This document shows, piece by piece, positions 1 through 64,000 of a stretch of DNA of 64,000 nt (the stretch's first letter is position 1; each line of letters starts with the position of its first letter). The position numbers were made by a program, and so were the translations under genes. The notes under the pieces are model-generated. The model saw only the letters and a program-made list of their open reading frames with translations, made no database searches and was not told the origin of the DNA. Source of the DNA: Prevotellaceae bacterium MN60 (GTDB lineage: Bacteria > Bacteroidota > Bacteroidia > Bacteroidales > Bacteroidaceae). Where the stretch lies: positions 124,001-188,000 of the forward strand of contig FZQZ01000002.1 in NCBI GenBank assembly GCA_900199555.1. Reading direction: 5' to 3'.

Positions 1-1947
1 GGCAGCACTCTTAGAGACCTGAGCTGCCTGAACAGACAATGGTAACAGCAACAATAGCAATACAGACACGACGGCCTTGTTAGATTTGCTCGACTTCTTC
101 ATCGTATTAGCAATCTGCGTAATAGCAGTAACTGCTGCATCATAAACCTTATTCATATTTCCAGTAGCATCGCCAGGAGCATAACGGGCAAACTCGCACT
201 CGTCGAGCGCACCAATAAACTGGCTAATTGTTTCTTCAGATACCTGATATACAGAAAGCTTCTGACTGATATTCTCACGTGAGAGTTGATCAACAGGCAT
301 ACTCAACTTGTCGCCAACATATCCCCACAAAGCTCTCAATACTTCATCATAGAACTCAGCATCCTTACCACTCTTCATCAACTTGGCAGCCTTCTTCAAA
401 CGCTTCACAGCAACCTTATTGGCTTTGCCGGCGCGCTGTTTTACCAGATTAGCATTCTCGATAGCTCTGCGACGGAAGATAACAAACAGAGAGATGAAGG
501 TAGCCATCAGAACAGCTAAGGTTATCCAATAGCCAGTAGAGGCAAAGAAGAAATCGTTGACACCGTGCTGAGCAGCATCGCCAGTATGGATATAACGGAT
601 ATCATTAGCCAACTGCTTCACGTCTTCCTGACCAGCAAACGAGGATACAGTAGTCTGCCCGTCGCCCTTTGCAACCTTGAGTGTGAAAGGCTCTGTGTGC
701 AGTGTTTTATAACTATTCGTCTTGGTATCGAAATAGGTATATTCGATAGCAGGAATCTCGTAAGTGCCTTGATGACGAGGAACGGCAAGGAAGTCGTAAA
801 CGATGCTTCCCTCCAAACCATTCGTAGTCAACTTAGTCTTATCGGTAACCTTTGCATCATAGCTATCGAAGTCCTTAGGCATCTTAACTACTGGCTGCTT
901 GAGCAACTTCATATTACCACAACCCGACACAACAACACGCAGGTTGATGGGGTCGTTAGCTTTTACCTCTTTCTTGTCAAGTTCGGCAGAAATATTATAC
1001 GAGCCAACACCTCCAGAGAACAGTGCAGGACGTTGAGGGAGCGGATCTACATGTATAGTTATAGCAGGAGCCTTAATCTGTTTCTTAACCTCAACATAGC
1101 CAGAGCCACCATTAAAGAAAGCCTCAAAGGGATCAACATTACGATTTTGCTGAACCACTATACCATCGTAAGTGATAGAAGGAATCTCTAACTTACCTGT
1201 AGCCTGTGGGAACATAACATATTGCTGCCAGGTAACAGTACGATACTGACGACCATTATAACTTTCTATCTTAAAACTCTTCTCCTGAGGCAGAGGAACC
1301 TCACGAGTATAGAAGCTCTTCAAATCAGGCATTTTACCACTGAGCTGGGTAAGTCCGACAAGCGTATATACCTTATAAGTAAGCAAAATAGGTTCCTGTT
1401 CACGAACGCGCTGTTTAGAAGCAGTCACCTTGATAAACAAGTCGCTACCTGAGATAGCTGTACCTGAAGGGCGAACCTCCTCACCTACTCTTCCATTCTG
1501 CTGACGACCACCTTGTTGGCGTCCTTGCTGAGCATGCCCACTAACCTTAATGCGCAACTCATTAGAAGTAACCGTCTTTCCATCAACATTAGCACGAGCG
1601 GGGGGAATAGTGAAAGTACCATTCTTAGTAGCAACAACGATATAGGTATAAGTTACTGATGAGGTGCTCGACGTATGTCCGTTAATCATCTGGAAACTGG
1701 ACTGCGTAGAGGTGCTAGGACCCATCAATACTTCCAATTCATCAGGAATAGTACCAGCACGGAAACCTTTCACATCCTGCGTGTTGATGGTATAGGTCAA
1801 ACGGAATTGTTCACCTACCGCAACTTGCGAGGGAGCACGACCAGTCAATGTCTGTGCCAATGCTGCAAAAGGCAAAAGAGCAAGAAGATAAAAAGGTAAT
1901 AACCATTTTACTCTTCCTATAACCTTATCATATATATATCTTCTCAT
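1..1947 (-). CDS. batD: BatD-family aerotolerance protein, probably running into a BatE part (3' end beyond window)
   Basis: The minus frame is open for 649 codons from an ATG at 1947 to the left edge, so the gene is partial. A signal peptide (about residues 1-31) is followed by repeated beta-rich BatD-type modules that should lie in the periplasm. A membrane segment lies near residues 468-490 and a cytoplasmic helical part follows. A second signal-like stretch at about 622-640 (starting MKKSSKSNK, then V/L-rich, ending QAAQ) looks like the start of a BatE protein fused in frame. It follows the batB/batC gene with a 33-bp gap. The Bat operon is linked to oxygen and stress tolerance in Bacteroides; the molecular role is unsettled. 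Confidence 0.85.
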   Translation of the reverse strand, partial: MRRYIYDKVIGRVKWLLPFYLLALLPFAALAQTLTGRAPSQVAVGEQFRLTYTINTQDVKGFRAGTIPDELEVLMGPSTSTQSSFQMINGHTSSTSSVTYTYIVVATKNGTFTIPPARANVDGKTVTSNELRIKVSGHAQQGRQQGGRQQNGRVGEEVRPSGTAISGSDLFIKVTASKQRVREQEPILLTYKVYTLVGLTQLSGKMPDLKSFYTREVPLPQEKSFKIESYNGRQYRTVTWQQYVMFPQATGKLEIPSITYDGIVVQQNRNVDPFEAFFNGGSGYVEVKKQIKAPAITIHVDPLPQRPALFSGGVGSYNISAELDKKEVKANDPINLRVVVSGCGNMKLLKQPVVKMPKDFDSYDAKVTDKTKLTTNGLEGSIVYDFLAVPRHQGTYEIPAIEYTYFDTKTNSYKTLHTEPFTLKVAKGDGQTTVSSFAGQEDVKQLANDIRYIHTGDAAQHGVNDFFFASTGYWITLAVLMATFISLFVIFRRRAIENANLVKQRAGKANKVAVKRLKKAAKLMKSGKDAEFYDEVLRALWGYVGDKLSMPVDQLSRENISQKLSVYQVSEETISQFIGALDECEFARYAPGDATGNMNKVYDAAVTAITQIANTMKKSSKSNKAVVSVLLLLLLPLSVQAAQVSKSAA

Positions 1948-1980
1948 CGTTGTTTATTTGCTTTATATCGTTCTTAGCTT

Positions 1981-3654
1981 TTACCAGTTCTTCTCCAGCT
2001 TTCTGCGATTAGGCTGCTGCTGGGCTTTCTTCATACGCTGTTGCGTTTGTTTCTCTTCCTGCATGGCAGCATTCAGCAACTGTTCAGCATTGTCTTTACT
2101 CATCTGCTGTTCTTGTTTCTGCTCTTGTTTTTGCTGCTGATCCTGCTTCTGCTCCTCCTTTTTCTGGTCTTGTTGCTTTTGATCTTGCTTCTGCTGCTGT
2201 TTCTGATTCTGCTGTTGTTTCTGCTGACGCTTACAAACCTCAAGGTTATAGCGTGTCTCGTCATCAGCGGGATTGCAGCGAAGGGCTTCCTTATAGACAT
2301 CGATAGCCTCAGCATACATCTTCTTAGTCTGACAAATCACACCTGCATTATGGAATGCCTTAGCACGGCGCAAAGGATTGGGCTCTAGCTTGGTAGCATC
2401 CATAAACTGCTGGACAGCAGCAGAGTCTTTCTGTTGTCTCAGCAAGGCAGAGCCTAGATTATAGACAGCCTGCGGATTGCGAGGGTTCTGTTCAATAGCC
2501 TTACGATAGAGCACTTCTGCCTCGGCAAAGTTGCCTGCACGGAATTGCTTATTACCCTTACGTATCAACATGCGATCGCTCTGAGCGCTGGCAGCACCAG
2601 CAATCATCAGAAGAGCTACAAGCGTAACAACCTTTTTACGCTTGAACAGAGAGATATTCTTCAAAAGCGGATTCTTAACCTCCAGCATACATACTTCAAT
2701 AATTAGTAATAAGAGAACGATGATACCGACAGCCTGGAACTGCTCATCATAATCGCTGTATATGGTAGAAGAAATCTCTTTCTTTGCCAACTTATCCAGC
2801 TCTTCGTCCAGCTTCTCTTGAGCGCTGCTGTTATTCTCCACATGGATATAAGCACCGCCACCAGCCTCTGCAATCTGTCGACACATCTCTTCATTAAGAC
2901 CAGTCATCACCGTCTGACCTGTATTATCCTTCATATAATCACCATCGCCTGTAGGAATAGGAGCACCCTTGGGAGAACCGACACCTAAGACATAAACACG
3001 ATGACCACGACTCTTAGCCTCCTTGGCGGCATCAAGTGCGCCACCTTCATGATCTTCACCATCAGTAATCACGATGATAGCCTTGCCTACACCTTCTTGT
3101 TGTGTAAAGCTACGAGAAGCCATTGATATAGCTGTTGCAATATCCGTACCTTGAGTGGCAATCATCGAAGGGTCTATACTAGACAGGAACATCTTAGCCG
3201 ACACATAATCGCTTGTGATAGGCAACTGAATAAAGGCATCACCTGCAAAGACGATAAGACCAATCTTGTCGTTGGTGAAATTGTCCACAAGATTCTCAAC
3301 CATCATCTTAGAACGGTCCAGACGGCTGGGAGTAACATCTTCTGCCAACATCGAGTTACTGATATCCATCGCAATGATGGTCTCAATACCCGTACGCTTC
3401 TCATGACTAATCTTGGTGCCAAACTGCGGACGAGCTATCATTACGATGAGCAAAGCCAAAGCAGCTAACAGCAAAATGAACTTAACCAATGGGCGGAAAC
3501 GAGATACGTCAGGCATCAATTCGCGCACCAGTTCAAGGTCACCAAAGCGGCGCAGACGCTTCTTCTGCTGGCGAATCATCAACCAACGAATGATAGCCAA
3601 CAGTGGAATGACTGCTAGTAAATACAAGTATATAGGGTCTTCGAATCTAAACAT
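1981..3654 (-). CDS. batB: BatB VWA-domain protein fused to a BatC TPR protein
   Basis: 557 residues. Membrane segments lie at about 8-25 and 58-74. A von Willebrand A domain follows, with an intact MIDAS motif (D97-x-S99-x-S101). Another membrane segment lies near 310-325. After residue 338 comes a Lys-rich stretch and a hydrophobic run ending AASAQ, which reads like a signal peptide inside the protein. It is followed by TPR repeats (about 365-470) and a Gln/Lys-rich tail. In Bacteroides batB and batC are described as separate genes, so this is a fusion. The TPR part is predicted to sit in the periplasm. It lies 30 bp downstream of batA in the same operon. Confidence 0.9.
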   Translation of the reverse strand: MFRFEDPIYLYLLAVIPLLAIIRWLMIRQQKKRLRRFGDLELVRELMPDVSRFRPLVKFILLLAALALLIVMIARPQFGTKISHEKRTGIETIIAMDISNSMLAEDVTPSRLDRSKMMVENLVDNFTNDKIGLIVFAGDAFIQLPITSDYVSAKMFLSSIDPSMIATQGTDIATAISMASRSFTQQEGVGKAIIVITDGEDHEGGALDAAKEAKSRGHRVYVLGVGSPKGAPIPTGDGDYMKDNTGQTVMTGLNEEMCRQIAEAGGGAYIHVENNSSAQEKLDEELDKLAKKEISSTIYSDYDEQFQAVGIIVLLLLIIEVCMLEVKNPLLKNISLFKRKKVVTLVALLMIAGAASAQSDRMLIRKGNKQFRAGNFAEAEVLYRKAIEQNPRNPQAVYNLGSALLRQQKDSAAVQQFMDATKLEPNPLRRAKAFHNAGVICQTKKMYAEAIDVYKEALRCNPADDETRYNLEVCKRQQKQQQNQKQQQKQDQKQQDQKKEEQKQDQQQKQEQKQEQQMSKDNAEQLLNAAMQEEKQTQQRMKKAQQQPNRRKLEKNW

Positions 3655-3684
3655 GTTTACCTTTTTACTATTTTCCTTATTCTT

Positions 3685-4683
3685 TTAGGGCAGCTTTCTG
3701 AATACGGTGATTCTAAGCAGCATCTCCAGTAACAACAGCAAGGCTGCGGCAATAGCTAAGGGCTGATAGGCCTCGTAGCGCTTGCTGAACTTCTTGACAT
3801 TGAGTTTCGACTTCTCGAGCTTATCAATCTCCTTGTAAATCTGCTGCAACTCCTTATTATTAGTAGCGCGGTAGAAATCGCCATCCGTAGCAGAAGCGAT
3901 ATCGCTCAGCGTCTTCGTATCAATCTCTACAGGGATATTGACATACTGTACACCGCCTGCGACAGACATAGGATAAGGAGCCACCTTATTAGTTCCTACA
4001 CCAATAGTATAAACACGAATGCCAAAACTCTTAGCAATCTCGGCAGCAGTCATCGGTGACAAGTCACCACGGTTGTTACTACCATCAGTAAGCAGGATAA
4101 CCACCTTGCTCTTTGCCTTTGAGTCTTTCAAACGTGAAACGGCATTAGCCAATCCCATACCAATGGCTGTACCATCTTCGATAAGTCCACGCTGAGCAAT
4201 ATCTGTACGCACATTCTGCAACAGATTAAGCAGCGAAGCATGGTCGGTAGTCATCGGACACTGAGTAAACGCCTCACCAGCAAAGATTGAAAGACCGATA
4301 TTATCATCTGGGCGACCAGTGATAAACTCTGCAGCAACCTGCTTGGCAGCTTCCATACGATTAGGCTTCAAATCCTCAGCTAACATAGAGGTTGAGACGT
4401 CCATCGCCAGCATAATATCGATACCTTCCATGGTCTTGTTCTTCCATGAATTCTGAGTCTGCGGACGAGCCAGCGCAAGCACAACTAAAACAAACACAGC
4501 AATACGCAGGAGCATCTGCATAGGCATCAGCGTCACCTTCCACGAACGAGGTGCATAGCGATAAGCCATCGTGTCGCTCATGCGCATCGTTGGCTCGCTC
4601 TTCTTCCTATACATCAGATACCAGATGAGATAAGGTATCAGAAGCAGAAGCAATAATAGATATTCTTGATTGGCAAATTCCAT
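3685..4683 (-). CDS. batA: BatA VWA-domain aerotolerance protein
   Basis: 332 residues with two N-terminal membrane segments (about 8-22 and 58-77), a VWA domain with MIDAS sequence DVSTS near residue 95, and a C-terminal membrane segment near 310-325. This is the usual BatA architecture. The domain should face the cytoplasm or periplasm close to the membrane and make metal-dependent protein contacts. It starts one base from the stop of the upstream BatD-like gene, so translation is probably coupled. It is paralogous to the first half of the next gene, BatB. Confidence 0.92.
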   Translation of the reverse strand: MEFANQEYLLLLLLLIPYLIWYLMYRKKSEPTMRMSDTMAYRYAPRSWKVTLMPMQMLLRIAVFVLVVLALARPQTQNSWKNKTMEGIDIMLAMDVSTSMLAEDLKPNRMEAAKQVAAEFITGRPDDNIGLSIFAGEAFTQCPMTTDHASLLNLLQNVRTDIAQRGLIEDGTAIGMGLANAVSRLKDSKAKSKVVILLTDGSNNRGDLSPMTAAEIAKSFGIRVYTIGVGTNKVAPYPMSVAGGVQYVNIPVEIDTKTLSDIASATDGDFYRATNNKELQQIYKEIDKLEKSKLNVKKFSKRYEAYQPLAIAAALLLLLEMLLRITVFRKLP

Positions 4684-4684
4684 G

Positions 4685-5746
4685 TTAATTCAGCAATTGA
4701 TAGACATTGAATACTACATATCCAAACAATGAAACACAGCTGATAGCCAAGAGCCAGATGAAAATCTTCAGCAGGCGGCGTTCCTTCTGCGAACGCTGGT
4801 CGGCCTCCGACAACTGAGGTTTCTCGACAGTCTCTGTAGGCTGGTTCTCAAGCTTCGTCTGATTGATGAAGTCGATAGCACTCACGAGATTAGCATCATT
4901 CTCATTAATCATCGTAGAGTATTTAGCAAACTTCACTAAATCGGCTGTCAAGAACAACTGGCGTAATTCGTCAAGTGACTGCTGGTCGGTAGCCATCAAA
5001 CGCTCGATAATCTCTGTGCTGGTCATCTCCATGGCAGAGAATCCATAACGCTCTTCGATATAACGGCGCAAGGTATCAGTAAGCTTTGTATAGTACTCCT
5101 TCTGATTTTCAGAAGAAACCATCTTGTCAGCCTTAATCTGCTCTATCTCCTTCATAGCCTTCTGATGAGGCAACAGGCGCTTCACAATCTTGATATGCGT
5201 AATAATCGGTTTGTTGTCACGCAAACGAAGATAGAGATAATAGTTGAGAGCTATCAGTAACAACAGCAAAACGCTCAGCCAGAAACTGAGAGACAGGTCG
5301 CTCCACTGGAAAGGCACGTCTTGCACATCCTTTGGACCATAGAACTGATCCAGTTTAGTGGTATCTACTTCCATCTCAACAACCTTCAGGGCTAAGTCGG
5401 CTGTCGTTAACTCCTTACCATTAACCTTAACCTTAAAAGGAGGCAAATGATAAACCTTACCGTCAAACGATGTCAGCGTAATAGTCATCAAACGATTAGA
5501 AGGGTTTAAAGGATCAGTAAGTCCTGTATGACTATCTATCACCTCCACCCCAGGAACCAACATTTGACGAGACTTCAACACAGGAAATTCCACCTTGTCG
5601 TTCTCCTGAGCCTGAACAGAAATAGTAACCTGAGCCTGCTCACCAATCAAGATTTCCATAGGATCAATCTTTGCTTGTACATTTGCTTGTGCAAAAGCAC
5701 ACAAAGCACTGATTCCCAAATATATTATCGTTGCAAATCTTTTCAT
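4685..5746 (-). CDS. BatD-like membrane protein of the Bat operon
   Basis: 353 residues. A signal peptide (1-19) is followed by a beta-rich periplasmic part of about 130 residues resembling one BatD module. A membrane segment lies at about 153-172, then a cytoplasmic helical region, and a last membrane segment at about 328-348. It sits in the usual place between the DUF58 gene and batA, and its ATG directly follows the DUF58 stop codon (gap 0). Its function is not established. By position it belongs to the same membrane complex as the VWA proteins. Confidence 0.78.
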   Translation of the reverse strand: MKRFATIIYLGISALCAFAQANVQAKIDPMEILIGEQAQVTISVQAQENDKVEFPVLKSRQMLVPGVEVIDSHTGLTDPLNPSNRLMTITLTSFDGKVYHLPPFKVKVNGKELTTADLALKVVEMEVDTTKLDQFYGPKDVQDVPFQWSDLSLSFWLSVLLLLLIALNYYLYLRLRDNKPIITHIKIVKRLLPHQKAMKEIEQIKADKMVSSENQKEYYTKLTDTLRRYIEERYGFSAMEMTSTEIIERLMATDQQSLDELRQLFLTADLVKFAKYSTMINENDANLVSAIDFINQTKLENQPTETVEKPQLSEADQRSQKERRLLKIFIWLLAISCVSLFGYVVFNVYQLLN

Positions 5747-6616
5747 TCAACTACGTTGTTTAAACAGCATCAGCAAAGCCTTAACATAATCTTCATTGGT
5801 AGCAATACTTACCAAATCTACATTACTGCGAGTCATAGTCTCACGCAACTGCTGTTGACGATTTTTCCAATAACGCTCATGTGCCTGACGCAGATTGCGA
5901 CTGCTAGTATCAATATACTGCTCATATCCAGTTTCTGCATCAACCACTCGCATCAGACCGACATCAGGCAATTCACGAGCACGGATATCGTAAACCTGCA
6001 AGGCTACAACATCGTGTTTGCGGTTGGCTATCTGCAAAGGCTGCAGGAAGTCTTGACGCACATAGAAGTCACTCAACACAAAGGCCGTACAGCGTCGCTT
6101 AGCAACACTTGTCAGGAACTCCAATGCCTGCTTCACGTCAGTACGCTTAGACTCAGGCTTAAAGTCGAGCATCTCACGAATGATATAGAGAATATGCTTA
6201 CGACCTTTCTTGGGTGGGATATACTTCTCAATACGGTCAGAGAAGAATACCACACCTATTTTATCATTGTTCTGGATAGCAGAAAAGGCAATGGTAGCAG
6301 CAATCTCCGTCACCATATCGCGTTTCATTTGGTGTTGCGTACCAAAGTCGAGTGAACCACTGACGTCAATAAGCAACATCACTGTAAGCTCACGCTCTTC
6401 CTCGAACACCTTTACATAAGGGCGATGGAAACGTGCCGTTACATTCCAGTCGATATCTCTGACATCGTCACCATACTGATACTCACGCACTTCACTAAAG
6501 GCCATACCCCTACCCTTAAAGGCAGAATGGTATTGTCCTGCGAAGACGTTAGAGCTCAGGCCACGAGCCTTAATCTCTATCTTCCGTACTTTCTTTAATA
6601 TTTCAGATGTTTCCAT
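5747..6616 (-). CDS. DUF58 protein of the MoxR/Bat operon
   Basis: 289 residues with the DUF58 signature around residues 40-65 (a YQYGDDVRDIDW-type motif) and a VWA-like fold with a DVSGS motif near residue 85. DUF58 proteins are regular partners of MoxR ATPases, and this gene follows moxR after 42 bp. It has no signal peptide or membrane segment, so it is predicted to be cytosolic. It probably passes a MoxR-driven change of shape to the membrane Bat proteins; that part is inference. Confidence 0.9.
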   Translation of the reverse strand: METSEILKKVRKIEIKARGLSSNVFAGQYHSAFKGRGMAFSEVREYQYGDDVRDIDWNVTARFHRPYVKVFEEERELTVMLLIDVSGSLDFGTQHQMKRDMVTEIAATIAFSAIQNNDKIGVVFFSDRIEKYIPPKKGRKHILYIIREMLDFKPESKRTDVKQALEFLTSVAKRRCTAFVLSDFYVRQDFLQPLQIANRKHDVVALQVYDIRARELPDVGLMRVVDAETGYEQYIDTSSRNLRQAHERYWKNRQQQLRETMTRSNVDLVSIATNEDYVKALLMLFKQRS

Positions 6617-6658
6617 ATATTTTCTACAGATAATCTAGATAGTCTAGAAATCCTAGAA

Positions 6659-7654
6659 TCAGGGAACTTCTACCTTATTAATAATCTTTGAGATGATTTC
6701 CTCACTAGTAATGTTGCTAGCCTCAGCCTCGTAGGTCAAACCGATACGATGACGCAGCACATCATATGCCACAGCACGAACATCCTCTGGTACCACATAG
6801 CCACGACGCTTAATGAATGCATAAGCACGAGCAGCCTTTGCCAAATTGATAGAGGCACGAGGTGAACCACCAAATGAAATCATATCCTTCATATCCTTCA
6901 ATCCATAACGATCAGGATAACGAGTAGCGAATACGATATCGGCAATATACTGCTCAATCTTCTCATCGATATATACCTCGCGAACTACCTCACGAGCCTT
7001 GATAATCTCAGCAGCGGTAGTTACAGGAGTAACTGTAGGTAGTGCACCAGCAATATTTTCGCGGATAATCTTCTTCTCCTCTTCAATAGTAGGATAACCA
7101 ATAACAACCTTCAGCATGAAACGGTCCATCTGTGCCTCTGGAAGAGGATAGGTACCCTCTTGCTCAATGGGATTCTGAGTAGCCATTACCAAGAAAGGAT
7201 TAGGCAGTTCGAAGGTATCAGCGCCAATAGTAACCTGCTTTTCCTGCATAGCTTCCAGCAAAGCACTCTGCACCTTAGCTGGAGCACGGTTAATTTCATC
7301 TGCCAATACAAAGTTAGCAAATACAGGACCTTTCTTTACTTGGAACTTTTCCTCTTTCTGTGAGTAAATCATGGTACCCGTTACGTCGGCTGGCAACAAG
7401 TCGGGAGTAAACTGAATGCGACTATATGTAGCATCAATCAACTGCGACAGTGTCTTGATAGCCAATGTTTTTGCCAAACCAGGTACACCTTCCAAAAGAA
7501 TGTTACCATCGCTCAACAGACCAATCAGCAAAGAGTCAACCAGATGTTTCTGACCAACAATCACTTGATCCATACCCGTTACCAAATTGGTAACGAATCC
7601 ACTTTGTTGTTCTATCCGTACATTTAATTCGCGGATGTCAATAGCTTCTGCCAT
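6659..7654 (-). CDS. moxR: MoxR-family AAA+ ATPase
   Basis: 331 residues. The Walker A motif is GVPGLAKT (56-63) and Walker B has D119-E120 followed by INRAPAK. The sensor motif and the C-terminal lid domain are present, so the length and domains are those of a complete MoxR protein. MoxR ATPases act as chaperone-like remodelling enzymes working with DUF58/VWA partners, which follow it here. It is the first gene of the Bat operon, with a promoter-like element 37 bp upstream and a terminator of the preceding unit behind that. Confidence 0.94.
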   Translation of the reverse strand: MAEAIDIRELNVRIEQQSGFVTNLVTGMDQVIVGQKHLVDSLLIGLLSDGNILLEGVPGLAKTLAIKTLSQLIDATYSRIQFTPDLLPADVTGTMIYSQKEEKFQVKKGPVFANFVLADEINRAPAKVQSALLEAMQEKQVTIGADTFELPNPFLVMATQNPIEQEGTYPLPEAQMDRFMLKVVIGYPTIEEEKKIIRENIAGALPTVTPVTTAAEIIKAREVVREVYIDEKIEQYIADIVFATRYPDRYGLKDMKDMISFGGSPRASINLAKAARAYAFIKRRGYVVPEDVRAVAYDVLRHRIGLTYEAEASNITSEEIISKIINKVEVP

Positions 7655-7691
7655 ATTTCTTCTTATTATAAGTATTTACTTTTTACCAATG

Positions 7692-7699
7692 CAAAAGTA
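7692..7699 (-). promoter_or_regulatory. -7 element of the moxR/Bat operon promoter
   Basis: TACTTTTG on the minus strand fits the Bacteroidetes -7 consensus TAnnTTTG and lies 37 bp from the moxR ATG. No perfect TTTG is seen at -33. Confidence 0.6.
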
Positions 7700-7745
7700 C
7701 TCAATTCCCACCTCATTACGAGCGGAAACATACCTAAATAATATT

Positions 7746-7783
7746 AAAAAAGTTTCCTAAAACTTACATTTTAAGAAACTTTT
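7746..7783 (-). terminator. Intrinsic terminator after the HU-LysM gene
   Basis: On the minus strand an AAAGTTTC/GAAACTTT stem, extended on both sides by A/T pairs, is followed by a T-rich run. It lies just after the stop of the HU-LysM gene and before the moxR promoter, so it separates two operons. Confidence 0.75.
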
Positions 7784-7797
7784 CATATAATATAGAT

Positions 7798-9018
7798 TTA
7801 CTTACGTCGCTTCTTCAGTTCCAACTTTGGAATCTTCAATACTTGACCCGCTTTTATCTGCGGATTGCGAGGTAAATTATTATACACTTCTACATAGCAT
7901 TCCATATCAGGACCAAGATAAGCCCGACAGATACTATAGAACGTCTGTCCTTGTTGGATGGTCACTTCCTGAGCCGTACCAACAATACGATAAGCGCCCA
8001 GACGAACACGTTCGTCTTTAGCAGCATAAGGATCAACCGTTTCTTGTTTGGGCTCGGTCTTTGCCTCCACCTTAGGAGCAGGCTTAGCTTCTTCTTTAAC
8101 GGCTGCTACTTCTGCAGATTCTTCAGGAATAGCCTCCACAGCATCTTCTACATTAGTTTCCTCTTGCTGCTCAGCCATATAAACAGTATCTCTAACAAAT
8201 ACAGTATCAGCTACGGCAACAGACTGATGTTGCTGACCATATTTATAACCACCGTATGCTGCAGCAGTGATTAGGACTAAAACGGCAAGAGTAGCTACCA
8301 ACCAACGCCCTCTATGGTTTTCTTTCTCTTCATCCTCGTATTCTATTAGTGGTTCTTCTTCAGGGAAACAATCCTCTTGGGGGCAGTCTTCTTCCTTTTC
8401 ATGAACCTCTTCTTCCATCTTACCCTTTTCCTCCGCTAAGACCTCTTGTTCAGGAAGAACATCTTCATGGAACTCTTCTATTGGATGAGACTCTTCTTGT
8501 TCGGTCTGAGGTTCTTCAGAACCAACTAACTCTATCAGTTCTGCAGGAGCAGCATCTTCAACGGATTCTACTGGTTCTGCATTTTCCGCAGATTCCGTTA
8601 TCTCTGCAGATTCCGTTATCTCTACTGGTTCGGGCATCTCAACAGGCTTTGCATCTTCTTCCTCATCAGCATCATCCTTGATGTCATCAAATTCGACACC
8701 ATCATTGAGGATGACTGTTTCAAATTGAGAGAAAGGCTTATTAACCAGTTCCTTCATTACATTGTCGGGGGTAAAAGACACTTTGGCATGACTATCAATA
8801 AGTACGCGTTCGCCCGTTCTTACGCTGACGCTCTCGCGAGATTCCACATTGATAATCTTAAAGGTACCAAGTCCTTTAACCTTCACTGATTCACCCTCCT
8901 GAAGACGTTGAAGGATAACAGCGAACATCTCGGCAGCAAATTGGTTAGCCTCACGCTGGGTTAATCCATTCTTCTGCGTCAGAATTTTAGCAATCTCTTG
9001 TAAGGTTAGCTTTCCCAT
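7798..9018 (-). CDS. Membrane protein with cytoplasmic HU domain and C-terminal LysM domain
   Basis: 406 residues in four parts. Residues 1-95 form an HU/IHF-type DNA-binding domain. Residues 110-235 are a strongly acidic Glu-rich linker. Residues 239-257 form a single membrane helix preceded by Arg residues. Residues 343-398 form a LysM domain that normally binds peptidoglycan. With the N terminus inside, one protein could touch both the chromosome and the cell wall. It follows a true HU gene after 2 bp, in the ftsY-rimO-HU group. HU plus LysM combinations occur in Bacteroidetes annotations, but I know of no established role. Confidence 0.88.
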   Translation of the reverse strand: MGKLTLQEIAKILTQKNGLTQREANQFAAEMFAVILQRLQEGESVKVKGLGTFKIINVESRESVSVRTGERVLIDSHAKVSFTPDNVMKELVNKPFSQFETVILNDGVEFDDIKDDADEEEDAKPVEMPEPVEITESAEITESAENAEPVESVEDAAPAELIELVGSEEPQTEQEESHPIEEFHEDVLPEQEVLAEEKGKMEEEVHEKEEDCPQEDCFPEEEPLIEYEDEEKENHRGRWLVATLAVLVLITAAAYGGYKYGQQHQSVAVADTVFVRDTVYMAEQQEETNVEDAVEAIPEESAEVAAVKEEAKPAPKVEAKTEPKQETVDPYAAKDERVRLGAYRIVGTAQEVTIQQGQTFYSICRAYLGPDMECYVEVYNNLPRNPQIKAGQVLKIPKLELKKRRK

Positions 9019-9020
9019 TA

Positions 9021-9302
9021 TTATTGCCCTCCTTTTAGTTTATCCTTCCACGTCTGATTTGGCTTGAAGTTCAGAACGAGTTTGGGTGGAACAAGCATAC
9101 GCTGTCCTGTAGATGGATTCACCATAATACGCTCCATCTTCTTCTTGGTCTCGAAGACGCCAAAGTTTGCCACCATAATGGAGTTATCCTCCTGAAAGGC
9201 ATCACCCATAGCGTCAATCAGATTGTTGACCAACTTCTGAGTATCTTTGGCATTAAAGCCTGTACGCTCAGCTAGTTCAGCAATAAATTCCTTGTTATTC
9301 AT
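9021..9302 (-). CDS. HU-family DNA-binding protein
   Basis: 93 residues, the usual HU length. It has the N-terminal helical dimerisation part and a beta-arm region with the IMVNPSTGQR motif that intercalates in the DNA minor groove. Its ATG overlaps the rimO stop by 4 bp. It is probably a nucleoid protein, or a paralogue adapted to pair with the membrane-bound HU-LysM protein next to it. That pairing is inferred from gene order only. Confidence 0.9.
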   Translation of the reverse strand: MNNKEFIAELAERTGFNAKDTQKLVNNLIDAMGDAFQEDNSIMVANFGVFETKKKMERIMVNPSTGQRMLVPPKLVLNFKPNQTWKDKLKGGQ

Positions 9303-10600
9303 ATCTTCTTTGCGTATAAGTCAAACTCTTCGGCATCAGTAATCTGTACCTGATAGAACTCACCGATGGCCAGTTCTTCAGAAGCAGGGAGCAATACTTC
9401 GGGATCTACTTCTGGCGAGCAGAACTCTGTACGTCCGATATACCAGTCACCTTCCTTACGGTCGATGATAACACGCATCACCTTGCCAACCTTCTCAGCC
9501 TCTAGTTCTGCACTAATCTGCTGTTGAATACGCATCAACTTGTCCAATCGCTGCTGCTTCACATCGGCAGGCACATCGTCTTTGTAGTGTTTTGCACTAT
9601 AAGTACCGTCTTCTTCACTATAGGCAAAGGCACCCATACGCTCAAAACGAGCCCACTTAACAAACTCAACAAGTTCACGGAAGTCTTCGTCTGTCTCACC
9701 GGGGAATCCTACCATCAAGGTAGTACGGATATGGATACCAGGCACTTCCTCACGCATACGACGTATCAGTTCATAGGTATCATCCTTGGTGAAATGACGC
9801 TGCATACGTGTCAATATATTGTCTGATATATGCTGCAGGGCGATATCGAGATAATTACATACGTTTTTCTTCTCTCGCATCACGCGCAACAAGTCCCAAG
9901 GGAAGTGAGCAGGATAAGCATAGTGTAATCGAATCCACTCTACTCCCTCTATATCAGCCATCTTCTCTATCAGCTCTGCGATATGCTGCTTGCCGTCAAT
10001 ATCTATGCCATAGTAAGTCAACTCCTGAGCAATCACCTGAAATTCCTTAGTGCCCTGACTAACCAACCAGCGAACCTCATCAAGAATCTCCTGCATCGGA
10101 CGACTCTGATGACGACCGGTTATTAGAGGAATAGCGCAATAAGCACAATGGCGGTCGCATCCCTCAGAAATCTTCAGATAAGCATAGTGTTTGGGCGTTG
10201 TAACATGGCGATGGATATTATCCAGTTCTCCCAGTTCCACGAGTTTATCTAGATCACCTATCAGCTGCTTATAATTGAATTTTCCATACCAGCCATCTAC
10301 CTCTGGTATTTCCTTCTCCAAATCAGCCAGATAGCGTTCTGAGAGACAACCCATTACATAGAGACGCTGCAGGCGACCTTCTTCTTTCGCCTGAACCAGT
10401 TCAAGAATAGTATCAATGCTTTCCTGCTTCGCATCTTCTATGAAACCGCAGGTATTTACTACAGCGATGTCTCCATCAGGCTGCTCAGCATCATGGGTTA
10501 CATGATAGCCACGGGCTTCGAAAAGTCCCATGAGTTTCTCGCTATCTACCAGATTCTTCGAGCAACCAAGTGTGATAATATCTATCTTTGGCTTATTCAT
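9299..10600 (-). CDS. rimO: Ribosomal protein S12 methylthiotransferase
   Basis: 433 residues. It has an N-terminal MTTase domain with TLGCSKN, a radical-SAM domain with the CxxxCxxC cluster (SEGCDRHCAYC, about residue 145) and a C-terminal TRAM domain. RimO methylthiolates Asp88 of ribosomal protein S12 using SAM and two iron-sulfur clusters. It overlaps ftsY by 8 bp and HU by 4 bp, so the three are co-transcribed. Length and motifs are those of a full protein. Confidence 0.96.
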   Translation of the reverse strand: MNKPKIDIITLGCSKNLVDSEKLMGLFEARGYHVTHDAEQPDGDIAVVNTCGFIEDAKQESIDTILELVQAKEEGRLQRLYVMGCLSERYLADLEKEIPEVDGWYGKFNYKQLIGDLDKLVELGELDNIHRHVTTPKHYAYLKISEGCDRHCAYCAIPLITGRHQSRPMQEILDEVRWLVSQGTKEFQVIAQELTYYGIDIDGKQHIAELIEKMADIEGVEWIRLHYAYPAHFPWDLLRVMREKKNVCNYLDIALQHISDNILTRMQRHFTKDDTYELIRRMREEVPGIHIRTTLMVGFPGETDEDFRELVEFVKWARFERMGAFAYSEEDGTYSAKHYKDDVPADVKQQRLDKLMRIQQQISAELEAEKVGKVMRVIIDRKEGDWYIGRTEFCSPEVDPEVLLPASEELAIGEFYQVQITDAEEFDLYAKKI

Positions 10601-11549
10601 GCTTGAACAAAGAGTCTACAAATTGTTTTTTGTTGAAGAGTTGCAAGTCCTGCATACCCTCGCCCAATCCAATATACTTAACAGGCACCTTTAATTGGTC
10701 ACTGATACCAATAACGACACCTCCCTTAGCTGTACCATCAAGCTTGGTAATTGCAAGACTTGAAATCTGCGTAACAGCAGAGAACTGCTTAGCTTGTTCA
10801 AAGGCATTCTGGCCAGTAGATCCGTCAAGCACCAGCATCACCTCGTCTGGAGCTTCGGGCACTACTTTCTTCATCACGTCTTTGATTTTCTTCAGCTCAT
10901 TCATCAAACCAACCTTATTGTGCAGGCGACCTGCGGTATCTATCAATACCACATCAGCACCATTAGCCTTAGCACTCTGCAGGGTATCAAAAGCTACAGA
11001 AGCAGGGTCACTACCCATTTGTTGCTTGATAACAGGTACGCCAACACGCTCACCCCAAATGCAAATCTGCTCTACAGCAGCTGCACGGAATGTATCAGCA
11101 GCACCCAGATATACCTTTTTACCTGCCTGCTTAAACTGCCAAGCAAGTTTACCAATCGTAGTTGTCTTACCTACTCCATTAACGCCCACCACCAGAATGA
11201 CATATGGACGATGGTCACTAGGCAAATCCCAGTTATCCTGATCATCTGAGTTATTCTCAGCCATCAATGCCGCAATCTCTTCACGAAGAATGGCATTCAA
11301 CTCAGCAGTAGAAACATATTTATCACGAGCTACGCGTTCCTCGATACGCTCAATAATCTTCAACGTTGTTTCGACACCTACATCAGAAGTAATCAATACC
11401 TCTTCCAAGTTATCGAGCACGTCGTCATCCACTTTCGACTTACCTGCTACGGCACGTGCAAGTTTGTCGAACACGCTAGTCTTGGTTTTCTCCAAACCTT
11501 TATCTAGCGTTTCTTTCTTTTCCTTATTAAAAAATCCAAATATACCCAT
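10593..11549 (-). CDS. ftsY: Signal recognition particle receptor
   Basis: 318 residues, an NG-domain SRP GTPase without the long acidic A domain of enterobacterial FtsY. The P-loop is GVNGVGKTTT (about 121-130), with DTAGR and TKLDG further on. FtsY docks SRP-bound ribosomes at the membrane and hydrolyses GTP together with Ffh. The start (MGIFGFF) gives a short amphipathic N terminus suited to membrane binding. The spacer before it carries heptamer array A1 and two short stems. Confidence 0.96.
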   Translation of the reverse strand: MGIFGFFNKEKKETLDKGLEKTKTSVFDKLARAVAGKSKVDDDVLDNLEEVLITSDVGVETTLKIIERIEERVARDKYVSTAELNAILREEIAALMAENNSDDQDNWDLPSDHRPYVILVVGVNGVGKTTTIGKLAWQFKQAGKKVYLGAADTFRAAAVEQICIWGERVGVPVIKQQMGSDPASVAFDTLQSAKANGADVVLIDTAGRLHNKVGLMNELKKIKDVMKKVVPEAPDEVMLVLDGSTGQNAFEQAKQFSAVTQISSLAITKLDGTAKGGVVIGISDQLKVPVKYIGLGEGMQDLQLFNKKQFVDSLFKHE

Positions 11550-11640
11550 TTATCTTTTGATATTGATGTTTCACATCGAGCCTGCTCACGCTCGGCATAG
11601 TTCAAAACTCGTTTTGACTCTGCTCTCGCTTAATCGCAGC

Positions 11641-11668
11641 CTTCAATTTTCAATCTTCAATGTTCAAT
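11641..11668. repeat. Heptamer array A1 (NTTCAAT x4)
   Basis: Four 7-bp units (CTTCAAT, TTTCAAT, CTTCAAT, GTTCAAT) lie directly after the stop codon of the kinase-like gene. Read on the minus strand they carry TGA once per unit. Confidence 0.8.
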
Positions 11669-11670
11669 GT

Positions 11671-13173
11671 CTACACGTGCAAGTCAAGCACAAAGCGCAC
11701 ACCCTTTGTAAATACAGGATCAATCTCCAGGTCACCATTCATCTTGACAGCCATCTGCTTACAGATAGGAAGTCCGAGTCCGTCACCCTGTGAAAGGTCT
11801 TTGATTTCGAGGAATGGCTTAAATACATCCTCGCGTTTCTCTTCGGGAATAGTTGAACCGGTATTTGATACCAAGAACTGCAAGGTATGCGCACTACGCT
11901 TTTTAAATTCGAGTACGATAGTTCCACCAGCAGGAGTGTAGATAGCTGCATTCTTCAGCAAGTGAAGCAGAATATGTGATACATACTCTTTGTTGATTGA
12001 AGCACTCATCTTTGGTGCATTGGTAGTCAGCGTTACACCCTCTTTCACCTTACCATTGATATGGCTCATTACCTCTTCGCAGAATGATGGAACAGAAACC
12101 TCTTCCAGTTCAACGGGCTCATCAATGGTATTATCCAGTTCTGACAGAGTCTGGATATGGTTAGAGAATTCCAGCAGTGCCTTTACCTCGGGATTGTTGC
12201 TATCAAGTTTCTTAAAGCTTGGTTCCAACTGAGCAGAGATATTGCTAATAAACTTAGCCTTCAGTGCATTATTCTCGTTAGCCTGAGCAATCAACTTCTT
12301 CTGTCTGCGAGTCTGCAGAATAAAACGCATCAGGATGAATGCACCCACCAACAGTACGGCTGCCAGTGCGGCTGCCAAGATAGCCAAGCCAACAATAATC
12401 ACCATACGTGTGGTCAGCGAACTATCTTTCTCGCTAATAGAAGCCTCGTTATCAGCAATCTGCTTTTTCAGCGCACCAATCTCGTCGGCTCTCTTCATCG
12501 CATCAGTAGAGTCTTTCCATGCGATGTAGCTGCTATACGACTGAGCAACAAGACTTGCATTATTACTTCTACGTCCACTAGCTATCAGCGTCTTAAATAC
12601 TTCGTCCACCTTGTCATACTCCTTCTGAGCAGTCAGCTTGTTAGCCATTTCCTTGAAAACAGCATTACCCTCTGCAGTCTGTCCAAAAGTGTAGTAGTAT
12701 ATGGCCTTATTGTAGAGCAAGTCGTTACTTACGCTCTCATCATTTGCCTGACTAGCCAAACGCTCCATATTGTTAAGCTGATCCTGAGCACTAGCACCCT
12801 TCTTCAGTTTGATATACATCTGCATGCGCTCCTTGGTAGTCAGATAGTGCATCGCTGCTTTTTCGCTATTACCAGCATTTGCAGCCATGATAGTCTGGTC
12901 TGCGCGACGCAACAAATCAAAAGCCTCCTTGTAGAAGTTTTCCTTATAATACAATGCCGTAGCTTTTACGGCGCACTCTATACCTTGACGTGTCTGCCCT
13001 TTATTGATATAGTCATTAAAAGCATGGATATACAAAGAACGAGCGCTGGAAATATTCTGTTTTACATCTACAGCTTCAGCGCGTTGTTGCAACTCACTCT
13101 TCTGTACTTCTTCTGCGCAAACAGTGCCACAAAAGAGCAGACTTAAATAAAAGACAAGTACTTTTTTGTTCAT
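11671..13173 (-). CDS. TPR sensor protein with a degenerate histidine-kinase core
   Basis: 500 residues from the ATG at 13173. A signal peptide covers 1-20, helical TPR-like repeats cover about 30-250 (periplasmic), a membrane segment lies at 257-284, and a histidine-kinase-like C terminus follows. In the H-box the sequence reads FISNISAQLEP, with Ala314 where kinases have the phospho-accepting His. The N-box Asn408 and the G2 box (GDGLGL) are kept, but G1 reads NTGSTI with Asn437 in place of Asp. It is probably a pseudokinase that still binds nucleotide. A longer reading frame starting with TTG at 13215 would overlap the promoter and is not used. Confidence 0.85.
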   Translation of the reverse strand: MNKKVLVFYLSLLFCGTVCAEEVQKSELQQRAEAVDVKQNISSARSLYIHAFNDYINKGQTRQGIECAVKATALYYKENFYKEAFDLLRRADQTIMAANAGNSEKAAMHYLTTKERMQMYIKLKKGASAQDQLNNMERLASQANDESVSNDLLYNKAIYYYTFGQTAEGNAVFKEMANKLTAQKEYDKVDEVFKTLIASGRRSNNASLVAQSYSSYIAWKDSTDAMKRADEIGALKKQIADNEASISEKDSSLTTRMVIIVGLAILAAALAAVLLVGAFILMRFILQTRRQKKLIAQANENNALKAKFISNISAQLEPSFKKLDSNNPEVKALLEFSNHIQTLSELDNTIDEPVELEEVSVPSFCEEVMSHINGKVKEGVTLTTNAPKMSASINKEYVSHILLHLLKNAAIYTPAGGTIVLEFKKRSAHTLQFLVSNTGSTIPEEKREDVFKPFLEIKDLSQGDGLGLPICKQMAVKMNGDLEIDPVFTKGVRFVLDLHV

Positions 13174-13212
13174 ATTGGTTATCAGTTTTTCTTCTTTGCT
13201 TATAACATCTTG

Positions 13213-13220
13213 CAAAGATA
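13213..13220 (-). promoter_or_regulatory. -7 element for the kinase-like gene
   Basis: TATCTTTG on the minus strand matches TAnnTTTG. It lies 39 bp from the ATG at 13173 and overlaps the possible upstream TTG start, which argues for the shorter protein. Confidence 0.75.
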
Positions 13221-13284
13221 CAATATTTTAAGGAAAAACACCGCATCTTTTCCTAATAAATTTTGAAAAAGCGCAGAAATAGGT

Positions 13285-13326
13285 AATAAAAAATCGGGGT
13301 TGCAATCTTTATGACTGCAACCCCGA
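13285..13326 (-). terminator. Intrinsic terminator of the rpmB-rpmG-DUF4295 operon
   Basis: A CGGGGTTGCA/TGCAACCCCG stem (13295-13304 with 13316-13325) is followed on the minus strand by a T-run. It lies about 30 bp after the DUF4295 stop. Confidence 0.93.
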
Positions 13327-13356
13327 CTATTATGAATGCTATAAATTCAATTCGGA

Positions 13357-13515
13357 TTAGTTCTTGAAGAAGTCCTTAACGGCTTCATTAGGAACCATCT
13401 GCTCATCAAAGATGTAAGCACCAGTCTTGGGGCTCTTTACCATCTTGATAACCTTTGAGTAAGCGCGACCATCCTTTGAACCTTCATGGAGGGTAGCGAC
13501 GGTTTTCTTTGCCAT
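13357..13515 (-). CDS. DUF4295 small basic protein
   Basis: 52 residues starting MAKKTVATLHEG and ending NEAVKDFFKN, found by reading the minus strand directly. In Bacteroidetes a DUF4295 gene regularly follows rpmB and rpmG, as it does here, 13 bp after rpmG and just before the operon terminator. The small size, high lysine content and operon suggest a ribosome-associated protein. The function is unproven. Confidence 0.92.
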   Translation of the reverse strand: MAKKTVATLHEGSKDGRAYSKVIKMVKSPKTGAYIFDEQMVPNEAVKDFFKN

Positions 13516-13528
13516 GCTTTAAAACAGA

Positions 13529-13720
13529 TTATTTAATCTCCTTGTGCACAGTCATGCGCTTCAGGATGGGGTTATACTTTTTGAGTTCAAGTCTCTCAGG
13601 GGTATTCTTACGGTTCTTTGTAGTGATATAACGGCTAGTTCCGGCCAGTCCACTTTCCTTCATTTCAGTGCACTCCAGAATTACCTGAACGCGGTTACCC
13701 TTTGCTTTCTTACCTGCCAT
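13529..13720 (-). CDS. rpmG: 50S ribosomal protein L33
   Basis: 63 residues with the L33 core (VILECTE near residue 15 and [19 protein letters not shown] in the middle). The usual paired Cys residues of zinc-binding L33 are missing, so this is the zinc-free form. It lies 4 bp after rpmB in an L28-L33-DUF4295 operon. Confidence 0.96.
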
Positions 13721-13724
13721 GATA

Positions 13725-13988
13725 TTAGTCTCCTATAACTTTAATGTCCTTCCAGTCTACAAAACCTTTAGCAACAGCCTGCTTCAGGGCAGCATCCAGA
13801 CCAACTTTATTAATCATACGCAGACCAGCGGCGCTGATCTTCAATTGAATCCAACAAGCCTCCTCTACATAGTAGAACTTCTTGCTGAACAGGTTTACAT
13901 CAAAGCTGCGCTTTGTGCGATGCTTTGAGTGAGACACATTATTACCAATCTGTGCCTTCTTTCCCGTAATCTGACAAATCTTAGACAT
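13725..13988 (-). CDS. rpmB: 50S ribosomal protein L28
   Basis: 87 residues. The N terminus [20 protein letters not shown] is that of L28 and the length is normal for the family. It is the first gene of the ribosomal operon, with a clear -7 element 51 bp upstream. Confidence 0.96.
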
Positions 13989-14039
13989 TTCTATCTACTT
14001 TTTTGTGTTCCTAATTTATAACTTACTCCAAACAGGGTG

Positions 14040-14047
14040 CAAAGGTA
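14040..14047 (-). promoter_or_regulatory. -7 element of the rpmB operon
   Basis: TACCTTTG on the minus strand, a perfect TAnnTTTG match, 51 bp from the rpmB ATG. The leader of about 45 nt is longer than for most genes here and could carry ribosomal-protein feedback; no structure was identified. Confidence 0.75.
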
Positions 14048-14106
14048 CATATTTTAATTGAGATTAGAAAGCAGAGCGTTAATAAATCCCAAACAATTAA
14101 TGTTTT

Positions 14107-14616
14107 TTAACTCTCTTCTTCGGTTTCAATCTGTGTTTTGAGGTAATCAAGGAACATTTGCATCACTTGGTTAGTGGCAATTGCGAGGTTGATATCGCGT
14201 CCATGATCCTCTTCCACCTTCATCGTAATTTGCATATCCTGATTACCGCAAGCCAACCAAATAGTACCGATGGGAATCTCCTTAGGACCGCCAGTAGGAC
14301 CTGCGTAACCTGTTGATGCTAAGGCAAAATCAGTATTTAGGGCCTTACAAGCTCCTACAACCATCTGCTTAGCTACCTCTTCACATACAGCAGTCTTCTC
14401 TTCTATCACCTGTGGATCAACACCGAGCAGCGACTCCTTGATTTCATCCACATACGATATGATGCCTCCTTTGAAGTATTTTGAAGCACCAGGAACAGCA
14501 ATAATAGCTTCGGCAATACGACCACCCGTACAGCTTTCGGCAGTTCCTACGGTTTTCTCCATTTCCCACAGCAGCTGACTAATCTCTCTGCTGATAATCT
14601 TGCTTTCGAAATCCAT
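14107..14616 (-). CDS. pncC: CinA C-terminal-type nicotinamide-nucleotide amidase
   Basis: 169 residues matching the stand-alone C-terminal domain of CinA (TAESCTGGRIAEAI near residue 25 and TGYAGPTGG near residue 105). Such proteins deamidate nicotinamide mononucleotide in NAD recycling. The N-terminal MoCF-like domain of full CinA is absent, as in E. coli PncC. It follows tsaD after 33 bp. Confidence 0.88.
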   Translation of the reverse strand: MDFESKIISREISQLLWEMEKTVGTAESCTGGRIAEAIIAVPGASKYFKGGIISYVDEIKESLLGVDPQVIEEKTAVCEEVAKQMVVGACKALNTDFALASTGYAGPTGGPKEIPIGTIWLACGNQDMQITMKVEEDHGRDINLAIATNQVMQMFLDYLKTQIETEEES

Positions 14617-14649
14617 ATCTCTTTTATCTTTTAATCTTTAACTTCTTAA

Positions 14650-15705
14650 TTATTTGAATGTTACTTTCGAGAATGCTGGCGCATCAATACTGCACGTCTC
14701 ACCATCCAAGAACTTATAGTAACCCACGATACCAATCATGGCTGCATTATCGGTGGTATAGCTAAACTTGGGGATATACACAGTCCATCCATAGCGCTTA
14801 GCATGATCGTAGAAGGCATTGCGCAATCCATTATTGGCACTCACACCTCCAGCTACAGCCACATGCTTAATACCTGTTTCCTTGACAGCCAGCTTCAGCT
14901 TCTTCATCAGAATATCCACAATAGTCCATTCCAACGAAGCAGCAATATCTTCTTTGTGATGCTCGATAAAATCAGGATCTTCTTCCACCCACTTACGCAG
15001 ATTATACAGGAAGGAAGTCTTCAGACCAGAGAAGCTGTAATTCAATCCAGGGATATGAGGCTCTGCAAACTGATAGGCCTTTGGATTGCCCTGACGCGCC
15101 AAACGGTCGATGATAGGACCACCGGGATAGCCTAAGCCCATCACCTTTGAACATTTATCAATGGCCTCACCTGCTGCATCATCAATGGTCTGGCCCAGCA
15201 CTTCCATATCGTTATAGGCATTAACCTTGACTATCTGCGAGTTACCACCGCTTACCAACAAGCAAAGGAAAGGCAGAGGAGGCTGACTATTGTCATCTTC
15301 CGACTCCTTAATAAAGTGAGCCATCACGTGACCTTGCAAATGGTTTACATCCACGAGAGGAATACCTAACGAGCGAGCAAAACCTTTGGCAAAGTTAACA
15401 CCTACCAGCAACGAACCCATCAAGCCTGGACCACGTGTAAAGGCCACTGCTGAAAGTTGTTCTTTCTGAATACCTGCGCGCTTGATAGCTTCATAGACTA
15501 CAGGAACGACATTCTGTTGATGTGCTCTTGATGCCAACTCTGGCACCACACCACCATACGACTCATGAACAGCCTGAGATGCCGTCACGTTTGACAGCAG
15601 CACTCCATTCTTTAGTACGGCGGCAGACGTGTCGTCGCAACTACTCTCTATACCTAATATGTACGTTGAACGTTGATCGTTGAACGTTGAACGTTGTTCT
15701 TCCAT
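14650..15705 (-). CDS. tsaD: tRNA N6-threonylcarbamoyladenosine transferase subunit
   Basis: 351 residues from the ATG at 15705. The conserved start LGIESSCDDT, the metal-binding HLQGHVMAH motif and the ASKH-type phosphate motifs are present, so the enzyme is complete. TsaD transfers threonylcarbamoyl to A37 of ANN-decoding tRNAs. The first 15 residues before the conserved core come from heptamer array A2 and are not typical of the family. No ATG lies closer to the core, so the array appears to be translated. Confidence 0.95.
   Translation of the reverse strand: MEEQRSTFNDQRSTYILGIESSCDDTSAAVLKNGVLLSNVTASQAVHESYGGVVPELASRAHQQNVVPVVYEAIKRAGIQKEQLSAVAFTRGPGLMGSLLVGVNFAKGFARSLGIPLVDVNHLQGHVMAHFIKESEDDNSQPPLPFLCLLVSGGNSQIVKVNAYNDMEVLGQTIDDAAGEAIDKCSKVMGLGYPGGPIIDRLARQGNPKAYQFAEPHIPGLNYSFSGLKTSFLYNLRKWVEEDPDFIEHHKEDIAASLEWTIVDILMKKLKLAVKETGIKHVAVAGGVSANNGLRNAFYDHAKRYGWTVYIPKFSYTTDNAAMIGIVGYYKFLDGETCSIDAPAFSKVTFK
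15664..15698. repeat. Heptamer array A2 (CGTTGAA x5) inside the 5' end of tsaD
   Basis: Five 7-bp units (CGTTGAA, CGTTGAT, CGTTGAA, CGTTGAA, CGTTGTT). They are in inverted orientation to array A3, and the four-helix-bundle gene lies between the two arrays. Confidence 0.88.
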
Positions 15706-15711
15706 CACTTT

Positions 15712-16074
15712 TTATTCTTTTGTCTTCTTTATTATATTAATTAAGGTGGCAACTATCTTTTGATTGTCATCGTATACAGATTCAAATTCCGAATCTGCCA
15801 AATACTCCGACTCATGCAATAATTCCAACCACAGACCAGTTTCGTCAGCCTCTTTCAGAGCTATATTTAGTTTATTAACAAAGTCATTTTTACTTTGAGC
15901 ATTCTTACTCTCAGTAATGTTGGCAGCTATACTCGTACCACTTCGAAGTACTTGTTTTACTAGTATTGGAATAATAATATCACTCCTGTACTTATCAAGC
16001 ATATACTTACACAGTTTTATGATGCGTAGAGCGAATGCCTTTGATAAAACTCGTACTTCTATTTTTCTCTCCAT
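15712..16074 (-). CDS. Four-helix-bundle protein (S23/IVP and bAvd superfamily)
   Basis: 120 residues, all helical and basic, with the family motif (a RSGTSIAANITES-type stretch near residues 46-58, then FVNKLNIALKEADET). Relatives are encoded in 23S rRNA intervening sequences of spirochaetes and, as Avd, beside diversity-generating reverse transcriptases. Here it stands alone, with no rRNA or reverse transcriptase nearby. It sits between map and tsaD with inverted heptamer arrays on both sides (A2, A3), which makes it look like an inserted cassette. Nucleic-acid binding is likely; the role is unknown. Confidence 0.9.
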   Translation of the reverse strand: MERKIEVRVLSKAFALRIIKLCKYMLDKYRSDIIIPILVKQVLRSGTSIAANITESKNAQSKNDFVNKLNIALKEADETGLWLELLHESEYLADSEFESVYDDNQKIVATLINIIKKTKE

Positions 16075-16082
16075 TTATTATA

Positions 16083-16128
16083 ATGCTTTATGCATAACGT
16101 TCAACGTTCATCGTTCAACGTTCAACGT
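16083..16128. repeat. Heptamer array A3 at the 3' end of map
   Basis: Units ATGCTTT, ATGCATA, ACGTTCA, ACGTTCA, TCGTTCA, ACGTTCA and a partial unit. On the minus strand the first array unit supplies the TGA stop codon of map. Orientation is inverted to A2. Confidence 0.88.
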
Positions 16129-16994
16129 GATAAGATTTCAACTCCGTGCTCGGTCATCAGCAGAGTATGCTCCCACTGAGCGCTAGGCTGTTCGTCTTCT
16201 GTAATAACCTCCCAGCCATAGGGATCGTCAGCATCGATAAAGACTTCCCATGAACCCATGTTTATCATTGGTTCTATCGTAAATACCATGCCGGGCACGA
16301 GAATCATGCCATCACCACGCTGTGAGAAGTGGGCTACCTCCGGCTCTTCATGGAACTGGCACCCTACTCCATGACCACACAGGTCGCGCACCACACCATA
16401 ATGGTATTTGTTAGCATGCTTCTGGATAGCGCGGCCAATCTCGTTGACACCATGCCAAGGCTTCGCAGCCTCCATACCTATCTCCAAGCATTCCTTGGTA
16501 ACCTGTACCAGCTGCTCCTTCTCGGGTGTTGTCTTACCGATAATAAACATTCGCGAAGCGTCAGCATAGTAGCCATCAAGAATGGTAGTAAAGTCAACAT
16601 TGATGATATCACCCTCCTCCAATATATCATCGGCTTTAGGAATACCATGACATACCACCTCATTGATACTTGTGCAAACGCTCATGGGGAATGGCGGTGT
16701 CTCTTCGTCGCCACCATAGTTCAGACAAGCAGGTATAGCGCCATGTTTCTCGCAATAGTCGCGACAGATCTGATCAATCTCGAGTGTAGACATACCAGCA
16801 CAGATATGCTTTCCTACCTCATCGAGTACACCTGTATTGATGACACCCGCACGACGGATGCCCTCTATTTGTTCTGGAGTCTTAATCAGTTCACGTGTAG
16901 GAACCCATGCTCCTTTATTTTCCAAATACATAATGCGCTTATCCAATTCCGTAGGCTGTTCGCCTGGCTTGCAGCGCCATCTTCTTTTTACCAT
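16122..16994 (-). CDS. map: Methionine aminopeptidase, type I
   Basis: 290 residues from the ATG at 16994 (start MVKRRWRCKPGEQP). The metal ligands are visible in VDFTTILDGYYADAS (two Asp), GHGVGCQFHEEP (His) and FTIEPM (Glu), with the last Glu near EHTLLMTEHG. The short N-terminal extension with WRCKPG is seen in other Bacteroidetes MetAPs and may contact the ribosome. The open frame continues upstream to 17141, but that part contains two promoters and is not used. The stop codon comes from array A3. Confidence 0.95.
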   Translation of the reverse strand: MVKRRWRCKPGEQPTELDKRIMYLENKGAWVPTRELIKTPEQIEGIRRAGVINTGVLDEVGKHICAGMSTLEIDQICRDYCEKHGAIPACLNYGGDEETPPFPMSVCTSINEVVCHGIPKADDILEEGDIINVDFTTILDGYYADASRMFIIGKTTPEKEQLVQVTKECLEIGMEAAKPWHGVNEIGRAIQKHANKYHYGVVRDLCGHGVGCQFHEEPEVAHFSQRGDGMILVPGMVFTIEPMINMGSWEVFIDADDPYGWEVITEDEQPSAQWEHTLLMTEHGVEILSR

Positions 16995-17013
16995 AGTATT
17001 ATAATTTTGTGTG

Positions 17014-17045
17014 CAAAGGTAGTGCAAATCGAGAGAAATACCAAA
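17014..17045 (-). promoter_or_regulatory. Proximal map promoter
   Basis: On the minus strand TTTG (17042-17045), 20 bp, then TACCTTTG (17014-17021), a full match to the Bacteroidetes consensus. It lies 20 bp from the map ATG. Confidence 0.85.
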
Positions 17046-17101
17046 GGAAAACAAGTTTTTCTTTGTATTTCCGAGATGCAGCCTACTTTCGACCGATAGG
17101 T

Positions 17102-17132
17102 CAAAGGTACGAATAAGTGAGCAAATAACAAA
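17102..17132 (-). promoter_or_regulatory. Distal map promoter with the extended spacer
   Basis: On the minus strand TTTG, 19 bp, TACCTTTG. The spacer ends CTCACTTATTCG, nearly the same as in the promoters at 49949 and 51207. Confidence 0.65.
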
Positions 17133-17361
17133 ATACTGCATGTTATTTTATCATATACTCTATTCCTCAAATACAAATCAAAACAAATGTTAACTCAGCC
17201 CACTTTTTCGCTCATTCAAGCCTATTGGAGCGCGAAATCGCATCACACATTTTCGCAGATACAGGCATCATAACACATTCACTCTCTGCAAATTTTCAAA
17301 TCACCTATAATCATTCTCCATAATAGCAGCCACCACTTTCCCTATCAGCTTTACTTATAAC

Positions 17362-17530
17362 TTGCGACGGCCGTCGCAAATATTTTCGAAAGCCGTCGCA
17401 GATATTTGCGACAGCCATCGCACGAAATAAATATAGCTAATACGGCGCTGTATACAGCTAATACGGCGCTGGCTTAGCTGTATACAGAGCCGTAATAGCT
17501 GTATATAGAGCCGTAATAGCTGTATACGAA
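17362..17530. repeat. Nested palindromes and short direct repeats
   Basis: The block opens with the perfect 18-bp palindrome TTGCGACGGCCGTCGCAA (17362-17379), followed by two more GCC(G/A)TCGCA copies. Then comes the 12-bp palindrome GCTGTATACAGC (17447-17458). Direct and inverted copies of AGCTAATACGGC / GCCGTAATAGCT follow, with repeated AGCTGTATA words. Confidence 0.85.
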
Positions 17531-17564
17531 AAAGGCCTAGTAGAAGAATAGGCAGAGAAACGGA

Positions 17565-17747
17565 GTTCAATAGTTCAGTTGTTCAGTTTATTCAGTTTAT
17601 TCAAAAAGGCAAAAATAACAAAACATCTCTCTTATTACATTATAACTAATTAATAATTAATAAGTTATATATAAAAGAAGATGATTAGCATCTCATAGAA
17701 TACAAACTGAACAATTGAACAACTGAACAACTAAACAATTGAGCAAC
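17565..17747. repeat. Inverted pair of octamer arrays around a 100-bp AT-rich core
   Basis: The left array (17565-17604) repeats GTTCAGTT. The right array (17706-17747) repeats AACAACTG, which is the same octamer on the other strand. Between them lies a very AT-rich stretch with ATAACT...AGTTAT symmetry. There is no gene inside. Confidence 0.8.
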
Positions 17748-18051
17748 AATTTTACTTCATCTAAAAAGCAATAAATCAATGAGATACAACATTTCAGAAT
17801 CATCTACGCAATCTACACCTAACCTAGTCAAAGACACAAAAGGCAGCTAATTTAGCTTCTAAAAGGCATAAAAAACATGCTTTCCGCCCTTTGTTTTGAT
17901 GCAACACCCCACTCTTTCTGCTCACAACCTCGCCGTAAAAATGTGTCAATCGTTGTATTTCTCGATTCACATCTTCATAATTTTCAGCATTTTTACTGTT
18001 TCAAGCTGTGTCAATCACGCATAACCTCTTGACAAAGCAATTTTTATTTTG

Positions 18052-18059
18052 TACCTTTG
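18052..18059 (+). promoter_or_regulatory. -7 element for the 18086 lipoprotein
   Basis: TACCTTTG on the plus strand, 26 bp before the ATG at 18086. It lies inside the longer open frame that begins at 18008, which rules that start out. Confidence 0.8.
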
Positions 18060-18085
18060 CATCGTCAAACAATAAACAAAAAATT

Positions 18086-18919
18086 ATGAATTACGGAAAG
18101 TCAATTAACGTGATGAAAAATGTTTTCTATTATCCAATAGTACTCCTGTTGATGGCTTCGTGCCAATTAGCAGAAGACAGAACCATAGCCCCCAAAGATA
18201 TATATGGCTATTGGCAAGTTGAAGGTGAAGTAAACAAGGAACTACCTTGGAGCAAAATAGAGGTTATCAATGACTCTGACATCTGGATAGATCCCTGTCT
18301 GGACACTATCTACCATTATCGTCACTTTGCTATCACGGGCGATTCATTAATACTGACAGACCATCAGCAGAAAGAGAGTCTCTATAAGATTGACCATTTG
18401 AAAGATAGCGTCTTGCTGATTTCTGATTTTAAGACAGGAGTCCAATTACGTTTTCATAAGTTTGTTGATTTGCATGATATGAATAATAGAAAGCCAATGG
18501 TACTCTCTGCGGACGACCTTTCTCCTGATTCCTTAGACGTTAATGTCAAATCAGTATTTGTAAATGAGTATTACGAGTATACTAAAAAGGAATTACACAT
18601 CTTAACCCATGATGAAGTAGTAATGGCAAGAAATATTCTTGAGTCATACTTTGATAAGAAAGAATATGAAAAAGAACTACGTGAAAGAAGATACCCCTAC
18701 CCTTTCAACCAATATATCAGACAATACATTGCCATCGTTGAAAATGGCGACATCATTGTAAAAGTAAATCTTATTACCGACTGGCAAAGTTTTGATGGCT
18801 ACACATCATTGAAGATGGATGTATATGAAGTTGATGATGGTGGCCCCAGTTATGCAACAGCCGTGATAAACTTGACAAAAGGAAAAGTTGTCTGGTTTAT
18901 GACGAACGGAGAGGCATAG
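18086..18919 (+). CDS. Hypothetical lipoprotein
   Basis: 277 residues from the ATG at 18086. An in-frame ATG at 18113 (MKNVFYYPIVLLLMASC) is a good alternative. A hydrophobic stretch ends in the lipobox LMASC, so the mature protein begins with a lipidated Cys. Residues after it (GYWQVEGEVN) resemble the start of lipocalin-like lipoproteins common in Bacteroidales. I do not recognise the family. It is a single-gene unit, with its own promoter and a hairpin repeat downstream. Confidence 0.75.
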   Translation: MNYGKSINVMKNVFYYPIVLLLMASCQLAEDRTIAPKDIYGYWQVEGEVNKELPWSKIEVINDSDIWIDPCLDTIYHYRHFAITGDSLILTDHQQKESLYKIDHLKDSVLLISDFKTGVQLRFHKFVDLHDMNNRKPMVLSADDLSPDSLDVNVKSVFVNEYYEYTKKELHILTHDEVVMARNILESYFDKKEYEKELRERRYPYPFNQYIRQYIAIVENGDIIVKVNLITDWQSFDGYTSLKMDVYEVDDGGPSYATAVINLTKGKVVWFMTNGEA

Positions 18920-18981
18920 ACTAAAAGAGAATTTCATAGACAACACTATATCTATAACAGAAATCAATCTCAAAAATAATA

Positions 18982-19029
18982 TTCACACTTACAGCGCAAC
19001 ACATCAATAGTTTACGCGTGAGTGTGAAC
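18982..19029. repeat. Long hairpin repeat, copy 1
   Basis: TTCACACTT pairs with AGTGTGAA around a partly paired 31-nt middle. It closely resembles the hairpin at 22706. It follows the 18086 lipoprotein gene and may end its transcript. Confidence 0.7.
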
Positions 19030-19063
19030 CTTATTTTATGATAGAACTTCTATATCTTTCCTT

Positions 19064-19080
19064 TTGGCACGATATTTGCA
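19064..19080 (+). promoter_or_regulatory. Sigma-54 promoter of htpG
   Basis: TTGGCACGATATTTGCA matches the sigma-54 consensus YTGGCACGN4TTGCW at every defined position, with the standard 10-bp gap between the -24 GG and -12 GC. It lies 37 bp before the htpG ATG. No good TAnnTTTG element is present in this spacer. Confidence 0.85.
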
Positions 19081-19117
19081 AAACCTTGGCAAACGAATTA
19101 AATAAATACTAAGGTAT

Positions 19118-21178
19118 ATGCAAAAAGGTAACATCGGGGTTACTACTGAGAACATCTTCCCCGTCATCAAAAAGTTTCTCTATTCAGACCATGAGATTTT
19201 CCTGCGCGAGATGGTATCAAATGCTGTTGATGCCACACAGAAGCTGAAGACACTGGCTCAGCAGGGTGAATTCAAGGGTGAGTTGGGTGACGTAACCGTT
19301 CGCGTAGCACTGGATAAGGATAAGGGCACCATCACTATCTCTGACCGTGGTATCGGTATGACCGAGGAGGAGATTGACAAGTATATCAATCAGATTGCAT
19401 TCTCTGGTGTCAACGACTTCCTGGAGAAGTACAAGGATAATGCCAACAACATTATCGGTCACTTCGGATTGGGCTTCTACTCATCATTCATGGTAGCCAA
19501 GAAGGTAGAGATTATCACTAAGAGTTACAAGGATGGCGCTAAGGCTGTGAAGTGGAGTTGCGACGGAAGTCCTGCCTACGAGATTGACGAGGCAGAGAAG
19601 GCTGACCGCGGTTCTGACATCATCCTCTATGTAGATGACGACTGCAAGGAGTTCTTGGAGAAAGAGAAGATTCAGCAGCTGCTCAACAAGTACTGCAAGT
19701 TTATGGCAGTGCCTGTAGCCTTTGGCAAGAAGCAGGAGTGGAGCAGTGAGAAGAAAGAGATGGTAGATACCGACAAGGACAACGTTATCAATGATGTTGA
19801 ACCTCTGTGGACTAAGGCTCCATCTACTTTGAAGGATGAGGACTACAATTCATTCTATCGCACTCTCTACCCCATGAGCGATGAGCCAATGTTCTGGATT
19901 CACCTGAACGTGGACTATCCCTTTAACCTTACTGGTATTCTCTACTTCCCACGCATCAAGTCTAATCTCGACCTGCAGCGCAACAAGATTCAGCTCTACT
20001 GCAACCAGGTATTCGTTACTGACCAGGTAGAGGGCATCGTGCCTGAGTTCCTGACGCTGTTGCATGGTGTTATCGACTCTCCAGATATTCCTCTGAACGT
20101 GAGCCGTTCTTACCTGCAGAGCGATCGCGAGGTAAAGAAGATTTCTACCTATATCACTAAGAAGGTATCAGATCGTCTGCTCAGCATCTTCAAGGAAGAC
20201 CGCAAGGCCTACGAAGAGAAGTGGGACGATCTGAAGCTCTTCATCAACTATGGCATGCTGAGCGAAGAGAGCTTCTACGACAAAGCTAAGGAGTTTGCTT
20301 TGCTAAAGGATGTTGAGGGCAAGCACTTCACCTTCGATGAATATAAGACGCTTATCGAGGCTAATCAGAAGGATAAGGACGACCAGCTCATCTACCTCTA
20401 TGCTACAGACAAGGAGGAGCAGTACTCATATATTCAGGCTGCCAAGGACAAGGGCTACTCAGTACTCTTGCTGGACGGTCAGCTTGATGTTCCCGCTATC
20501 CAGATGTTGGAGCAGAAGTTTGAGAAGAGCCGCTTCACTCGTGTCGATTCAGACATCATCGATCGTCTTATCGTGAAGGACGACCAGCCTAAGTCAAACC
20601 TCTCAGATAACGACTCTGCCAATTTGTCACAGGTATTCAAGTCACAGATGCCTAAGATGGAGAAGACAGAGTTCATGGTCGAGGTACAATCATTGGGTGA
20701 GGCACAGCGTCCTGTAGTCATCACACAGAATGAGTGGATGCGCCGCATGAAGGATATGAGCCGCTTCCAGCAAGGCATGAACTTCTACGCTCAAATGCCT
20801 GATACGCTGAATCTTGTACTCAACAGCGACCACCGTCTGGTTAAGGACGTACTCTCAACGATTAATTCTGAACTGTCAACTGAGTTACAGCCTATCGAGA
20901 GCGAGTTGAAAGGACAGGAAGCTCGCTTGGCAGCTATCCGTCAACAGCAGGAGAAGAAGAAACCTGAGGAGCTGACACAGGACGACAAAGATATGAAGAG
21001 CGAGTGCGAGAAAGCTATCGAAGAGCAGAAGCAGAAGAAGAACAGCGTTCTCAACGGATTTGCTGCTAAGAACGATATCATCCATCAGCTTATCGACCTT
21101 GCCCTCCTCCAGAATGGTATGCTGAAGGGTGAAGCACTCGACAAGTTCCTGAAGCGTAGCGTTGATCTTATCAAATAA
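19118..21178 (+). CDS. htpG: Hsp90 chaperone HtpG
   Basis: 686 residues, somewhat longer than E. coli HtpG because of an inserted charged segment near the C terminus (about 590-640). The GHKL ATPase motifs are clear: LREMVSNAVDA (Asn for Mg-ATP), DRGIGMTEEE and IIGHFGLGFYS. The middle domain and C-terminal dimerisation part follow. HtpG refolds client proteins in an ATP-driven clamp cycle. It is a single gene with a sigma-54-type promoter and a strong terminator, so control by a sigma-54 activator is predicted. Confidence 0.97.
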   Translation: MQKGNIGVTTENIFPVIKKFLYSDHEIFLREMVSNAVDATQKLKTLAQQGEFKGELGDVTVRVALDKDKGTITISDRGIGMTEEEIDKYINQIAFSGVNDFLEKYKDNANNIIGHFGLGFYSSFMVAKKVEIITKSYKDGAKAVKWSCDGSPAYEIDEAEKADRGSDIILYVDDDCKEFLEKEKIQQLLNKYCKFMAVPVAFGKKQEWSSEKKEMVDTDKDNVINDVEPLWTKAPSTLKDEDYNSFYRTLYPMSDEPMFWIHLNVDYPFNLTGILYFPRIKSNLDLQRNKIQLYCNQVFVTDQVEGIVPEFLTLLHGVIDSPDIPLNVSRSYLQSDREVKKISTYITKKVSDRLLSIFKEDRKAYEEKWDDLKLFINYGMLSEESFYDKAKEFALLKDVEGKHFTFDEYKTLIEANQKDKDDQLIYLYATDKEEQYSYIQAAKDKGYSVLLLDGQLDVPAIQMLEQKFEKSRFTRVDSDIIDRLIVKDDQPKSNLSDNDSANLSQVFKSQMPKMEKTEFMVEVQSLGEAQRPVVITQNEWMRRMKDMSRFQQGMNFYAQMPDTLNLVLNSDHRLVKDVLSTINSELSTELQPIESELKGQEARLAAIRQQQEKKKPEELTQDDKDMKSECEKAIEEQKQKKNSVLNGFAAKNDIIHQLIDLALLQNGMLKGEALDKFLKRSVDLIK

Positions 21179-21197
21179 TACGCTAATACAAAACTAA

Positions 21198-21238
21198 AAT
21201 ACAGCTAATGCACATCCGCATTAGCTGTATTTTTTATT
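21198..21238 (+). terminator. Intrinsic terminator of htpG
   Basis: AATACAGCTAATGC pairs perfectly with GCATTAGCTGTATT across a 6-nt loop and is followed by a T-rich run. Confidence 0.95.
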
Positions 21239-21255
21239 ATTCTATACCAATCAAC

Positions 21256-21675
21256 TTATTTCTTCTTGTAGTATACTTCGCCTGTAGACAGAACGCCGTC
21301 AATATAGGTTACATCTCCAGATTCGATCTTTCCTATCTCCGAAGCATCGGTAGACGATGTTATAGTAAGCGTAAGTTTGCCCGAAGCCCCCTTCATATTA
21401 CTTGAATACTCAAAAGAATACTTATATGCATCCTCCTTGCCTTTGCTCACAGACCAGAAGTCTCCAGTTCCATTGGCACGTAGGCGCAAATGGTATACTT
21501 CCTCTTCCGTTGCGTCGTTTCTTAACACTCCTTTTGAGTCACACTCATACCATTCGCCAACCAAGAAAGAACCATCCTCGTTGTTGTCGTCGTCACTGCC
21601 GCATGAGGCAAGGCTGATACTCAGCATGGCAATCACCAAGATTGCCATCATGCTCCATAAATTCTTTTTGTTCAT
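21256..21675 (-). CDS. Small lipoprotein, possibly lipocalin-like
   Basis: 139 residues. The signal peptide ends in the lipobox SLASC, then Asp-rich residues and a VGEWYEC motif typical of Bacteroidales lipocalin-like lipoproteins. The remainder is predicted to be beta-rich. It has its own promoter and lies convergent to htpG, sharing the terminator region. The function is unknown. Confidence 0.8.
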   Translation of the reverse strand: MNKKNLWSMMAILVIAMLSISLASCGSDDDNNEDGSFLVGEWYECDSKGVLRNDATEEEVYHLRLRANGTGDFWSVSKGKEDAYKYSFEYSSNMKGASGKLTLTITSSTDASEIGKIESGDVTYIDGVLSTGEVYYKKK

Positions 21676-21740
21676 GTAATTTTGATTTTGAGATTTTACG
21701 TAATAAACATTCTAAACCGTTATAAGGTTGAAATCCGCTG

Positions 21741-21772
21741 CAAAGATACAATAATGCATTTGTTCTTCCAAA
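21741..21772 (-). promoter_or_regulatory. Promoter of the 21256-21675 lipoprotein gene
   Basis: On the minus strand TTTG (21769-21772), 20 bp, TATCTTTG (21741-21748), a full consensus match. Confidence 0.8.
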
Positions 21773-21799
21773 TAAAAAAACAAAAAAAGTTTTGACGTA

Positions 21800-22210
21800 T
21801 TACTCATTATTTTTAATAAATACATAACACTCTCCATCGGCAAAGTTGTTCTTCGCCAGATGCAGAACTTCGTCTTCGATGGAATACTCAAACATTATTC
21901 CGTTGATAATAATCCTATTGCTGGAATCGAGATGATAGGAATAGGTTCCATTATTCACAAAAGGAGATAAATCGACATCCGTTTTATTTTTCACTTCGAT
22001 AACGTCATCATCACTGATGCTGCAAGACACCTCTTTAGGCTCAAACGTAGTAACCTCAGCCCATCCCTTGTCGAATTGACTAAGTTCCCACACCCCTATC
22101 AGTTTTTTTAGGGAGAGAGCATCTTTATCGTTATTGTCACTACTGCATGCACCAATCGCTCCAAGCGATAGCGCCATGCACATGAATAATAGAAGTTTCA
22201 TCATAATCAT
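21800..22210 (-). CDS. Small lipoprotein, possibly lipocalin-like
   Basis: 136 residues. The signal peptide ends in the lipobox AIGAC, then Ser/Asp-rich residues and an LIGVWELSQF motif similar to the neighbouring lipoprotein. The two share layout (lipobox, acidic spacer, GxW motif, beta-rich body) and are probably distant paralogues. An in-frame ATG at 22201 is also possible. Upstream, TACCTTTA is a weak -7 element. The function is unknown. Confidence 0.77.
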   Translation of the reverse strand: MIMMKLLLFMCMALSLGAIGACSSDNNDKDALSLKKLIGVWELSQFDKGWAEVTTFEPKEVSCSISDDDVIEVKNKTDVDLSPFVNNGTYSYHLDSSNRIIINGIMFEYSIEDEVLHLAKNNFADGECYVFIKNNE

Positions 22211-22777
22211 AGAATTTTTAGTTAATATCTTGTCTCCGGAAAAACGGTTGGTCTATTTGTAGCTCTCTTATTTTTAGATGGTTACGGCTGTAAAGGTATT
22301 AAATTATAATAATATTTGCAATAGGCAAAATCATAACTGCTTGATTTTTACCGACGAATAGTTATTTCTGTCGAAATTTAGCCTTGACTTTAATATAGTT
22401 TAACATGTAACAAAGGATGCCAAGAGAAGAAGAATTGAGGCTCCGAAGCATCGGAAATGGTTTGACGCCATAATTCTCCTTGAATTTACGCATAATTCTC
22501 TGAGTATTTACGCATAATTCTTTTCGGATAATATTCCTCCCTCAGTGGGGAGGTTTTGAGTGGGCTACATTCAGCGCTGAATACAACTATTTCGAGGTGC
22601 AATACAATTACTATTGAGGTACGAAAGTAACTGATTCAGAGCAGAGCTAGACTGATACAGTACAAAGGTAGCCTGATACGTTTGCAAAGACAGGCTAAGA
22701 AAAGGGTTCACACTTAACGCTCAATCACATTGGTTGTTACGCGCGAATGTGAACTTTTTTTGCAAAAATAATGAAAC
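22211..22777. other. Gene-free spacer with repeated words and hairpins
   Basis: About 570 bp with no gene. It holds two copies of TTACGCATAATTCT (22486-22499 and 22508-22521). A CCTCC/GGAGG stem followed by TTTT lies at 22536-22556 and the palindrome TTCAGCGCTGAA at 22570-22581. After these come a run of similar words (CTGATACAG, CTGATACG, GCAATACAA) and a long hairpin at 22706. Confidence 0.7.
22706..22761. terminator. Long hairpin repeat, copy 2, with T-run
   Basis: GTTCACACTT pairs with GAATGTGAAC, followed by seven T on the plus strand. It resembles the hairpin at 18982. It lies just beyond the stop of the DKNYY gene, which is on the minus strand, so it may end transcription in both directions. 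Confidence 0.65.
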
Positions 22778-23614
22778 TTATTGTTTTTTACCTTCCACAA
22801 ATAGCATGTCGTTAACCATACACTTGTCAAAGCCAACTTCTTCAAATCTTGAAATATCCAGACCCTTTACTATCACCTTAGAACAATATATAACATTTCG
22901 CCCATTCCTCAAATAATGGCTACCTGTTGATGGTAATGTGTCAAGAGGGGCTTGTAACGAATCAACCTTCTTCAAGGTTTTTCTTTCAAGTTTAGGATCC
23001 CATATTTCACTATAAATCCAATTCTTATCGACCCACCAATATGTATTATGAAAGCGACCGAATGATTCTCTGTCAACATCAACTCTTACTTCATCCAAAT
23101 ATACATTGTCTTTATCACGCATCCATGAGCAGTCTGGCCAACCATGTGATTCTTTTATAAAATATTCTGCCGTCTCGACATCAATCCCACAGTTTGTTGG
23201 CCGCATCATATTACCATGACCATAAGGAACAAATACGTGGTATTTGTCCTTTGGTAACCCACTTTTAGCCAGCACGAAAGAAGATACATCAGCCTCTTTC
23301 ACAATATAATCTTCATACCAAATATGGGTTTTGTCTTTCGCCCAATCGTCTGACAAAACATGGAAACTCTTAGTGTCAACATTTTCAAGATATCCGAAAT
23401 GCCCATGATTAATAAGCGAAAGACAATTGTCTACAGAAATGTAGTAAACACCTCTTATATTCTTAAAATAAGTACCATACTTTGGATTAACCCTTTCTCC
23501 TCTTGGCATAGGGAATATACTTGAAAAAATGAAATACCAAATCAAAAGGCCGGCACTGATTCCCCCAAAGATGACAGTTCTCTTTGTCTTCAATTTCATA
23601 TTGTTTTTCTTCAT
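22778..23614 (-). CDS. DKNYY-family protein with N-terminal membrane anchor
   Basis: 278 residues. A Lys-rich N terminus and a membrane segment at about 14-32 are followed by an extracytoplasmic part with repeated DK-x-x-x-W/Y motifs (DKTHIWYED, DKDNVYLDEV, DKNWIYSE), the signature of the DKNYY family. These repeats probably form a beta-structure. No enzymatic motif is visible. The family's function is unknown. It lies 58 bp downstream of the serpin gene and may be co-transcribed with it. Confidence 0.78.
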   Translation of the reverse strand: MKKNNMKLKTKRTVIFGGISAGLLIWYFIFSSIFPMPRGERVNPKYGTYFKNIRGVYYISVDNCLSLINHGHFGYLENVDTKSFHVLSDDWAKDKTHIWYEDYIVKEADVSSFVLAKSGLPKDKYHVFVPYGHGNMMRPTNCGIDVETAEYFIKESHGWPDCSWMRDKDNVYLDEVRVDVDRESFGRFHNTYWWVDKNWIYSEIWDPKLERKTLKKVDSLQAPLDTLPSTGSHYLRNGRNVIYCSKVIVKGLDISRFEEVGFDKCMVNDMLFVEGKKQ

Positions 23615-23672
23615 TCAACAATCTTCATGAATTCTTTTTCGATACGATTGAGAAAGGTCACTTGCTGCAATC

Positions 23673-24920
23673 CTACTTGTACCCCCAGAATGTGCCCATG
23701 AAACAATAATTGCCAAACGGATCTTCGATAATATAGGCAAAAGGATGGTCAGCATAAAAGTAGGCTTCTGTGGGATTCATCTTTTCACTTAGCGTTACAA
23801 AAGAAGTTGACGTAATGGTTCCTGCCCTCGTCCCGTCTTCGTCTAAGATGACTTTGGTATTCTGCATAATATTGCCAATCTTCATGGGGGCAGACTGAAC
23901 TCCAGCCAGCTCGGCAGAATTGCTGAATAGCTTACTGATACCTAACGCTGCAAGATACTCACGGGCTTTATATGAATACGACACTTCGAACTTGGGTAAC
24001 TTGACATGGACAATATCATAGGTATTTAACATGAATATAGCATTTCTAAGTTTCTCTCCATCAAGAGATTTGAGTACTGTCTGCAGACCATCCTTCTTCT
24101 CTGGAAGAATAACGTAGAGCGTATAATCTCCTACATAGGGGATGCTGAGCAAAGAGAAATCCTTCAGGGCTGCATAAGTGAACACCTTCTCCTTATTCGT
24201 TTTGTTCATCATGTCTACCGTCTCACTCGTTCCGTTATAGAAAGGCTCTTTCTTCGTGTATCCTTTATAAAACTCATGAACCCACCTACCATTAAAGAGG
24301 TTAGCCACCAGCAGGTTGGCAGATTGAGAATCCCATTGTGCAATGGGGAAACTACTGATGATTCCCTCTGTACGTTCATAACACCATCTGTCAATGTTCT
24401 GCTGCATTTTGTCATTCATATCGCCTTTGACAACACGTGCAAAATAGTATTGCTCCAGCATATCCTGAAAAGATTTGTTAATATCCACAGAACTACCTGC
24501 CAGGAACAAAGCAGCTGTCCTCATATATGAAGAAGGACCTAAGAAATCGTCTTCCGACACTTCCGCCTGTCTAAGTATCAGTCTGCGACAAAACGCATTG
24601 ACACGCCTGATGTCAGTCGTGTCAACACCCAAGGCATCACATATCTCTTGTCGTGTAGCGCCTGATACCGTATTATTAATAATGTTTAAGGAATAGAACA
24701 TGCCAATAGTTGAAATGAACACGTTCTTGTTCTGTTCATTCTCAGCAATCTCTTGGAACAACTTCAGCGAAAAATCGTTCCCTTTACGTATAAGTCTTTT
24801 CTCTTCTTGACGACTCATGTCTGTTTCATCAGAAGCAGACTCTTGGGGACTACTTTTGCATCCCATTGGTAGAATGACCATACAGATGGCCAAGAAAAAA
24901 ATAATCATTCTATTTTTCAT
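23673..24920 (-). CDS. Lipoprotein serpin (protease inhibitor)
   Basis: 415 residues. A signal peptide with lipobox LPMGC anchors it to a membrane. The rest covers a full serpin fold, ending in the conserved HPFAYIIEDPFGNYCFMG strand. The reactive-centre loop reads DEDGTRAGTITSTSFVTLS. Counting from the hinge Gly as P15, P1 is Leu, which suggests targets of the chymotrypsin or elastase type. The hinge (Gly-Thr-Arg-Ala-Gly) keeps small residues, so it is probably inhibitory, although Arg at P13 is unusual. The Bacteroidetes serpin miropin is a known relative. It may protect the cell surface against host or its own proteases. Confidence 0.93.
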   Translation of the reverse strand: MKNRMIIFFLAICMVILPMGCKSSPQESASDETDMSRQEEKRLIRKGNDFSLKLFQEIAENEQNKNVFISTIGMFYSLNIINNTVSGATRQEICDALGVDTTDIRRVNAFCRRLILRQAEVSEDDFLGPSSYMRTAALFLAGSSVDINKSFQDMLEQYYFARVVKGDMNDKMQQNIDRWCYERTEGIISSFPIAQWDSQSANLLVANLFNGRWVHEFYKGYTKKEPFYNGTSETVDMMNKTNKEKVFTYAALKDFSLLSIPYVGDYTLYVILPEKKDGLQTVLKSLDGEKLRNAIFMLNTYDIVHVKLPKFEVSYSYKAREYLAALGISKLFSNSAELAGVQSAPMKIGNIMQNTKVILDEDGTRAGTITSTSFVTLSEKMNPTEAYFYADHPFAYIIEDPFGNYCFMGTFWGYK

Positions 24921-25023
24921 CTTTCATACTTTATATAGAACAGAACTGTCAGCTGTCTGTCATTTGTACCCTGAGAGATTCCAAGGAAACAGGTCAATAA
25001 CAATAACTGTGTTTATGCCTCTG

Positions 25024-25031
25024 CAAAGATA
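25024..25031 (-). promoter_or_regulatory. -7 element of the serpin gene
   Basis: TATCTTTG on the minus strand, 103 bp from the ATG, giving a leader of about 95 nt. Confidence 0.6.
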
Positions 25032-25070
25032 ATATTTTTTTATCAATACAAAAGAAAAAGAGAGAAAAGA

Positions 25071-25102
25071 TTTGAAGGTTAAGAAAAAACTTTCTTCCTT
25101 TG
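25071..25102 (+). promoter_or_regulatory. Promoter of the predicted small RNA
   Basis: TTTG (25071-25074), exactly 20 bp, TTCCTTTG (25095-25102). One mismatch to TAnnTTTG. No plus-strand gene follows. Confidence 0.5.
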
Positions 25103-25106
25103 CATC

Positions 25107-25242
25107 ATGAAAGTAACCTATCTATGTTTAAGCCCCCGATTGGTTCGGCAAGCTAATAGATAGAAGCACTTTTAAGCTCCGTTTAAGACAAGAGCCCCAT
25201 TTGAATCGGCAAGCGACTTGTTAAAACGGAGTTCATTTTTTT
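25107..25242 (+). ncRNA. Predicted small RNA with two related hairpins
   Basis: Hairpin I (25118-25163) has the stem CTATCTAT/ATAGATAG. Hairpin II (25175-25233) has the stem AGCTCCGTTT/AAAACGGAGTT, then seven T at 25236-25242. The stems differ, but both enclose a shared core: CCCC, a small WTTGRW loop element, then TCGGCAAGC. An inner pair changes from A-T in copy I to T-A in copy II. Together with a promoter at 25071 and a terminator-like end, this suggests a 136-nt transcript. I match it to no known RNA family. Confidence 0.55.
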
Positions 25243-25284
25243 CTGAAGATGTCAGAGAATAGGCCGAAAGTATCTTCGACGAAC

Positions 25285-25878
25285 TCAAAGTCCGATACTA
25301 TACGATAGCGATAGATAGAGTTGGGCTATCAAGAGATAGAAAAGAAGGAGCGGAGCACCCTGACGTATGCCATGAAGCAATGCCTCGTAGATGTCGCTTA
25401 TTGTGTTATAATAGCCTGCAATGATGCCATAGAAGGCACTAAGGATAATAACACAGAAGGTAAGCAGAGGAAGCAGAGCATGGGAGAATGGTGAGGGCCA
25501 CAAACTGCCTGTAACAGAAAGCATGACGGCATGGGGGAAAGCTGCTAGCGAGAGCAGCATAACGAGTGCAACCACTGAGAGAACAAGTGTCATGGCTCGT
25601 GCTCGCTTTTCGCGATAAGTGGATTGGTAATTGAGCATTCCACTACGACGGAAGACTCCATAAGCTAACATCAACAATAACAGCGATAGCAGAATGGGCG
25701 TAGCGAGCATATGGCTGAAACGTCCAAAGAACCAGCGTAGCCCTTCACTGGAGAGCAAAGAGCGAATACCACTGACGGGGAAGGCTGCACTAAGCAACCA
25801 CGACACAAGCATTGTCAGCAACTGAGCACCAAACAGCGTGAGGGCAATATGTGGAAGAAACCTTTTTACGTTGAACAT
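25285..25878 (-). CDS. AbgT-like short membrane protein
   Basis: 197 residues, about five hydrophobic segments. Part of it (SLLSSEGLRWFFGRF, then small-residue-rich helix and RRSGML) resembles the region of AbgT transporters where p-aminobenzoyl-glutamate carriers have a similar motif. It is far shorter than a full AbgT (about 500 residues), so it is either a fragment that became stable or a distinct small family. Its ATG lies inside heptamer array A4. It ends the RR-HK group, 65 bp after the response regulator. Confidence 0.65.
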   Translation of the reverse strand: MFNVKRFLPHIALTLFGAQLLTMLVSWLLSAAFPVSGIRSLLSSEGLRWFFGRFSHMLATPILLSLLLLMLAYGVFRRSGMLNYQSTYREKRARAMTLVLSVVALVMLLSLAAFPHAVMLSVTGSLWPSPFSHALLPLLTFCVIILSAFYGIIAGYYNTISDIYEALLHGIRQGAPLLLFYLLIAQLYLSLSYSIGL

Positions 25879-25937
25879 TGAACGTTAATCATTGACCATT
25901 GAACATTGACCATTATGCATTAAGCATTATGAATTAT
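25868..25937. repeat. Heptamer array A4 (ten units) providing a start codon
   Basis: Ten 7-bp units: ACGTTGA, ACATTGA, ACGTTAA, TCATTGA, CCATTGA, ACATTGA, CCATTAT, GCATTAA, GCATTAT, GAATTAT. On the minus strand several units carry ATG, and one of these starts the AbgT-like gene. Confidence 0.88.
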
Positions 25938-25943
25938 AAATCG

Positions 25944-26660
25944 TTATTCCATATCGGGTTCGAGATTGTCAATATCGAGAATGCGTAACTCGAAGGCGCG
26001 AACGACGAGGCGAGTGGCATTGACACTCTCACCATTGGGGAAGAGCTTCTTGACGAGTTCCATCTGTCGCTTCTCTAAACTCTTCACACCAAAGGGCATG
26101 CCACGAAGACCGGTAATCTGCTCCTTGGTAAAACCGAGAGCAAGATGACGCAAGAAACGCTCATCGTACTCGTCGATTTCATAGTTGATGAGTGCCTCCT
26201 GGCGAGCAAGTTGTGAAGAAACAGCGTGTTTGAAGCGCTCTACAATCTTTTGCAGGATAGGCTCATTAAAGACAAGTTGTTTACCCTCCATCACTGCCAA
26301 CACATCGCGACGTGTAAGGAGTTCGCCACTCTTCAGAATGATACCGTCGGCACCAGCATCAAGTACATCAACCCATAGTTTCTCATTGAGTATCTCACCC
26401 GTAAAGATGAGTATCTTTACTTGTTTATATAGTTCTTTTGTCTGGCGACAAATCTCCACACCTACTGTGGTAGAGCCACCAAGACCGAGGTCAAGCAGTA
26501 CAAGGTCGGGCTGTTGCTGCTTGATGAGTTTCCAATAGCTACTCTCGTTGGCAGCAGTACCAATCACTTCGGCCTCGGGAATCTCATTGCGAATGATACC
26601 TTCGGTGCCTTTGAGTTCGAGGGGTACATCCTCGACGATAATCAGTTTAAAGTTTTCCAT
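25944..26660 (-). CDS. Response regulator with C-terminal helix-turn-helix-like domain
   Basis: 238 residues. The receiver domain (1-125) has the acidic pair near 10-11, phospho-acceptor Asp57 (LLDLG), Thr in IFTG and Lys in ILKSG, so it should be active. The C-terminal part (about 165-238) with GFTKEQITGLRGM and SLEKRQMELVKKLF looks like a LuxR-type DNA-binding helix-turn-helix. Its ATG overlaps the stop of the large histidine kinase by 14 bp, so it is the likely partner. Confidence 0.88.
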   Translation of the reverse strand: MENFKLIIVEDVPLELKGTEGIIRNEIPEAEVIGTAANESSYWKLIKQQQPDLVLLDLGLGGSTTVGVEICRQTKELYKQVKILIFTGEILNEKLWVDVLDAGADGIILKSGELLTRRDVLAVMEGKQLVFNEPILQKIVERFKHAVSSQLARQEALINYEIDEYDERFLRHLALGFTKEQITGLRGMPFGVKSLEKRQMELVKKLFPNGESVNATRLVVRAFELRILDIDNLEPDME

Positions 26661-29600
26661 TATATCGTGGTAGTATTATGTTGATGTTTTCTTGTTCTAT
26701 ACTAATGCCACATCCGCGGCGATTGGTAGCTTCTCCATGGTCGCGTACTATCTGACGACAAAGGAGAAATTCTATGGGTGATTGCTGAGTGGCAAGTGGT
26801 GAGTGGGATACGTGGTAAACCACATACTTGTCGTCTTTTGCCTCTGCCGTAACATCCCCCTTAAGCAGTTCAAATAGATAACGCAGCATATTATCGTCAC
26901 CCAAGACGGTCTGACCATAAAGCGTAACAGGATGCACGTGTAGCTTAATGCGGTCTACCTGCGCCGTGGCCTGTTGTATCAAAATGCTGTATAGGTCGCG
27001 ATAATAACTGGTAACCTCTGCCAAAGGCTGTAAATCGTCGGAATCAACCAACTGGCGAATGCGCGAAGGATAATACATCGTCTCATGCTTTAAGGTGGAC
27101 AGACAGTTGTCGAGCACACTATTGGCTACATGGAGATTAGCATTCTCCAGTTCGGCACGATGCAACTCGTCGTCGGCCATCTCGATATTATTCAGCTGTA
27201 GACGTTCTTGGCGGAAGCGCTGGTATAGTCGATGACGATAGTAGAGCATAAAGTAGGCAGGCACGATGAGCACCAACAACACCAAGAGCAGAATAACAGC
27301 GATACGCTTGTTTTGCTGAGACTGCTGCATGGTGCGACAGTAGTCGTCGAGCGTAGAGTCGGCACTGAGTTCCTTAAAGAGTTGGGTATATACCTTATTA
27401 TTATAGGCATAGAGCGCCCACTCGTGGAGTGCGAGGGCAGCCACAGCACTCTCGTTGCGCATATCGAGAATTATCTGATAGTTGGTCTCTACACCATCAT
27501 GCAACCACTGAATCTCTACTGGTGTAGAGGCATCGTCTTGACGCTTCAGGAGTTGATGACTATTAGGATGCGTTTTCAGATAGTAGGCATTCAGGCACTC
27601 ACGACAGGAGTCTGCAAACGCTAAGGTACGGGCATAGGTGCCATTGATGTTAGAGAAATAAGCTGAGTCGGCATAGATATGGGCCTTACTTAGAAACTCG
27701 TTCGCATCATTAGCACTCATCGAGATACTTCCCGTCAATAGCCAGCAAACGATTAGCAGCAGTCGCATCACGCCCTTGGGCAGGCGGAAGAAGAAACGCG
27801 AGCCCCTACCCTGTTGACTCTCAGCCTGCAAACTGCATACAGAAAAAATCTGACTCGTCTTACGATATTTCTCTATGATGCCCTTACAATTCATCAATCC
27901 AAAGCCATGACCTTGTGACACCTTATGGTCGAAGACATGGGACAACGCTTCTTCGCTCATACCACGACCTGTGTCAGCAACAGATACTTCTACATAATCG
28001 GCAGTCTCTGTGGCTGAGATATCTACTCGTCCACCCTCGTCGGTAAACTTGCGGGCATTGTCAGCCAAGGTATTCAGCATAAAGAGTGTCAAGACGCGAT
28101 CGGCTTTGACGTGTGCTCCCGTTGGTGCAACCTCCAAGTCTACGCCTTTCATTCGGAAACTTGTCTTGCTACGAGCTACTATATCAAACAACGACTGTAA
28201 TAGGAAACTCTCCACATGCAAGCTCAGCTCGCCCTGACGGAGTTGTATCCATTGGGTTAGAACATCGTTTTGTTCGTTGATATTGTCAGTGAGCTCGCGG
28301 ATATAGGAGAGAGATTCTTGAAATTCTTGATTGTCTAGTTTATCTAGAGGCTCTAGAGAACCCAAGCGATTTACCTCATGGCGGATGCGGTCTATCAGGG
28401 GCAGGATGCTCATAGCCAGAGATATCTTGGCACGCTGCTCCAGATGACGACGCTCGTTGCGCTCTACACGCAGGCGAGCCTCAGCAACCTCCTCACTTTT
28501 CTGCTCCAGCAAATCGTCAAGTTCATTATCTTCCTTCTGCTGTTTGTTTAATCGATTGAAAAGCCACAAAAGGAAGAGCATGAGCAAGATAGTTACCACC
28601 ACCGCGAATATCATCCAGTTAAGCTGACTGACTTCACGATCAAGAATACCTGCACGTGCCTCCAGCTCTCGGTCTTGACGCGTCTGTTCCTGCAGGTCGA
28701 TATAGATATTACGATTGTAGTCGCTCTGCTTCTTATCGTCAATAGCAGAGTAAGCTACAGAGAGTTGTTCACGGATACTCGCCACCAAGTCGGGAGCCTG
28801 ATTGATGCGCTTATCAGCAAGAGCCTGATGCAGATTCTTTAGTGCCTGATGGTCGTCGCCCATCGCATGATAACAAGAGGCTAAAGTACGATAGGCACCA
28901 GCAATCTGATAGACATCACCATAGGTTGTGAATAACTGCAATGCCTTCTCGGCTAATGCCAACTCGCCAGTATGTTCAGCAATAGCTTCCAACGACTGTG
29001 CCTGGAAATAGATATATCCTTGACGCTCGGCAATAGTCTTACAGCGCGATAGGCATTCCATCTCGTCAGCATAAATCTGTTCGGGGGTGCCTTCGGTCAA
29101 TATACCACCAGCACCCACATTGTAGAGGTAGTTGAGATACTGTACTGTGTCGCGACGTGTACGCTCAGTATCTAATCCACGAATAGCTTCTATCGACTGG
29201 CGCTCCAGACCCACATAGTAATAATAGGTGGAGTTAACAATCGCCAATTCTGATTCTGCATAAATCAAGCGCTGTTGTAGGCGTTCGGGCAGCTCGTCGA
29301 GTCCTTCTTGAATACGATCCAAATGGCGCTGGGCTTGTTCGCGATGTTCATAAAAGGCACGATTCTCACTGCGACGCTGACAGAGACGCATCATCTGGAC
29401 TTCAGAAACCAGCAGCTCTACCTGATTATCCGTCAATGACAAGGCTTCCTTCAACTGTTGTTCAGCCTTGTTATAGTCCATACGCACCATCGAGACGAAG
29501 GCGAGATTGTTGAGCGACTCAGCACGGCCATCGTCAAAGGATGCTAACTCGTAAGCCCTACGAGCATAGACTTCAGTAGAATCGATGTTACGATAGTGAT

Positions 29601-29706
29601 AGGCATAAGATAGAGAATTCAACTTGTCCACCGTTGCCTTATCTGACGGTGAACAAGCTGAGATAAGTATTAGCAGGAGTGCGTTAAGCGCGAGCCTTTG
29701 CCACAT
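26647..29706 (-). CDS. Double-module TPR histidine kinase
   Basis: 1019 residues. Lipobox-like signal LISAC (13-17), TPR repeats (30-340), membrane helix 363-382, coiled coil, H-box with His443 ([10 protein letters not shown]), and a complete ATPase domain (Asn550, DTGRGM at 578-583, GHGFGL). A new signal-like segment starting at Met647 crosses the membrane (647-663). It leads to a second periplasmic part, a helix at 802-822 and a second kinase-like module with His874 (LKHETMYYP) but poor ATP motifs. It looks like two kinase genes fused, the second decayed. The 5' end overlaps eda by 23 bp. Confidence 0.88.
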
Positions 29707-30352
29707 AACCGAGTGCCTCCTTGCACTTGTCGGTTACATACTGCCAGTCGCCAGCCTTAACCTTATCTGAGGGGAACAGCTTAGAACCCATACCCACACA
29801 GAAAACGCCAGCCTTAAACCACTTAGTAAGATTCTCCTCGTCGGGAGAAACACCACCAGTGACCATAATCTTAGACCAAGGCATAGGAGCCTTCAAGCCC
29901 TTAATCATGTTAGGACCAACCACATCGCCAGGGAATACCTTTGTCAGGTCACAACCCAACTCCTGAGCCTTACCAATCTCTGATACAGTCATACAACCTG
30001 GGCAGTAAGGAACAAGACGACGATTACATACAGGAGCGATGTCGGGATTAAACAATGGACCAACTACAAAGCAGGCTCCTAACTGGAGATACATGGCTGC
30101 AGTAGGTGCATCAACAACAGAGCCAATACCCAATGCCAACTCAGGACACTCCTTGTCAGCCCACTTTACCAACTCGCCGAAGACCTCTTGAGCGAAGTCA
30201 CCACGATTGGTAAACTCGAAAGCACGAACGCCACCTTCATAGCAGGCCTTAACAACATTCTTGCAAACTTCTAAATCCTTGTGATAGAAGACGGGTACCA
30301 TACCGGTATCACCAATCTTCTGCATCACTGCTATCTTATCAAATTTTGCCAT
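29684..30352 (-). CDS. eda: 2-keto-3-deoxy-6-phosphogluconate aldolase
   Basis: 222 residues from the ATG at 30352 ([22 protein letters not shown]). A KDPG-aldolase TIM barrel with the catalytic Glu near EFTNRG and the Schiff-base Lys in the TKVFPG motif. It splits KDPG to pyruvate and glyceraldehyde-3-phosphate in hexuronate use and the Entner-Doudoroff route. It follows kdgK after 28 bp. The open frame continues upstream into kdgK, but the internal ATG fits family starts. Confidence 0.93.
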
Positions 30353-30380
30353 AATTTCTTTTTTTCTAGATTGTCTAGGA

Positions 30381-31403
30381 TTAACGCTGTACGCGTCCGT
30401 TAGCATTACCACCAGCAAGAGCCTCAACTTCTTCAACTGAAACCAAATTGAAGTCACCATTGATAGTATGCTTCAAGGCAGAAGCAGCAACAGCAAACTC
30501 AAGAGCCTCGCCCTGTGTCTTCTTGGTCAGCAAACCATGAATCAAACCACCAGAGAATGAGTCGCCACCACCAACACGGTCGATGATAGGATTAATCTCA
30601 TAACGCTTAGACTGGTAGAACTCCTTACCATCATAGATAAGTGCTTTCCATCCATTGAAGGTAGCGCTATAGCTTTCGCGCAAAGTAGACACAACGTACT
30701 TAAAACCAAACTCTTGCATCATTTGCTTAAAGATACCCTCATAGCCAGCAGCATCGGTCTGACCACCCTCTACATCAGCATCAGGTTTGAAACCGAGACA
30801 AAGCTCAGCATCCTCCTCATTACCGATACATACATCAACATATTTCATCAATGGACGCATGATAGAAATAGCCTTCTCACTAGTCCAAAGCTTCTTACGG
30901 AAATTAAGGTCGACAGAAACGGTTACTCCGTGACGCTTAGCAGCCTCACAAGCCAGACGAGTCAGTTCGGCAGCCTTATCAGAGATAGCGGGTGTGATAC
31001 CACTCCAGTGGAACCAAGCAGCGCCCTCCATAATCTTATCGAAATCAAAGTCTTGGGGCTCAGCCTCTGCAATAGAAGAATGAGCACGGTCGTAGATAAC
31101 CTTTGAAGGACGCATAGAAGCACCTGTCTCGGCATAATACAGACCAACACGGTCGCCACCGCGAGAAATAAATTGTGTGTTCACACCATAACGGCGCAGG
31201 GCATTGACAGCAATCTGACCAATCTCATGCTTGGGGAGCTTGGAAACGAAATAAGCCTCATGACCATAGTTGGCTACTGAGATTGCTACGTTGGCCTCAC
31301 CACCCCCAGGAATGATACGGAAAGAGTCACTCTGAATAAATCGGTCGTTGCCCATTGGCGATAGGCGAAGCATGATTTCGCCTAATGTTACGATTTTTGC
31401 CAT
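30381..31403 (-). CDS. kdgK: 2-keto-3-deoxygluconate kinase (PfkB family)
   Basis: 340 residues. PfkB-family fold with the N-terminal GGGEANVAI motif (substrate site) and the C-terminal GGGDSFSGG motif with the catalytic Asp. KdgK phosphorylates 2-keto-3-deoxygluconate to KDPG, the substrate of the eda product encoded next. The pair completes pectin and uronate breakdown. A full consensus promoter lies 51 bp upstream and a LacI-type regulator is transcribed divergently. Confidence 0.93.
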
Positions 31404-31453
31404 ATGCTTTATTATTACATTTAAATATTCCTATTATATTATTAAAGTGATTG

Positions 31454-31485
31454 CAAAGATACGACTATTTTTTCAGAACGACAAA
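31454..31485 (-). promoter_or_regulatory. kdgK-eda promoter
   Basis: On the minus strand TTTG (31482-31485), 20 bp, TATCTTTG (31454-31461). Confidence 0.85.
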
Positions 31486-31505
31486 GAAAACGACATAAAT
31501 ATTCC

Positions 31506-31527
31506 TTATTGGGCTCGCAAACAATAA
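31506..31527. promoter_or_regulatory. Possible operator in the kdgK/LacI divergent spacer
   Basis: TTATTG and CAATAA form an interrupted palindrome 22 bp long, 21 bp upstream of the kdgK -33 element. The central ten bases are not symmetric, so the call is tentative. Confidence 0.35.
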
Positions 31528-31575
31528 TAAGAAGAAATTTATCTGATATTTCTTCGGGGTATCATTTTTTTTCAT

Positions 31576-31583
31576 TACCTTTG
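31576..31583 (+). promoter_or_regulatory. -7 element of the LacI-type regulator gene
   Basis: TACCTTTG on the plus strand, 24 bp before the ATG. No TTTG is seen at -33. Confidence 0.7.
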
Positions 31584-31607
31584 CAAAAACTATAAATACT
31601 ACCAAGG

Positions 31608-32678
31608 ATGGATACTGCAAAGATTAGAATCAAAGACATCGCTGAGCGTGCTGGCGTTAGCGTCGGTACTGTGGATCGTGTACTGCACGAGCGTCCCAAC
31701 GTATCTCCCAAAGCATTGGAGAAAGTAAAGAAGGCCTTAGAGGAGATGGACTACAAGCCCAACATGTATGCCTCTGCCCTAGCCTACAACAAGTCATACA
31801 AATTTTATATGATGCTTCCCAAGCATGAGTCAGAAGCATATTGGGAGGAGATAGAAGCAGGTGCACGTACGGCCTGTGAGCGCTTTCGCGACTTCCGGGT
31901 ATCAAACAATGTAGTGTATTACAACCGATTCTCGGTAGAAACGTTCGACAAGACGATGGCCGAGGTAATGAAGCAAGAGCCTGATGGTGTGATTGTGGTG
32001 CCCTCACGACTGGATGTCACCACCAAATATGCTAACATCATGCACGAAAGAAACATCCCCTTTATCCTACTCGACTCTTATATGCCCGACCTGAAACCAC
32101 TATCATTTTTCGGACAAGATTCTTTTGCCAGCGGATATCTTGCTGCACGAATGATGATGTTGTTTACTCCTAAAGAGAAGGAAATCATGCTGATGAAGCA
32201 GATGCGCAATGGTAACGTGGCATCTAAGCAGCAGGAGAACCGTGAGACGGGATTCCGTCACTACATGCGCGACCATTTCCCCAACGTGAAGATTCACGAG
32301 ATTAATCTCCCTCTTGACGAGAAACGCGAGAACTACGATTCTACCTTGGAGAAGTTTTTCAAGGGGCATCCATTAGTACACCATTGCATCACCTTCAACT
32401 CCAAAGCGCATATCGTAGGTGAATATCTATTAAGAAGTAATCGCCGCAACATCCAGATTATGGGCTATGATATGGTGCCAAAGAATGCAGAATGTCTGCG
32501 CCAAGGTAGCATCTCTTGTCTGATAGCTCAGCATGCCTTCATACAGGGATATGCTTGTATTGACACACTCTTTAATGCAATCATCTTAAAGAAAGAAGTA
32601 GAGCCTGTCAACTATATGCCTATCGAGATTCTGACAAAAGAGAACGTTGATTTCTACACACGAAAAAACATCGGCTAG
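31608..32678 (+). CDS. LacI-family transcriptional regulator
   Basis: 356 residues. The N terminus has the LacI helix-turn-helix (IKDIAERAGVSVGTVDRVLH) and hinge helix (NMYASALAYN). A periplasmic-binding-protein-type sensor domain with DSY and GYDMVP motifs follows. It is divergent from kdgK-eda across a 204-bp spacer and is the likely regulator of that pair. The inducer is probably a uronate breakdown intermediate (inference from position). Confidence 0.92.
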   Translation: MDTAKIRIKDIAERAGVSVGTVDRVLHERPNVSPKALEKVKKALEEMDYKPNMYASALAYNKSYKFYMMLPKHESEAYWEEIEAGARTACERFRDFRVSNNVVYYNRFSVETFDKTMAEVMKQEPDGVIVVPSRLDVTTKYANIMHERNIPFILLDSYMPDLKPLSFFGQDSFASGYLAARMMMLFTPKEKEIMLMKQMRNGNVASKQQENRETGFRHYMRDHFPNVKIHEINLPLDEKRENYDSTLEKFFKGHPLVHHCITFNSKAHIVGEYLLRSNRRNIQIMGYDMVPKNAECLRQGSISCLIAQHAFIQGYACIDTLFNAIILKKEVEPVNYMPIEILTKENVDFYTRKNIG

Positions 32679-32710
32679 CAAATTGACATGATAGTCGATA
32701 AAGATATAAC

Positions 32711-32750
32711 AAAAAAACGTCAGCACAAGAAGATATGCTGACGTTTTTTC
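32711..32750. terminator. Bidirectional terminator between LacI gene and galE
   Basis: ACGTCAGCA pairs with TGCTGACGT across 9 nt, with A-runs before and T-runs after, so it works for both convergent genes. Confidence 0.93.
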
Positions 32751-32768
32751 TATCGTGTATAGCTTTAC

Positions 32769-33809
32769 TTATTGTATTCCATCTTCACGCAGTTTCTGTT
32801 GCCAACGCCATGCTGACTTCAGCACCTCTTCTGTAGGAGTCTCAGCCTTCCAGCCCAACACTTTGTTGGCCTTATCAACATTACCCCATACCTGTTCGAT
32901 ATCACCCTCACGACGAGGAGCATAGGTCCAGTTGACCTTTACACCAGTAGCCTTTTCAAAGCCTTCTACCACCTCCAAGGTAGAGAGTCCCTTACCAGTA
33001 CCGATATTAAATACCTCTACAGCTTCTGTCTCAGGCTTGTCGAGTACACGCTCCATAGCCTTTACGTGAGCCTTTGCCAGGTCAACAACATAGATATAGT
33101 CACGGATACAAGTCTTGTCAGGCGTATTATAGTCGTTACCGAAAATCTTCAGCTGCTCACGAATACCCATAGCGGTCTGGGTAACGAAAGGAATCAAATT
33201 CATAGGCACGCCATTAGGCAATTCACCAATCAGTGCAGAGGGATGAGCACCAATAGGATTAAAGTAGCGCAGCAGGATAGCCTTCACGGGAGCACCAGAA
33301 TGTACATAGTCCTGAATAATCTCCTCATTAATCTGCTTGGTGTTACCATAAGGCGACATTGCCTTCTGTATGGGAGCATCCTCTGTTACGGGCAAGTTCT
33401 CCTGTGCGGGCTGACCATATACGGTGCATGAAGAAGAGAAGATAATTCCCTTTACATCATACTTAGGCATCAGCTCCAACAGATTGATAAGCGACATCAG
33501 GTTGTTGCGATAGTAGAGCAAAGGTTTCTCTACACTCTCACCAACAGCCTTGGAAGCTGCAAAATGGATAATACCTGAGATATCTGGATATTTCTGGAAT
33601 ACGCGCTCCATAGCTGCATAGTCGCAGCAGTCCACCTGCTCGAAGGCGGGACGCTGGCCCGTAATCTTCTCAATACCGTCAAGAACATGAACATTTGAGT
33701 TAGAGAGGTTATCAACAATGACTACCTTGTAGCCAGCCTCTTGCAACTCTACTGTGGTATGACTTCCGATAAAGCCCGTTCCACCAGTCACTAGAATAGT
33801 TTGCTTCAT
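32769..33809 (-). CDS. galE: UDP-glucose 4-epimerase
   Basis: 346 residues. The Rossmann motif GGTGFIGS (9-16) and the catalytic SPYGNTK (Tyr-x-x-x-Lys) with an upstream SSS-type motif are present. Length is normal. It interconverts UDP-glucose and UDP-galactose using NAD, feeding surface polysaccharide and galactose use. It is preceded by the tRNA-Asp pair on the same strand and ended by a bidirectional terminator. Confidence 0.96.
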   Translation of the reverse strand: MKQTILVTGGTGFIGSHTTVELQEAGYKVVIVDNLSNSNVHVLDGIEKITGQRPAFEQVDCCDYAAMERVFQKYPDISGIIHFAASKAVGESVEKPLLYYRNNLMSLINLLELMPKYDVKGIIFSSSCTVYGQPAQENLPVTEDAPIQKAMSPYGNTKQINEEIIQDYVHSGAPVKAILLRYFNPIGAHPSALIGELPNGVPMNLIPFVTQTAMGIREQLKIFGNDYNTPDKTCIRDYIYVVDLAKAHVKAMERVLDKPETEAVEVFNIGTGKGLSTLEVVEGFEKATGVKVNWTYAPRREGDIEQVWGNVDKANKVLGWKAETPTEEVLKSAWRWQQKLREDGIQ

Positions 33810-33835
33810 ACCTTTTGTGTTTATAGGTTTTTTAA

Positions 33836-33872
33836 TGAGAAAAGCTCAATGAACGTGTGTCCAATGAGCTTT
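33836..33872 (-). terminator. Terminator of the tRNA-Asp pair
   Basis: On the minus strand AAAGCTCA pairs with TGAGCTTT, followed by a T-rich stretch, 8 bp after the 3' end of the second tRNA. Confidence 0.75.
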
Positions 33873-33880
33873 CCGATTCT

Positions 33881-33957
33881 TGGCGGTGCGTACGAGACTC
33901 GAACTCGTGACCTCCTGCGTGACAGGCAGGCATTCTAACCAACTGAACTAACGCACC
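33881..33957 (-). tRNA. tRNA-Asp (GTC), copy 2
   Basis: 77 nt with encoded CCA. Acceptor stem GGTGCGT/ACGCACC, discriminator G, anticodon GTC within CCTGTCACG and T-loop GTTCGAGTC. Identical to the copy at 34000-34076. Confidence 0.98.
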
Positions 33958-33999
33958 AATGTATTTAACAATTTTACTACTCAACAACTTCACGATTCT

Positions 34000-34076
34000 T
34001 GGCGGTGCGTACGAGACTCGAACTCGTGACCTCCTGCGTGACAGGCAGGCATTCTAACCAACTGAACTAACGCACC
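34000..34076 (-). tRNA. tRNA-Asp (GTC), copy 1
   Basis: 77 nt with encoded CCA, same sequence as the other copy, 42 bp upstream of it in transcription order. The seven bases 3' to each gene (AGAATCG on the minus strand) are also identical, which points to recent duplication or conversion. Confidence 0.98.
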
Positions 34077-34154
34077 AGAGTTGCATCGTTTGTCGTTTTG
34101 CGGGTGCAAAGGTAATGAGAATTTTTGAATATACAAAACTTTTTGGCGAAAAGT

Positions 34155-34649
34155 TTATAAAAATCTTTGCATTAGTACCGCATCACGGTATTTTTGACCA
34201 TCAAAAAGCCATTCTGAGAGAGTATTTTGTGTTTTAAAACCATTTTTCTCAAACAACAAAAGTGCTGGATGATTGTCACTGGCAACGATAACATAGAGCT
34301 GATGCAAGTGAATAATTCGCATGGCATAGTTGCATAATTCTTGGATAGCAGCTGAAGCATATCCTTTTCTACGATAGTTGGACTGGATAACGATACCCAC
34401 CTCTGCGCGTAGATGTTGCGGATCGAAATGTACCAAATCGGCAATACCTACCGCCTCACCATTGTCACCTTCCACGATGAGGCGCATCTGTCGGTCGGCA
34501 TAGATATCATCACTAGAAGTGGCAATATAGTCGTGTAACGTATAACGACTATAAGGAACATTTGTCGTTCCCACCTGCCACAGATTACTATCATTCTCTA
34601 TCTGATAGAGCAAATCTAAATCCTCGGGTTCTATTGCACGTAATGTCAT
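34155..34649 (-). CDS. GNAT-family N-acetyltransferase
   Basis: 164 residues with the GNAT fold. The acetyl-CoA motif is RRKGYASAAIQ (about 93-103), and the C-terminal NHPALLLFEKNGF motif is present. It is closest in layout to SpeG/RimJ-like enzymes, so the substrate could be a polyamine, a protein N terminus or an antibiotic; it cannot be told from sequence. Its ATG overlaps the stop of the glycosyltransferase gene by 4 bp. Confidence 0.9.
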   Translation of the reverse strand: MTLRAIEPEDLDLLYQIENDSNLWQVGTTNVPYSRYTLHDYIATSSDDIYADRQMRLIVEGDNGEAVGIADLVHFDPQHLRAEVGIVIQSNYRRKGYASAAIQELCNYAMRIIHLHQLYVIVASDNHPALLLFEKNGFKTQNTLSEWLFDGQKYRDAVLMQRFL

Positions 34650-35506
34650 GAGCGTGGATGTAATAAGTTGTGGAATCGCTGAGCCATCATTGGCAGTAAA
34701 GCCATCATGGCTCGTGTGTAGATAGCCAACTGAATAGGCAACGAGAAGAAAACGCTGAGATGTCCATAGTGCTTGCGGAAGAAGATAAGCATAGCCTGAT
34801 AGAAGGTATGCACATAGCGGAAGGTGGACTTCTGCGTAGACTCTCCTTTATAATGTATAATATCGAAGGGCAAATACCAGTTCTGCCACCCCCCCTTCAG
34901 CAATCGGTAGCTGAGGTCAATATCCTCACCATACATAAAGTAGTCTTCATCGAGCAGACCTATCTGGTTGAGTGCCTTTCGACGCAACATACAAAAGGCG
35001 CCACTGATAACCTCTATCTGTCCGGGCTTATCCCACGACAGATGACTCATATAGTAGCGACGCGTACAGCCCAGCATCTTCAGCATGGCCACCCAGGGTG
35101 TAGGAATAGCACGGCGCGACTCGGGAGCAACTTGTCCCTCTCTATTCAACATGCGCACTCCTGCCCCACCCGCTTCAGGATGGCTATCCATAAAATCAAG
35201 CACTCCGCGAAGTGTATTCTCATAGACCACAGTATCGGGATTGAGCAACAATACATATTCTGAGTCAGTACAACGAATAGCCTGATTGTTGGCACGAGCA
35301 AAACCTACATTCTCTTGATTGGCTATAAAGTGAACATCAGGATGACGTGGCTGAAGGGTTTCTACCGTACTATCGGTTGACAGATTATCCACCACGTATA
35401 TCTCACCATCAATACCCTGCAAGGCGCTCTTCACACTCTGCAAGCACTCGTCTAACAGTTGACATACATTATAGCTTACGATTACTATGCAGATTTTCTT
35501 GGCCAT
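34646..35506 (-). CDS. Family 2 glycosyltransferase
   Basis: 286 residues from the ATG at 35506 (MAKKICIVIVSYN). GT-A fold with VVDNLSTDST and LLNPDTVV (the metal-binding Asp region), then EDIDLSYRL with the catalytic-type acidic residues. It resembles rhamnosyl transferases acting on lipid-linked surface glycans. A C-terminal amphipathic or membrane-near stretch is present. A longer frame up to 35629 runs through the neighbouring membrane gene and is not used. Confidence 0.9.
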   Translation of the reverse strand: MAKKICIVIVSYNVCQLLDECLQSVKSALQGIDGEIYVVDNLSTDSTVETLQPRHPDVHFIANQENVGFARANNQAIRCTDSEYVLLLNPDTVVYENTLRGVLDFMDSHPEAGGAGVRMLNREGQVAPESRRAIPTPWVAMLKMLGCTRRYYMSHLSWDKPGQIEVISGAFCMLRRKALNQIGLLDEDYFMYGEDIDLSYRLLKGGWQNWYLPFDIIHYKGESTQKSTFRYVHTFYQAMLIFFRKHYGHLSVFFSLPIQLAIYTRAMMALLPMMAQRFHNLLHPRS

Positions 35507-35727
35507 ACAAAGGGGATACAGAGCAAAAGAATTACACCTAAATAAAAGAATACAGTGGTGCGATACACAGCATAGCACACTGCATTGATTAATAATGGTA
35601 CAAGAAGCAAGACCATACGGGGTTGCCACTTTTTCTTATACAGACGCACAGCTCCATAGGCACATAGCAGTGTTGCCAGTTCCATCAGTGTCGTCAATAA
35701 GAATTGTACTGTTTCTGCATTCATCAT
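35485..35727 (-). CDS. Small membrane protein
   Basis: 80 residues from the ATG at 35727, with two or three hydrophobic helices and a basic C terminus (PFVWPRKSA). The open frame also allows a TTG start at 35748. It overlaps the start of the glycosyltransferase gene by 22 bp and follows recR closely, so it is probably part of that operon. No family is recognised. Confidence 0.65.
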   Translation of the reverse strand: MMNAETVQFLLTTLMELATLLCAYGAVRLYKKKWQPRMVLLLVPLLINAVCYAVYRTTVFFYLGVILLLCIPFVWPRKSA

Positions 35728-35744
35728 TATTATTTTTTTTATTA

Positions 35745-36365
35745 TCAATTACCGCTAAAGGGTGTTCGGTTCAGTATTGATCGTCCTAGCGTTACCTCAT
35801 CGGTATATTCCAATTCATCACCCACACTGATGCCGCGAGCAATGATGCTCAGTTTTACATCTGTATAAGGTGCCAGCTTACGGAAGATATAGAAGTTGGT
35901 GGTATCGCCTTCCATCGTAGAGCTCAGCGCCAGTATCACTTCTTTCACGCCTCCTTCTTTCACACGCTCCACGAGCGAGTCTATCTCTAGGTCGGAAGGT
36001 CCTACACCATCCATGGGCGAGATAACTCCCCCCAACACATGATATACTCCTTGGTACTGTTGGGTATTCTCTACTGCCATTACATCCTGTATATTCTCCA
36101 CCACACAGATGGTAGATGCATCGCGACGAGCATCACCACAGATGGGACAGACCTCACTATCGCTGATGTTATGACACACGCGACAACGCTTTACCTCTTG
36201 TCGCATGTGAGCAATGGTCTCGGTAAACTGCAACACTTCCTCTGTATCTTGGCGTAGCAGATGTAGCACCAATCGCAAGGCAGTCTTTCGCCCTACGCCT
36301 GGCAACTTAGAGAATTCCTGTACAGCCTTCTCTAGCAGTTCCGATGGATATTGTTGTTGTATCAT
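35745..36365 (-). CDS. recR: Recombination protein RecR
   Basis: 206 residues from the ATG at 36365; a TTG one codon upstream is less likely. It has the N-terminal helix-hairpin-helix ([12 protein letters not shown]), a zinc finger with CRVCHN and CPIC, and a Toprim domain. RecR works with RecO and RecF to load RecA on gapped DNA. It lies 6 bp downstream of the ABC-F gene. Confidence 0.96.
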
Positions 36366-36371
36366 CAATAC

Positions 36372-38150
36372 TTAACTTTCAATTTCAGATAGTTCTAACC
36401 AGCGCATCGACTTTTCGTCTAACTCGTCATTCAATACGGGCAATCGCTTACTGAGCTTAGTTATTTCTTCTACCGAGGTAATTCCTCCGCAGAGTGCTTC
36501 TTCAATTTGTTTTTTCTCTGCCTCCAGTGCAGCGATATCTTTCTCCAACTGCTCCAGTTCGCGTTTCTCTTTGAAAGACAATCGGCGACGGTCATCGTGG
36601 CGATAGCTTTGTTTGTTCGAAGGAGTCGTTGGGGTATTTGTAGCAGTTTCGCTCGGTTTTGAGGCTTCCATCTTCTCCCACTCACGATACTGCGTATAGT
36701 TGCCGGGGAAGTCTTTGATTTCACCTTGTCCTTTGAATACCAACAGATGGTCCACTACCTTATCCATAAAGTAGCGATCGTGTGATACGACTATCACGCA
36801 ACCAGGGAAATCCTGCAAGTATTCCTCCAATATCTGTAGTGTTACGATGTCGAGGTCGTTGGTAGGCTCGTCGAGCACCAAGAAGTTAGGATTCTTCATC
36901 AGCACGGTGCAGAGATATAGTTTTCTACGCTCGCCACCACTCAACTTATATACATAATTATATTGTTGCTCAGGAGTAAACAAGAAATACTGCAACAGTT
37001 GCGAGGCACTCATCTTACGTCCACCGCCTAAATCCACGTAGTCAGCAATATCGGTAATAACATCGATAACCTTCTGATTCTCATCAAATTTCAAGCCTTC
37101 TTGCGAGAAATAGCCGAAGCGTACCGTATCACCTATCACGATATTTCCCTCATCAACAGGTGCTAATCCTAGCAACATCTTGATAAAGGTAGATTTTCCC
37201 GTACCGTTGTTTCCTACGATACCCATCTTCTCAAAGCGCGAAAAGTTGTAATAGAAGTCCTTGAGGATGATAGTATCATCAAATGCCTTCGAGATATACT
37301 GACACTCAAAAATCTTGCTACCTATATATACGTTCGACGCTTTCAGCCTCAACTGACGTTCTTCCATACGCTGCTTGGCCACTTTCTCCAATTCATAGAA
37401 AGCCTCCTCGCGATAGCGAGCCTTATGCCCACGAGCCTGTGGCATACGACGCATCCACTCCAGCTCCGTTCGATACAAGTTGTTGGCACGAGCTATCTCA
37501 GCCCTGCGGTTGTCTATACGCTCTTGGCGCTTCTCCAAGTAATAGGCATAGTTGCCGCGATAAGTGTAAATAGTGTTGTCGTCGAGCTCAAGGATGATAC
37601 TACATACACGATCCAAGAAATAGCGGTCGTGCGTTACCATCAGCAGTGTTTTATTGCCGCGTGCCAGATACCCTTCCAACCATTCTATCATCTCCAAGTC
37701 CAGATGGTTTGTAGGCTCGTCAAGTATCAGCAGGTCGGGTTCCGTCAGCAATACGTTAGCCAGTGCCACACGCTTCTGCTGACCACCACTGAGTTGGCCC
37801 ATCTTCTGCTCCAAGTTGCGTATCTTCAACTGTGTCAGCACCTGCTTAGCCCTTAGCACCTTCTCAGGGTCTCCCTGATGGTTAAAGCAAGCATCGAGTA
37901 CTGTTTCGTCAGCGTCGAAAGCTGGCGACTGCTCCAGCATACCAACTTTCAGGTCACGTCGGAACACGATGCTGCCACTGTCATAGCCCTCCTTGCCAGA
38001 GAGTATTGACAGCAATGTCGATTTACCCGTACCGTTCTTGGCTATCAGTCCCACCTTCTGACCTTCGCCTATTGAGAAACTGATGTCGCTAAACAATTGT
38101 AGCGCACCAAACGACTTCGAGAGATGTTGTACGTCTAAATATGGAATCAT
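36372..38150 (-). CDS. ABC-F family ATPase (Uup-like)
   Basis: 592 residues with two ATP-binding cassettes. The first has [11 protein letters not shown]-type Walker A, LSGGQQKR signature and [12 protein letters not shown]. The second has [18 protein letters not shown] and [14 protein letters not shown]-terminal coiled coil (about 525-590) places it near Uup. ABC-F proteins act on ribosomes or, for Uup, on DNA transactions, not in transport; there are no membrane segments. The ATG overlaps the engB stop by 4 bp. Confidence 0.93.
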
Positions 38151-38749
38151 TCCTTCAACGATTTATTTATCTGCTCGATGTAGTCGAGTACATCATCGCG
38201 ACCATCCTTTTTTTCTGACGATGTGAGGAACATGGGTGGTAGTTCCTCCCAGGTCTCCATCAGTTTCTTTTTATAGGCTTCCATAGCCTGACGAGCTTTG
38301 TTAGGTGTCAACTTGTCTGCCTTTGTAAAGATGATAGCAAAGGGAATACTCGACACGCCCAGCCACTCGATAAAGTCCAAATCAATCTTCTGCGGTTCCA
38401 GTCGGATGTCCACCAATACGAATACGTTAACCAGCTGCTCACGCTGCAGGATATAGCCGCGAATCATCTGGTCCAGTTTGTCCACCTCCTTCTTAGAGCG
38501 CTTGGCATAGCCATAGCCAGGCAGGTCAACCAGATACCACTCTTTGTTGATGATGAAGTGATTGATGAGCAGCGTCTTGCCAGGCGTCGCACTAGTTTTA
38601 GCCAACTTCTTGTTGTTGGTCAGCATATTGATAAGACTCGACTTGCCAACATTCGAGCGACCAATAAATGCATACTCAGGCTTAGTATCTTTCGGACACA
38701 TCGACACCATGGGAGCCGACAATGAGAATTCAGCTTGCTTGATTTCCAT
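38147..38749 (-). CDS. engB: Ribosome-biogenesis GTPase EngB/YsxC
   Basis: 200 residues from the ATG at 38749 ([11 protein letters not shown]). Motifs: P-loop [16 protein letters not shown] and FTKADKL. The protein acts in assembly of the 50S ribosomal subunit. The longer open frame to 38824 contains the -7 promoter element, so the inner ATG is used. Confidence 0.95.
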
Positions 38750-38767
38750 TATATATATATTTTTGTG

Positions 38768-38775
38768 CAAAGATA
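38768..38775 (-). promoter_or_regulatory. -7 element of the engB operon
   Basis: TATCTTTG on the minus strand, 18 bp from the engB ATG. Confidence 0.7.
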
Positions 38776-38818
38776 CGATATTTTCTTCACACCACCAAAT
38801 TCTTCCTCTATCTTCACA

Positions 38819-38852
38819 CAACAACGGGAGGATTGTAGTCCTCCCGTTGTTG
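38819..38852. terminator. Terminator after the 38874 gene
   Basis: CAACGGGAGGA pairs with TCCTCCCGTTG around a short loop, 22 bp after the stop of the small secreted protein gene. The T-run is weak. Confidence 0.75.
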
Positions 38853-38873
38853 ATTACCCTGTCAAAAATTTGC

Positions 38874-39218
38874 TTAGAGATTTCTGTTGTGCAGCGTTGC
38901 CATCAGGATGCGCATATAGGCATTAAACTGTTCATCGTTAAGCACCTTTCTCATTTGTTCAGCATCCTTTCTCACTGCCTTGTGAATGTTAGCTCTCTGC
39001 CAGAATCCCTTCTGTGAAGCCAGCGACTGCATTTCGTTGCTAAAGTTATCCTGAATCATTTCTACCGCATCCATCTGCTCGTCGTCGAGGTCGAGTACAA
39101 CAGACAGTCTGTAGATGTCGCAACTCATGTCAAATCGTTTGCTCTCATTACTCTTTGCAAACCCAGATGTCATTGCCATCATGGCAACCAGTGTCAATAC
39201 GACCTTTTTCATAATCAT
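38874..39218 (-). CDS. Small secreted helical protein (Spy/CpxP-like)
   Basis: 114 residues. A signal peptide (about 1-21) ends GFA, followed by an all-helical body with [15 protein letters not shown] and [14 protein letters not shown]. The spaced L-D/N-D-E-Q motifs resemble LTxxQ repeats of Spy/CpxP periplasmic stress proteins, though identity cannot be claimed from sequence alone. An ECF-type promoter lies 68 bp upstream, matching one in the sigma-factor operon at 58 kb. Single-gene unit. Confidence 0.75.
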
Positions 39219-39285
39219 AATCCTTTCTTTTTTAATTAGTTATCCTTAATACTGTTATTAGATTTTTCATCCTAATCTCTACATC

Positions 39286-39312
39286 TTTGACGCACCATCA
39301 CACAAAAAGTTT
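39286..39312 (-). promoter_or_regulatory. ECF sigma-type promoter of the 38874 gene
   Basis: On the minus strand AAACTTTTTG (39303-39312), 10 bp, CGTCAAA (39286-39292). The same two boxes with the same gap occur at 58046-58072. Confidence 0.75.
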
Positions 39313-39371
39313 AATCGCCCACTGAAAAAATTTTTTCAGCAGGCGAAAAATCCTCTCTACTTCCCTCATCT

Positions 39372-39389
39372 GTCATACTTAAGTATGAC
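39372..39389. repeat. Perfect 18-bp palindrome
   Basis: GTCATACTTAAGTATGAC, between the esterase stop and the ECF promoter. It could be a weak terminator stem or a protein-binding site. Confidence 0.6.
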
Positions 39390-39406
39390 GGGTGGCAGTT
39401 CCTCAA

Positions 39407-40597
39407 TTACTCTTTGAAAAGATACTGCGCAAACTCATGTAGCGATTTGCGCCATACCTGCCACTCATGGTCGCCTGGATATGAGTTAAATTTCACTTCC
39501 ACACCGTTGTCACGCATCGTCTTCACGATGTTGCGCGTATATTCGATGCGTGGGTCCTGCTCACCACAGCTGATAAAGAACACGTCAAACTGCTTATTAA
39601 ATGTCTTCGTATCTGTCAGCATACCAGGCACCTCCTTCTCCAAGTCAAAGTTGGATGCGCCACTGATGCCGCCAAACATACCCGTTGAGAAGACACCCAC
39701 ATTGGCAAATACCTCTGGGTCACGCAAACCGATATAGAACGACTGTCCACCACCCATCGAGAGACCACACATGGCACGACTCTTGCGTTCCTTCTTCACG
39801 CGGAAGGTCTTCTCTACAAAGGGGATTACACTCTCCAGCAGTTCACTGCGGAAGGTCTGCATGCCCTGCCAGCTATAGCCACCACCAAAGCCACCGTTCA
39901 CTGCGTGTACATTACTATTGGCACTCACCACAATCATGGGCACAGCCTTTTCCTGTGCTATCAGGTTGTCCATAATCTGAGCCGTGCGCCCCTGCTCCAT
40001 CCATCCGCGATGGTCCTCACCGCCACCATGCTGAATATACACCACGGGATAGTTCTCTTTGCCCTCGTCGTAACCCGCAGGAGTATAGACCATCAGCGGA
40101 CGCCAAGCCTTTTCCACTTTCGAGAAATAGTAAACAGTACGCACCTGACCGTGCTTCACATTCTGCACCTCGAAATCCTCCATGCCGTTCTCAGGAATCT
40201 CTATGGCACTCGACCAGCGACTACATCCGTAGAACGTCTGACTGGCAGGGTCGGCCACCGATACACCGTCGATAATCAACGAATAGTAGTGAAAACCAGC
40301 CACCAGCGGACTTGTTGTCACCTTCCAGATGCCGTTATCACCCTTTACCATATCATATTTTGTGCCACAGATATCCACCTGCACCTTCTGAGCCTCTGGC
40401 GCTCTCACGGTAAACTCCACCCTATTGTTTGTTAGCAATTTCGGTCCTTGTCTCAGGTTCACATTCGTAACAGGCACTCTATGGTCAATCTTCACCATTA
40501 TCTTCCCGTCTCCGAGGTCCTGTACGCCCTGTGCTGTCATTCCCGTGCAGCAAACTGTCGCAAGTGCAGCGACCAGCATCATTCTTGTTGTTTTCAT
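39407..40597 (-). CDS. CE1-type esterase with N-terminal CBM48/E-set domain
   Basis: 396 residues. A signal peptide (1-22) is followed by an immunoglobulin-like E-set domain (about 50-135) and an alpha/beta hydrolase domain. The nucleophile lies in GLSMGGG and a catalytic-type His in PGDHEWQVW. This layout is common for Bacteroidetes acetyl-xylan or feruloyl esterases acting on plant cell walls. It is secreted to the periplasm or surface. A paralogue with the same layout starts at 63172. The substrate is not determined by sequence. Confidence 0.88.
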   Translation of the reverse strand: MKTTRMMLVAALATVCCTGMTAQGVQDLGDGKIMVKIDHRVPVTNVNLRQGPKLLTNNRVEFTVRAPEAQKVQVDICGTKYDMVKGDNGIWKVTTSPLVAGFHYYSLIIDGVSVADPASQTFYGCSRWSSAIEIPENGMEDFEVQNVKHGQVRTVYYFSKVEKAWRPLMVYTPAGYDEGKENYPVVYIQHGGGEDHRGWMEQGRTAQIMDNLIAQEKAVPMIVVSANSNVHAVNGGFGGGYSWQGMQTFRSELLESVIPFVEKTFRVKKERKSRAMCGLSMGGGQSFYIGLRDPEVFANVGVFSTGMFGGISGASNFDLEKEVPGMLTDTKTFNKQFDVFFISCGEQDPRIEYTRNIVKTMRDNGVEVKFNSYPGDHEWQVWRKSLHEFAQYLFKE

Positions 40598-40653
40598 TGT
40601 CTTTGTTGTAGTATGGTTATACTTAGTTCGGTTTTATCAATCAGCCATGGTTA

Positions 40654-43600
40654 TTATGCCACCCATCTGAACACCTCGTTGTCTTGCAGTTCAGGTTGCG
40701 CTGTAACCTTGCGAACATAGTCACCTATCAGGTGGCGCCAGTCATTACCTTTCATGCTGAAATACTTCTCTTGGAAGCGTTTCTGACACTCCACCACGAT
40801 ATTCATGATGGTGGTGCCCTCATAGAGTTCCATCATGTTGTGAACAAGGACGCGGACCTCCTTGTCAGCCTCAACATCATAGAGCATCGAACCTTCAGGT
40901 ATCAAGCGTGTCTCAACAGCCTTTTCCTTTGTGCTATGTCTCTGCGGAGTTATCATCAGGTTCTCGTCATCATCAGCCCATTTGTTACACTGAGCCATCA
41001 CCACCTCCAGAGCCTTCTCCTGACCTTCAGGTGGGTACTTGTATTTCTTTAGCAGTCGCTTTACCAGCACTCTCATCTTTGCTCTCGAAGTCTCTTTGCG
41101 ATTCCAGTCGATGGTGCGATTCCTACGCAGCTGTTCTGTCAGTTCTTTAGTCAGAGCCACAAACTGTTCATCCGTATAAGCCTCCTTGATGCCTTCGGGC
41201 GATGATAGTGCATCATAGAAGGCTTTCTCTTCTTGCGTTAGTCCCAGGTCGTTACCTTCGTCCTCCGTCTTTTTGATTTCCGCAGCCATCTTTAGCAGTT
41301 CCTCTATCACCTCTTCGTTTGTCAGCATACCCTTCAGGTAGTTCGACAGGGCCTCGTTCAACAAGTCGCTAAACTTCTTACTCTGTACAATATTGGTGTG
41401 CTCATATTTACGAATGCGCTCCTTCAGCAGTTTCTCCAGCAGTTGCACAGCCAGGTTTTTCTCCTTCATCTTTCTCAGTTCCTCAAGAAATCCCTTGTCG
41501 AACAAAGAGAATTCACGCTTGCTGTCAAACAAGTTGATGACACCGGCACTCTGTATGCTCTGCTCTATCAGGTGGGCTATGCGCTCGTTGATATCCTGTT
41601 TGCTGACAGGTCCACCAGTCTGGGTAAATCTCATAATCATTACCCTGACGGCATCCATATAAGCCACTTCCTGTATCTCATGTTGAGTCAGCAATGATTT
41701 ACAAAGTGTCTTTGCATTATGTAGCAACTGACTTTCCTTTACGAAGTCCTTCTGTCTGTCCACCTTATCAGGCGCCAGCAGATAGTTCACCCCACCCTTT
41801 ATCAATTTAGAGCGCTCAGGGTTGGTGCCCTCATACCAGCCTTCGTAATCACATCCATGCAGCAGGTCGCGACATATCTCTAACTTCTCTTGAAACTTTA
41901 CCTTTGCCGTCTTGTTGATGTCTGGATCTCCAAACTGCTTACGGTCACGGTTGGTATAGTCCTGCATCGCCTGTTTTAAGGCGCTTGCGATACCCACGTA
42001 GTCAACTATCAGTCCGCCCTCCTTTTCTGGGAACACTCTATTTACACGGGCTATAGCCTGCATCAAGTTATGTCCCTTCATGGGTTTATAGACATACATC
42101 GTTGCCAATGATGGCACATCAAAACCTGTGAGCCACATATCCACCACGATAGCAATCTTCATCGGGCTTTCGTCATCCTTAAACAGTGCAGCATACTCTT
42201 TATTCTTGCCAGCCTGTATCACGTCAGCCCATTCCTCTTTATCTGTATTGGCAGCACTTGCCACCACATGCATCTTTTCTTTCCATTCAGGGCGTAGTTC
42301 CAATATCTTGCGATATATCTTCACTGCAGCATCCTTGTTATAGGCCACAATCATAGCTTTACCCGTCAGTTCCTGTTGGCGGTTCTTTTCGTAGTGGTCT
42401 ATGATATCCCTACACAAGCTATTGATAGTATCCTGATGACAGAGTATCTCTCTCAACCCGCTATTATCCTGACGAGCCTTGTTTATCTGTTCCTCAGTAG
42501 CACCCTCGTCAGCCAGTTTGTCAAACTCTTCATCCAACTTGCGCAGTGCCTCTTCGTTCAGATTCAGGTTGATGACTCGGCTCTCATAATAGACAGGTCT
42601 TGTAGCACCATCAGCCACAGCCTGTGTCATGTCATACACATCAATATAGTCGCCAAACACCTCTTTGGTATCTCTGTCACGTTCAGAGATTGGTGTACCA
42701 GTAAATCCGATAAACGAGGCGTTGGGCAGTGCCTCACGCATCAGCTGCGCGTAGCCCTTTTTCATTTTCTCAGCCTTGGCATCCCAATGCTCCTCGCCAT
42801 ATTGCGAGCGATGCGCCTCATCTGTAATCACGATGATATTCTCTCTGTCGCTCAGCAGTCCGGTACCCTCTTCAAATTTCTGTATCGTTGTAAAGATGAT
42901 ACCGCCCGTCTGCAGGTCTTTCAGCTTGCGCACCAAGTCCTCTCGCCCACCCGTCTTTGTCAGCTTTCCTTGAGCATTCAGGTCGAAGCCTACGCGCTGT
43001 GGTTCCTGTCTCAAAAACTTCTGGCAGCCAGCAAACTGCTCATACAACTGCTGGTCCAGGTCGTTGCGGTCTGTCACCACCACGATGGTACATTCTGGGT
43101 AAGTCTGTATCAGTCTGTGCACATAGAACACCATCGAGAGACTCTTGCCAGAGCCCTGCGTATGCCAGAACACGCCAATCTTTCCATTTCCTCCGATTGC
43201 CGTAGCAGTATGCTCCATAGCCTTATTCACTGCAAAGTACTGATGATAGGCAGCCATTATCTTTGCCAGTCGTCCGTCTTTATGGTCAAAGCATTCAAAG
43301 TTTTGCAGAATATCTATCAGCCGAGCCTTTTCAAAGATGCCGTAGAAGAAAGTCTCATAGTCGGCAATCTCCGTTGTCTCGCTCTTTCCATCTACACTTT
43401 TCCATTCCATATAGCGGTTCTCCTTGGCTGTAATGGTGCCAGCCTTGGTAGTCAGCAAATCGCTGATAACGCTAAACGCATTAAATACAAACAAGCTCGG
43501 ACATTTCTGCTGATACTGTTTTATCTGCAGATAAGCATCATCCTCTTCCACGTTGTCATTGGTAGGCGATTTCAGCTCTATCACCACCAGCGGCAGACCA

Positions 43601-44025
43601 TTGACAAAGACTACCATGTCGCAGCGAATAGCCTCACGCTCCTGCACTCGCCACTGGTTGCACACCTTAAAGTCGTTTTGCATTGGCTCAGCAAAGTTCA
43701 CCAGTTTCACGAGCGCAGTCTTCTGCCTGCCCTCCTCAGCATATTTCACCTCGACGCCACTCTGCACGTAGTCCATCAGTTGCTCGTTGCGCTGTTCCAG
43801 CGTACCCTCGTTAACGTTGGTAATCTTGCGGAAAGCCTCATCGAGCACATCATCACTCACCATGGGGTTCTGTCTGCGCAGTGCCTTACGCAAGTCCTGA
43901 GCATAATATGGTTCGCGGTAGTCGCGCTCCACATCATAGCCACATTCATACTGATAGCCCATTCCTTGGAATAGTTCTATCAGCGTCTGCTCGTAGCTGT
44001 CTTCGGTAAATTGATTGCTGCTCAT
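40654..44025 (-). CDS. hsdR: Type I restriction enzyme, R subunit
   Basis: 1123 residues. N-terminal nuclease part with a D...ELK motif (MVVFVNGLPLVVIELK). Superfamily 2 helicase motor with Walker A HTQGSGKSLS (near residue 290) and DEAH-type ITDEAHRSQ. Motif III-like GFTGTP is also present. A helical C terminus contacts the methylase. It translocates and cuts unmodified DNA. It is the last gene of the island, 6 bp after fic. Confidence 0.96.
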   Translation of the reverse strand: MSSNQFTEDSYEQTLIELFQGMGYQYECGYDVERDYREPYYAQDLRKALRRQNPMVSDDVLDEAFRKITNVNEGTLEQRNEQLMDYVQSGVEVKYAEEGRQKTALVKLVNFAEPMQNDFKVCNQWRVQEREAIRCDMVVFVNGLPLVVIELKSPTNDNVEEDDAYLQIKQYQQKCPSLFVFNAFSVISDLLTTKAGTITAKENRYMEWKSVDGKSETTEIADYETFFYGIFEKARLIDILQNFECFDHKDGRLAKIMAAYHQYFAVNKAMEHTATAIGGNGKIGVFWHTQGSGKSLSMVFYVHRLIQTYPECTIVVVTDRNDLDQQLYEQFAGCQKFLRQEPQRVGFDLNAQGKLTKTGGREDLVRKLKDLQTGGIIFTTIQKFEEGTGLLSDRENIIVITDEAHRSQYGEEHWDAKAEKMKKGYAQLMREALPNASFIGFTGTPISERDRDTKEVFGDYIDVYDMTQAVADGATRPVYYESRVINLNLNEEALRKLDEEFDKLADEGATEEQINKARQDNSGLREILCHQDTINSLCRDIIDHYEKNRQQELTGKAMIVAYNKDAAVKIYRKILELRPEWKEKMHVVASAANTDKEEWADVIQAGKNKEYAALFKDDESPMKIAIVVDMWLTGFDVPSLATMYVYKPMKGHNLMQAIARVNRVFPEKEGGLIVDYVGIASALKQAMQDYTNRDRKQFGDPDINKTAKVKFQEKLEICRDLLHGCDYEGWYEGTNPERSKLIKGGVNYLLAPDKVDRQKDFVKESQLLHNAKTLCKSLLTQHEIQEVAYMDAVRVMIMRFTQTGGPVSKQDINERIAHLIEQSIQSAGVINLFDSKREFSLFDKGFLEELRKMKEKNLAVQLLEKLLKERIRKYEHTNIVQSKKFSDLLNEALSNYLKGMLTNEEVIEELLKMAAEIKKTEDEGNDLGLTQEEKAFYDALSSPEGIKEAYTDEQFVALTKELTEQLRRNRTIDWNRKETSRAKMRVLVKRLLKKYKYPPEGQEKALEVVMAQCNKWADDDENLMITPQRHSTKEKAVETRLIPEGSMLYDVEADKEVRVLVHNMMELYEGTTIMNIVVECQKRFQEKYFSMKGNDWRHLIGDYVRKVTAQPELQDNEVFRWVA

Positions 44026-44031
44026 AAGTTT

Positions 44032-44601
44032 TTAGTCTTCTTGCTCGTAATAATATGAATAGTCAATACCCTTCATGAATATTTCGCGATCGTCAATCTT
44101 GTCTGTCATCGCCCCCGATAGCAACTGTCTAATCCTGCTGCTGTCCGTTTGACTCTCTATCATGGCATCAAGATATTCGCGTTTACCTATCTTGCTCCAA
44201 TCCACGCATAGTCCTAAGCGTTTCTTAAAGATAAGGTCTAGCCAGATGCGTGTAGAGCGACCATTACCTTCCATAAACGGATGGGCCACGTTCATCTCTA
44301 CGTATTTATCTACTATCTCATCGAATGTTGTTTCGGGCATCTGTTCGATGGTCTTCAGATTCTGATGCAAGTATTCTGCCAAACAGAAGATAGTATTACC
44401 TTTTGAAATAGTCTTTGTACGTATTTTGCCAGCAAAGTCATATAGTCCACCAAAGAGGTAGGCATGAATCTGCTGGAGAGCTTTCACTTTGCCCACATCT
44501 TTATCTGCTACAAGATCGCTCTCCCAAAGGGTATAAGCTATATTTCTGCTTTTCCCGTCAATGGTATTTTCGTTGAAAAAACTGATTGACTTCTCGCTCA
44601 T
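44032..44601 (-). CDS. fic: Fic-family protein with complete AMPylation motif
   Basis: 189 residues. The Fic motif HPFMEGNGRSTR (107-118) has all catalytic residues: His107, Glu111, Asn113, Gly114, Arg115 and Arg118. This is the AMP-transferase form. Near the N terminus KTISKGNT matches the flap of Fic proteins. No obvious inhibitory helix is seen in the same protein. It lies between RhuM and hsdR with its own full-consensus promoter. The target is unknown. Confidence 0.92.
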   Translation of the reverse strand: MSEKSISFFNENTIDGKSRNIAYTLWESDLVADKDVGKVKALQQIHAYLFGGLYDFAGKIRTKTISKGNTIFCLAEYLHQNLKTIEQMPETTFDEIVDKYVEMNVAHPFMEGNGRSTRIWLDLIFKKRLGLCVDWSKIGKREYLDAMIESQTDSSRIRQLLSGAMTDKIDDREIFMKGIDYSYYYEQED

Positions 44602-44617
44602 ATCTTTTTATTATTTG

Positions 44618-44649
44618 CAAAAATAGTGCTAATCGAACAAAACACCAAA
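44618..44649 (-). promoter_or_regulatory. Internal promoter ahead of fic-hsdR
   Basis: On the minus strand TTTG (44646-44649), 20 bp, TATTTTTG (44618-44625), 17 bp from the fic ATG. It would allow fic and hsdR to be expressed apart from the methylase genes. Confidence 0.75.
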
Positions 44650-44654
44650 GATAA

Positions 44655-45689
44655 TTAGATTTTTTTGAGAAGTTTGATATCTCGGTCTAACTCTTTGATA
44701 CTCTCAATATGTATTTGTTCTTTTTCTATCTCCTTGTATTTACAATATTCTGTTTCTGCTTTCTGTTTAGCCAATTCATGAGATATTTTTCCAGGTCCTT
44801 CTAGTACATTGCGTTCATTCAGTTTTAGAATAATATCCAGTCTCTCCTTCCAATCTTTCATATACATCGGACGATGAGCTAATGCCTGTGCCTCAGCATA
44901 GGCCAAATATTGTTCTACTATAAGTTTTAACGCTTTCAATTCATCTTCATTAAGATAATTCTTTCCAACGAGGATATCCTGCTTTTTCACTTTTTTGATG
45001 TCGCTTGTAGAAGTCAGTCCCATCATCGGAAGCGAAGCATTTGCACGATAATAAACTAATTCTGCTGCTGTTTTCTCACTCACAGCCCACAATAACTTAT
45101 TCTGCAATTCTTTGAAGAAGAGAATGGTCATTTCGTCTGAAGGATCATAGTCGATACTTGTCTTGTAGATATCCTTTATTTGCTGATAGAAAACTCTTTC
45201 TTCTAAACGGATCTCCCTGATTTTCTCTATCAGTTCGCGGAAATAATTCATAGAAGAGCCTTTCTTAAAACGCTCTTCATTCAAAGCATAGCCACGAATG
45301 ATGTAATCACGTAGTCGCTGTGTTGCCCAAATACGGAACATAGTACCTTGGTGTGACTTTACTCGATAACCTACGGAAATAATAACATCAAGGTTATAAT
45401 ATTTCGTCTCTCGGGTTTGAAGAAGTCCCTCAATAGCACCATGTTGAGTGGTATGTCGGAATTTCCGACATACCAACTCTTCTTGCAATTCTCCTTCTTT
45501 AAATATATTGCCAATGTGCTCTGTAATGGTTGTTCTACCCTTGCCAAATAGTTGAGCCATTTGTTCTTGTGTCAACCATACCGTTTCGTCTTGAAACAGC
45601 ACATCTACTTTCACATTACCATCTTCTGATTGGTAGAGCACTATCTCATCTTGTACTGGTATTATATCTTCTTTCATTTCTATAATCAT
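44655..45689 (-). CDS. RhuM-family protein
   Basis: 344 residues. An N-terminal winged-helix-like part (VWLTQEQMAQLFGKGRTTITEHI) and the RhuM signature (YYNLDVIISVGYRVKS, then FRIWATQRLRDYII) are followed by a long helical C terminus. RhuM proteins occur in restriction islands and pathogenicity islands; their role is not known. The first half is paralogous to the RhuM part of the fusion at 50037. Its ATG overlaps the stop codon of an hsdS remnant (ATGA), so translation may be coupled. Confidence 0.88.
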   Translation of the reverse strand: MIIEMKEDIIPVQDEIVLYQSEDGNVKVDVLFQDETVWLTQEQMAQLFGKGRTTITEHIGNIFKEGELQEELVCRKFRHTTQHGAIEGLLQTRETKYYNLDVIISVGYRVKSHQGTMFRIWATQRLRDYIIRGYALNEERFKKGSSMNYFRELIEKIREIRLEERVFYQQIKDIYKTSIDYDPSDEMTILFFKELQNKLLWAVSEKTAAELVYYRANASLPMMGLTSTSDIKKVKKQDILVGKNYLNEDELKALKLIVEQYLAYAEAQALAHRPMYMKDWKERLDIILKLNERNVLEGPGKISHELAKQKAETEYCKYKEIEKEQIHIESIKELDRDIKLLKKI

Positions 45690-45790
45690 TTAATATCTAT
45701 TTCATCCACCTTTATTTCCCCCGACATCAACTTAGGAAGAAGGGTGCCGTCATCATATCGCTTCAGTTTGATATTCTTTGGGTTAGGCAT
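45686..45790 (-). pseudogene. Remnant of an hsdS 3' end
   Basis: 34 codons starting MPNPKNIKLKRYDD and ending LLPKLMSGEIKVDEIDIK. The second half matches the C terminus of the adjacent complete HsdS (LLPKLMSGEININEIN). It lies 13 bp after that gene and is probably left from a second hsdS copy. It still has an ATG and a stop and overlaps the RhuM start. Confidence 0.8.
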
Positions 45791-45803
45791 AATATTGTTG
45801 CTC

Positions 45804-46955
45804 TCAGTGAGAGCTGTTTATTTCGTTAATATTAATTTCTCCAGACATCAGCTTTGGAAGAAGTGTGTCGCGAAGTTCTGCAAGGCGACGGGATTCTTTT
45901 CTATTTTCTAGTATTTGATTAAGAATCGGAGTTACTACTTTGCAGTACCGAATTCCATATTCTTCATTATATGCGATTCTATAATTCAATGACTCTTCAG
46001 GATGGAATCTTTGATGACTTCCTGTTGCCCCATTTACCATAGACATTACGAAATCATAAAATCCTTGACTATTTATCAAGCTATATAATAATGTAGAGTG
46101 AGAATCTTCCTTTGCATGATATGGGACAAACTCTGTTGAGCATATTGAATTATCATCCAATTTGTCCACAAACCAAACGCGCTTTATTCGAGGATTTAAT
46201 TTAGAGAACAAGGTCATTTTGTTTCTTATAACAAACTTATTGCTCTTAATATCTTCTCCTAATTGTATCTCAGGTTTCATTCCATCATCATAAGATGGTA
46301 TACTATAATGCTTAAATTCAGTTTGAGGTTGTTTTTGTGGATTGATTGATATTTTTGAAATTTCTGCAATATCTGCTAATTCTTTCACTTTCCATCCCTT
46401 TGGTATCATTCCAAGTTCACTCTCCACGAACTCACCATCACGGAATGGTTCAAAGTCAACAAACCAAGACTTAAACAAAGCCTGTGCTTGCTGTTCCAAG
46501 TTCTCATTTATCCGCCTGTTTACCTCAATTTTGTCATCAATATTAGCAAGGAAACTTGAAATTTTCTTTTGATATATGATACCGGGAATTCGTACATCAA
46601 AACTACCTATTATATCCTGCGTCATTAGTGGCTGCGCTCCTCCTATATGGTGATGATGGAAATCAAGAGTTTTCATCAAATAATAAAGAAAATGCAAATC
46701 AACATTATCTTTAGGAGATACAGCTATAGCATTATCAGAAACCCAACACTTATCTTCACTTTTATATACGCAGCCACAATATGCGCCAACACGACCTACA
46801 ATTATTGTCTTATCGGAATTATATTCACTAGAATAATCCATGATTCCATTACCACCATACACAGGATAGCATCCATTACTTTGTGGACGTTTCTTTCCAT
46901 TTTTCATAACGGAAACATCTCCCAATTTATATTCTTTCCACTCTTCCATAATCAT
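45804..46955 (-). CDS. hsdS: Type I restriction enzyme, specificity subunit
   Basis: 383 residues with two target-recognition domains. The first runs from about 8 to 135, with a GGNGIMDYS-type motif, and ends in the conserved helix with ENLEQQAQALFKSWF. The second, after GMIPKGWKVKEL, spans about 190-360 and closes with RDTLLPKLMSGEI. HsdS chooses the bipartite DNA site for both methylation and cutting. The start overlaps the coiled-coil gene by 4 bp. This stretch is more AT-rich than core genes nearby. Confidence 0.94.
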   Translation of the reverse strand: MIMEEWKEYKLGDVSVMKNGKKRPQSNGCYPVYGGNGIMDYSSEYNSDKTIIVGRVGAYCGCVYKSEDKCWVSDNAIAVSPKDNVDLHFLYYLMKTLDFHHHHIGGAQPLMTQDIIGSFDVRIPGIIYQKKISSFLANIDDKIEVNRRINENLEQQAQALFKSWFVDFEPFRDGEFVESELGMIPKGWKVKELADIAEISKISINPQKQPQTEFKHYSIPSYDDGMKPEIQLGEDIKSNKFVIRNKMTLFSKLNPRIKRVWFVDKLDDNSICSTEFVPYHAKEDSHSTLLYSLINSQGFYDFVMSMVNGATGSHQRFHPEESLNYRIAYNEEYGIRYCKVVTPILNQILENRKESRRLAELRDTLLPKLMSGEININEINSSH

Positions 46956-47398
46956 TGTTTCTTTGGGAACTCTACCTTTAGTGTATCCAGTTGTTTGAGA
47001 TATGAATCTATGCTTTTAAGTCGCTTGTCATAATACTCAAAATCATAAGACAGATTTCTACTCTTTTCTTGTTTTTCTTGTATTTTTGCGACGACATCAT
47101 TATATGAGATTTCCATCATTTCAAAGCGATCATCTATTACATCATTCTCCTTCTTCAACGTTTGAACCATCATATGTCTTACATCCCTTGCCTCTTTTTG
47201 AAGTTGTAACGTTGTTATTTCTAGTTGGATTCTAATCAGTTCCTTTATGCTCTCTATCTGTCTATTCGTACTTTCTTCGAGCGCTGCGAGCTTATTTGCA
47301 GTATCTTTAGTACTACTATTAACTGTCCACCATGCAATCAATACTGCAATGATTGGACTTAGTATCGTTGCCCACTTTACTATAATATCCATCTCCAT
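46952..47398 (-). CDS. Membrane-anchored coiled-coil protein in the restriction island
   Basis: 148 residues. An N-terminal membrane helix (about 8-28) is followed by a long charged helical region (35-140), almost certainly a coiled coil. There is no enzymatic motif. It overlaps hsdS by 4 bp and so is transcribed and perhaps translated with it. It might hold the restriction complex at the membrane; this is inference from position. I do not recognise the family. Confidence 0.75.
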   Translation of the reverse strand: MEMDIIVKWATILSPIIAVLIAWWTVNSSTKDTANKLAALEESTNRQIESIKELIRIQLEITTLQLQKEARDVRHMMVQTLKKENDVIDDRFEMMEISYNDVVAKIQEKQEKSRNLSYDFEYYDKRLKSIDSYLKQLDTLKVEFPKKQ

Positions 47399-47424
47399 AC
47401 GCTACTTTTCTGCTTTCTTAAAAA

Positions 47425-47634
47425 TCATGCTACTTCTTCGTTATAATATGAGAATCTACTACCACAATCTTGGCACTCACAGATAGTTCTCTTACGGCAT
47501 AGGAGACCAAAGAAGATACCACCAAATAGATGCATAAAAAACATACCCCAGAAGGCTGCTCTATGATTAAAGCCTTCTTTCCAATAGCATATATCTGTGC
47601 TGCCACAAAATGGGCAATGTAATTCGTTGTACAT
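47425..47634 (-). CDS. Small zinc-ribbon protein with a membrane helix
   Basis: 69 residues. One CxxC (CPFCGS) near the N terminus and a second Cys-x-Cys-x-x-Cys group near the end (CECQDCGS) could form a zinc ribbon. A hydrophobic Phe/Gly-rich helix (about 28-45) lies between them. A hairpin-like membrane protein with both zinc knuckles on one side is likely. It lies 1 bp after the DUF2971 gene. The function is unknown. Confidence 0.72.
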   Translation of the reverse strand: MYNELHCPFCGSTDICYWKEGFNHRAAFWGMFFMHLFGGIFFGLLCRKRTICECQDCGSRFSYYNEEVA

Positions 47635-47635
47635 A

Positions 47636-48397
47636 TTAACTTATTATTTTTTCAGTTAGACGAAAGGCCTCAGGGTCTATTGTCATTTGGTATATCTTTA
47701 TCTCTGGATTCAGCTCCTTAGCTGCTTTGATAATCTTATCCTTATCTTTATGGAAGATATTTACTCCCAAATAGACAGATTCAAAACAATCTCCAGACAA
47801 TGGAGGATAATGTCTTATTTCCTTTCCATCAATCAAATCTTCTTCATATAGCTCTTTTGGAATATCACGTCCAGCATGAATCCAATAGGGATCTTTGGTT
47901 ATCAAGCGTACCTCCTGTTCGTGTTCCCATTCTTTTGCCTTTGTTGTCAGCAAATCATTCCAAGACGGAAGGTCATTGAAATAATCTGGTTTTTGATGAA
48001 TATCTCTATACTTGACTTCAGCGGGATAAGGATACATAAGCCCAAGGAATTTGCGTTGACAACATCTTAAAACAGCATCTAAGTTCAAACCAATACAAAT
48101 GCCCTTATGGCAGCTATAGTAAGCCCACATCAGCAAGGAGTCATATACCTTCGACAAGCAACATATCCATGTGCTATTTCTAAGGTTCTCCATGTCGTTT
48201 TTCCCCTTATGCTTAAGGAAATCAGCAGGAGGCCAGTTATTTTGCGTAACTGGTACATTTGAATAATCAAACAAAGCGGGATGGCAGTCAAACGGATCAT
48301 TAAACTTGGTTGCATTAGTGAATTGTAGATTGTGATGCTCAAGCATCGCCAATCCACCTTTTACATCCAAGTATTTATATAATGTCTTATCTGCCAT
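47636..48397 (-). CDS. DUF2971-family protein
   Basis: 253 residues. The family pattern is visible: LYKYLDV near the start, LQFTNATKFNDPFDC, CCLSKVYDSLLMWAYYSCHKGICIG, and EWEHEQEVRLI toward the end. DUF2971 proteins are often found near phage-defence genes, but the activity is not settled. The spaced Glu and His residues are well kept. It lies 17 bp after hsdM and is part of the same transcript. No membrane segment. Confidence 0.85.
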   Translation of the reverse strand: MADKTLYKYLDVKGGLAMLEHHNLQFTNATKFNDPFDCHPALFDYSNVPVTQNNWPPADFLKHKGKNDMENLRNSTWICCLSKVYDSLLMWAYYSCHKGICIGLNLDAVLRCCQRKFLGLMYPYPAEVKYRDIHQKPDYFNDLPSWNDLLTTKAKEWEHEQEVRLITKDPYWIHAGRDIPKELYEEDLIDGKEIRHYPPLSGDCFESVYLGVNIFHKDKDKIIKAAKELNPEIKIYQMTIDPEAFRLTEKIIS

Positions 48398-48414
48398 ATG
48401 ATGTAAAAACTCTC

Positions 48415-49923
48415 TTATATCTCAAATCCAATGCTACCAAGTTGCTTCTTGATCTCATCTTCAAGGCGATGGCTTTCTGCAAAGAGTCCACTGAGTTCTG
48501 AGGTGAGGCGTTGCATCTTCTCTGCAAATGGTTCGCCGTCGTCTTCCTGTTCAGCAATGCCAACATAGCGACCAGGAGTAAGGATAAAGTCTTGAGCCTT
48601 GATATCGTCGATAGTCTTTACGGCACAGAAGCCTGCTTCATCCTCGAGCGTGCCATTGCGGAATGCTTCGAAGGTGTCGGCAATCTTCTGGATATCAGAC
48701 TCCATCAGTTCACGAAGGGCACGAGTCACCATGCTGCCCATATTGCGGGCATCAATAAACAAGACTTTTCCGCTTTGCTGCTTCTGACGAGACAAGAACC
48801 AAAGACTAACAGGAATACCTGTGCTATAGAACAGCTGCGAAGGAAGAGCAATAATACCTTCTACAAGGTCTGCCTCAATAATGCGCTGACGAATATCTCC
48901 TTCACCTCCTGTCTGCGAACTCAAAGCACCATTAGCTAATACCAAGCCAATGCGTCCTACAGGAGAGAGGTGATGAATCATGTGCTGCATCCATGCAAAG
49001 TTGGCATTGCCTGAGGGCGGTATGCCGAACTTCCAACGAGGGTCTTTCTCTAACTTGTCTGCGCCCCAGTCGCTGAGGTTAAATGGTGGGTTGGCCATGA
49101 TGAAATCTGCCTTGAGCGTTGGGTGCTGGTCGTTGAAAAAGGTGTCAGCATACGACTGACCAAGGTTTGCCTCTAAGCCTCGGATGGCTACATTCATGTG
49201 AGCCATCTTCCACGTGGAGGGGTTTGCCTCCTGACCATAAACACTAATGCTGTTTAGGTCGCGCTGGTGATTCTTAATGAATTTGGCACTCTGCACGAAC
49301 ATACCACCTGAACCACAACAGGGGTCATAGACTCTACCCTCATAGGGTTGCAATATCTCTACGATGGTACGGACTATGCAGCTGGGCGTATAGAACTCGC
49401 CAGCATTCTTACCCTCCATCGAAGCAAACTTCTGCAAGCAGTATTCATAGACACGTCCCAACAGGTCTTTCTCATCGCCTGCTGCCAGCATCTTGATATT
49501 TGAGAAGAGATCTACCACATCGCCCAGACGGCGCTTATCCAACTCAGGACGTGCATAGTTGCCTGGCAGCACGCCCTTCAGTTTGGGATTCTCACGCTCT
49601 ATGGCTTGCAGGGCATCATCTATCACCCTACCCACCTCTGGTGTGTGTGCAGCCTTACTGATAATCTGCCAGCGAGCCTCTTGAGGCACAAAGAATACAC
49701 CGTCAGCCTCATACTCGTCTTTATCTTCTACGTCAGCGTATTCGTCAGCCAGCAGTTCTGCATACTTAGCTTCAAACTTGTCACTAATATACTTCAGGAA
49801 TATCAATCCTAAGACCACTCCTTCATACTCTGAAGCATTCAGATTGCCACGCAGTTTATCGGCTGCCTTCCATATTGTTTCTTCAAAACCAATTGCTATT
49901 GTATTATCTTTTTTCTTAGCCAT
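48415..49923 (-). CDS. hsdM: Type I restriction enzyme, methylase subunit
   Basis: 502 residues. A helical N-terminal domain is followed by a SAM-dependent N6-adenine methylase with motif I VYDPCCGSGGMF and catalytic NPPF (near residue 280). The length and the GEFYTP motif are those of HsdM. It modifies adenines at the site chosen by HsdS. It has its own promoter and heads the hsdM-DUF2971-ZnR-CC-hsdS run. Confidence 0.97.
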   Translation of the reverse strand: MAKKKDNTIAIGFEETIWKAADKLRGNLNASEYEGVVLGLIFLKYISDKFEAKYAELLADEYADVEDKDEYEADGVFFVPQEARWQIISKAAHTPEVGRVIDDALQAIERENPKLKGVLPGNYARPELDKRRLGDVVDLFSNIKMLAAGDEKDLLGRVYEYCLQKFASMEGKNAGEFYTPSCIVRTIVEILQPYEGRVYDPCCGSGGMFVQSAKFIKNHQRDLNSISVYGQEANPSTWKMAHMNVAIRGLEANLGQSYADTFFNDQHPTLKADFIMANPPFNLSDWGADKLEKDPRWKFGIPPSGNANFAWMQHMIHHLSPVGRIGLVLANGALSSQTGGEGDIRQRIIEADLVEGIIALPSQLFYSTGIPVSLWFLSRQKQQSGKVLFIDARNMGSMVTRALRELMESDIQKIADTFEAFRNGTLEDEAGFCAVKTIDDIKAQDFILTPGRYVGIAEQEDDGEPFAEKMQRLTSELSGLFAESHRLEDEIKKQLGSIGFEI

Positions 49924-49948
49924 TTCTAATTGTTCCGGTTATTGCCTA

Positions 49949-49979
49949 CAAAGGTACGAATAAGCGAGAACAATACAAA
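49949..49979 (-). promoter_or_regulatory. hsdM promoter with the extended spacer
   Basis: On the minus strand TTTG (49976-49979), 19 bp, TACCTTTG (49949-49956). The spacer ends CTCGCTTATTCG, shared with other promoters in the window. Confidence 0.82.
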
Positions 49980-50036
49980 ATAAATCAGCATTTATTTTTA
50001 TTGTCGAGCGAGAGTGCAACGCCACACTTCTTTCTC

Positions 50037-51011
50037 TTATTCATTCCTTTGGTTGATGAGGTTTACCACAACCTTCACCATCACGTCTTTCTCTTCTGTA
50101 CGACTTTCAGCAATCATTAGCGTGAGAGCAACAAGAGTATTGTCTGCAATACGTTTGGTTCCGTCGGCACGATAGAGAACGTGATTGTTGTTAAGGAACC
50201 ATAGAAACAGCGTGGCGGCAATACGTTTGTTGCCGTCGCTGAAGGAGTGGTTCTTTGTGACGAGATAGAGAAGCATGGCAGCTTTCTCCTCAACACTGGG
50301 ATAGAGTTCCTGACCACCAAAGGTCTGGTATATCTGGCCTATGCTGCTTTTGAAGGAGTCATCTTTCTCGTTGCCGAAGAGTGCAGAGCCTCCGAACTTG
50401 TCGCGCAAGCCATTGATAGCCTCCATAGCATTCTCATAAGTAGCATGGAAGGGTTCTTCTTTGGTTGTCTTATCAATCGTCAAGCGTTCGTAGTCGTAAT
50501 TATCAAGAGTGTCGAGGGCATAGGTATAGTCTGTCACCACCTCAAACAAAGCATTCGTCTCGTCGTCAGAGAGCAAAGGTTGATTCTGGATAGTGCGACC
50601 AAGCATACCAACCAACTGGCGCAGCTCACCAATCTGTTCCTTACGGATACGTTCATTCACGGCATAGCCTTTGACAAGATATTCTTTCAAGACATTACGA
50701 GCCCAGATGCGGAAAGCAGTACCACGTTTACTCTTAACGCGGTAACCTATAGAGATGATGACATCCAGACTATAGAAAGGAACAGGCTTCTTCACGCCAT
50801 TAACGTGTATTTTTTGCACGTTATTCTCATCTCTTTCTAGTTCACCCTCTCTGAAAGCATTTATAATATGCCTTCTGACATTTGACTCTTCCTTATCAAA
50901 AAGTTCAGCCATTTGGGCGACATTCAGCCATACTGTGTCATTCTCCAGACGGACATCAATTTGCGTCTGTCCGTCCTCTGTCTGATAGATTACTATTTTG
51001 TTCTCTTCCAT
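50037..51011 (-). CDS. RhuM-Doc fusion protein
   Basis: 324 residues. The N-terminal RhuM part (1-125, with VWLNVAQMAELFDKEESNV and YSLDVIISIGYRVKS) is joined to a Fic/Doc domain. The Fic motif here is HSFSDGNKRIA (255-265). It keeps His255, Asp259, Asn261 and Arg263 but has Ala where AMP-transferring Fic proteins have the second Arg, as in the kinase-type toxin Doc. It opens the island upstream of hsdM, 113 bp away, and has its own promoter. Confidence 0.9.
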   Translation of the reverse strand: MEENKIVIYQTEDGQTQIDVRLENDTVWLNVAQMAELFDKEESNVRRHIINAFREGELERDENNVQKIHVNGVKKPVPFYSLDVIISIGYRVKSKRGTAFRIWARNVLKEYLVKGYAVNERIRKEQIGELRQLVGMLGRTIQNQPLLSDDETNALFEVVTDYTYALDTLDNYDYERLTIDKTTKEEPFHATYENAMEAINGLRDKFGGSALFGNEKDDSFKSSIGQIYQTFGGQELYPSVEEKAAMLLYLVTKNHSFSDGNKRIAATLFLWFLNNNHVLYRADGTKRIADNTLVALTLMIAESRTEEKDVMVKVVVNLINQRNE

Positions 51012-51041
51012 ATGATTTTTATCGTTTACGTTTCTTGCCTA

Positions 51042-51049
51042 CAAAGGTA
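51042..51049 (-). promoter_or_regulatory. -7 element of the RhuM-Doc gene
   Basis: TACCTTTG on the minus strand, 30 bp from the ATG. The 12 bases around it (CCTACAAAGGTA on the plus strand) are the same as at the hsdM promoter. Confidence 0.75.
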
Positions 51050-51089
51050 CAAAATAATTACGAAAAAGAAGAAAATAAATGGTATTTTC

Positions 51090-51121
51090 TTTGGTATTCC
51101 GCTCACTTTTTTGTACCTCTG
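51090..51121 (+). promoter_or_regulatory. Decayed copy of a duplicated promoter
   Basis: TTTG, 20 bp, TACCTCTG. It belongs to a 38-bp direct repeat whose second copy at 51201-51238 differs at three positions and has the intact TACCTTTG. Confidence 0.65.
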
Positions 51122-51141
51122 ACTTCATCGAAGATTCTTCA

Positions 51142-51165
51142 ACCTAAAGGTCAAAGTGTGGCGAA
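51142..51165. repeat. Dispersed 24-bp repeat, copy 1
   Basis: On the minus strand it reads CGCCACACTTTGACCTTTAG and continues GGTT. A near copy in opposite orientation lies at 55051-55078. Confidence 0.65.
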
Positions 51166-51206
51166 GCAATCTTTCATTCGGGAATACAAAGAAAATGTTG
51201 ATTTTC

Positions 51207-51238
51207 TTTGGTATTCCGCTCATTTTTTCGTACCTTTG
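51207..51238 (+). promoter_or_regulatory. Promoter of the structured leader and 51447 gene
   Basis: TTTG (51207-51210), 20 bp, TACCTTTG (51231-51238). A 15-bp imperfect inverted repeat (51184-51218) covers the -33 box and could bind a repressor. Confidence 0.85.
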
Positions 51239-51244
51239 CATAAG

Positions 51245-51425
51245 AAACAAGAGGTTCGGGAAATACCGAAGATTACTTTATAAAGGACTGTTCGTCCTCT
51301 ATCTCTATAAATAGAGACAACAGTCAAGATAGGGGCAAAAATAACATGCCCTATCTTGACTAATAAATATCGAAACGATACCGGAGGGGATGCCCATGGG
51401 AGGCATCCCCGTCGATGAGTTTTTA
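51245..51425 (+). ncRNA. Leader RNA with six consecutive hairpins
   Basis: Stems in order: TTCGG/CCGAA (51255-51270), AGGAC/GTCCT (51284-51298), TCTCTA/TAGAGA (51302-51317), AGTCAAGATAGGG with its complement plus two more pairs (51322-51361), ATCG/CGAT (51369-51379) and GGGGATGCC/GGCATCCCC (51386-51410). After the last stem come a short spacer, five T and an AAGGAAAAGGG stretch before the ATG at 51447. It could be a cis-regulatory leader or a separate RNA. It matches no RNA family I know. Confidence 0.6.
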
Positions 51426-51446
51426 AGGAAAAGGGATTGTGTATAT

Positions 51447-52280
51447 ATGAGACATGAAGACATCGCATTAGCAGCAACAAGCGCCAGGAGCTATACGCGA
51501 CACTGGCGGACACATAAACTATCGTGGAACGCTATCGGTAAAATCCGATACTTGATGGATGGCGCCATTGAGTATATGGACGAGGTAGCGCTCTGCTATC
51601 CGCAGGAGAAGTTTAACAAGTTGCGCACAGCATTAGGATTCAAACAGGACTCAGAACTGACCGAACTGATAGAACAGGCAGAGACTTTCTATATCGTACG
51701 GCAGAAGGACACCGGACAGATGGTGGCATTCATGACACCGCTGGTGCCTTACCGCTTTGTGCCATCAGAGCATCAGATAATAGAAGAGCCTGCCCTTAAA
51801 AGCGAGGTATTTGAGGTACAGGCCAACTTGATGTATAATCCGAAAAACAGCGACAAGATTGCAGACAACCTGAGAGTACACAGGAAGGGCATCAATATGA
51901 AGATGCTACTGAAAGAGAATGCGCCAGCGTTCCATGCTACACCAAAGGAAGATGCGATAGCTCAGGTGGAAGAAGTGTTTGAATATTTATTCTCCAACGA
52001 CTATGAATTGAGAGAATATTTCGGGGAGTTTGCATACCATTATCAGCAGAAATATAATACTAAGGCTTTTCCAGCTCTGAAAGCCCTGGTTGACGAACGA
52101 CTAATTCCACACATGTCAAGTCGCGTAGGCATTGAGAACTGGCCAAAGCCTGCTGTTCTGAAATGGATAAAAAACTACTTCGGAGCCCGTCGATTGCCGT
52201 ATGTGATTACCGAAGCAAAGGAGCTTCTGCAAAAGAGAGAAGAGAGAATGAAACGCGAACAAGAAGAACAAGATTATTAA
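51447..52280 (+). CDS. Unrecognised cytosolic protein
   Basis: 277 residues from the ATG at 51447 (MRHEDIALAATSARSYTRHW); the open frame could start at 51390, but that ATG lies in the last hairpin of the leader. The N-terminal 60 residues are basic and helical and might bind nucleic acid. The middle has beta-type segments (FYIVRQKDTGQMVAFMTPL), and the C terminus ends in a charged helix (KREERMKREQEEQ). No signal or membrane segment. The DUF6078-like gene follows after 9 bp. I do not recognise the family. Confidence 0.78.
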   Translation: MRHEDIALAATSARSYTRHWRTHKLSWNAIGKIRYLMDGAIEYMDEVALCYPQEKFNKLRTALGFKQDSELTELIEQAETFYIVRQKDTGQMVAFMTPLVPYRFVPSEHQIIEEPALKSEVFEVQANLMYNPKNSDKIADNLRVHRKGINMKMLLKENAPAFHATPKEDAIAQVEEVFEYLFSNDYELREYFGEFAYHYQQKYNTKAFPALKALVDERLIPHMSSRVGIENWPKPAVLKWIKNYFGARRLPYVITEAKELLQKREERMKREQEEQDY

Positions 52281-52289
52281 AACATCCGT

Positions 52290-52718
52290 ATGAATATCAA
52301 CTTTAACGAAATGCCCAGCGGTTATGCGCTGTGCATAATCAACAGCTGCCCAATGGCAGCGCACTGCCTGCGCCAACTAGCTATGCAGGCTAAGGTCAAA
52401 AAAGACAAGATTATCACCATCGTAAACCCTCATCTGACAAAAGCTTCAGGGGATTGCGAATTCTATCGCTCTGACCAGATAGCGACCTTTGCCAAGGGAT
52501 TCAGCAAGATGAAAGAGCAGATGTTACCAGGACAGTACAACAGCTTTATGAGTCAGCTGAAAGACCGCTTTGGGCGTACCAGCTACTTTGAACATCGCCG
52601 AGGAGAGCGCCTTTGTACGCCTGAAGACATTGCTTTCATCCAAGAGGTGCTCGACCATCTGGGACTTCCTCACCTACCCTTCGACGACTATGTAGAGCAA
52701 ATCAACTGGCAATATTAG
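52290..52718 (+). CDS. DUF6078-like Cys-containing protein
   Basis: 142 residues. The N terminus has a Cys cluster (ALCIINSCPMAAHCLRQLA, Cys near 15, 20 and 26), followed by a Cys in GDCEFYRSDQ, suggesting a metal or iron-sulfur site. The middle FGRTSYFEHRRGERL and the ending FDDYVEQINW agree with my memory of DUF6078 proteins in Bacteroides. The function is unknown. It is co-transcribed with the preceding gene. Confidence 0.75.
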   Translation: MNINFNEMPSGYALCIINSCPMAAHCLRQLAMQAKVKKDKIITIVNPHLTKASGDCEFYRSDQIATFAKGFSKMKEQMLPGQYNSFMSQLKDRFGRTSYFEHRRGERLCTPEDIAFIQEVLDHLGLPHLPFDDYVEQINWQY

Positions 52719-52747
52719 TCTATTGGCGTTCCTACCGAGAAGAACAG

Positions 52748-52831
52748 CTGGAGTACGAAGGCTTCGTACTCGAGTACTTTTACCTTCGTACTCCAGTACT
52801 TTAGCCTCCGTACTCATCCGTACTAGACTGT
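52748..52831. repeat. Nested palindrome block
   Basis: CTGGAGTACGAAGG (52748-52761) pairs perfectly with CCTTCGTACTCCAG (52783-52796). Inside lies the 12-bp palindrome GTACTCGAGTAC (52766-52777). Further CGTACT words follow up to 52831. It lies 30 bp after the DUF6078-like gene and may end or protect that transcript. Confidence 0.8.
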
Positions 52832-52911
52832 TTTACGTAGATGGTACGTAGTTTTTCGTCATTTTCAGTCACTTTCTTTCACGCGACATAACAAAAATAA
52901 ACTGAAAAATA

Positions 52912-52943
52912 TTTGGTTATATGGTTATTTTTTCGTACCTTTG
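52912..52943 (+). promoter_or_regulatory. rho promoter
   Basis: TTTG (52912-52915), 20 bp, TACCTTTG (52936-52943). The leader of about 95 nt before the ATG fits the known self-control of rho genes, but no element is identified. Confidence 0.85.
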
Positions 52944-53044
52944 CAGACGAATTACAGAAAACATGCTTCCGTCCGCGAAGCATTCTTTCCAAAAGTTTTC
53001 AAAATCCACAACATTGAATTTATAACGAATTACTGTATATTGTC

Positions 53045-55021
53045 ATGTACAAAAAGGAAGAATTAGAAAGGCTTTCTATCCCCGAACTCATGGAGATTGC
53101 CAGCGAGCTGGGCGTGAAAGTATCACAAAATGACGAACTGGAAAGCGTAATCTACGCTATCCTCGACAAAGCTGCCGAGAACTCTGCCGCAGGACTGCCT
53201 GCCGCAAAGCGCAAACGCACGCGTATCGCTAAGAAAGACACTAATAAGATTTATACCGTAAATGGCTCTGACGGCGAGAATCTGGATACTCAGAATCAGA
53301 AGAAAAAGGCAGAGAAAAAGCCTACCATCGATAGTCTGTTTGCAGAGCAAGATGCTGAACAGGCTGCAACAGATAATACTCAGGAAGAAACAGCTGCAAA
53401 AGAAACAACTGCGCCAAAAGCTGCCCAAGAGGCTGAGAAACCCGCGCCTAAGAAGCGTGGACGCAAGTCGAAGAAGGAACTCGAAGAGATTGCTGCTGCA
53501 GAAGCTGCCAAGGCTGCTGCCACCGAGCTGGCTGCAGAAGAGCCTGCAGAAGCCACTTCACCCATCGACGAGGAGCCTGCTGTACCCGAGGCAGCAGAGG
53601 ATACACAAGAAGAGCCTTTACAGGAGAACCTGATTAGCCAACTTCAAGAGAAAATGGCTCAGCATAGTCAAGAGAATGCTCCTGCTGAAGATGCTCCAAA
53701 CCTTGATGGTGTTTGGGAGGGTGACCCAGGTGATGGCACCGACTTCATCCCTGTTGTTGATCTGCCCATCGAAGACCAGGCAGCAATTCCTTCACTCGAC
53801 ATTTTCGACCGTCCTATGACACAGCAGTTGTCTAAGGAAACTATTGACAATAGACCTCAGCCTATGGACAATAGTTCACGTGATAGCGAGAAATATGACT
53901 TTGCTGACCTGATTGACGGTAATGGTGTGTTAGAGATTCTGCAAGATGGTTACGGATTCCTGCGTAGCAGCGACTATAACTACTTGTCTTCACCCGACGA
54001 TATTTATGTGTCTCCACAGCAGATTAAGCGCTGGAGCTTAAAGACTGGTGATGTTGTAGATTGCACCGTACGTCCTCCTCACGACAATGAGAAGTACTTT
54101 GCACTGAGCAATGTGAAGACCATCAACGGTCGTCTGCCTCACGAAGTACGCGACCGCGTTAGCTTCGAACATCTGACACCGCTGTTCCCAGAGGAGAAAT
54201 TCACACTCTGCAACAATCCTGCCACCACCAATCCTAGCGTACGCATCGTAGACCTGTTTGCTCCTATCGGTAAAGGTCAGCGTGCACTGATTGTAGCCCA
54301 GCCAAAGACGGGTAAGACTATCCTGATGAAGGATATCGCTAATGCCATTGCAGCCAACCATCCTGAGGCATATATCATGATGCTACTCATCGATGAGCGC
54401 CCTGAGGAGGTAACAGACATGGCTCGCACCGTTAACGCAGAGGTTATCGCCTCTACCTTCGACGAGCCAGCTGATCGTCACGTAAAGATTGCAGGCATCG
54501 TACTGGAGAAGGCAAAGCGCATGGTAGAGTGTGGTCACGATGTAGTTATCTTCCTCGATTCTATCACTCGTCTGGCTCGTGCATATAACACCGTAAGTCC
54601 AGCCTCTGGTAAGGTGCTGACGGGTGGTGTTGATGCCAACGCTCTGCAGAAACCTAAGCGATTCTTCGGTGCTGCGCGTAATATTGAGAATGGTGGCTCA
54701 CTGACCATCATCGCAACGGCTCTTACCGATACTGGTTCAAAGATGGACGAGGTTATCTTCGAGGAATTCAAGGGTACGGGTAACTCTGAGTTGCAGCTCG
54801 ACCGTATGCTTGCCAACAAGCGTGTATTCCCAGCAGTTAATCTGGTACAGTCTTCTACTCGTCGTGATGATCTGCTGCAGGATCAGACCACACTGAACCG
54901 CATGTGGATTATCCGCAAGTTTATCGCTGAGATGAATCCTATCGAGGCAATGAACACCGTACGTGACCGCTTGGTACAGACTCACTCTAACGAGGAGTTC
55001 TTGCTGGCGATGAACGGATAA
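53045..55021 (+). CDS. rho: Transcription termination factor Rho
   Basis: 658 residues, much longer than E. coli Rho (419). After the N-terminal helical part comes a Glu/Ala/Lys-rich, low-complexity insertion (about 45-285), a known feature of Bacteroidetes Rho. Then follow the cold-shock-type RNA-binding domain ([13 protein letters not shown]) and the ATPase with Walker [19 protein letters not shown] and the Q- and R-loop regions. Rho ends transcription by pulling RNA through its hexamer. Single gene with its own promoter. Confidence 0.97.
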
Positions 55022-55050
55022 AGAACCTACCCCACCCCCACCCGAATGCA

Positions 55051-55078
55051 TCGCCACACTTTGCACCTTTAGGTCAAA
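55051..55078. repeat. Dispersed repeat, copy 2
   Basis: TCGCCACACTTTGCACCTTT followed by AGGTCAAA. Close to the complement of 51142-51165. Confidence 0.6.
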
Positions 55079-55120
55079 GAAGGGAGGGGAGCTTGAAAGA
55101 TAGTTGAGGGGCAGAAAAAA

Positions 55121-55148
55121 ATGTTCAATGTTCAATGTTCAATGATTG
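55121..55148. repeat. Heptamer array A5 (ATGTTCA x3) at the rsmG start
   Basis: ATG codons occur at 55121, 55128, 55135 and 55142, seven bases apart, so all three frames get a start codon. The first and last are in the rsmG frame. Confidence 0.88.
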
Positions 55149-55765
55149 AAATTATACAGAAATATTTCCCCAATCTTAGCGTCGAGCAACAGCGTCAATT
55201 CGCTGCGCTCGACGCTTTGTATCGTGACTGGAATGCGAAGATTAATGTCATCTCTCGCAAAGATATAGACAACCTCTATGAGCACCACGTACTCCACTCG
55301 CTGGGCATCGCAAAGATGGCGAACTTCAAGCCTGGCACAAAGATTCTGGACTTTGGCACTGGTGGCGGATTTCCAGGTATTCCCTTGGCTATTCTCTTCC
55401 CTGAGTGTGAGTTCAAATTAATTGACGGTACGGGAAAGAAGATTCGTGTTGCCCAAGAGGTATGTAATGCCATCGGACTGAAGAATTGTCACCCAGAGCA
55501 TCTGCGGGGCGAAGAAGAGAAAGGAAAGTATGACTTTGTGGTAAGTCGCGCGGTGATGCCACTGCCCGACTTGGTTAAGATAGTAAAAAAGAATATTGCC
55601 AAAGAGCAGCGCAACGCACTGCCCAATGGCATATTATGTTTGAAAGGTGGCGATCTGCAAGCAGAATTGCAGCCCTACCACCACATTGTTGACAGTCTTG
55701 ATCTCAGCCAGCCTTTCGAGGAGGACTGGTTCAAGGAGAAATACGTTATCTATCTGCCACTATAA
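55142..55765 (+). CDS. rsmG: 16S rRNA G527 N7-methyltransferase
   Basis: 207 residues from the ATG at 55142 (MIEIIQKYFPNLS), which fits family starts; the in-frame ATG at 55121 would add seven residues coming only from the repeat. SAM-binding motif ILDFGTGGGFPGIPLA and VVSRAVMPLPDLV are those of RsmG (GidB). It methylates G527 of 16S rRNA. It follows rho after 120 bp. Confidence 0.94.
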   Translation: MIEIIQKYFPNLSVEQQRQFAALDALYRDWNAKINVISRKDIDNLYEHHVLHSLGIAKMANFKPGTKILDFGTGGGFPGIPLAILFPECEFKLIDGTGKKIRVAQEVCNAIGLKNCHPEHLRGEEEKGKYDFVVSRAVMPLPDLVKIVKKNIAKEQRNALPNGILCLKGGDLQAELQPYHHIVDSLDLSQPFEEDWFKEKYVIYLPL

Positions 55766-56473
55766 TCAGACGAGCGAGAAGGCAACATCCATCATGTGGG
55801 TAAAGTTGTTCTGACGCTCTTCTGCTGTGGTAGCCTCGCCCGTAAGGATGTGGTCAGAGATGGTAACGATACCCAAGGCGCGATTGCCAGAGCGGGCAGC
55901 ATTCATATAGAGGGCAGCAATCTCCATCTCAACAGCCAGCACACCCATATTCATCCACTTGTCGTTATGGGGATTCTCGCTGTAGAACATATCTGAAGAA
56001 AGCACATTGCCTACCTTATAGCGATAGCCCAGCTTCTCGCAAGAGTCGGCAGCACCACGAACCAAATCGAAAGTACCAATGGCAGCGAAATCGCCAGGAA
56101 TCTCAAACTGAGAGGCAAAATTGCTGTTGGTGCAGGCTGCCTGAGCAATGCAGAGGTCGCCAATATGCATATCGTGACTGATAGAACCAGCAGAACCCAC
56201 GCGGATAATGGTCTTCACACCATAGAAGTTGTAAAGCTCATAGGTATAGATACCGATAGACGCCATACCCATTCCGTGGCCCATCACGCTGACGCGCTTG
56301 CCCTTATAGGTGCCAGTATAGCCCAGCATGCCACGGACATTATTGAAGAGTACAGGATTCTCCAGATACTTCTCTGCCATGAGTTTCACACGCAGCGGGT
56401 CGCCCGCCATAATAACAGTCTCGGCGATGTCGCCGTACTGAGCCCCGATGTGGGGAGTTGGAGTATTTTTCAT
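55766..56473 (-). CDS. deoD: Purine nucleoside phosphorylase, DeoD type
   Basis: 235 residues of the trimeric/hexameric NP-I family. The phosphate site motif GDPLRVKLMAEK and the purine-site segments VGSAGSIS and SSDMFYSENP are present, with EMEIAALY and SDHILTGE near the end. It splits purine (deoxy)nucleosides with phosphate for salvage. It is convergent with rsmG and the two stop codons abut. Confidence 0.95.
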   Translation of the reverse strand: MKNTPTPHIGAQYGDIAETVIMAGDPLRVKLMAEKYLENPVLFNNVRGMLGYTGTYKGKRVSVMGHGMGMASIGIYTYELYNFYGVKTIIRVGSAGSISHDMHIGDLCIAQAACTNSNFASQFEIPGDFAAIGTFDLVRGAADSCEKLGYRYKVGNVLSSDMFYSENPHNDKWMNMGVLAVEMEIAALYMNAARSGNRALGIVTISDHILTGEATTAEERQNNFTHMMDVAFSLV

Positions 56474-56508
56474 AAGCTATAAATTTAGATAGTTTGTAAC
56501 TTCTGATG

Positions 56509-56516
56509 CAAAGATA
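56509..56516 (-). promoter_or_regulatory. -7 element of deoD
   Basis: TATCTTTG on the minus strand, 35 bp from the ATG. Confidence 0.7.
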
Positions 56517-56563
56517 GCAAATTCTTTTGAAAGAGAGATAGGAAAAACCAATAAAATATTACG

Positions 56564-57307
56564 ATGACAAAAAAGCAACGCTACGAAACGATTCTCAACT
56601 ACTTCCGTCAGGAGATGCCTGAGGTGCAAACCGAACTAGAGTTTGGTAGCATCTTTCAGTTATTAGTGGCTGTGGTGCTGAGTGCACAATGTACTGACAA
56701 GCGCATCAACCAAGTAACGCCAGCACTGTTTCGTCAATATCCTGATGCCCAGACTATGGCAAAGGCTGAGGTTGATGAGGTATTGGAATATATCAAGAGT
56801 GTATCCTACCCTAACGCAAAGGCTGCACATCTGGTACAGATGGCACGAATGCTGGTAGAACGCCATCATGGTGAAGTGCCTTCAGACATGAATCAGCTTC
56901 TCGACTTGCCTGGTGTGGGACGAAAGACAGCCAATGTTATCCAGTCGGTAGCCTTTGGCAAGTCTGCCATGGCTGTTGATACCCATGTATTCCGCGTGAG
57001 TCATCGTTTGGGATTAGTAGCAGACAAAGCTGATACGCCATTGAAGGTAGAACAGGAACTGGTAAAAAATATACCCGCGGAAGATATTCCACGGGCACAT
57101 CATTGGTTATTGCTTCACGGGCGCTACGTTTGCACATCGCGCAAACCTCACTGTGAGCGTTGCGACCTAAGGACTATTTGCCCTTCTGCCAGCCATTCTG
57201 CCAGCCATTCTGCCAGCCATTCTGCCAACCGCCACGCGGGGCGCCACGCTGCCAGCCACGCTGCCATCCCTTCATCATCTCACGATGAAAATTGTTCTCT
57301 GCCTTGA
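56564..57307 (+). CDS. nth: Endonuclease III with repeat-derived C-terminal tail
   Basis: 247 residues. The helix-hairpin-helix [11 protein letters not shown] with catalytic Lys, catalytic Asp in VDTHVFRV and the iron-sulfur Cys pattern C-x6-C-x2-C-x5-C (CTSRKPHCERCDLRTIC) are complete. It removes oxidised pyrimidines. The last 35 residues (Ser/His/Ala repeats) are not part of the family. They arise because the frame runs 134 bp into the convergent gene at 57174 through its 12-bp repeats. Confidence 0.94.
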   Translation: MTKKQRYETILNYFRQEMPEVQTELEFGSIFQLLVAVVLSAQCTDKRINQVTPALFRQYPDAQTMAKAEVDEVLEYIKSVSYPNAKAAHLVQMARMLVERHHGEVPSDMNQLLDLPGVGRKTANVIQSVAFGKSAMAVDTHVFRVSHRLGLVADKADTPLKVEQELVKNIPAEDIPRAHHWLLLHGRYVCTSRKPHCERCDLRTICPSASHSASHSASHSANRHAGRHAASHAAIPSSSHDENCSLP

Positions 57308-57668
57308 TAATTTCATAGACCTTTGCGGCAGAAACAACTTGTATCATCTTCTTGTGATAGGTAACGTCTAACTGACGTAGTTCCAGATTCAGCTTGTCGT
57401 ACTCTATGATAGCCTTTTTGCATGCAGCATCACCAACGGGCTTACTCATGCCCATCTTGCGAATCTTATCATAGACAACACGCTGTTTCTCACGCATCTC
57501 ACGGAACACAGGATACACTTTGTCAGCTTCCTGCGACGTAAGACCGGCTTCCTTTGAAATGTAAGCTTTCAAGTCAGCCTCAAATTTCTCGGGTGAAAAC
57601 TTCTCCTGTGCTGCCATCGTTATGGTCAGCATCAAGAGCAGGCTCATCATTACAAACTTTTTCATCAT
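57174..57668 (-). CDS. Secreted helical protein with GWQN repeats
   Basis: 164 residues. The signal peptide (about 1-20) ends MAAQ. A helical body (25-130) with charged heptads resembles small periplasmic stress proteins of the Spy/CpxP kind. The tail consists of GWQR and GWQN repeats (about 134-164) coded by near-identical 12-bp units. It follows the short membrane gene after 23 bp and is in the ECF sigma operon. The tail overlaps the 3' end of nth on the other strand. Confidence 0.8.
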   Translation of the reverse strand: MMKKFVMMSLLLMLTITMAAQEKFSPEKFEADLKAYISKEAGLTSQEADKVYPVFREMREKQRVVYDKIRKMGMSKPVGDAACKKAIIEYDKLNLELRQLDVTYHKKMIQVVSAAKVYEIIKAENNFHREMMKGWQRGWQRGAPRGGWQNGWQNGWQNGWQKGK

Positions 57669-57691
57669 CGTGCAAAGTTTTTTAGAAGACC

Positions 57692-58027
57692 TTACTCCTC
57701 TGCCAGCAACTGGTAGATATCTGCATTGTCCAGCATAGCATAGTCAACAGCCTCGTCGATGTAACTCTCTGAAACTGCAACCTGCTGCTGCTGATCCTCC
57801 TGATGGAAAAGGAAGGAGACACCCAACACAACCAAGGCAGCTACACATGCGGCAGCATATAGCCAACGGCGAGTAGATATTGATATCTTGCGCGCTACTG
57901 GAGCCTGCTCAGGCAACTGGGCCATCATGCGCGTCGCGAACTGGTCGAAGTACCCATCTGGCACACGGAAGTGGTTCTCCTGCCCGACTCTCTCTCTAAG
58001 GTATTTTTCTTCGTTAGTCATTGACAT
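57692..58027 (-). CDS. Short membrane protein, possible anti-sigma factor
   Basis: 111 residues. A cytosolic N-terminal part (1-50, with FRVPDGYFDQFATRMMAQL) is followed by one membrane helix (about 55-73) and an acidic outer tail. Its place directly behind an ECF sigma gene, and the single membrane helix, fit an anti-sigma factor. It lacks the usual anti-sigma zinc motif, so this is by position only. An ECF-type promoter lies just upstream at 58046. An alternative ATG is at 58021. Confidence 0.75.
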   Translation of the reverse strand: MSMTNEEKYLRERVGQENHFRVPDGYFDQFATRMMAQLPEQAPVARKISISTRRWLYAAACVAALVVLGVSFLFHQEDQQQQVAVSESYIDEAVDYAMLDNADIYQLLAEE

Positions 58028-58045
58028 ACTCCTCTTTTTTTAGTA

Positions 58046-58072
58046 TTTGACGTATAATCATTCAAAAAGTTT
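58046..58072 (-). promoter_or_regulatory. ECF sigma-type promoter inside the sigma-factor operon
   Basis: On the minus strand AAACTTTTTG (58063-58072), 10 bp, CGTCAAA (58046-58052). The first box overlaps the stop codon of the sigma gene. It would drive the putative anti-sigma factor and the GWQN protein. Confidence 0.75.
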
Positions 58073-58622
58073 AATCGTGCGACTTAAAAAATTCAGAAAT
58101 CTTCTTAACCGCAATATGATACGATGCTTTCAGTGCTCCTTCAGAGGTATGTAGAAGCTCGCTGATATCGCTATATTTCATCTCGTCAAAGTAGCGCAGA
58201 TTGAATACCATGCGCTGTACTTCGGGCAAGTGTGAGATAGCTTCCTGCAACAAGGCTGCTGTTTCATCACCATCGAAATAGCGGTCTGCCATCAACGACT
58301 GCGAAACGCCCTGCGTCACATCGTCAGTACTTATCACATGCTGATTCTTCTTGCGACGGATAAAGTCAAGACTCTCATTCACAGCTATACGATAGAGCCA
58401 CGTGGAAATCTTTGACTCGCGATTAAAGTCGTTTAGATGCGACCATGCTTTCAGAAACACATTCTGCATGATATCGTCAGCGTCGTCATGATTGAGCACC
58501 ATACGACGCACCTGCCAATATAGCGGTTCACTATATTCGCGCACCAACCGTTCAAAGGCCACTCGTTGGGTCTTAGGGTCGGATAGTTGCTGCATTAACA
58601 ATTGTTCGTCGTTCTTCGTCAT
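58071..58622 (-). CDS. ECF-family RNA polymerase sigma factor
   Basis: 183 residues. Region 2 (YWQVRRMVLNHDDADDIMQNVFLKAW) and region 4 (LPEVQRMVFNLRYFDEMKYSDISELLHTSEGALK) are typical of RpoE-like sigma factors. Its ATG overlaps the stop of the L,D-transpeptidase gene by 4 bp, so cell-wall repair and sigma activity are linked by position. Two ECF-type promoters in the window are its predicted targets. Confidence 0.95.
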   Translation of the reverse strand: MTKNDEQLLMQQLSDPKTQRVAFERLVREYSEPLYWQVRRMVLNHDDADDIMQNVFLKAWSHLNDFNRESKISTWLYRIAVNESLDFIRRKKNQHVISTDDVTQGVSQSLMADRYFDGDETAALLQEAISHLPEVQRMVFNLRYFDEMKYSDISELLHTSEGALKASYHIAVKKISEFFKSHD

Positions 58623-60217
58623 GACAAATAAGGTTGCAGATGTTGTAAGACAACACGATCATAACCATAAACATCGGGCCATGCTTGCAGTGTTCCCTGC
58701 TCATTGGGCCACAACGTATAATATATTATATAAAGAGGTACGTGAGGCTTTACAGGCACATAGCCTATCAACTTATGGTCCTCTTCACTTTGATGCGTAC
58801 GCAAATATTGGCGCCCACGGTCAGTCATTGCAGACAATCCCATTGAGATACGAATGCGGTCTAACAACCACTCGTCGGGCTTGTCTAATACAAAAGCTGC
58901 CAACTCATAAGGTTCTGCCACGCGCACACAACCATGGGAGATGGCTCGTGAGTCGCGCTGGAAAACCCATGGCGTAGATGTGTAATGCAAGAATACGGAG
59001 AATTTGTTTTTGAAGCGGAACACAATGCGTCCGAGGGAATTGTCGTCACCGCTCTGCTGGGCTACACGATATTTGCCACTAAGCAGCATGGCTTTGGTCA
59101 CCTCACCTATCTCCATCTGCTTATTCGTGGCACGTTCGTAGATATTATACTTGTTGCGCGCAAAATAGGCACTGTCGCCTACATGTCGAACCACATCTTT
59201 CTCCAGAATGCTTTGTGGAATAACCCATTGGGGATTTACCTCCATCCATTCCACCTCACTGGCCAGCAGGGGTGTCTTGGTACGCATCGCACCACATACC
59301 ACTCGCATGTGCAGTGTAGTATCTCCGCCATAGGCATAAAGATGATAAGCAGGGATATTCACAATGATGCGCTTGCCCGTCTCAGGAATAGGATGATGCA
59401 GTCGCCAACGACAGCGCTCCATGTTGCAAAGGATGCGCTGACGCTGTTCGTCGGTGGAAGCCGTCTTCAGCATACTCTTCAACTGGTCATACAATTTCCC
59501 GTGTGGTTGTATCTCTGTCAGATACTCTGCAATACTATCTTGAGTTATCTTCTGCGCCACTGTCTGATAATAACTTGCTGGCGCATAGTCCATGTCCACA
59601 TCAAACAATCCGCGATAGCGAACGATACGACGCAAGCTATCCGTCTTATCGTCGGGGTCCAGATGATTAAAGATACGATTAGGATTGATAAAACCATAGC
59701 GATGACCATAGGCATAGCGCATGCAGGCTCTAGTAAGATGAAACTCCAAGCGTGCAGCCAAGTGATTGATATCATCACTACCCTCACCTATATTCAACTG
59801 GCGCAGTTGCTGTATGTCGCGCTCAATATCAGATACACAGAAAGCATTCTCCGACATACCAATCTCGCCCACTTGATGCAGTTTTGCTAATAAAGAATCT
59901 GCCCGATGGTCCACGCCCCAACGATCTATCCATAACATAGCGGCACTTCCCTGCGTATAATAGTCACGCGTACGACGGTCTGCCTCGGTTACTACAGGAG
60001 TATGACGCGCCATCTCAGCCACCAGCTGAGCTATCTGCTGATGGTTAAAAACAAACGCAGGCGCCTTCATATCAGAAAACGCCTCCATTGTTATTTCCTT
60101 GTTCTTAAAATATGTATCCTCGCCACAGCTGGTTAGTAGCATTATGGTCAAGGAAAGTAGTCCTATTAGCGAACAGAAACTTTTCTGACTACCTTTCCAA
60201 TCTTTAAGATATAGCAA
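58619..60217 (-). CDS. Murein L,D-transpeptidase (YcbB-like lipoprotein)
   Basis: 532 residues starting at a TTG (60217). No ATG would leave a signal peptide; this start gives a basic N end, a hydrophobic run and the lipobox LLTSC. A large helical region holds a peptidoglycan-binding-like part. The YkuD catalytic motif SHGCVRV (near residue 430) has the active Cys. It forms 3-3 crosslinks in peptidoglycan. The 5' end overlaps the upstream gene by 52 bp. Confidence 0.92.
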   Translation of the reverse strand: MLYLKDWKGSQKSFCSLIGLLSLTIMLLTSCGEDTYFKNKEITMEAFSDMKAPAFVFNHQQIAQLVAEMARHTPVVTEADRRTRDYYTQGSAAMLWIDRWGVDHRADSLLAKLHQVGEIGMSENAFCVSDIERDIQQLRQLNIGEGSDDINHLAARLEFHLTRACMRYAYGHRYGFINPNRIFNHLDPDDKTDSLRRIVRYRGLFDVDMDYAPASYYQTVAQKITQDSIAEYLTEIQPHGKLYDQLKSMLKTASTDEQRQRILCNMERCRWRLHHPIPETGKRIIVNIPAYHLYAYGGDTTLHMRVVCGAMRTKTPLLASEVEWMEVNPQWVIPQSILEKDVVRHVGDSAYFARNKYNIYERATNKQMEIGEVTKAMLLSGKYRVAQQSGDDNSLGRIVFRFKNKFSVFLHYTSTPWVFQRDSRAISHGCVRVAEPYELAAFVLDKPDEWLLDRIRISMGLSAMTDRGRQYLRTHQSEEDHKLIGYVPVKPHVPLYIIYYTLWPNEQGTLQAWPDVYGYDRVVLQHLQPYLS

Positions 60218-60477
60218 CCTTTTGCAATATTTAGTTCAATCTTTTGAGTAGGGTTTTCTACCTTTACTGACATGACGCGGCGACCAGTGAGAGATACTAC
60301 TTCAAGCGTCTTACCCTGTCCGCCAACCACTGTTACCACCTGTCCATTGACGGTGATGGTGATGTCTTCATCGACAACTTCCTCGATGCCTGGAGCCACA
60401 GTTACAGCTGCTATTCCCATAGGAACAGACAGTGTCAGGCTCATCACCAAGGTAAATATAAGTAGTGGTTTCTTCAT
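60166..60477 (-). CDS. Mini protein resembling a T9SS C-terminal sorting domain
   Basis: 103 residues from the ATG at 60477. A signal peptide (1-24) is followed by a short acidic linker and a beta-sandwich-like end: LEVVSLTGRRVMSVKVEN, then an IELNIAKGCYILKI-type strand and KVSVR. This is the pattern of type IX secretion sorting domains, but there is hardly any cargo in front of it. It may be a small exported protein, or a remnant. It is the first gene before the L,D-transpeptidase, which it overlaps by 52 bp. Confidence 0.72.
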   Translation of the reverse strand: MKKPLLIFTLVMSLTLSVPMGIAAVTVAPGIEEVVDEDITITVNGQVVTVVGGQGKTLEVVSLTGRRVMSVKVENPTQKIELNIAKGCYILKIGKVVRKVSVR

Positions 60478-60500
60478 ACGCAGCATATATATATTTGCCG

Positions 60501-60508
60501 CAAAGTTA
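60501..60508 (-). promoter_or_regulatory. -7 element of the 60166-58071 operon
   Basis: TAACTTTG on the minus strand, 23 bp from the ATG at 60477. It may drive the mini protein, L,D-transpeptidase and ECF sigma genes. Confidence 0.65.
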
Positions 60509-60554
60509 TAAATTCTCTGCGAAAAATCCAAATTTTCAGCAAAAAAAATAACAA

Positions 60555-61469
60555 TTATACGTCAAAAACATCCATTTCGTTAGTCAAACGGGTATTTTCA
60601 AACACCTCACGAGCCTCGTTTAACAATACTTCCTCGCGTTCATAGCGCGATGAATAATGGCCTAACAGCAATTGTCCCACCCCTGCCTCTCGGGCCACCA
60701 ATGCAGCCTGGCGGGCTGTAGAGTGATTATATTTTTCTGCCATCTGTAGGTTATCCTCACCATAGGTACTCTCATGATAAAGGGTACTTACCCCTTTAAG
60801 ACGCTCATATAGTGTCGGGATATAGCGGGTATCGCTGCAATAGGCATAGCTACGCGGGGTATCCGCAGGCTCTGTCAGTTTGCTGTTAGGTATCACCTCA
60901 CCATCGGGAGTGGTCCAATCGGCACCCGCCTTGATATTATTAAACTGACTGATAGGTATCTCATAGAAGTCTGTCATATCACGACGAATATGAGCCAGCG
61001 ATGGTTTCTCACGGAACAGGTACCCGCAACAATGCACACGATGCTGTAATGGTATCGTTTCCACTGTTAGCGAGCGATCCTCATATATGACCTGTTGTTT
61101 GGTGGTATCTACAGCCTTGAATTCTACTTCATAATCCAAGTCACGACAGAAGAAATCTATCTGTCTCTGCAGAATATCGGCTAATTCTGCCGGAGCATAT
61201 ACTGTCAACTTAGCCGTACGCCCTAAGAGTCCGAAAGTGCTCAGCATACCTATCAGTCCGAAACAGTGATCGCCATGCAGATGAGTCACGAATACTGCAC
61301 TAATCTTCGTAAAGCGCAGTCGTGACCTACGCAACTGTATCTGCGTACCCTCGCCACAATCTACAAGAAACAACTTGCCACGCACCTCCACCACCTGTGC
61401 CGATGGGAAATGCTTCAGTGTGGGCAATGCACTGCCACAGCCTAAGATATGTACTCTAAATGGTTCCAA
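60555..61469 (-). CDS. rnz: Ribonuclease Z
   Basis: 304 residues starting with TTG at 61469 (MEPFRVHILGCGSALPT), which matches the normal start of the family; no suitable ATG exists. The metal motif THLHGDH (62-68) and further His/Asp ligands (SDTRY, HSTARQAA) are present. It trims the 3' ends of tRNA precursors. It follows the lipoprotein gene after 5 bp. Confidence 0.95.
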   Translation of the reverse strand: MEPFRVHILGCGSALPTLKHFPSAQVVEVRGKLFLVDCGEGTQIQLRRSRLRFTKISAVFVTHLHGDHCFGLIGMLSTFGLLGRTAKLTVYAPAELADILQRQIDFFCRDLDYEVEFKAVDTTKQQVIYEDRSLTVETIPLQHRVHCCGYLFREKPSLAHIRRDMTDFYEIPISQFNNIKAGADWTTPDGEVIPNSKLTEPADTPRSYAYCSDTRYIPTLYERLKGVSTLYHESTYGEDNLQMAEKYNHSTARQAALVAREAGVGQLLLGHYSSRYEREEVLLNEAREVFENTRLTNEMDVFDV

Positions 61470-61474
61470 GGCGC

Positions 61475-62134
61475 TTACATCTTAAAGTCTTCCACGTTCG
61501 AGTCCTCCAGCTTAATATCCTCACCATAGGACTCTTTAGGTTTCTGACGACTATACTCATAGGTTTCTTCCTCATCACAATATACCAAAGAGTCGGCCTG
61601 CAACTTTACTATATCATAGTATTCCTGCTCTTCCACATCGTTAGCACCATCGCGCACCAATACGATTTCGAGTTTGCCATGAACCAATCGCCACGTGCGA
61701 TAGATGATAGAACTCTGGTCAATACTCTCTGCAATGCCTCCCTCCTTGATTCTGATGCCCACCTCGTCGATACCATCAATAGGATTAGGCATCACCCAGT
61801 TACCCAACAGGGTACTTTGGTTAATTACAATTTTCGCCTCCGTCTTGTCACCATTGGGCACCACAGCCATACGGTCGCCCACTTGCAGACCTCCCAGCAC
61901 TTTTCCCTTCTCGCGAGCTGCCGAGATATCAATAGTCAGCGTATCACCCGTATCCGTAATCATCTGCAATGAGTTCATCGATGTTCCCTCACCGCATATA
62001 CCATACAGCGTTGAGTCTACAGCATAATCTGTTGAGTCACCATTATCAAATGGCACCTGTTGTGATTTATTGCCACAGCTACCCATCATCAAGACTACGG
62101 CAGCCACTATCATACAAATGCAAATCTTCTTCAT
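61475..62134 (-). CDS. Lipoprotein, lipocalin-like
   Basis: 219 residues. The signal peptide ends in the lipobox LMMGSC. Two similar beta-rich parts follow, with LLGNWVMP in the second, resembling lipocalin-like lipoproteins of the Bacteroidales. The acidic C terminus ends EDSNVEDFKM. It lies between mazG (26 bp) and rnz (5 bp) on the same strand. The function is unknown. Confidence 0.78.
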   Translation of the reverse strand: MKKICICMIVAAVVLMMGSCGNKSQQVPFDNGDSTDYAVDSTLYGICGEGTSMNSLQMITDTGDTLTIDISAAREKGKVLGGLQVGDRMAVVPNGDKTEAKIVINQSTLLGNWVMPNPIDGIDEVGIRIKEGGIAESIDQSSIIYRTWRLVHGKLEIVLVRDGANDVEEQEYYDIVKLQADSLVYCDEEETYEYSRQKPKESYGEDIKLEDSNVEDFKM

Positions 62135-62160
62135 ATCTTAGTCTTAGTTTTCAGTTTTAA

Positions 62161-63021
62161 TTATTTTTCCAAGCTTTTCGCTTCGTTCCAGAGCGCATCC
62201 ATCTCTTCCAGCGACATCTCGGTTAGTGGGCGTCCCACCTTGATGCTATGCTGCTCTATATAGTTGAATCGGCGAATAAACTTCTGATTGGTATGCTCCA
62301 ACGCATTGTCTGGATTCAGTTTATACAGACGGGCAGCATTGATTACAGAGAACAGGAAGTCACCCAACTCCTCTTCCGAGTGTTGCTTATCCTCGCGCTG
62401 CAACTCAGCCTCCAGTTCGCTCAATTCTTCGCGGACCTTTGTCCATACATCCTCACGATCTTTCCAGTCAAACCCCACATGGCGGGCCTTGTCTTGTATG
62501 CGATAAGCCTTTATCAGTGAGGGCAATGATAATGGAACACCTGCCAACACTGTCTTATTACCGTCCTTCTCTTTCTGCTTAATCTGCTCCCAATTATCCA
62601 GCACCTGTTCTACGTTGTTAACCTTAGAAAATTCGCGACCTTCATCCTCTTCACCATAAGGCAACGGGCGTGGATTAGGGGCACCAATTTGTGAAGGATG
62701 ATATACGTGTGGATGTCTGAATATCAATTTATCCACCAGCTTATTACAAACATCTGCTATATCAAATTGCGATTTTTCTTCTCCAATACGAGCATAAAAG
62801 GCAATGTGCAACAACACATCACCTAATTCTTTACAGATGTCTGCCACATCATTTTTCATGAGCGCATCACACAGCTCATAAGTTTCCTCTATCGTATTAG
62901 GGCGCAAGCTCTCGTTCGTCTGCTTCTTATCCCACGGACATTTCTCTCGCAACGCATCCAATACGTCGAGCATTCTGCCAAAGGCAGCCATCTTCTCTTC
63001 ACGGGTATGTTTTTGTTCCAT
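62161..63021 (-). CDS. mazG: Nucleoside triphosphate pyrophosphohydrolase
   Basis: 286 residues with the two MazG halves. The first has CPWDKKQTNESL, EETYELCDAL and the ELGDVLLH motif with the Mg-binding Glu/Asp. The second has ELSELE and EELGDFLFSV. It hydrolyses NTPs and possibly damaged nucleotides to NMP and pyrophosphate. The start at 63021 keeps the family N terminus (HTREEKMAAFGRMLDV). The -7 element ends only 8 bp before the ATG, so the mRNA is nearly leaderless. Confidence 0.95.
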   Translation of the reverse strand: MEQKHTREEKMAAFGRMLDVLDALREKCPWDKKQTNESLRPNTIEETYELCDALMKNDVADICKELGDVLLHIAFYARIGEEKSQFDIADVCNKLVDKLIFRHPHVYHPSQIGAPNPRPLPYGEEDEGREFSKVNNVEQVLDNWEQIKQKEKDGNKTVLAGVPLSLPSLIKAYRIQDKARHVGFDWKDREDVWTKVREELSELEAELQREDKQHSEEELGDFLFSVINAARLYKLNPDNALEHTNQKFIRRFNYIEQHSIKVGRPLTEMSLEEMDALWNEAKSLEK

Positions 63022-63029
63022 AGCAATTG

Positions 63030-63037
63030 CAAAAGTA
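63030..63037 (-). promoter_or_regulatory. -7 element of mazG, very close to the start codon
   Basis: TACTTTTG on the minus strand, 8 bp from the ATG. Transcription would begin at or about 2 nt before the start codon. Confidence 0.65.
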
Positions 63038-63156
63038 CGAACTTTTTTGCAATATTCCGATGGCCATAATGTTAATGTTCCCTAACAAACAGCGCTTAGC
63101 ATTTGACATTTGCCATGTCTCTGCGTCATAAAAATCAAAATGTTTATTAAACCTAA

Positions 63157-64000
<844 letters not shown>

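Follow-up and report, generated by a model that had tools for sequence, protein, structure and literature searches.

A conserved two-hairpin RNA of Prevotella, likely an orphan antidote to a predicted LPD3-like RNase

The window, a 64,000-nucleotide stretch of contig FZQZ01000002.1 (positions 124,001 to 188,000) from Prevotellaceae bacterium MN60, encodes a real and strongly conserved two-hairpin RNA. In relatives, the RNA is adjoined by a gene for a protein of about 145 aa, located on the opposite strand in a tail-to-tail arrangement. It appears rather probable that the two form a mobile module akin to a type III toxin-antitoxin system in which the RNA binds and silences a predicted RNase. 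The window, where only the RNA is left, likely retains an orphan antidote to such an RNase.

As envisaged, an RNA of about 135 nt would be transcribed from its own promoter and would fold into two hairpins (the type B variant described below has a single core hairpin), each presenting a conserved internal-loop core. The tail-to-tail gene would encode a stand-alone LPD3-like protein, a predicted BECR RNase, to which the core hairpins would bind, blocking its predicted activity. Should the RNA be lost or diluted, the protein would be freed. The binding, RNase activity, toxicity and a role against phages are what we infer.

The RNA and its distribution

The layout of the element is presented in Table 1. 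The initial annotation had described two hairpins with a common core and a terminal T7 run, all of which are present: the MFE fold (-45.3 kcal/mol, z = -3.13), for which an equally good fold was obtained in 1 of 200 shuffles, contains both hairpins, and each holds the core GCCCC...TCGGCAAGC by pattern match. The RNA was correctly placed between a serpin (PF00079, E = 5.3e-67) on one side and a membrane gene, a 197-aa ORF with a match to an AbgT transporter (E = 5.6e-8), on the other. Both are on the minus strand, in agreement with the claim that no gene follows on the strand of the RNA. A riboswitch, which had also been considered, was rejected since the RNA ends in its own terminator, convergent genes come next, and no same-strand gene lies downstream. 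A short intergenic repeat is located nearby (25868–25944), pieces of which, approximately 30–75 nt long, occur in many copies in the same genome and in relatives.

Table 1. Features of the RNA element in the window.
Feature	Position	Strand	Basis
TTTG, -33-like element of a Bacteroidetes-type promoter	25071..25074	+	sequence; comparably spaced TTTGGAAG-like stretch in relatives (by eye)
TTCCTTTG, -7-like element	25095..25102	+	sequence; TATCTTTGCA in many relatives
Predicted transcription start	near 25108	+	sequence
Hairpin 1 of the RNA	25108..25174	+	MFE fold; covarying stems in relatives
Core 1, GCCCCCGATTGGTTCGGCAAGC	25132..25153	+	exact pattern match; near-invariant across the RNA family
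Hairpin 2, also the terminator stem	25175..25233	+	MFE fold; two-sided changes in 6 pairs of helix 5
Core 2, GCCCCATTTGAATCGGCAAGC	25194..25214	+	exact pattern match
T7 run, end of the RNA	25236..25242	+	sequence
Stretch that holds the convergent LPD3-like gene in relatives; no trace here	25243..25700	-	tblastn, unfiltered hmmsearch

The consensus-spaced promoter of the initial annotation was retained in part. The TTTG and TTCCTTTG elements match the pattern taken here to be the Bacteroidetes -33/-7 consensus, and promoter-like elements recur at the same place in relatives, as judged by eye. A promoter of the sigma-70 type was rejected because none of the four such sites found in 24000–26500 is located at the RNA.

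Matches to the core pattern were identified in 34 of 299 genomes of the genus; those in four of the 34 (G100, G242, G258, G088) were inside coding sequence and were dropped before the counts were made. Two of 295 genomes of the order (G564, G643) also matched; their matches fall entirely within open frames (423 and 408 aa) and were set aside. A DNA search of 60 relatives found the type A RNA, which is the type of the window, in five, all of the same genus. The covariance-model search that the initial annotation had proposed was performed with 24 of the 25 tandem loci (L061, with a spacing of 51, was excluded). Within the genus, to which this search was confined, the model had matches in 43 of 398 genomes at E ≤ 0.01. 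A known Rfam family was rejected since nothing reached threshold at the RNA; four weak matches in the region were all far under their thresholds, and the window's two matches are tRNAs. Two tandem tRNA genes with equal scores lie on the minus strand at 33884–33957 and 34003–34076.

The aligned copies have a common plan composed of promoter-like elements, hairpin 1 with core 1, and hairpin 2 with core 2, the latter hairpin being the terminator. For the 24 tandem copies, RNAalifold produced 34 base pairs of which 16 have two-sided changes. Pairing was observed in 98.1% of 804 pair cells versus 27–39% in controls where the partner was slid, and the covariation score was 0.375 versus a shuffled mean of 0.204; the number of further pair types (33) was not above that of the shuffles (35.1). 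The pairing and covariation in relatives lend strong support to the earlier suggestion of an RNA structure under selection. The covariation is evident across genomes and not within the window alone. An inner pair said to change from A-T to T-A between the two hairpins did not survive: the pair is mostly G-C or A-U in relatives, and in hairpin 2 of the window it is an A opposite a C.

At most loci that lack type A, a second RNA was found. This RNA, type B, has the core GAGTAGC-CCGTAATCGGGT-AGCAAATC. Type A contains two cores, type B contains one, and a hybrid contains one of each. The type A model detected 17 of 19 type B copies, weakly and at the right place (E = 0.004–0.57). At one locus (L191, 2027–2209, minus strand) and also at L270, a type A hairpin is followed by a type B hairpin and a short T run; no LPD3-like gene was found beside this hybrid. 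Since the type A model sees type B and since the hybrid exists, types A and B are probably variants of one motif. A search for the type B core in a phylum-wide sample had matches in 0 of 395 genomes.

The LPD3-like protein

The protein encoded beside the RNA in relatives was compared to Pfam LPD3 (PF18798), and 10 of 11 members matched at E ≤ 1 with a best score of 25.1 bits that is under the gathering cut-off of 27. A search of solved structures by sequence had 0 matches at E ≤ 5. AlphaFold models were then used for one Prevotella member and one phage member (mean pLDDT = 89.5 each). Foldseek alone identified no match in the PDB at E ≤ 0.001. With VIA, the best rows for the two models were colicin D (Z = 5.4 and 5.1) and a contact-dependent-inhibition chain (Z = 4.8 and 5.5), other top rows being BrnT (5.4), HigB, and RelE. 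Judged by their titles, nearly all of the best 22 and best 27 rows were colicin D, contact-dependent-inhibition, HigB, RelE, YafQ, MqsR, BrnT, ParE, and Cami1 structures with Z values of 3.3–5.5, and unrelated folds were present just below them. No MazF/Kid-like row was among the VIA rows listed, which carries no weight against that or any other unlisted family.

Rows of the colicin D/HigB/RelE/BrnT type are presumably of the BECR fold. The BECR-fold toxins among them resemble the protein in its predicted fold and differ in being silenced by proteins, in contrast to the RNA proposed here. The fold consists of an N-terminal helix with four or five strands, according to the accessible part of PMC5512222. 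The top rows are coherent for both models, each Z value being modest (approximately 5) and weak when taken singly. Since the two models agree, the LPD3-like protein is predicted to adopt a BECR (colicin D/RelE-like) RNase fold. In 40 Prevotella sequences, Lys93, His94, Arg116, Lys125, and Tyr127 are invariant among others, and these five are also invariant when the phage members are included.

A search of BFVD gave phage polyvalent proteins as the best matches, several of them named LPD3 (best E = 1.5e-4; best named LPD3, 3.9e-4). In the accessible part of PMC5512222, LPD3 is a domain of phage and conjugative polyvalent proteins, the functions of LPD domains are called elusive, and an RNA beside LPD3 is not mentioned. 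The likeness to LPD3 consists of the weak sequence match and these structural neighbors, whereas here the protein stands alone and is tied to an RNA.

Linkage of the gene to the RNA

A search of named genomes with the protein only identified 76 loci, all from Prevotella, Prevotellaceae, Xylanibacter, Bacteroidaceae, or Bacteroidales, and many from the ruminant gut as judged by their titles. In most of them, the RNA core begins approximately 10–55 nt past the matched end of the protein. In most of 40 loci inspected by eye, the gene is preceded by its own TAnnTTTG-like element. Tail-to-tail pairs are known from type I systems, and the RNA could in principle act in a similar manner, as an antisense RNA that anneals to the convergent mRNA at its 3′ end, blocking or destabilizing it. 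The 3′ ends of the convergent RNA and gene do partly overlap, and in one subgroup the last codons (GTPL-stop), as read from the sequence, are inside the terminator stem. However, in another subgroup (ELRK-stop) the stop precedes the stem, hairpin 1 and its core are outside the gene, the conserved part is the core common to both hairpins and not the overlap, and orphan RNAs retain the core. An antisense role is therefore considered unlikely.

When the type A RNA was taken as the starting point, 52 matches were obtained, beside which the gene was intact in 25 and broken in 12. The 34 RNAs of at least 100 bits are accompanied by 25 intact genes and five broken ones with none found for four, versus no intact gene, seven broken genes, and none found for 11 among the 18 RNAs below 100 bits, where "none" denotes no tblastn match at E ≤ 1e-3, a limit that short stubs can escape. 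The association of score class with gene state has a Fisher value of 1.2e-7 across rows that are related by descent. Among the 18 low-scoring RNAs, one is cut by the contig start (G220) and another has 145 bases left on its contig (G284); the weakest type A matches (28–33 bits) may be chance. For type B, 25 matches in 23 of 398 genomes had an intact gene in eight cases, a broken one in six, and no detectable gene, by the same tblastn limit, in 11. Since many RNAs are orphan, as are these 11, the RNA may serve some independent purpose.

A predicted RNase that is linked to a repeated RNA motif might also form a non-toxic ribonucleoprotein in which the RNA is a substrate or guide, for processing or RNA-directed cleavage, and not an antidote. 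According to the accessible part of PMC5086642, ToxN is believed to cleave its tandem antitoxin as well. This role is quite unlikely, since many RNAs occur without the gene and the alignments show no obvious variable stretch that could act as a guide.

The reverse count, from the protein to the RNA, returns to the proposed antidote. The protein is intact at 56 of the 76 loci, meaning that it covers more than 90% of a query without a stop; N-terminal losses of the L034 type (14 residues at L099/G034) and a changed C-terminus (L109/G250:C47) pass as intact. An intact RNA is present at 55 of these 56 loci (42 of type A with at least 100 bits and 13 of type B by core). The sole exception, L098, has 13 unmatched C-terminal residues and is 138 nt from the contig end; together with L148 and L152, it has neither type of RNA. 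A full RNA is still found with 13 of the 20 broken proteins (intact versus broken, Fisher 2.4e-4, with rows related by descent). For this count, a 49-residue gap led to the reclassification of L142 from intact to broken, and two viral loci (L153, L155) were left out. The RNA-first and protein-first counts have loci in common, and their rows share ancestry.

The RNA often occurs without the protein, and an intact protein hardly ever occurs without the RNA, as an antidote predicts. That the gene is lost first is to be expected in part from the sizes of gene and RNA (approximately 450 versus 140 nt). As another explanation, the RNA may be an independent small RNA of Prevotella, such as a protein sponge or regulator, to which the gene is merely a frequent neighbor. 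Orphan copies, including the one in the window, would be compatible with this; however, intact genes lie directly beside an RNA in 55 of 56 cases despite differing flanks, and the copies on viral contigs, with 49–55% protein likeness, also have the RNA, making an independent RNA very improbable. The protein sponge of the initial annotation pointed in the right direction with respect to protein binding. The likely partner of the RNA, however, is no global regulator but the RNase-like protein whose gene converges on it in relatives.

The window copy was examined as a potential orphan. A protein search of its own genome had 0 matches (without a positive control), and no remnant was identified beside the RNA by tblastn (E ≤ 1e-3) or an unfiltered hmmsearch. 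A minus-strand reading near 25243–25310 was rejected as a protein remnant because the unfiltered hmmsearch was empty. Given a score of 143 bits with the covariance model, the promoter, hairpins, and terminator of the RNA look intact. It is the absence of a detected gene in the genome, combined with a seemingly intact RNA, that leads to the term orphan antidote. The same genome contains a second, decayed copy of the promoter and hairpin 1 (G000:C9:36415-36562).

The RNA and the gene move as a unit, independent of genomic place. By blastn (E ≤ 1e-5), the module is common to 590 of 780 locus pairs, and the flanks are common to 5 of 630 and 11 of 741. A search for empty sites at the module ends, made with match lists only, identified no clean junction. 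The protein is under purifying selection with a median dN/dS of 0.078 (21 of 780 pairs with 0.1 < dS < 2). The flanking genes are often restriction-modification or other defense genes. PADLOC families matched by flanking ORFs numbered 287 versus 39 for control regions (E ≤ 1e-10; best 25 of each listed), these being counts of families and not of proteins. The input was 150 of 174 flanking ORFs, drawn from 38 of 40 loci, together with 130 of 132 control ORFs from 28 control stretches. A Pfam scan, which covered the flanking ORFs, included AlwI, DpnII, and HaeIII endonucleases and several methylases among the families listed. It is highly improbable that the hairpins are DNA recognition sites at the ends of a transposon, as the initial annotation had allowed: the module does occupy many unrelated places, yet the structure of the RNA has been conserved, the two hairpins lie on the same side of the gene, the stem covariation with G-U pairs, the promoter, and the terminator indicate an RNA, almost nothing is common to the flanks, and 1 of 150 flanking ORFs matched a DDE transposase (best 25 of 98 families listed).

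Known systems and phage relatives

The nearest analogue of the proposed module is RCd22/AbiF of Clostridioides difficile. From the accessible part of PMC12373285, RCd22 is 132 nt long, contains its motif twice, and neutralizes the toxin by direct binding. The likeness extends to an RNA of about 130 nt with two copies of a short motif and its own promoter and terminator, beside an RNase-like gene, and to a link with phages. In that system, AbiF is HEPN-like and the RNA is upstream in the same direction, whereas the protein here has a BECR-like predicted fold and its gene converges on the RNA. The abiF motif (RF03085) had no match at the gathering score in the window or four loci and none at E ≤ 5 in 24950–25290 of the window.

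The type III systems ToxIN, CptIN, TenpIN, and AbiQ are operons of RNA, terminator, and toxin with a single promoter, a MazF/Kid-like toxin, and pseudoknotted repeats, as described in the accessible part of PMC5086642. The module has in common with them a small structured RNA with repeats, an endoribonuclease partner (here predicted), movability, and a neighborhood of defense genes. An RNA made of repeats of one motif is found in type A with its two cores; type B has one. In contrast to the single operon, the gene here is encoded opposite the RNA and has a promoter-like element to itself, its product has a BECR-like model, and the hairpins have internal loops. Since the gene order, predicted fold, and RNA differ, the module is proposed to act like a type III system and is not claimed as one.

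In the accessible literature on type III systems, abiF and structured RNAs, Prevotella RNAs (PMC8040213), and LPD3 (PMC5512222, PMC10910872), with subscription journals mostly outside its scope, the RNA and the module are undescribed. If the proposed module is real, RNA antidotes can control toxins with the fold of RelE and colicin D, and such an antidote need not share the operon of its toxin. The phage domain LPD3, of unknown function, would acquire both a predicted activity and a natural inhibitor. As a compact off-switch for an RNase, the RNA would be a useful tool, and the purpose of a class of orphan structured RNAs in Prevotella would become testable.

Three viral contigs, two of which have the same proteins, carry a relative of the protein with 49–55% identity. 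In one of them (L155), only the last 84 residues were matched, in a frame of 90 aa. A type B RNA is convergent to the viral genes; its outer stem is changed and its core is unchanged. Terminase genes follow in L153 and L155, and L153 also has a portal gene and a sub-threshold MuF-like gene. A phage collection and a plasmid collection had no matches. In a protein tree of 42 rows, types A and B are on opposite sides of a branch with a support of 92/93. A tentative reading is that a phage-derived LPD3/BECR RNase is neutralized by the convergently encoded RNA with its conserved core hairpins, and that free-standing RNAs, such as those in the window or beside a relaxase-like or IS21-like gene, are kept as portable antidotes that would shield a cell or mobile element from the RNase of others.

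Several further observations were made on the phage and type B copies. The phage RNA of L153 (2460–2661, minus strand) may extend further, with additional structure ahead of its type B hairpin. In the same contig (755–2467), the LPD3-like protein and a neighboring HELAH (zincin-like) protein share the N-terminus MGR(Q/N)AGGV, which is perhaps a packaging signal. At L260 and L262 (approximately 1501–1530), a type B core, flanked by a markedly different outer stem, is convergent to a gene that is presumed from its sequence to be relaxase-like; the last 291 residues of this frame had no LPD3-like match. At L280 (approximately 1501–1529), a type B core with another compensated stem is located just upstream of what is taken, from its sequence, to be an IS21-like transposase gene.
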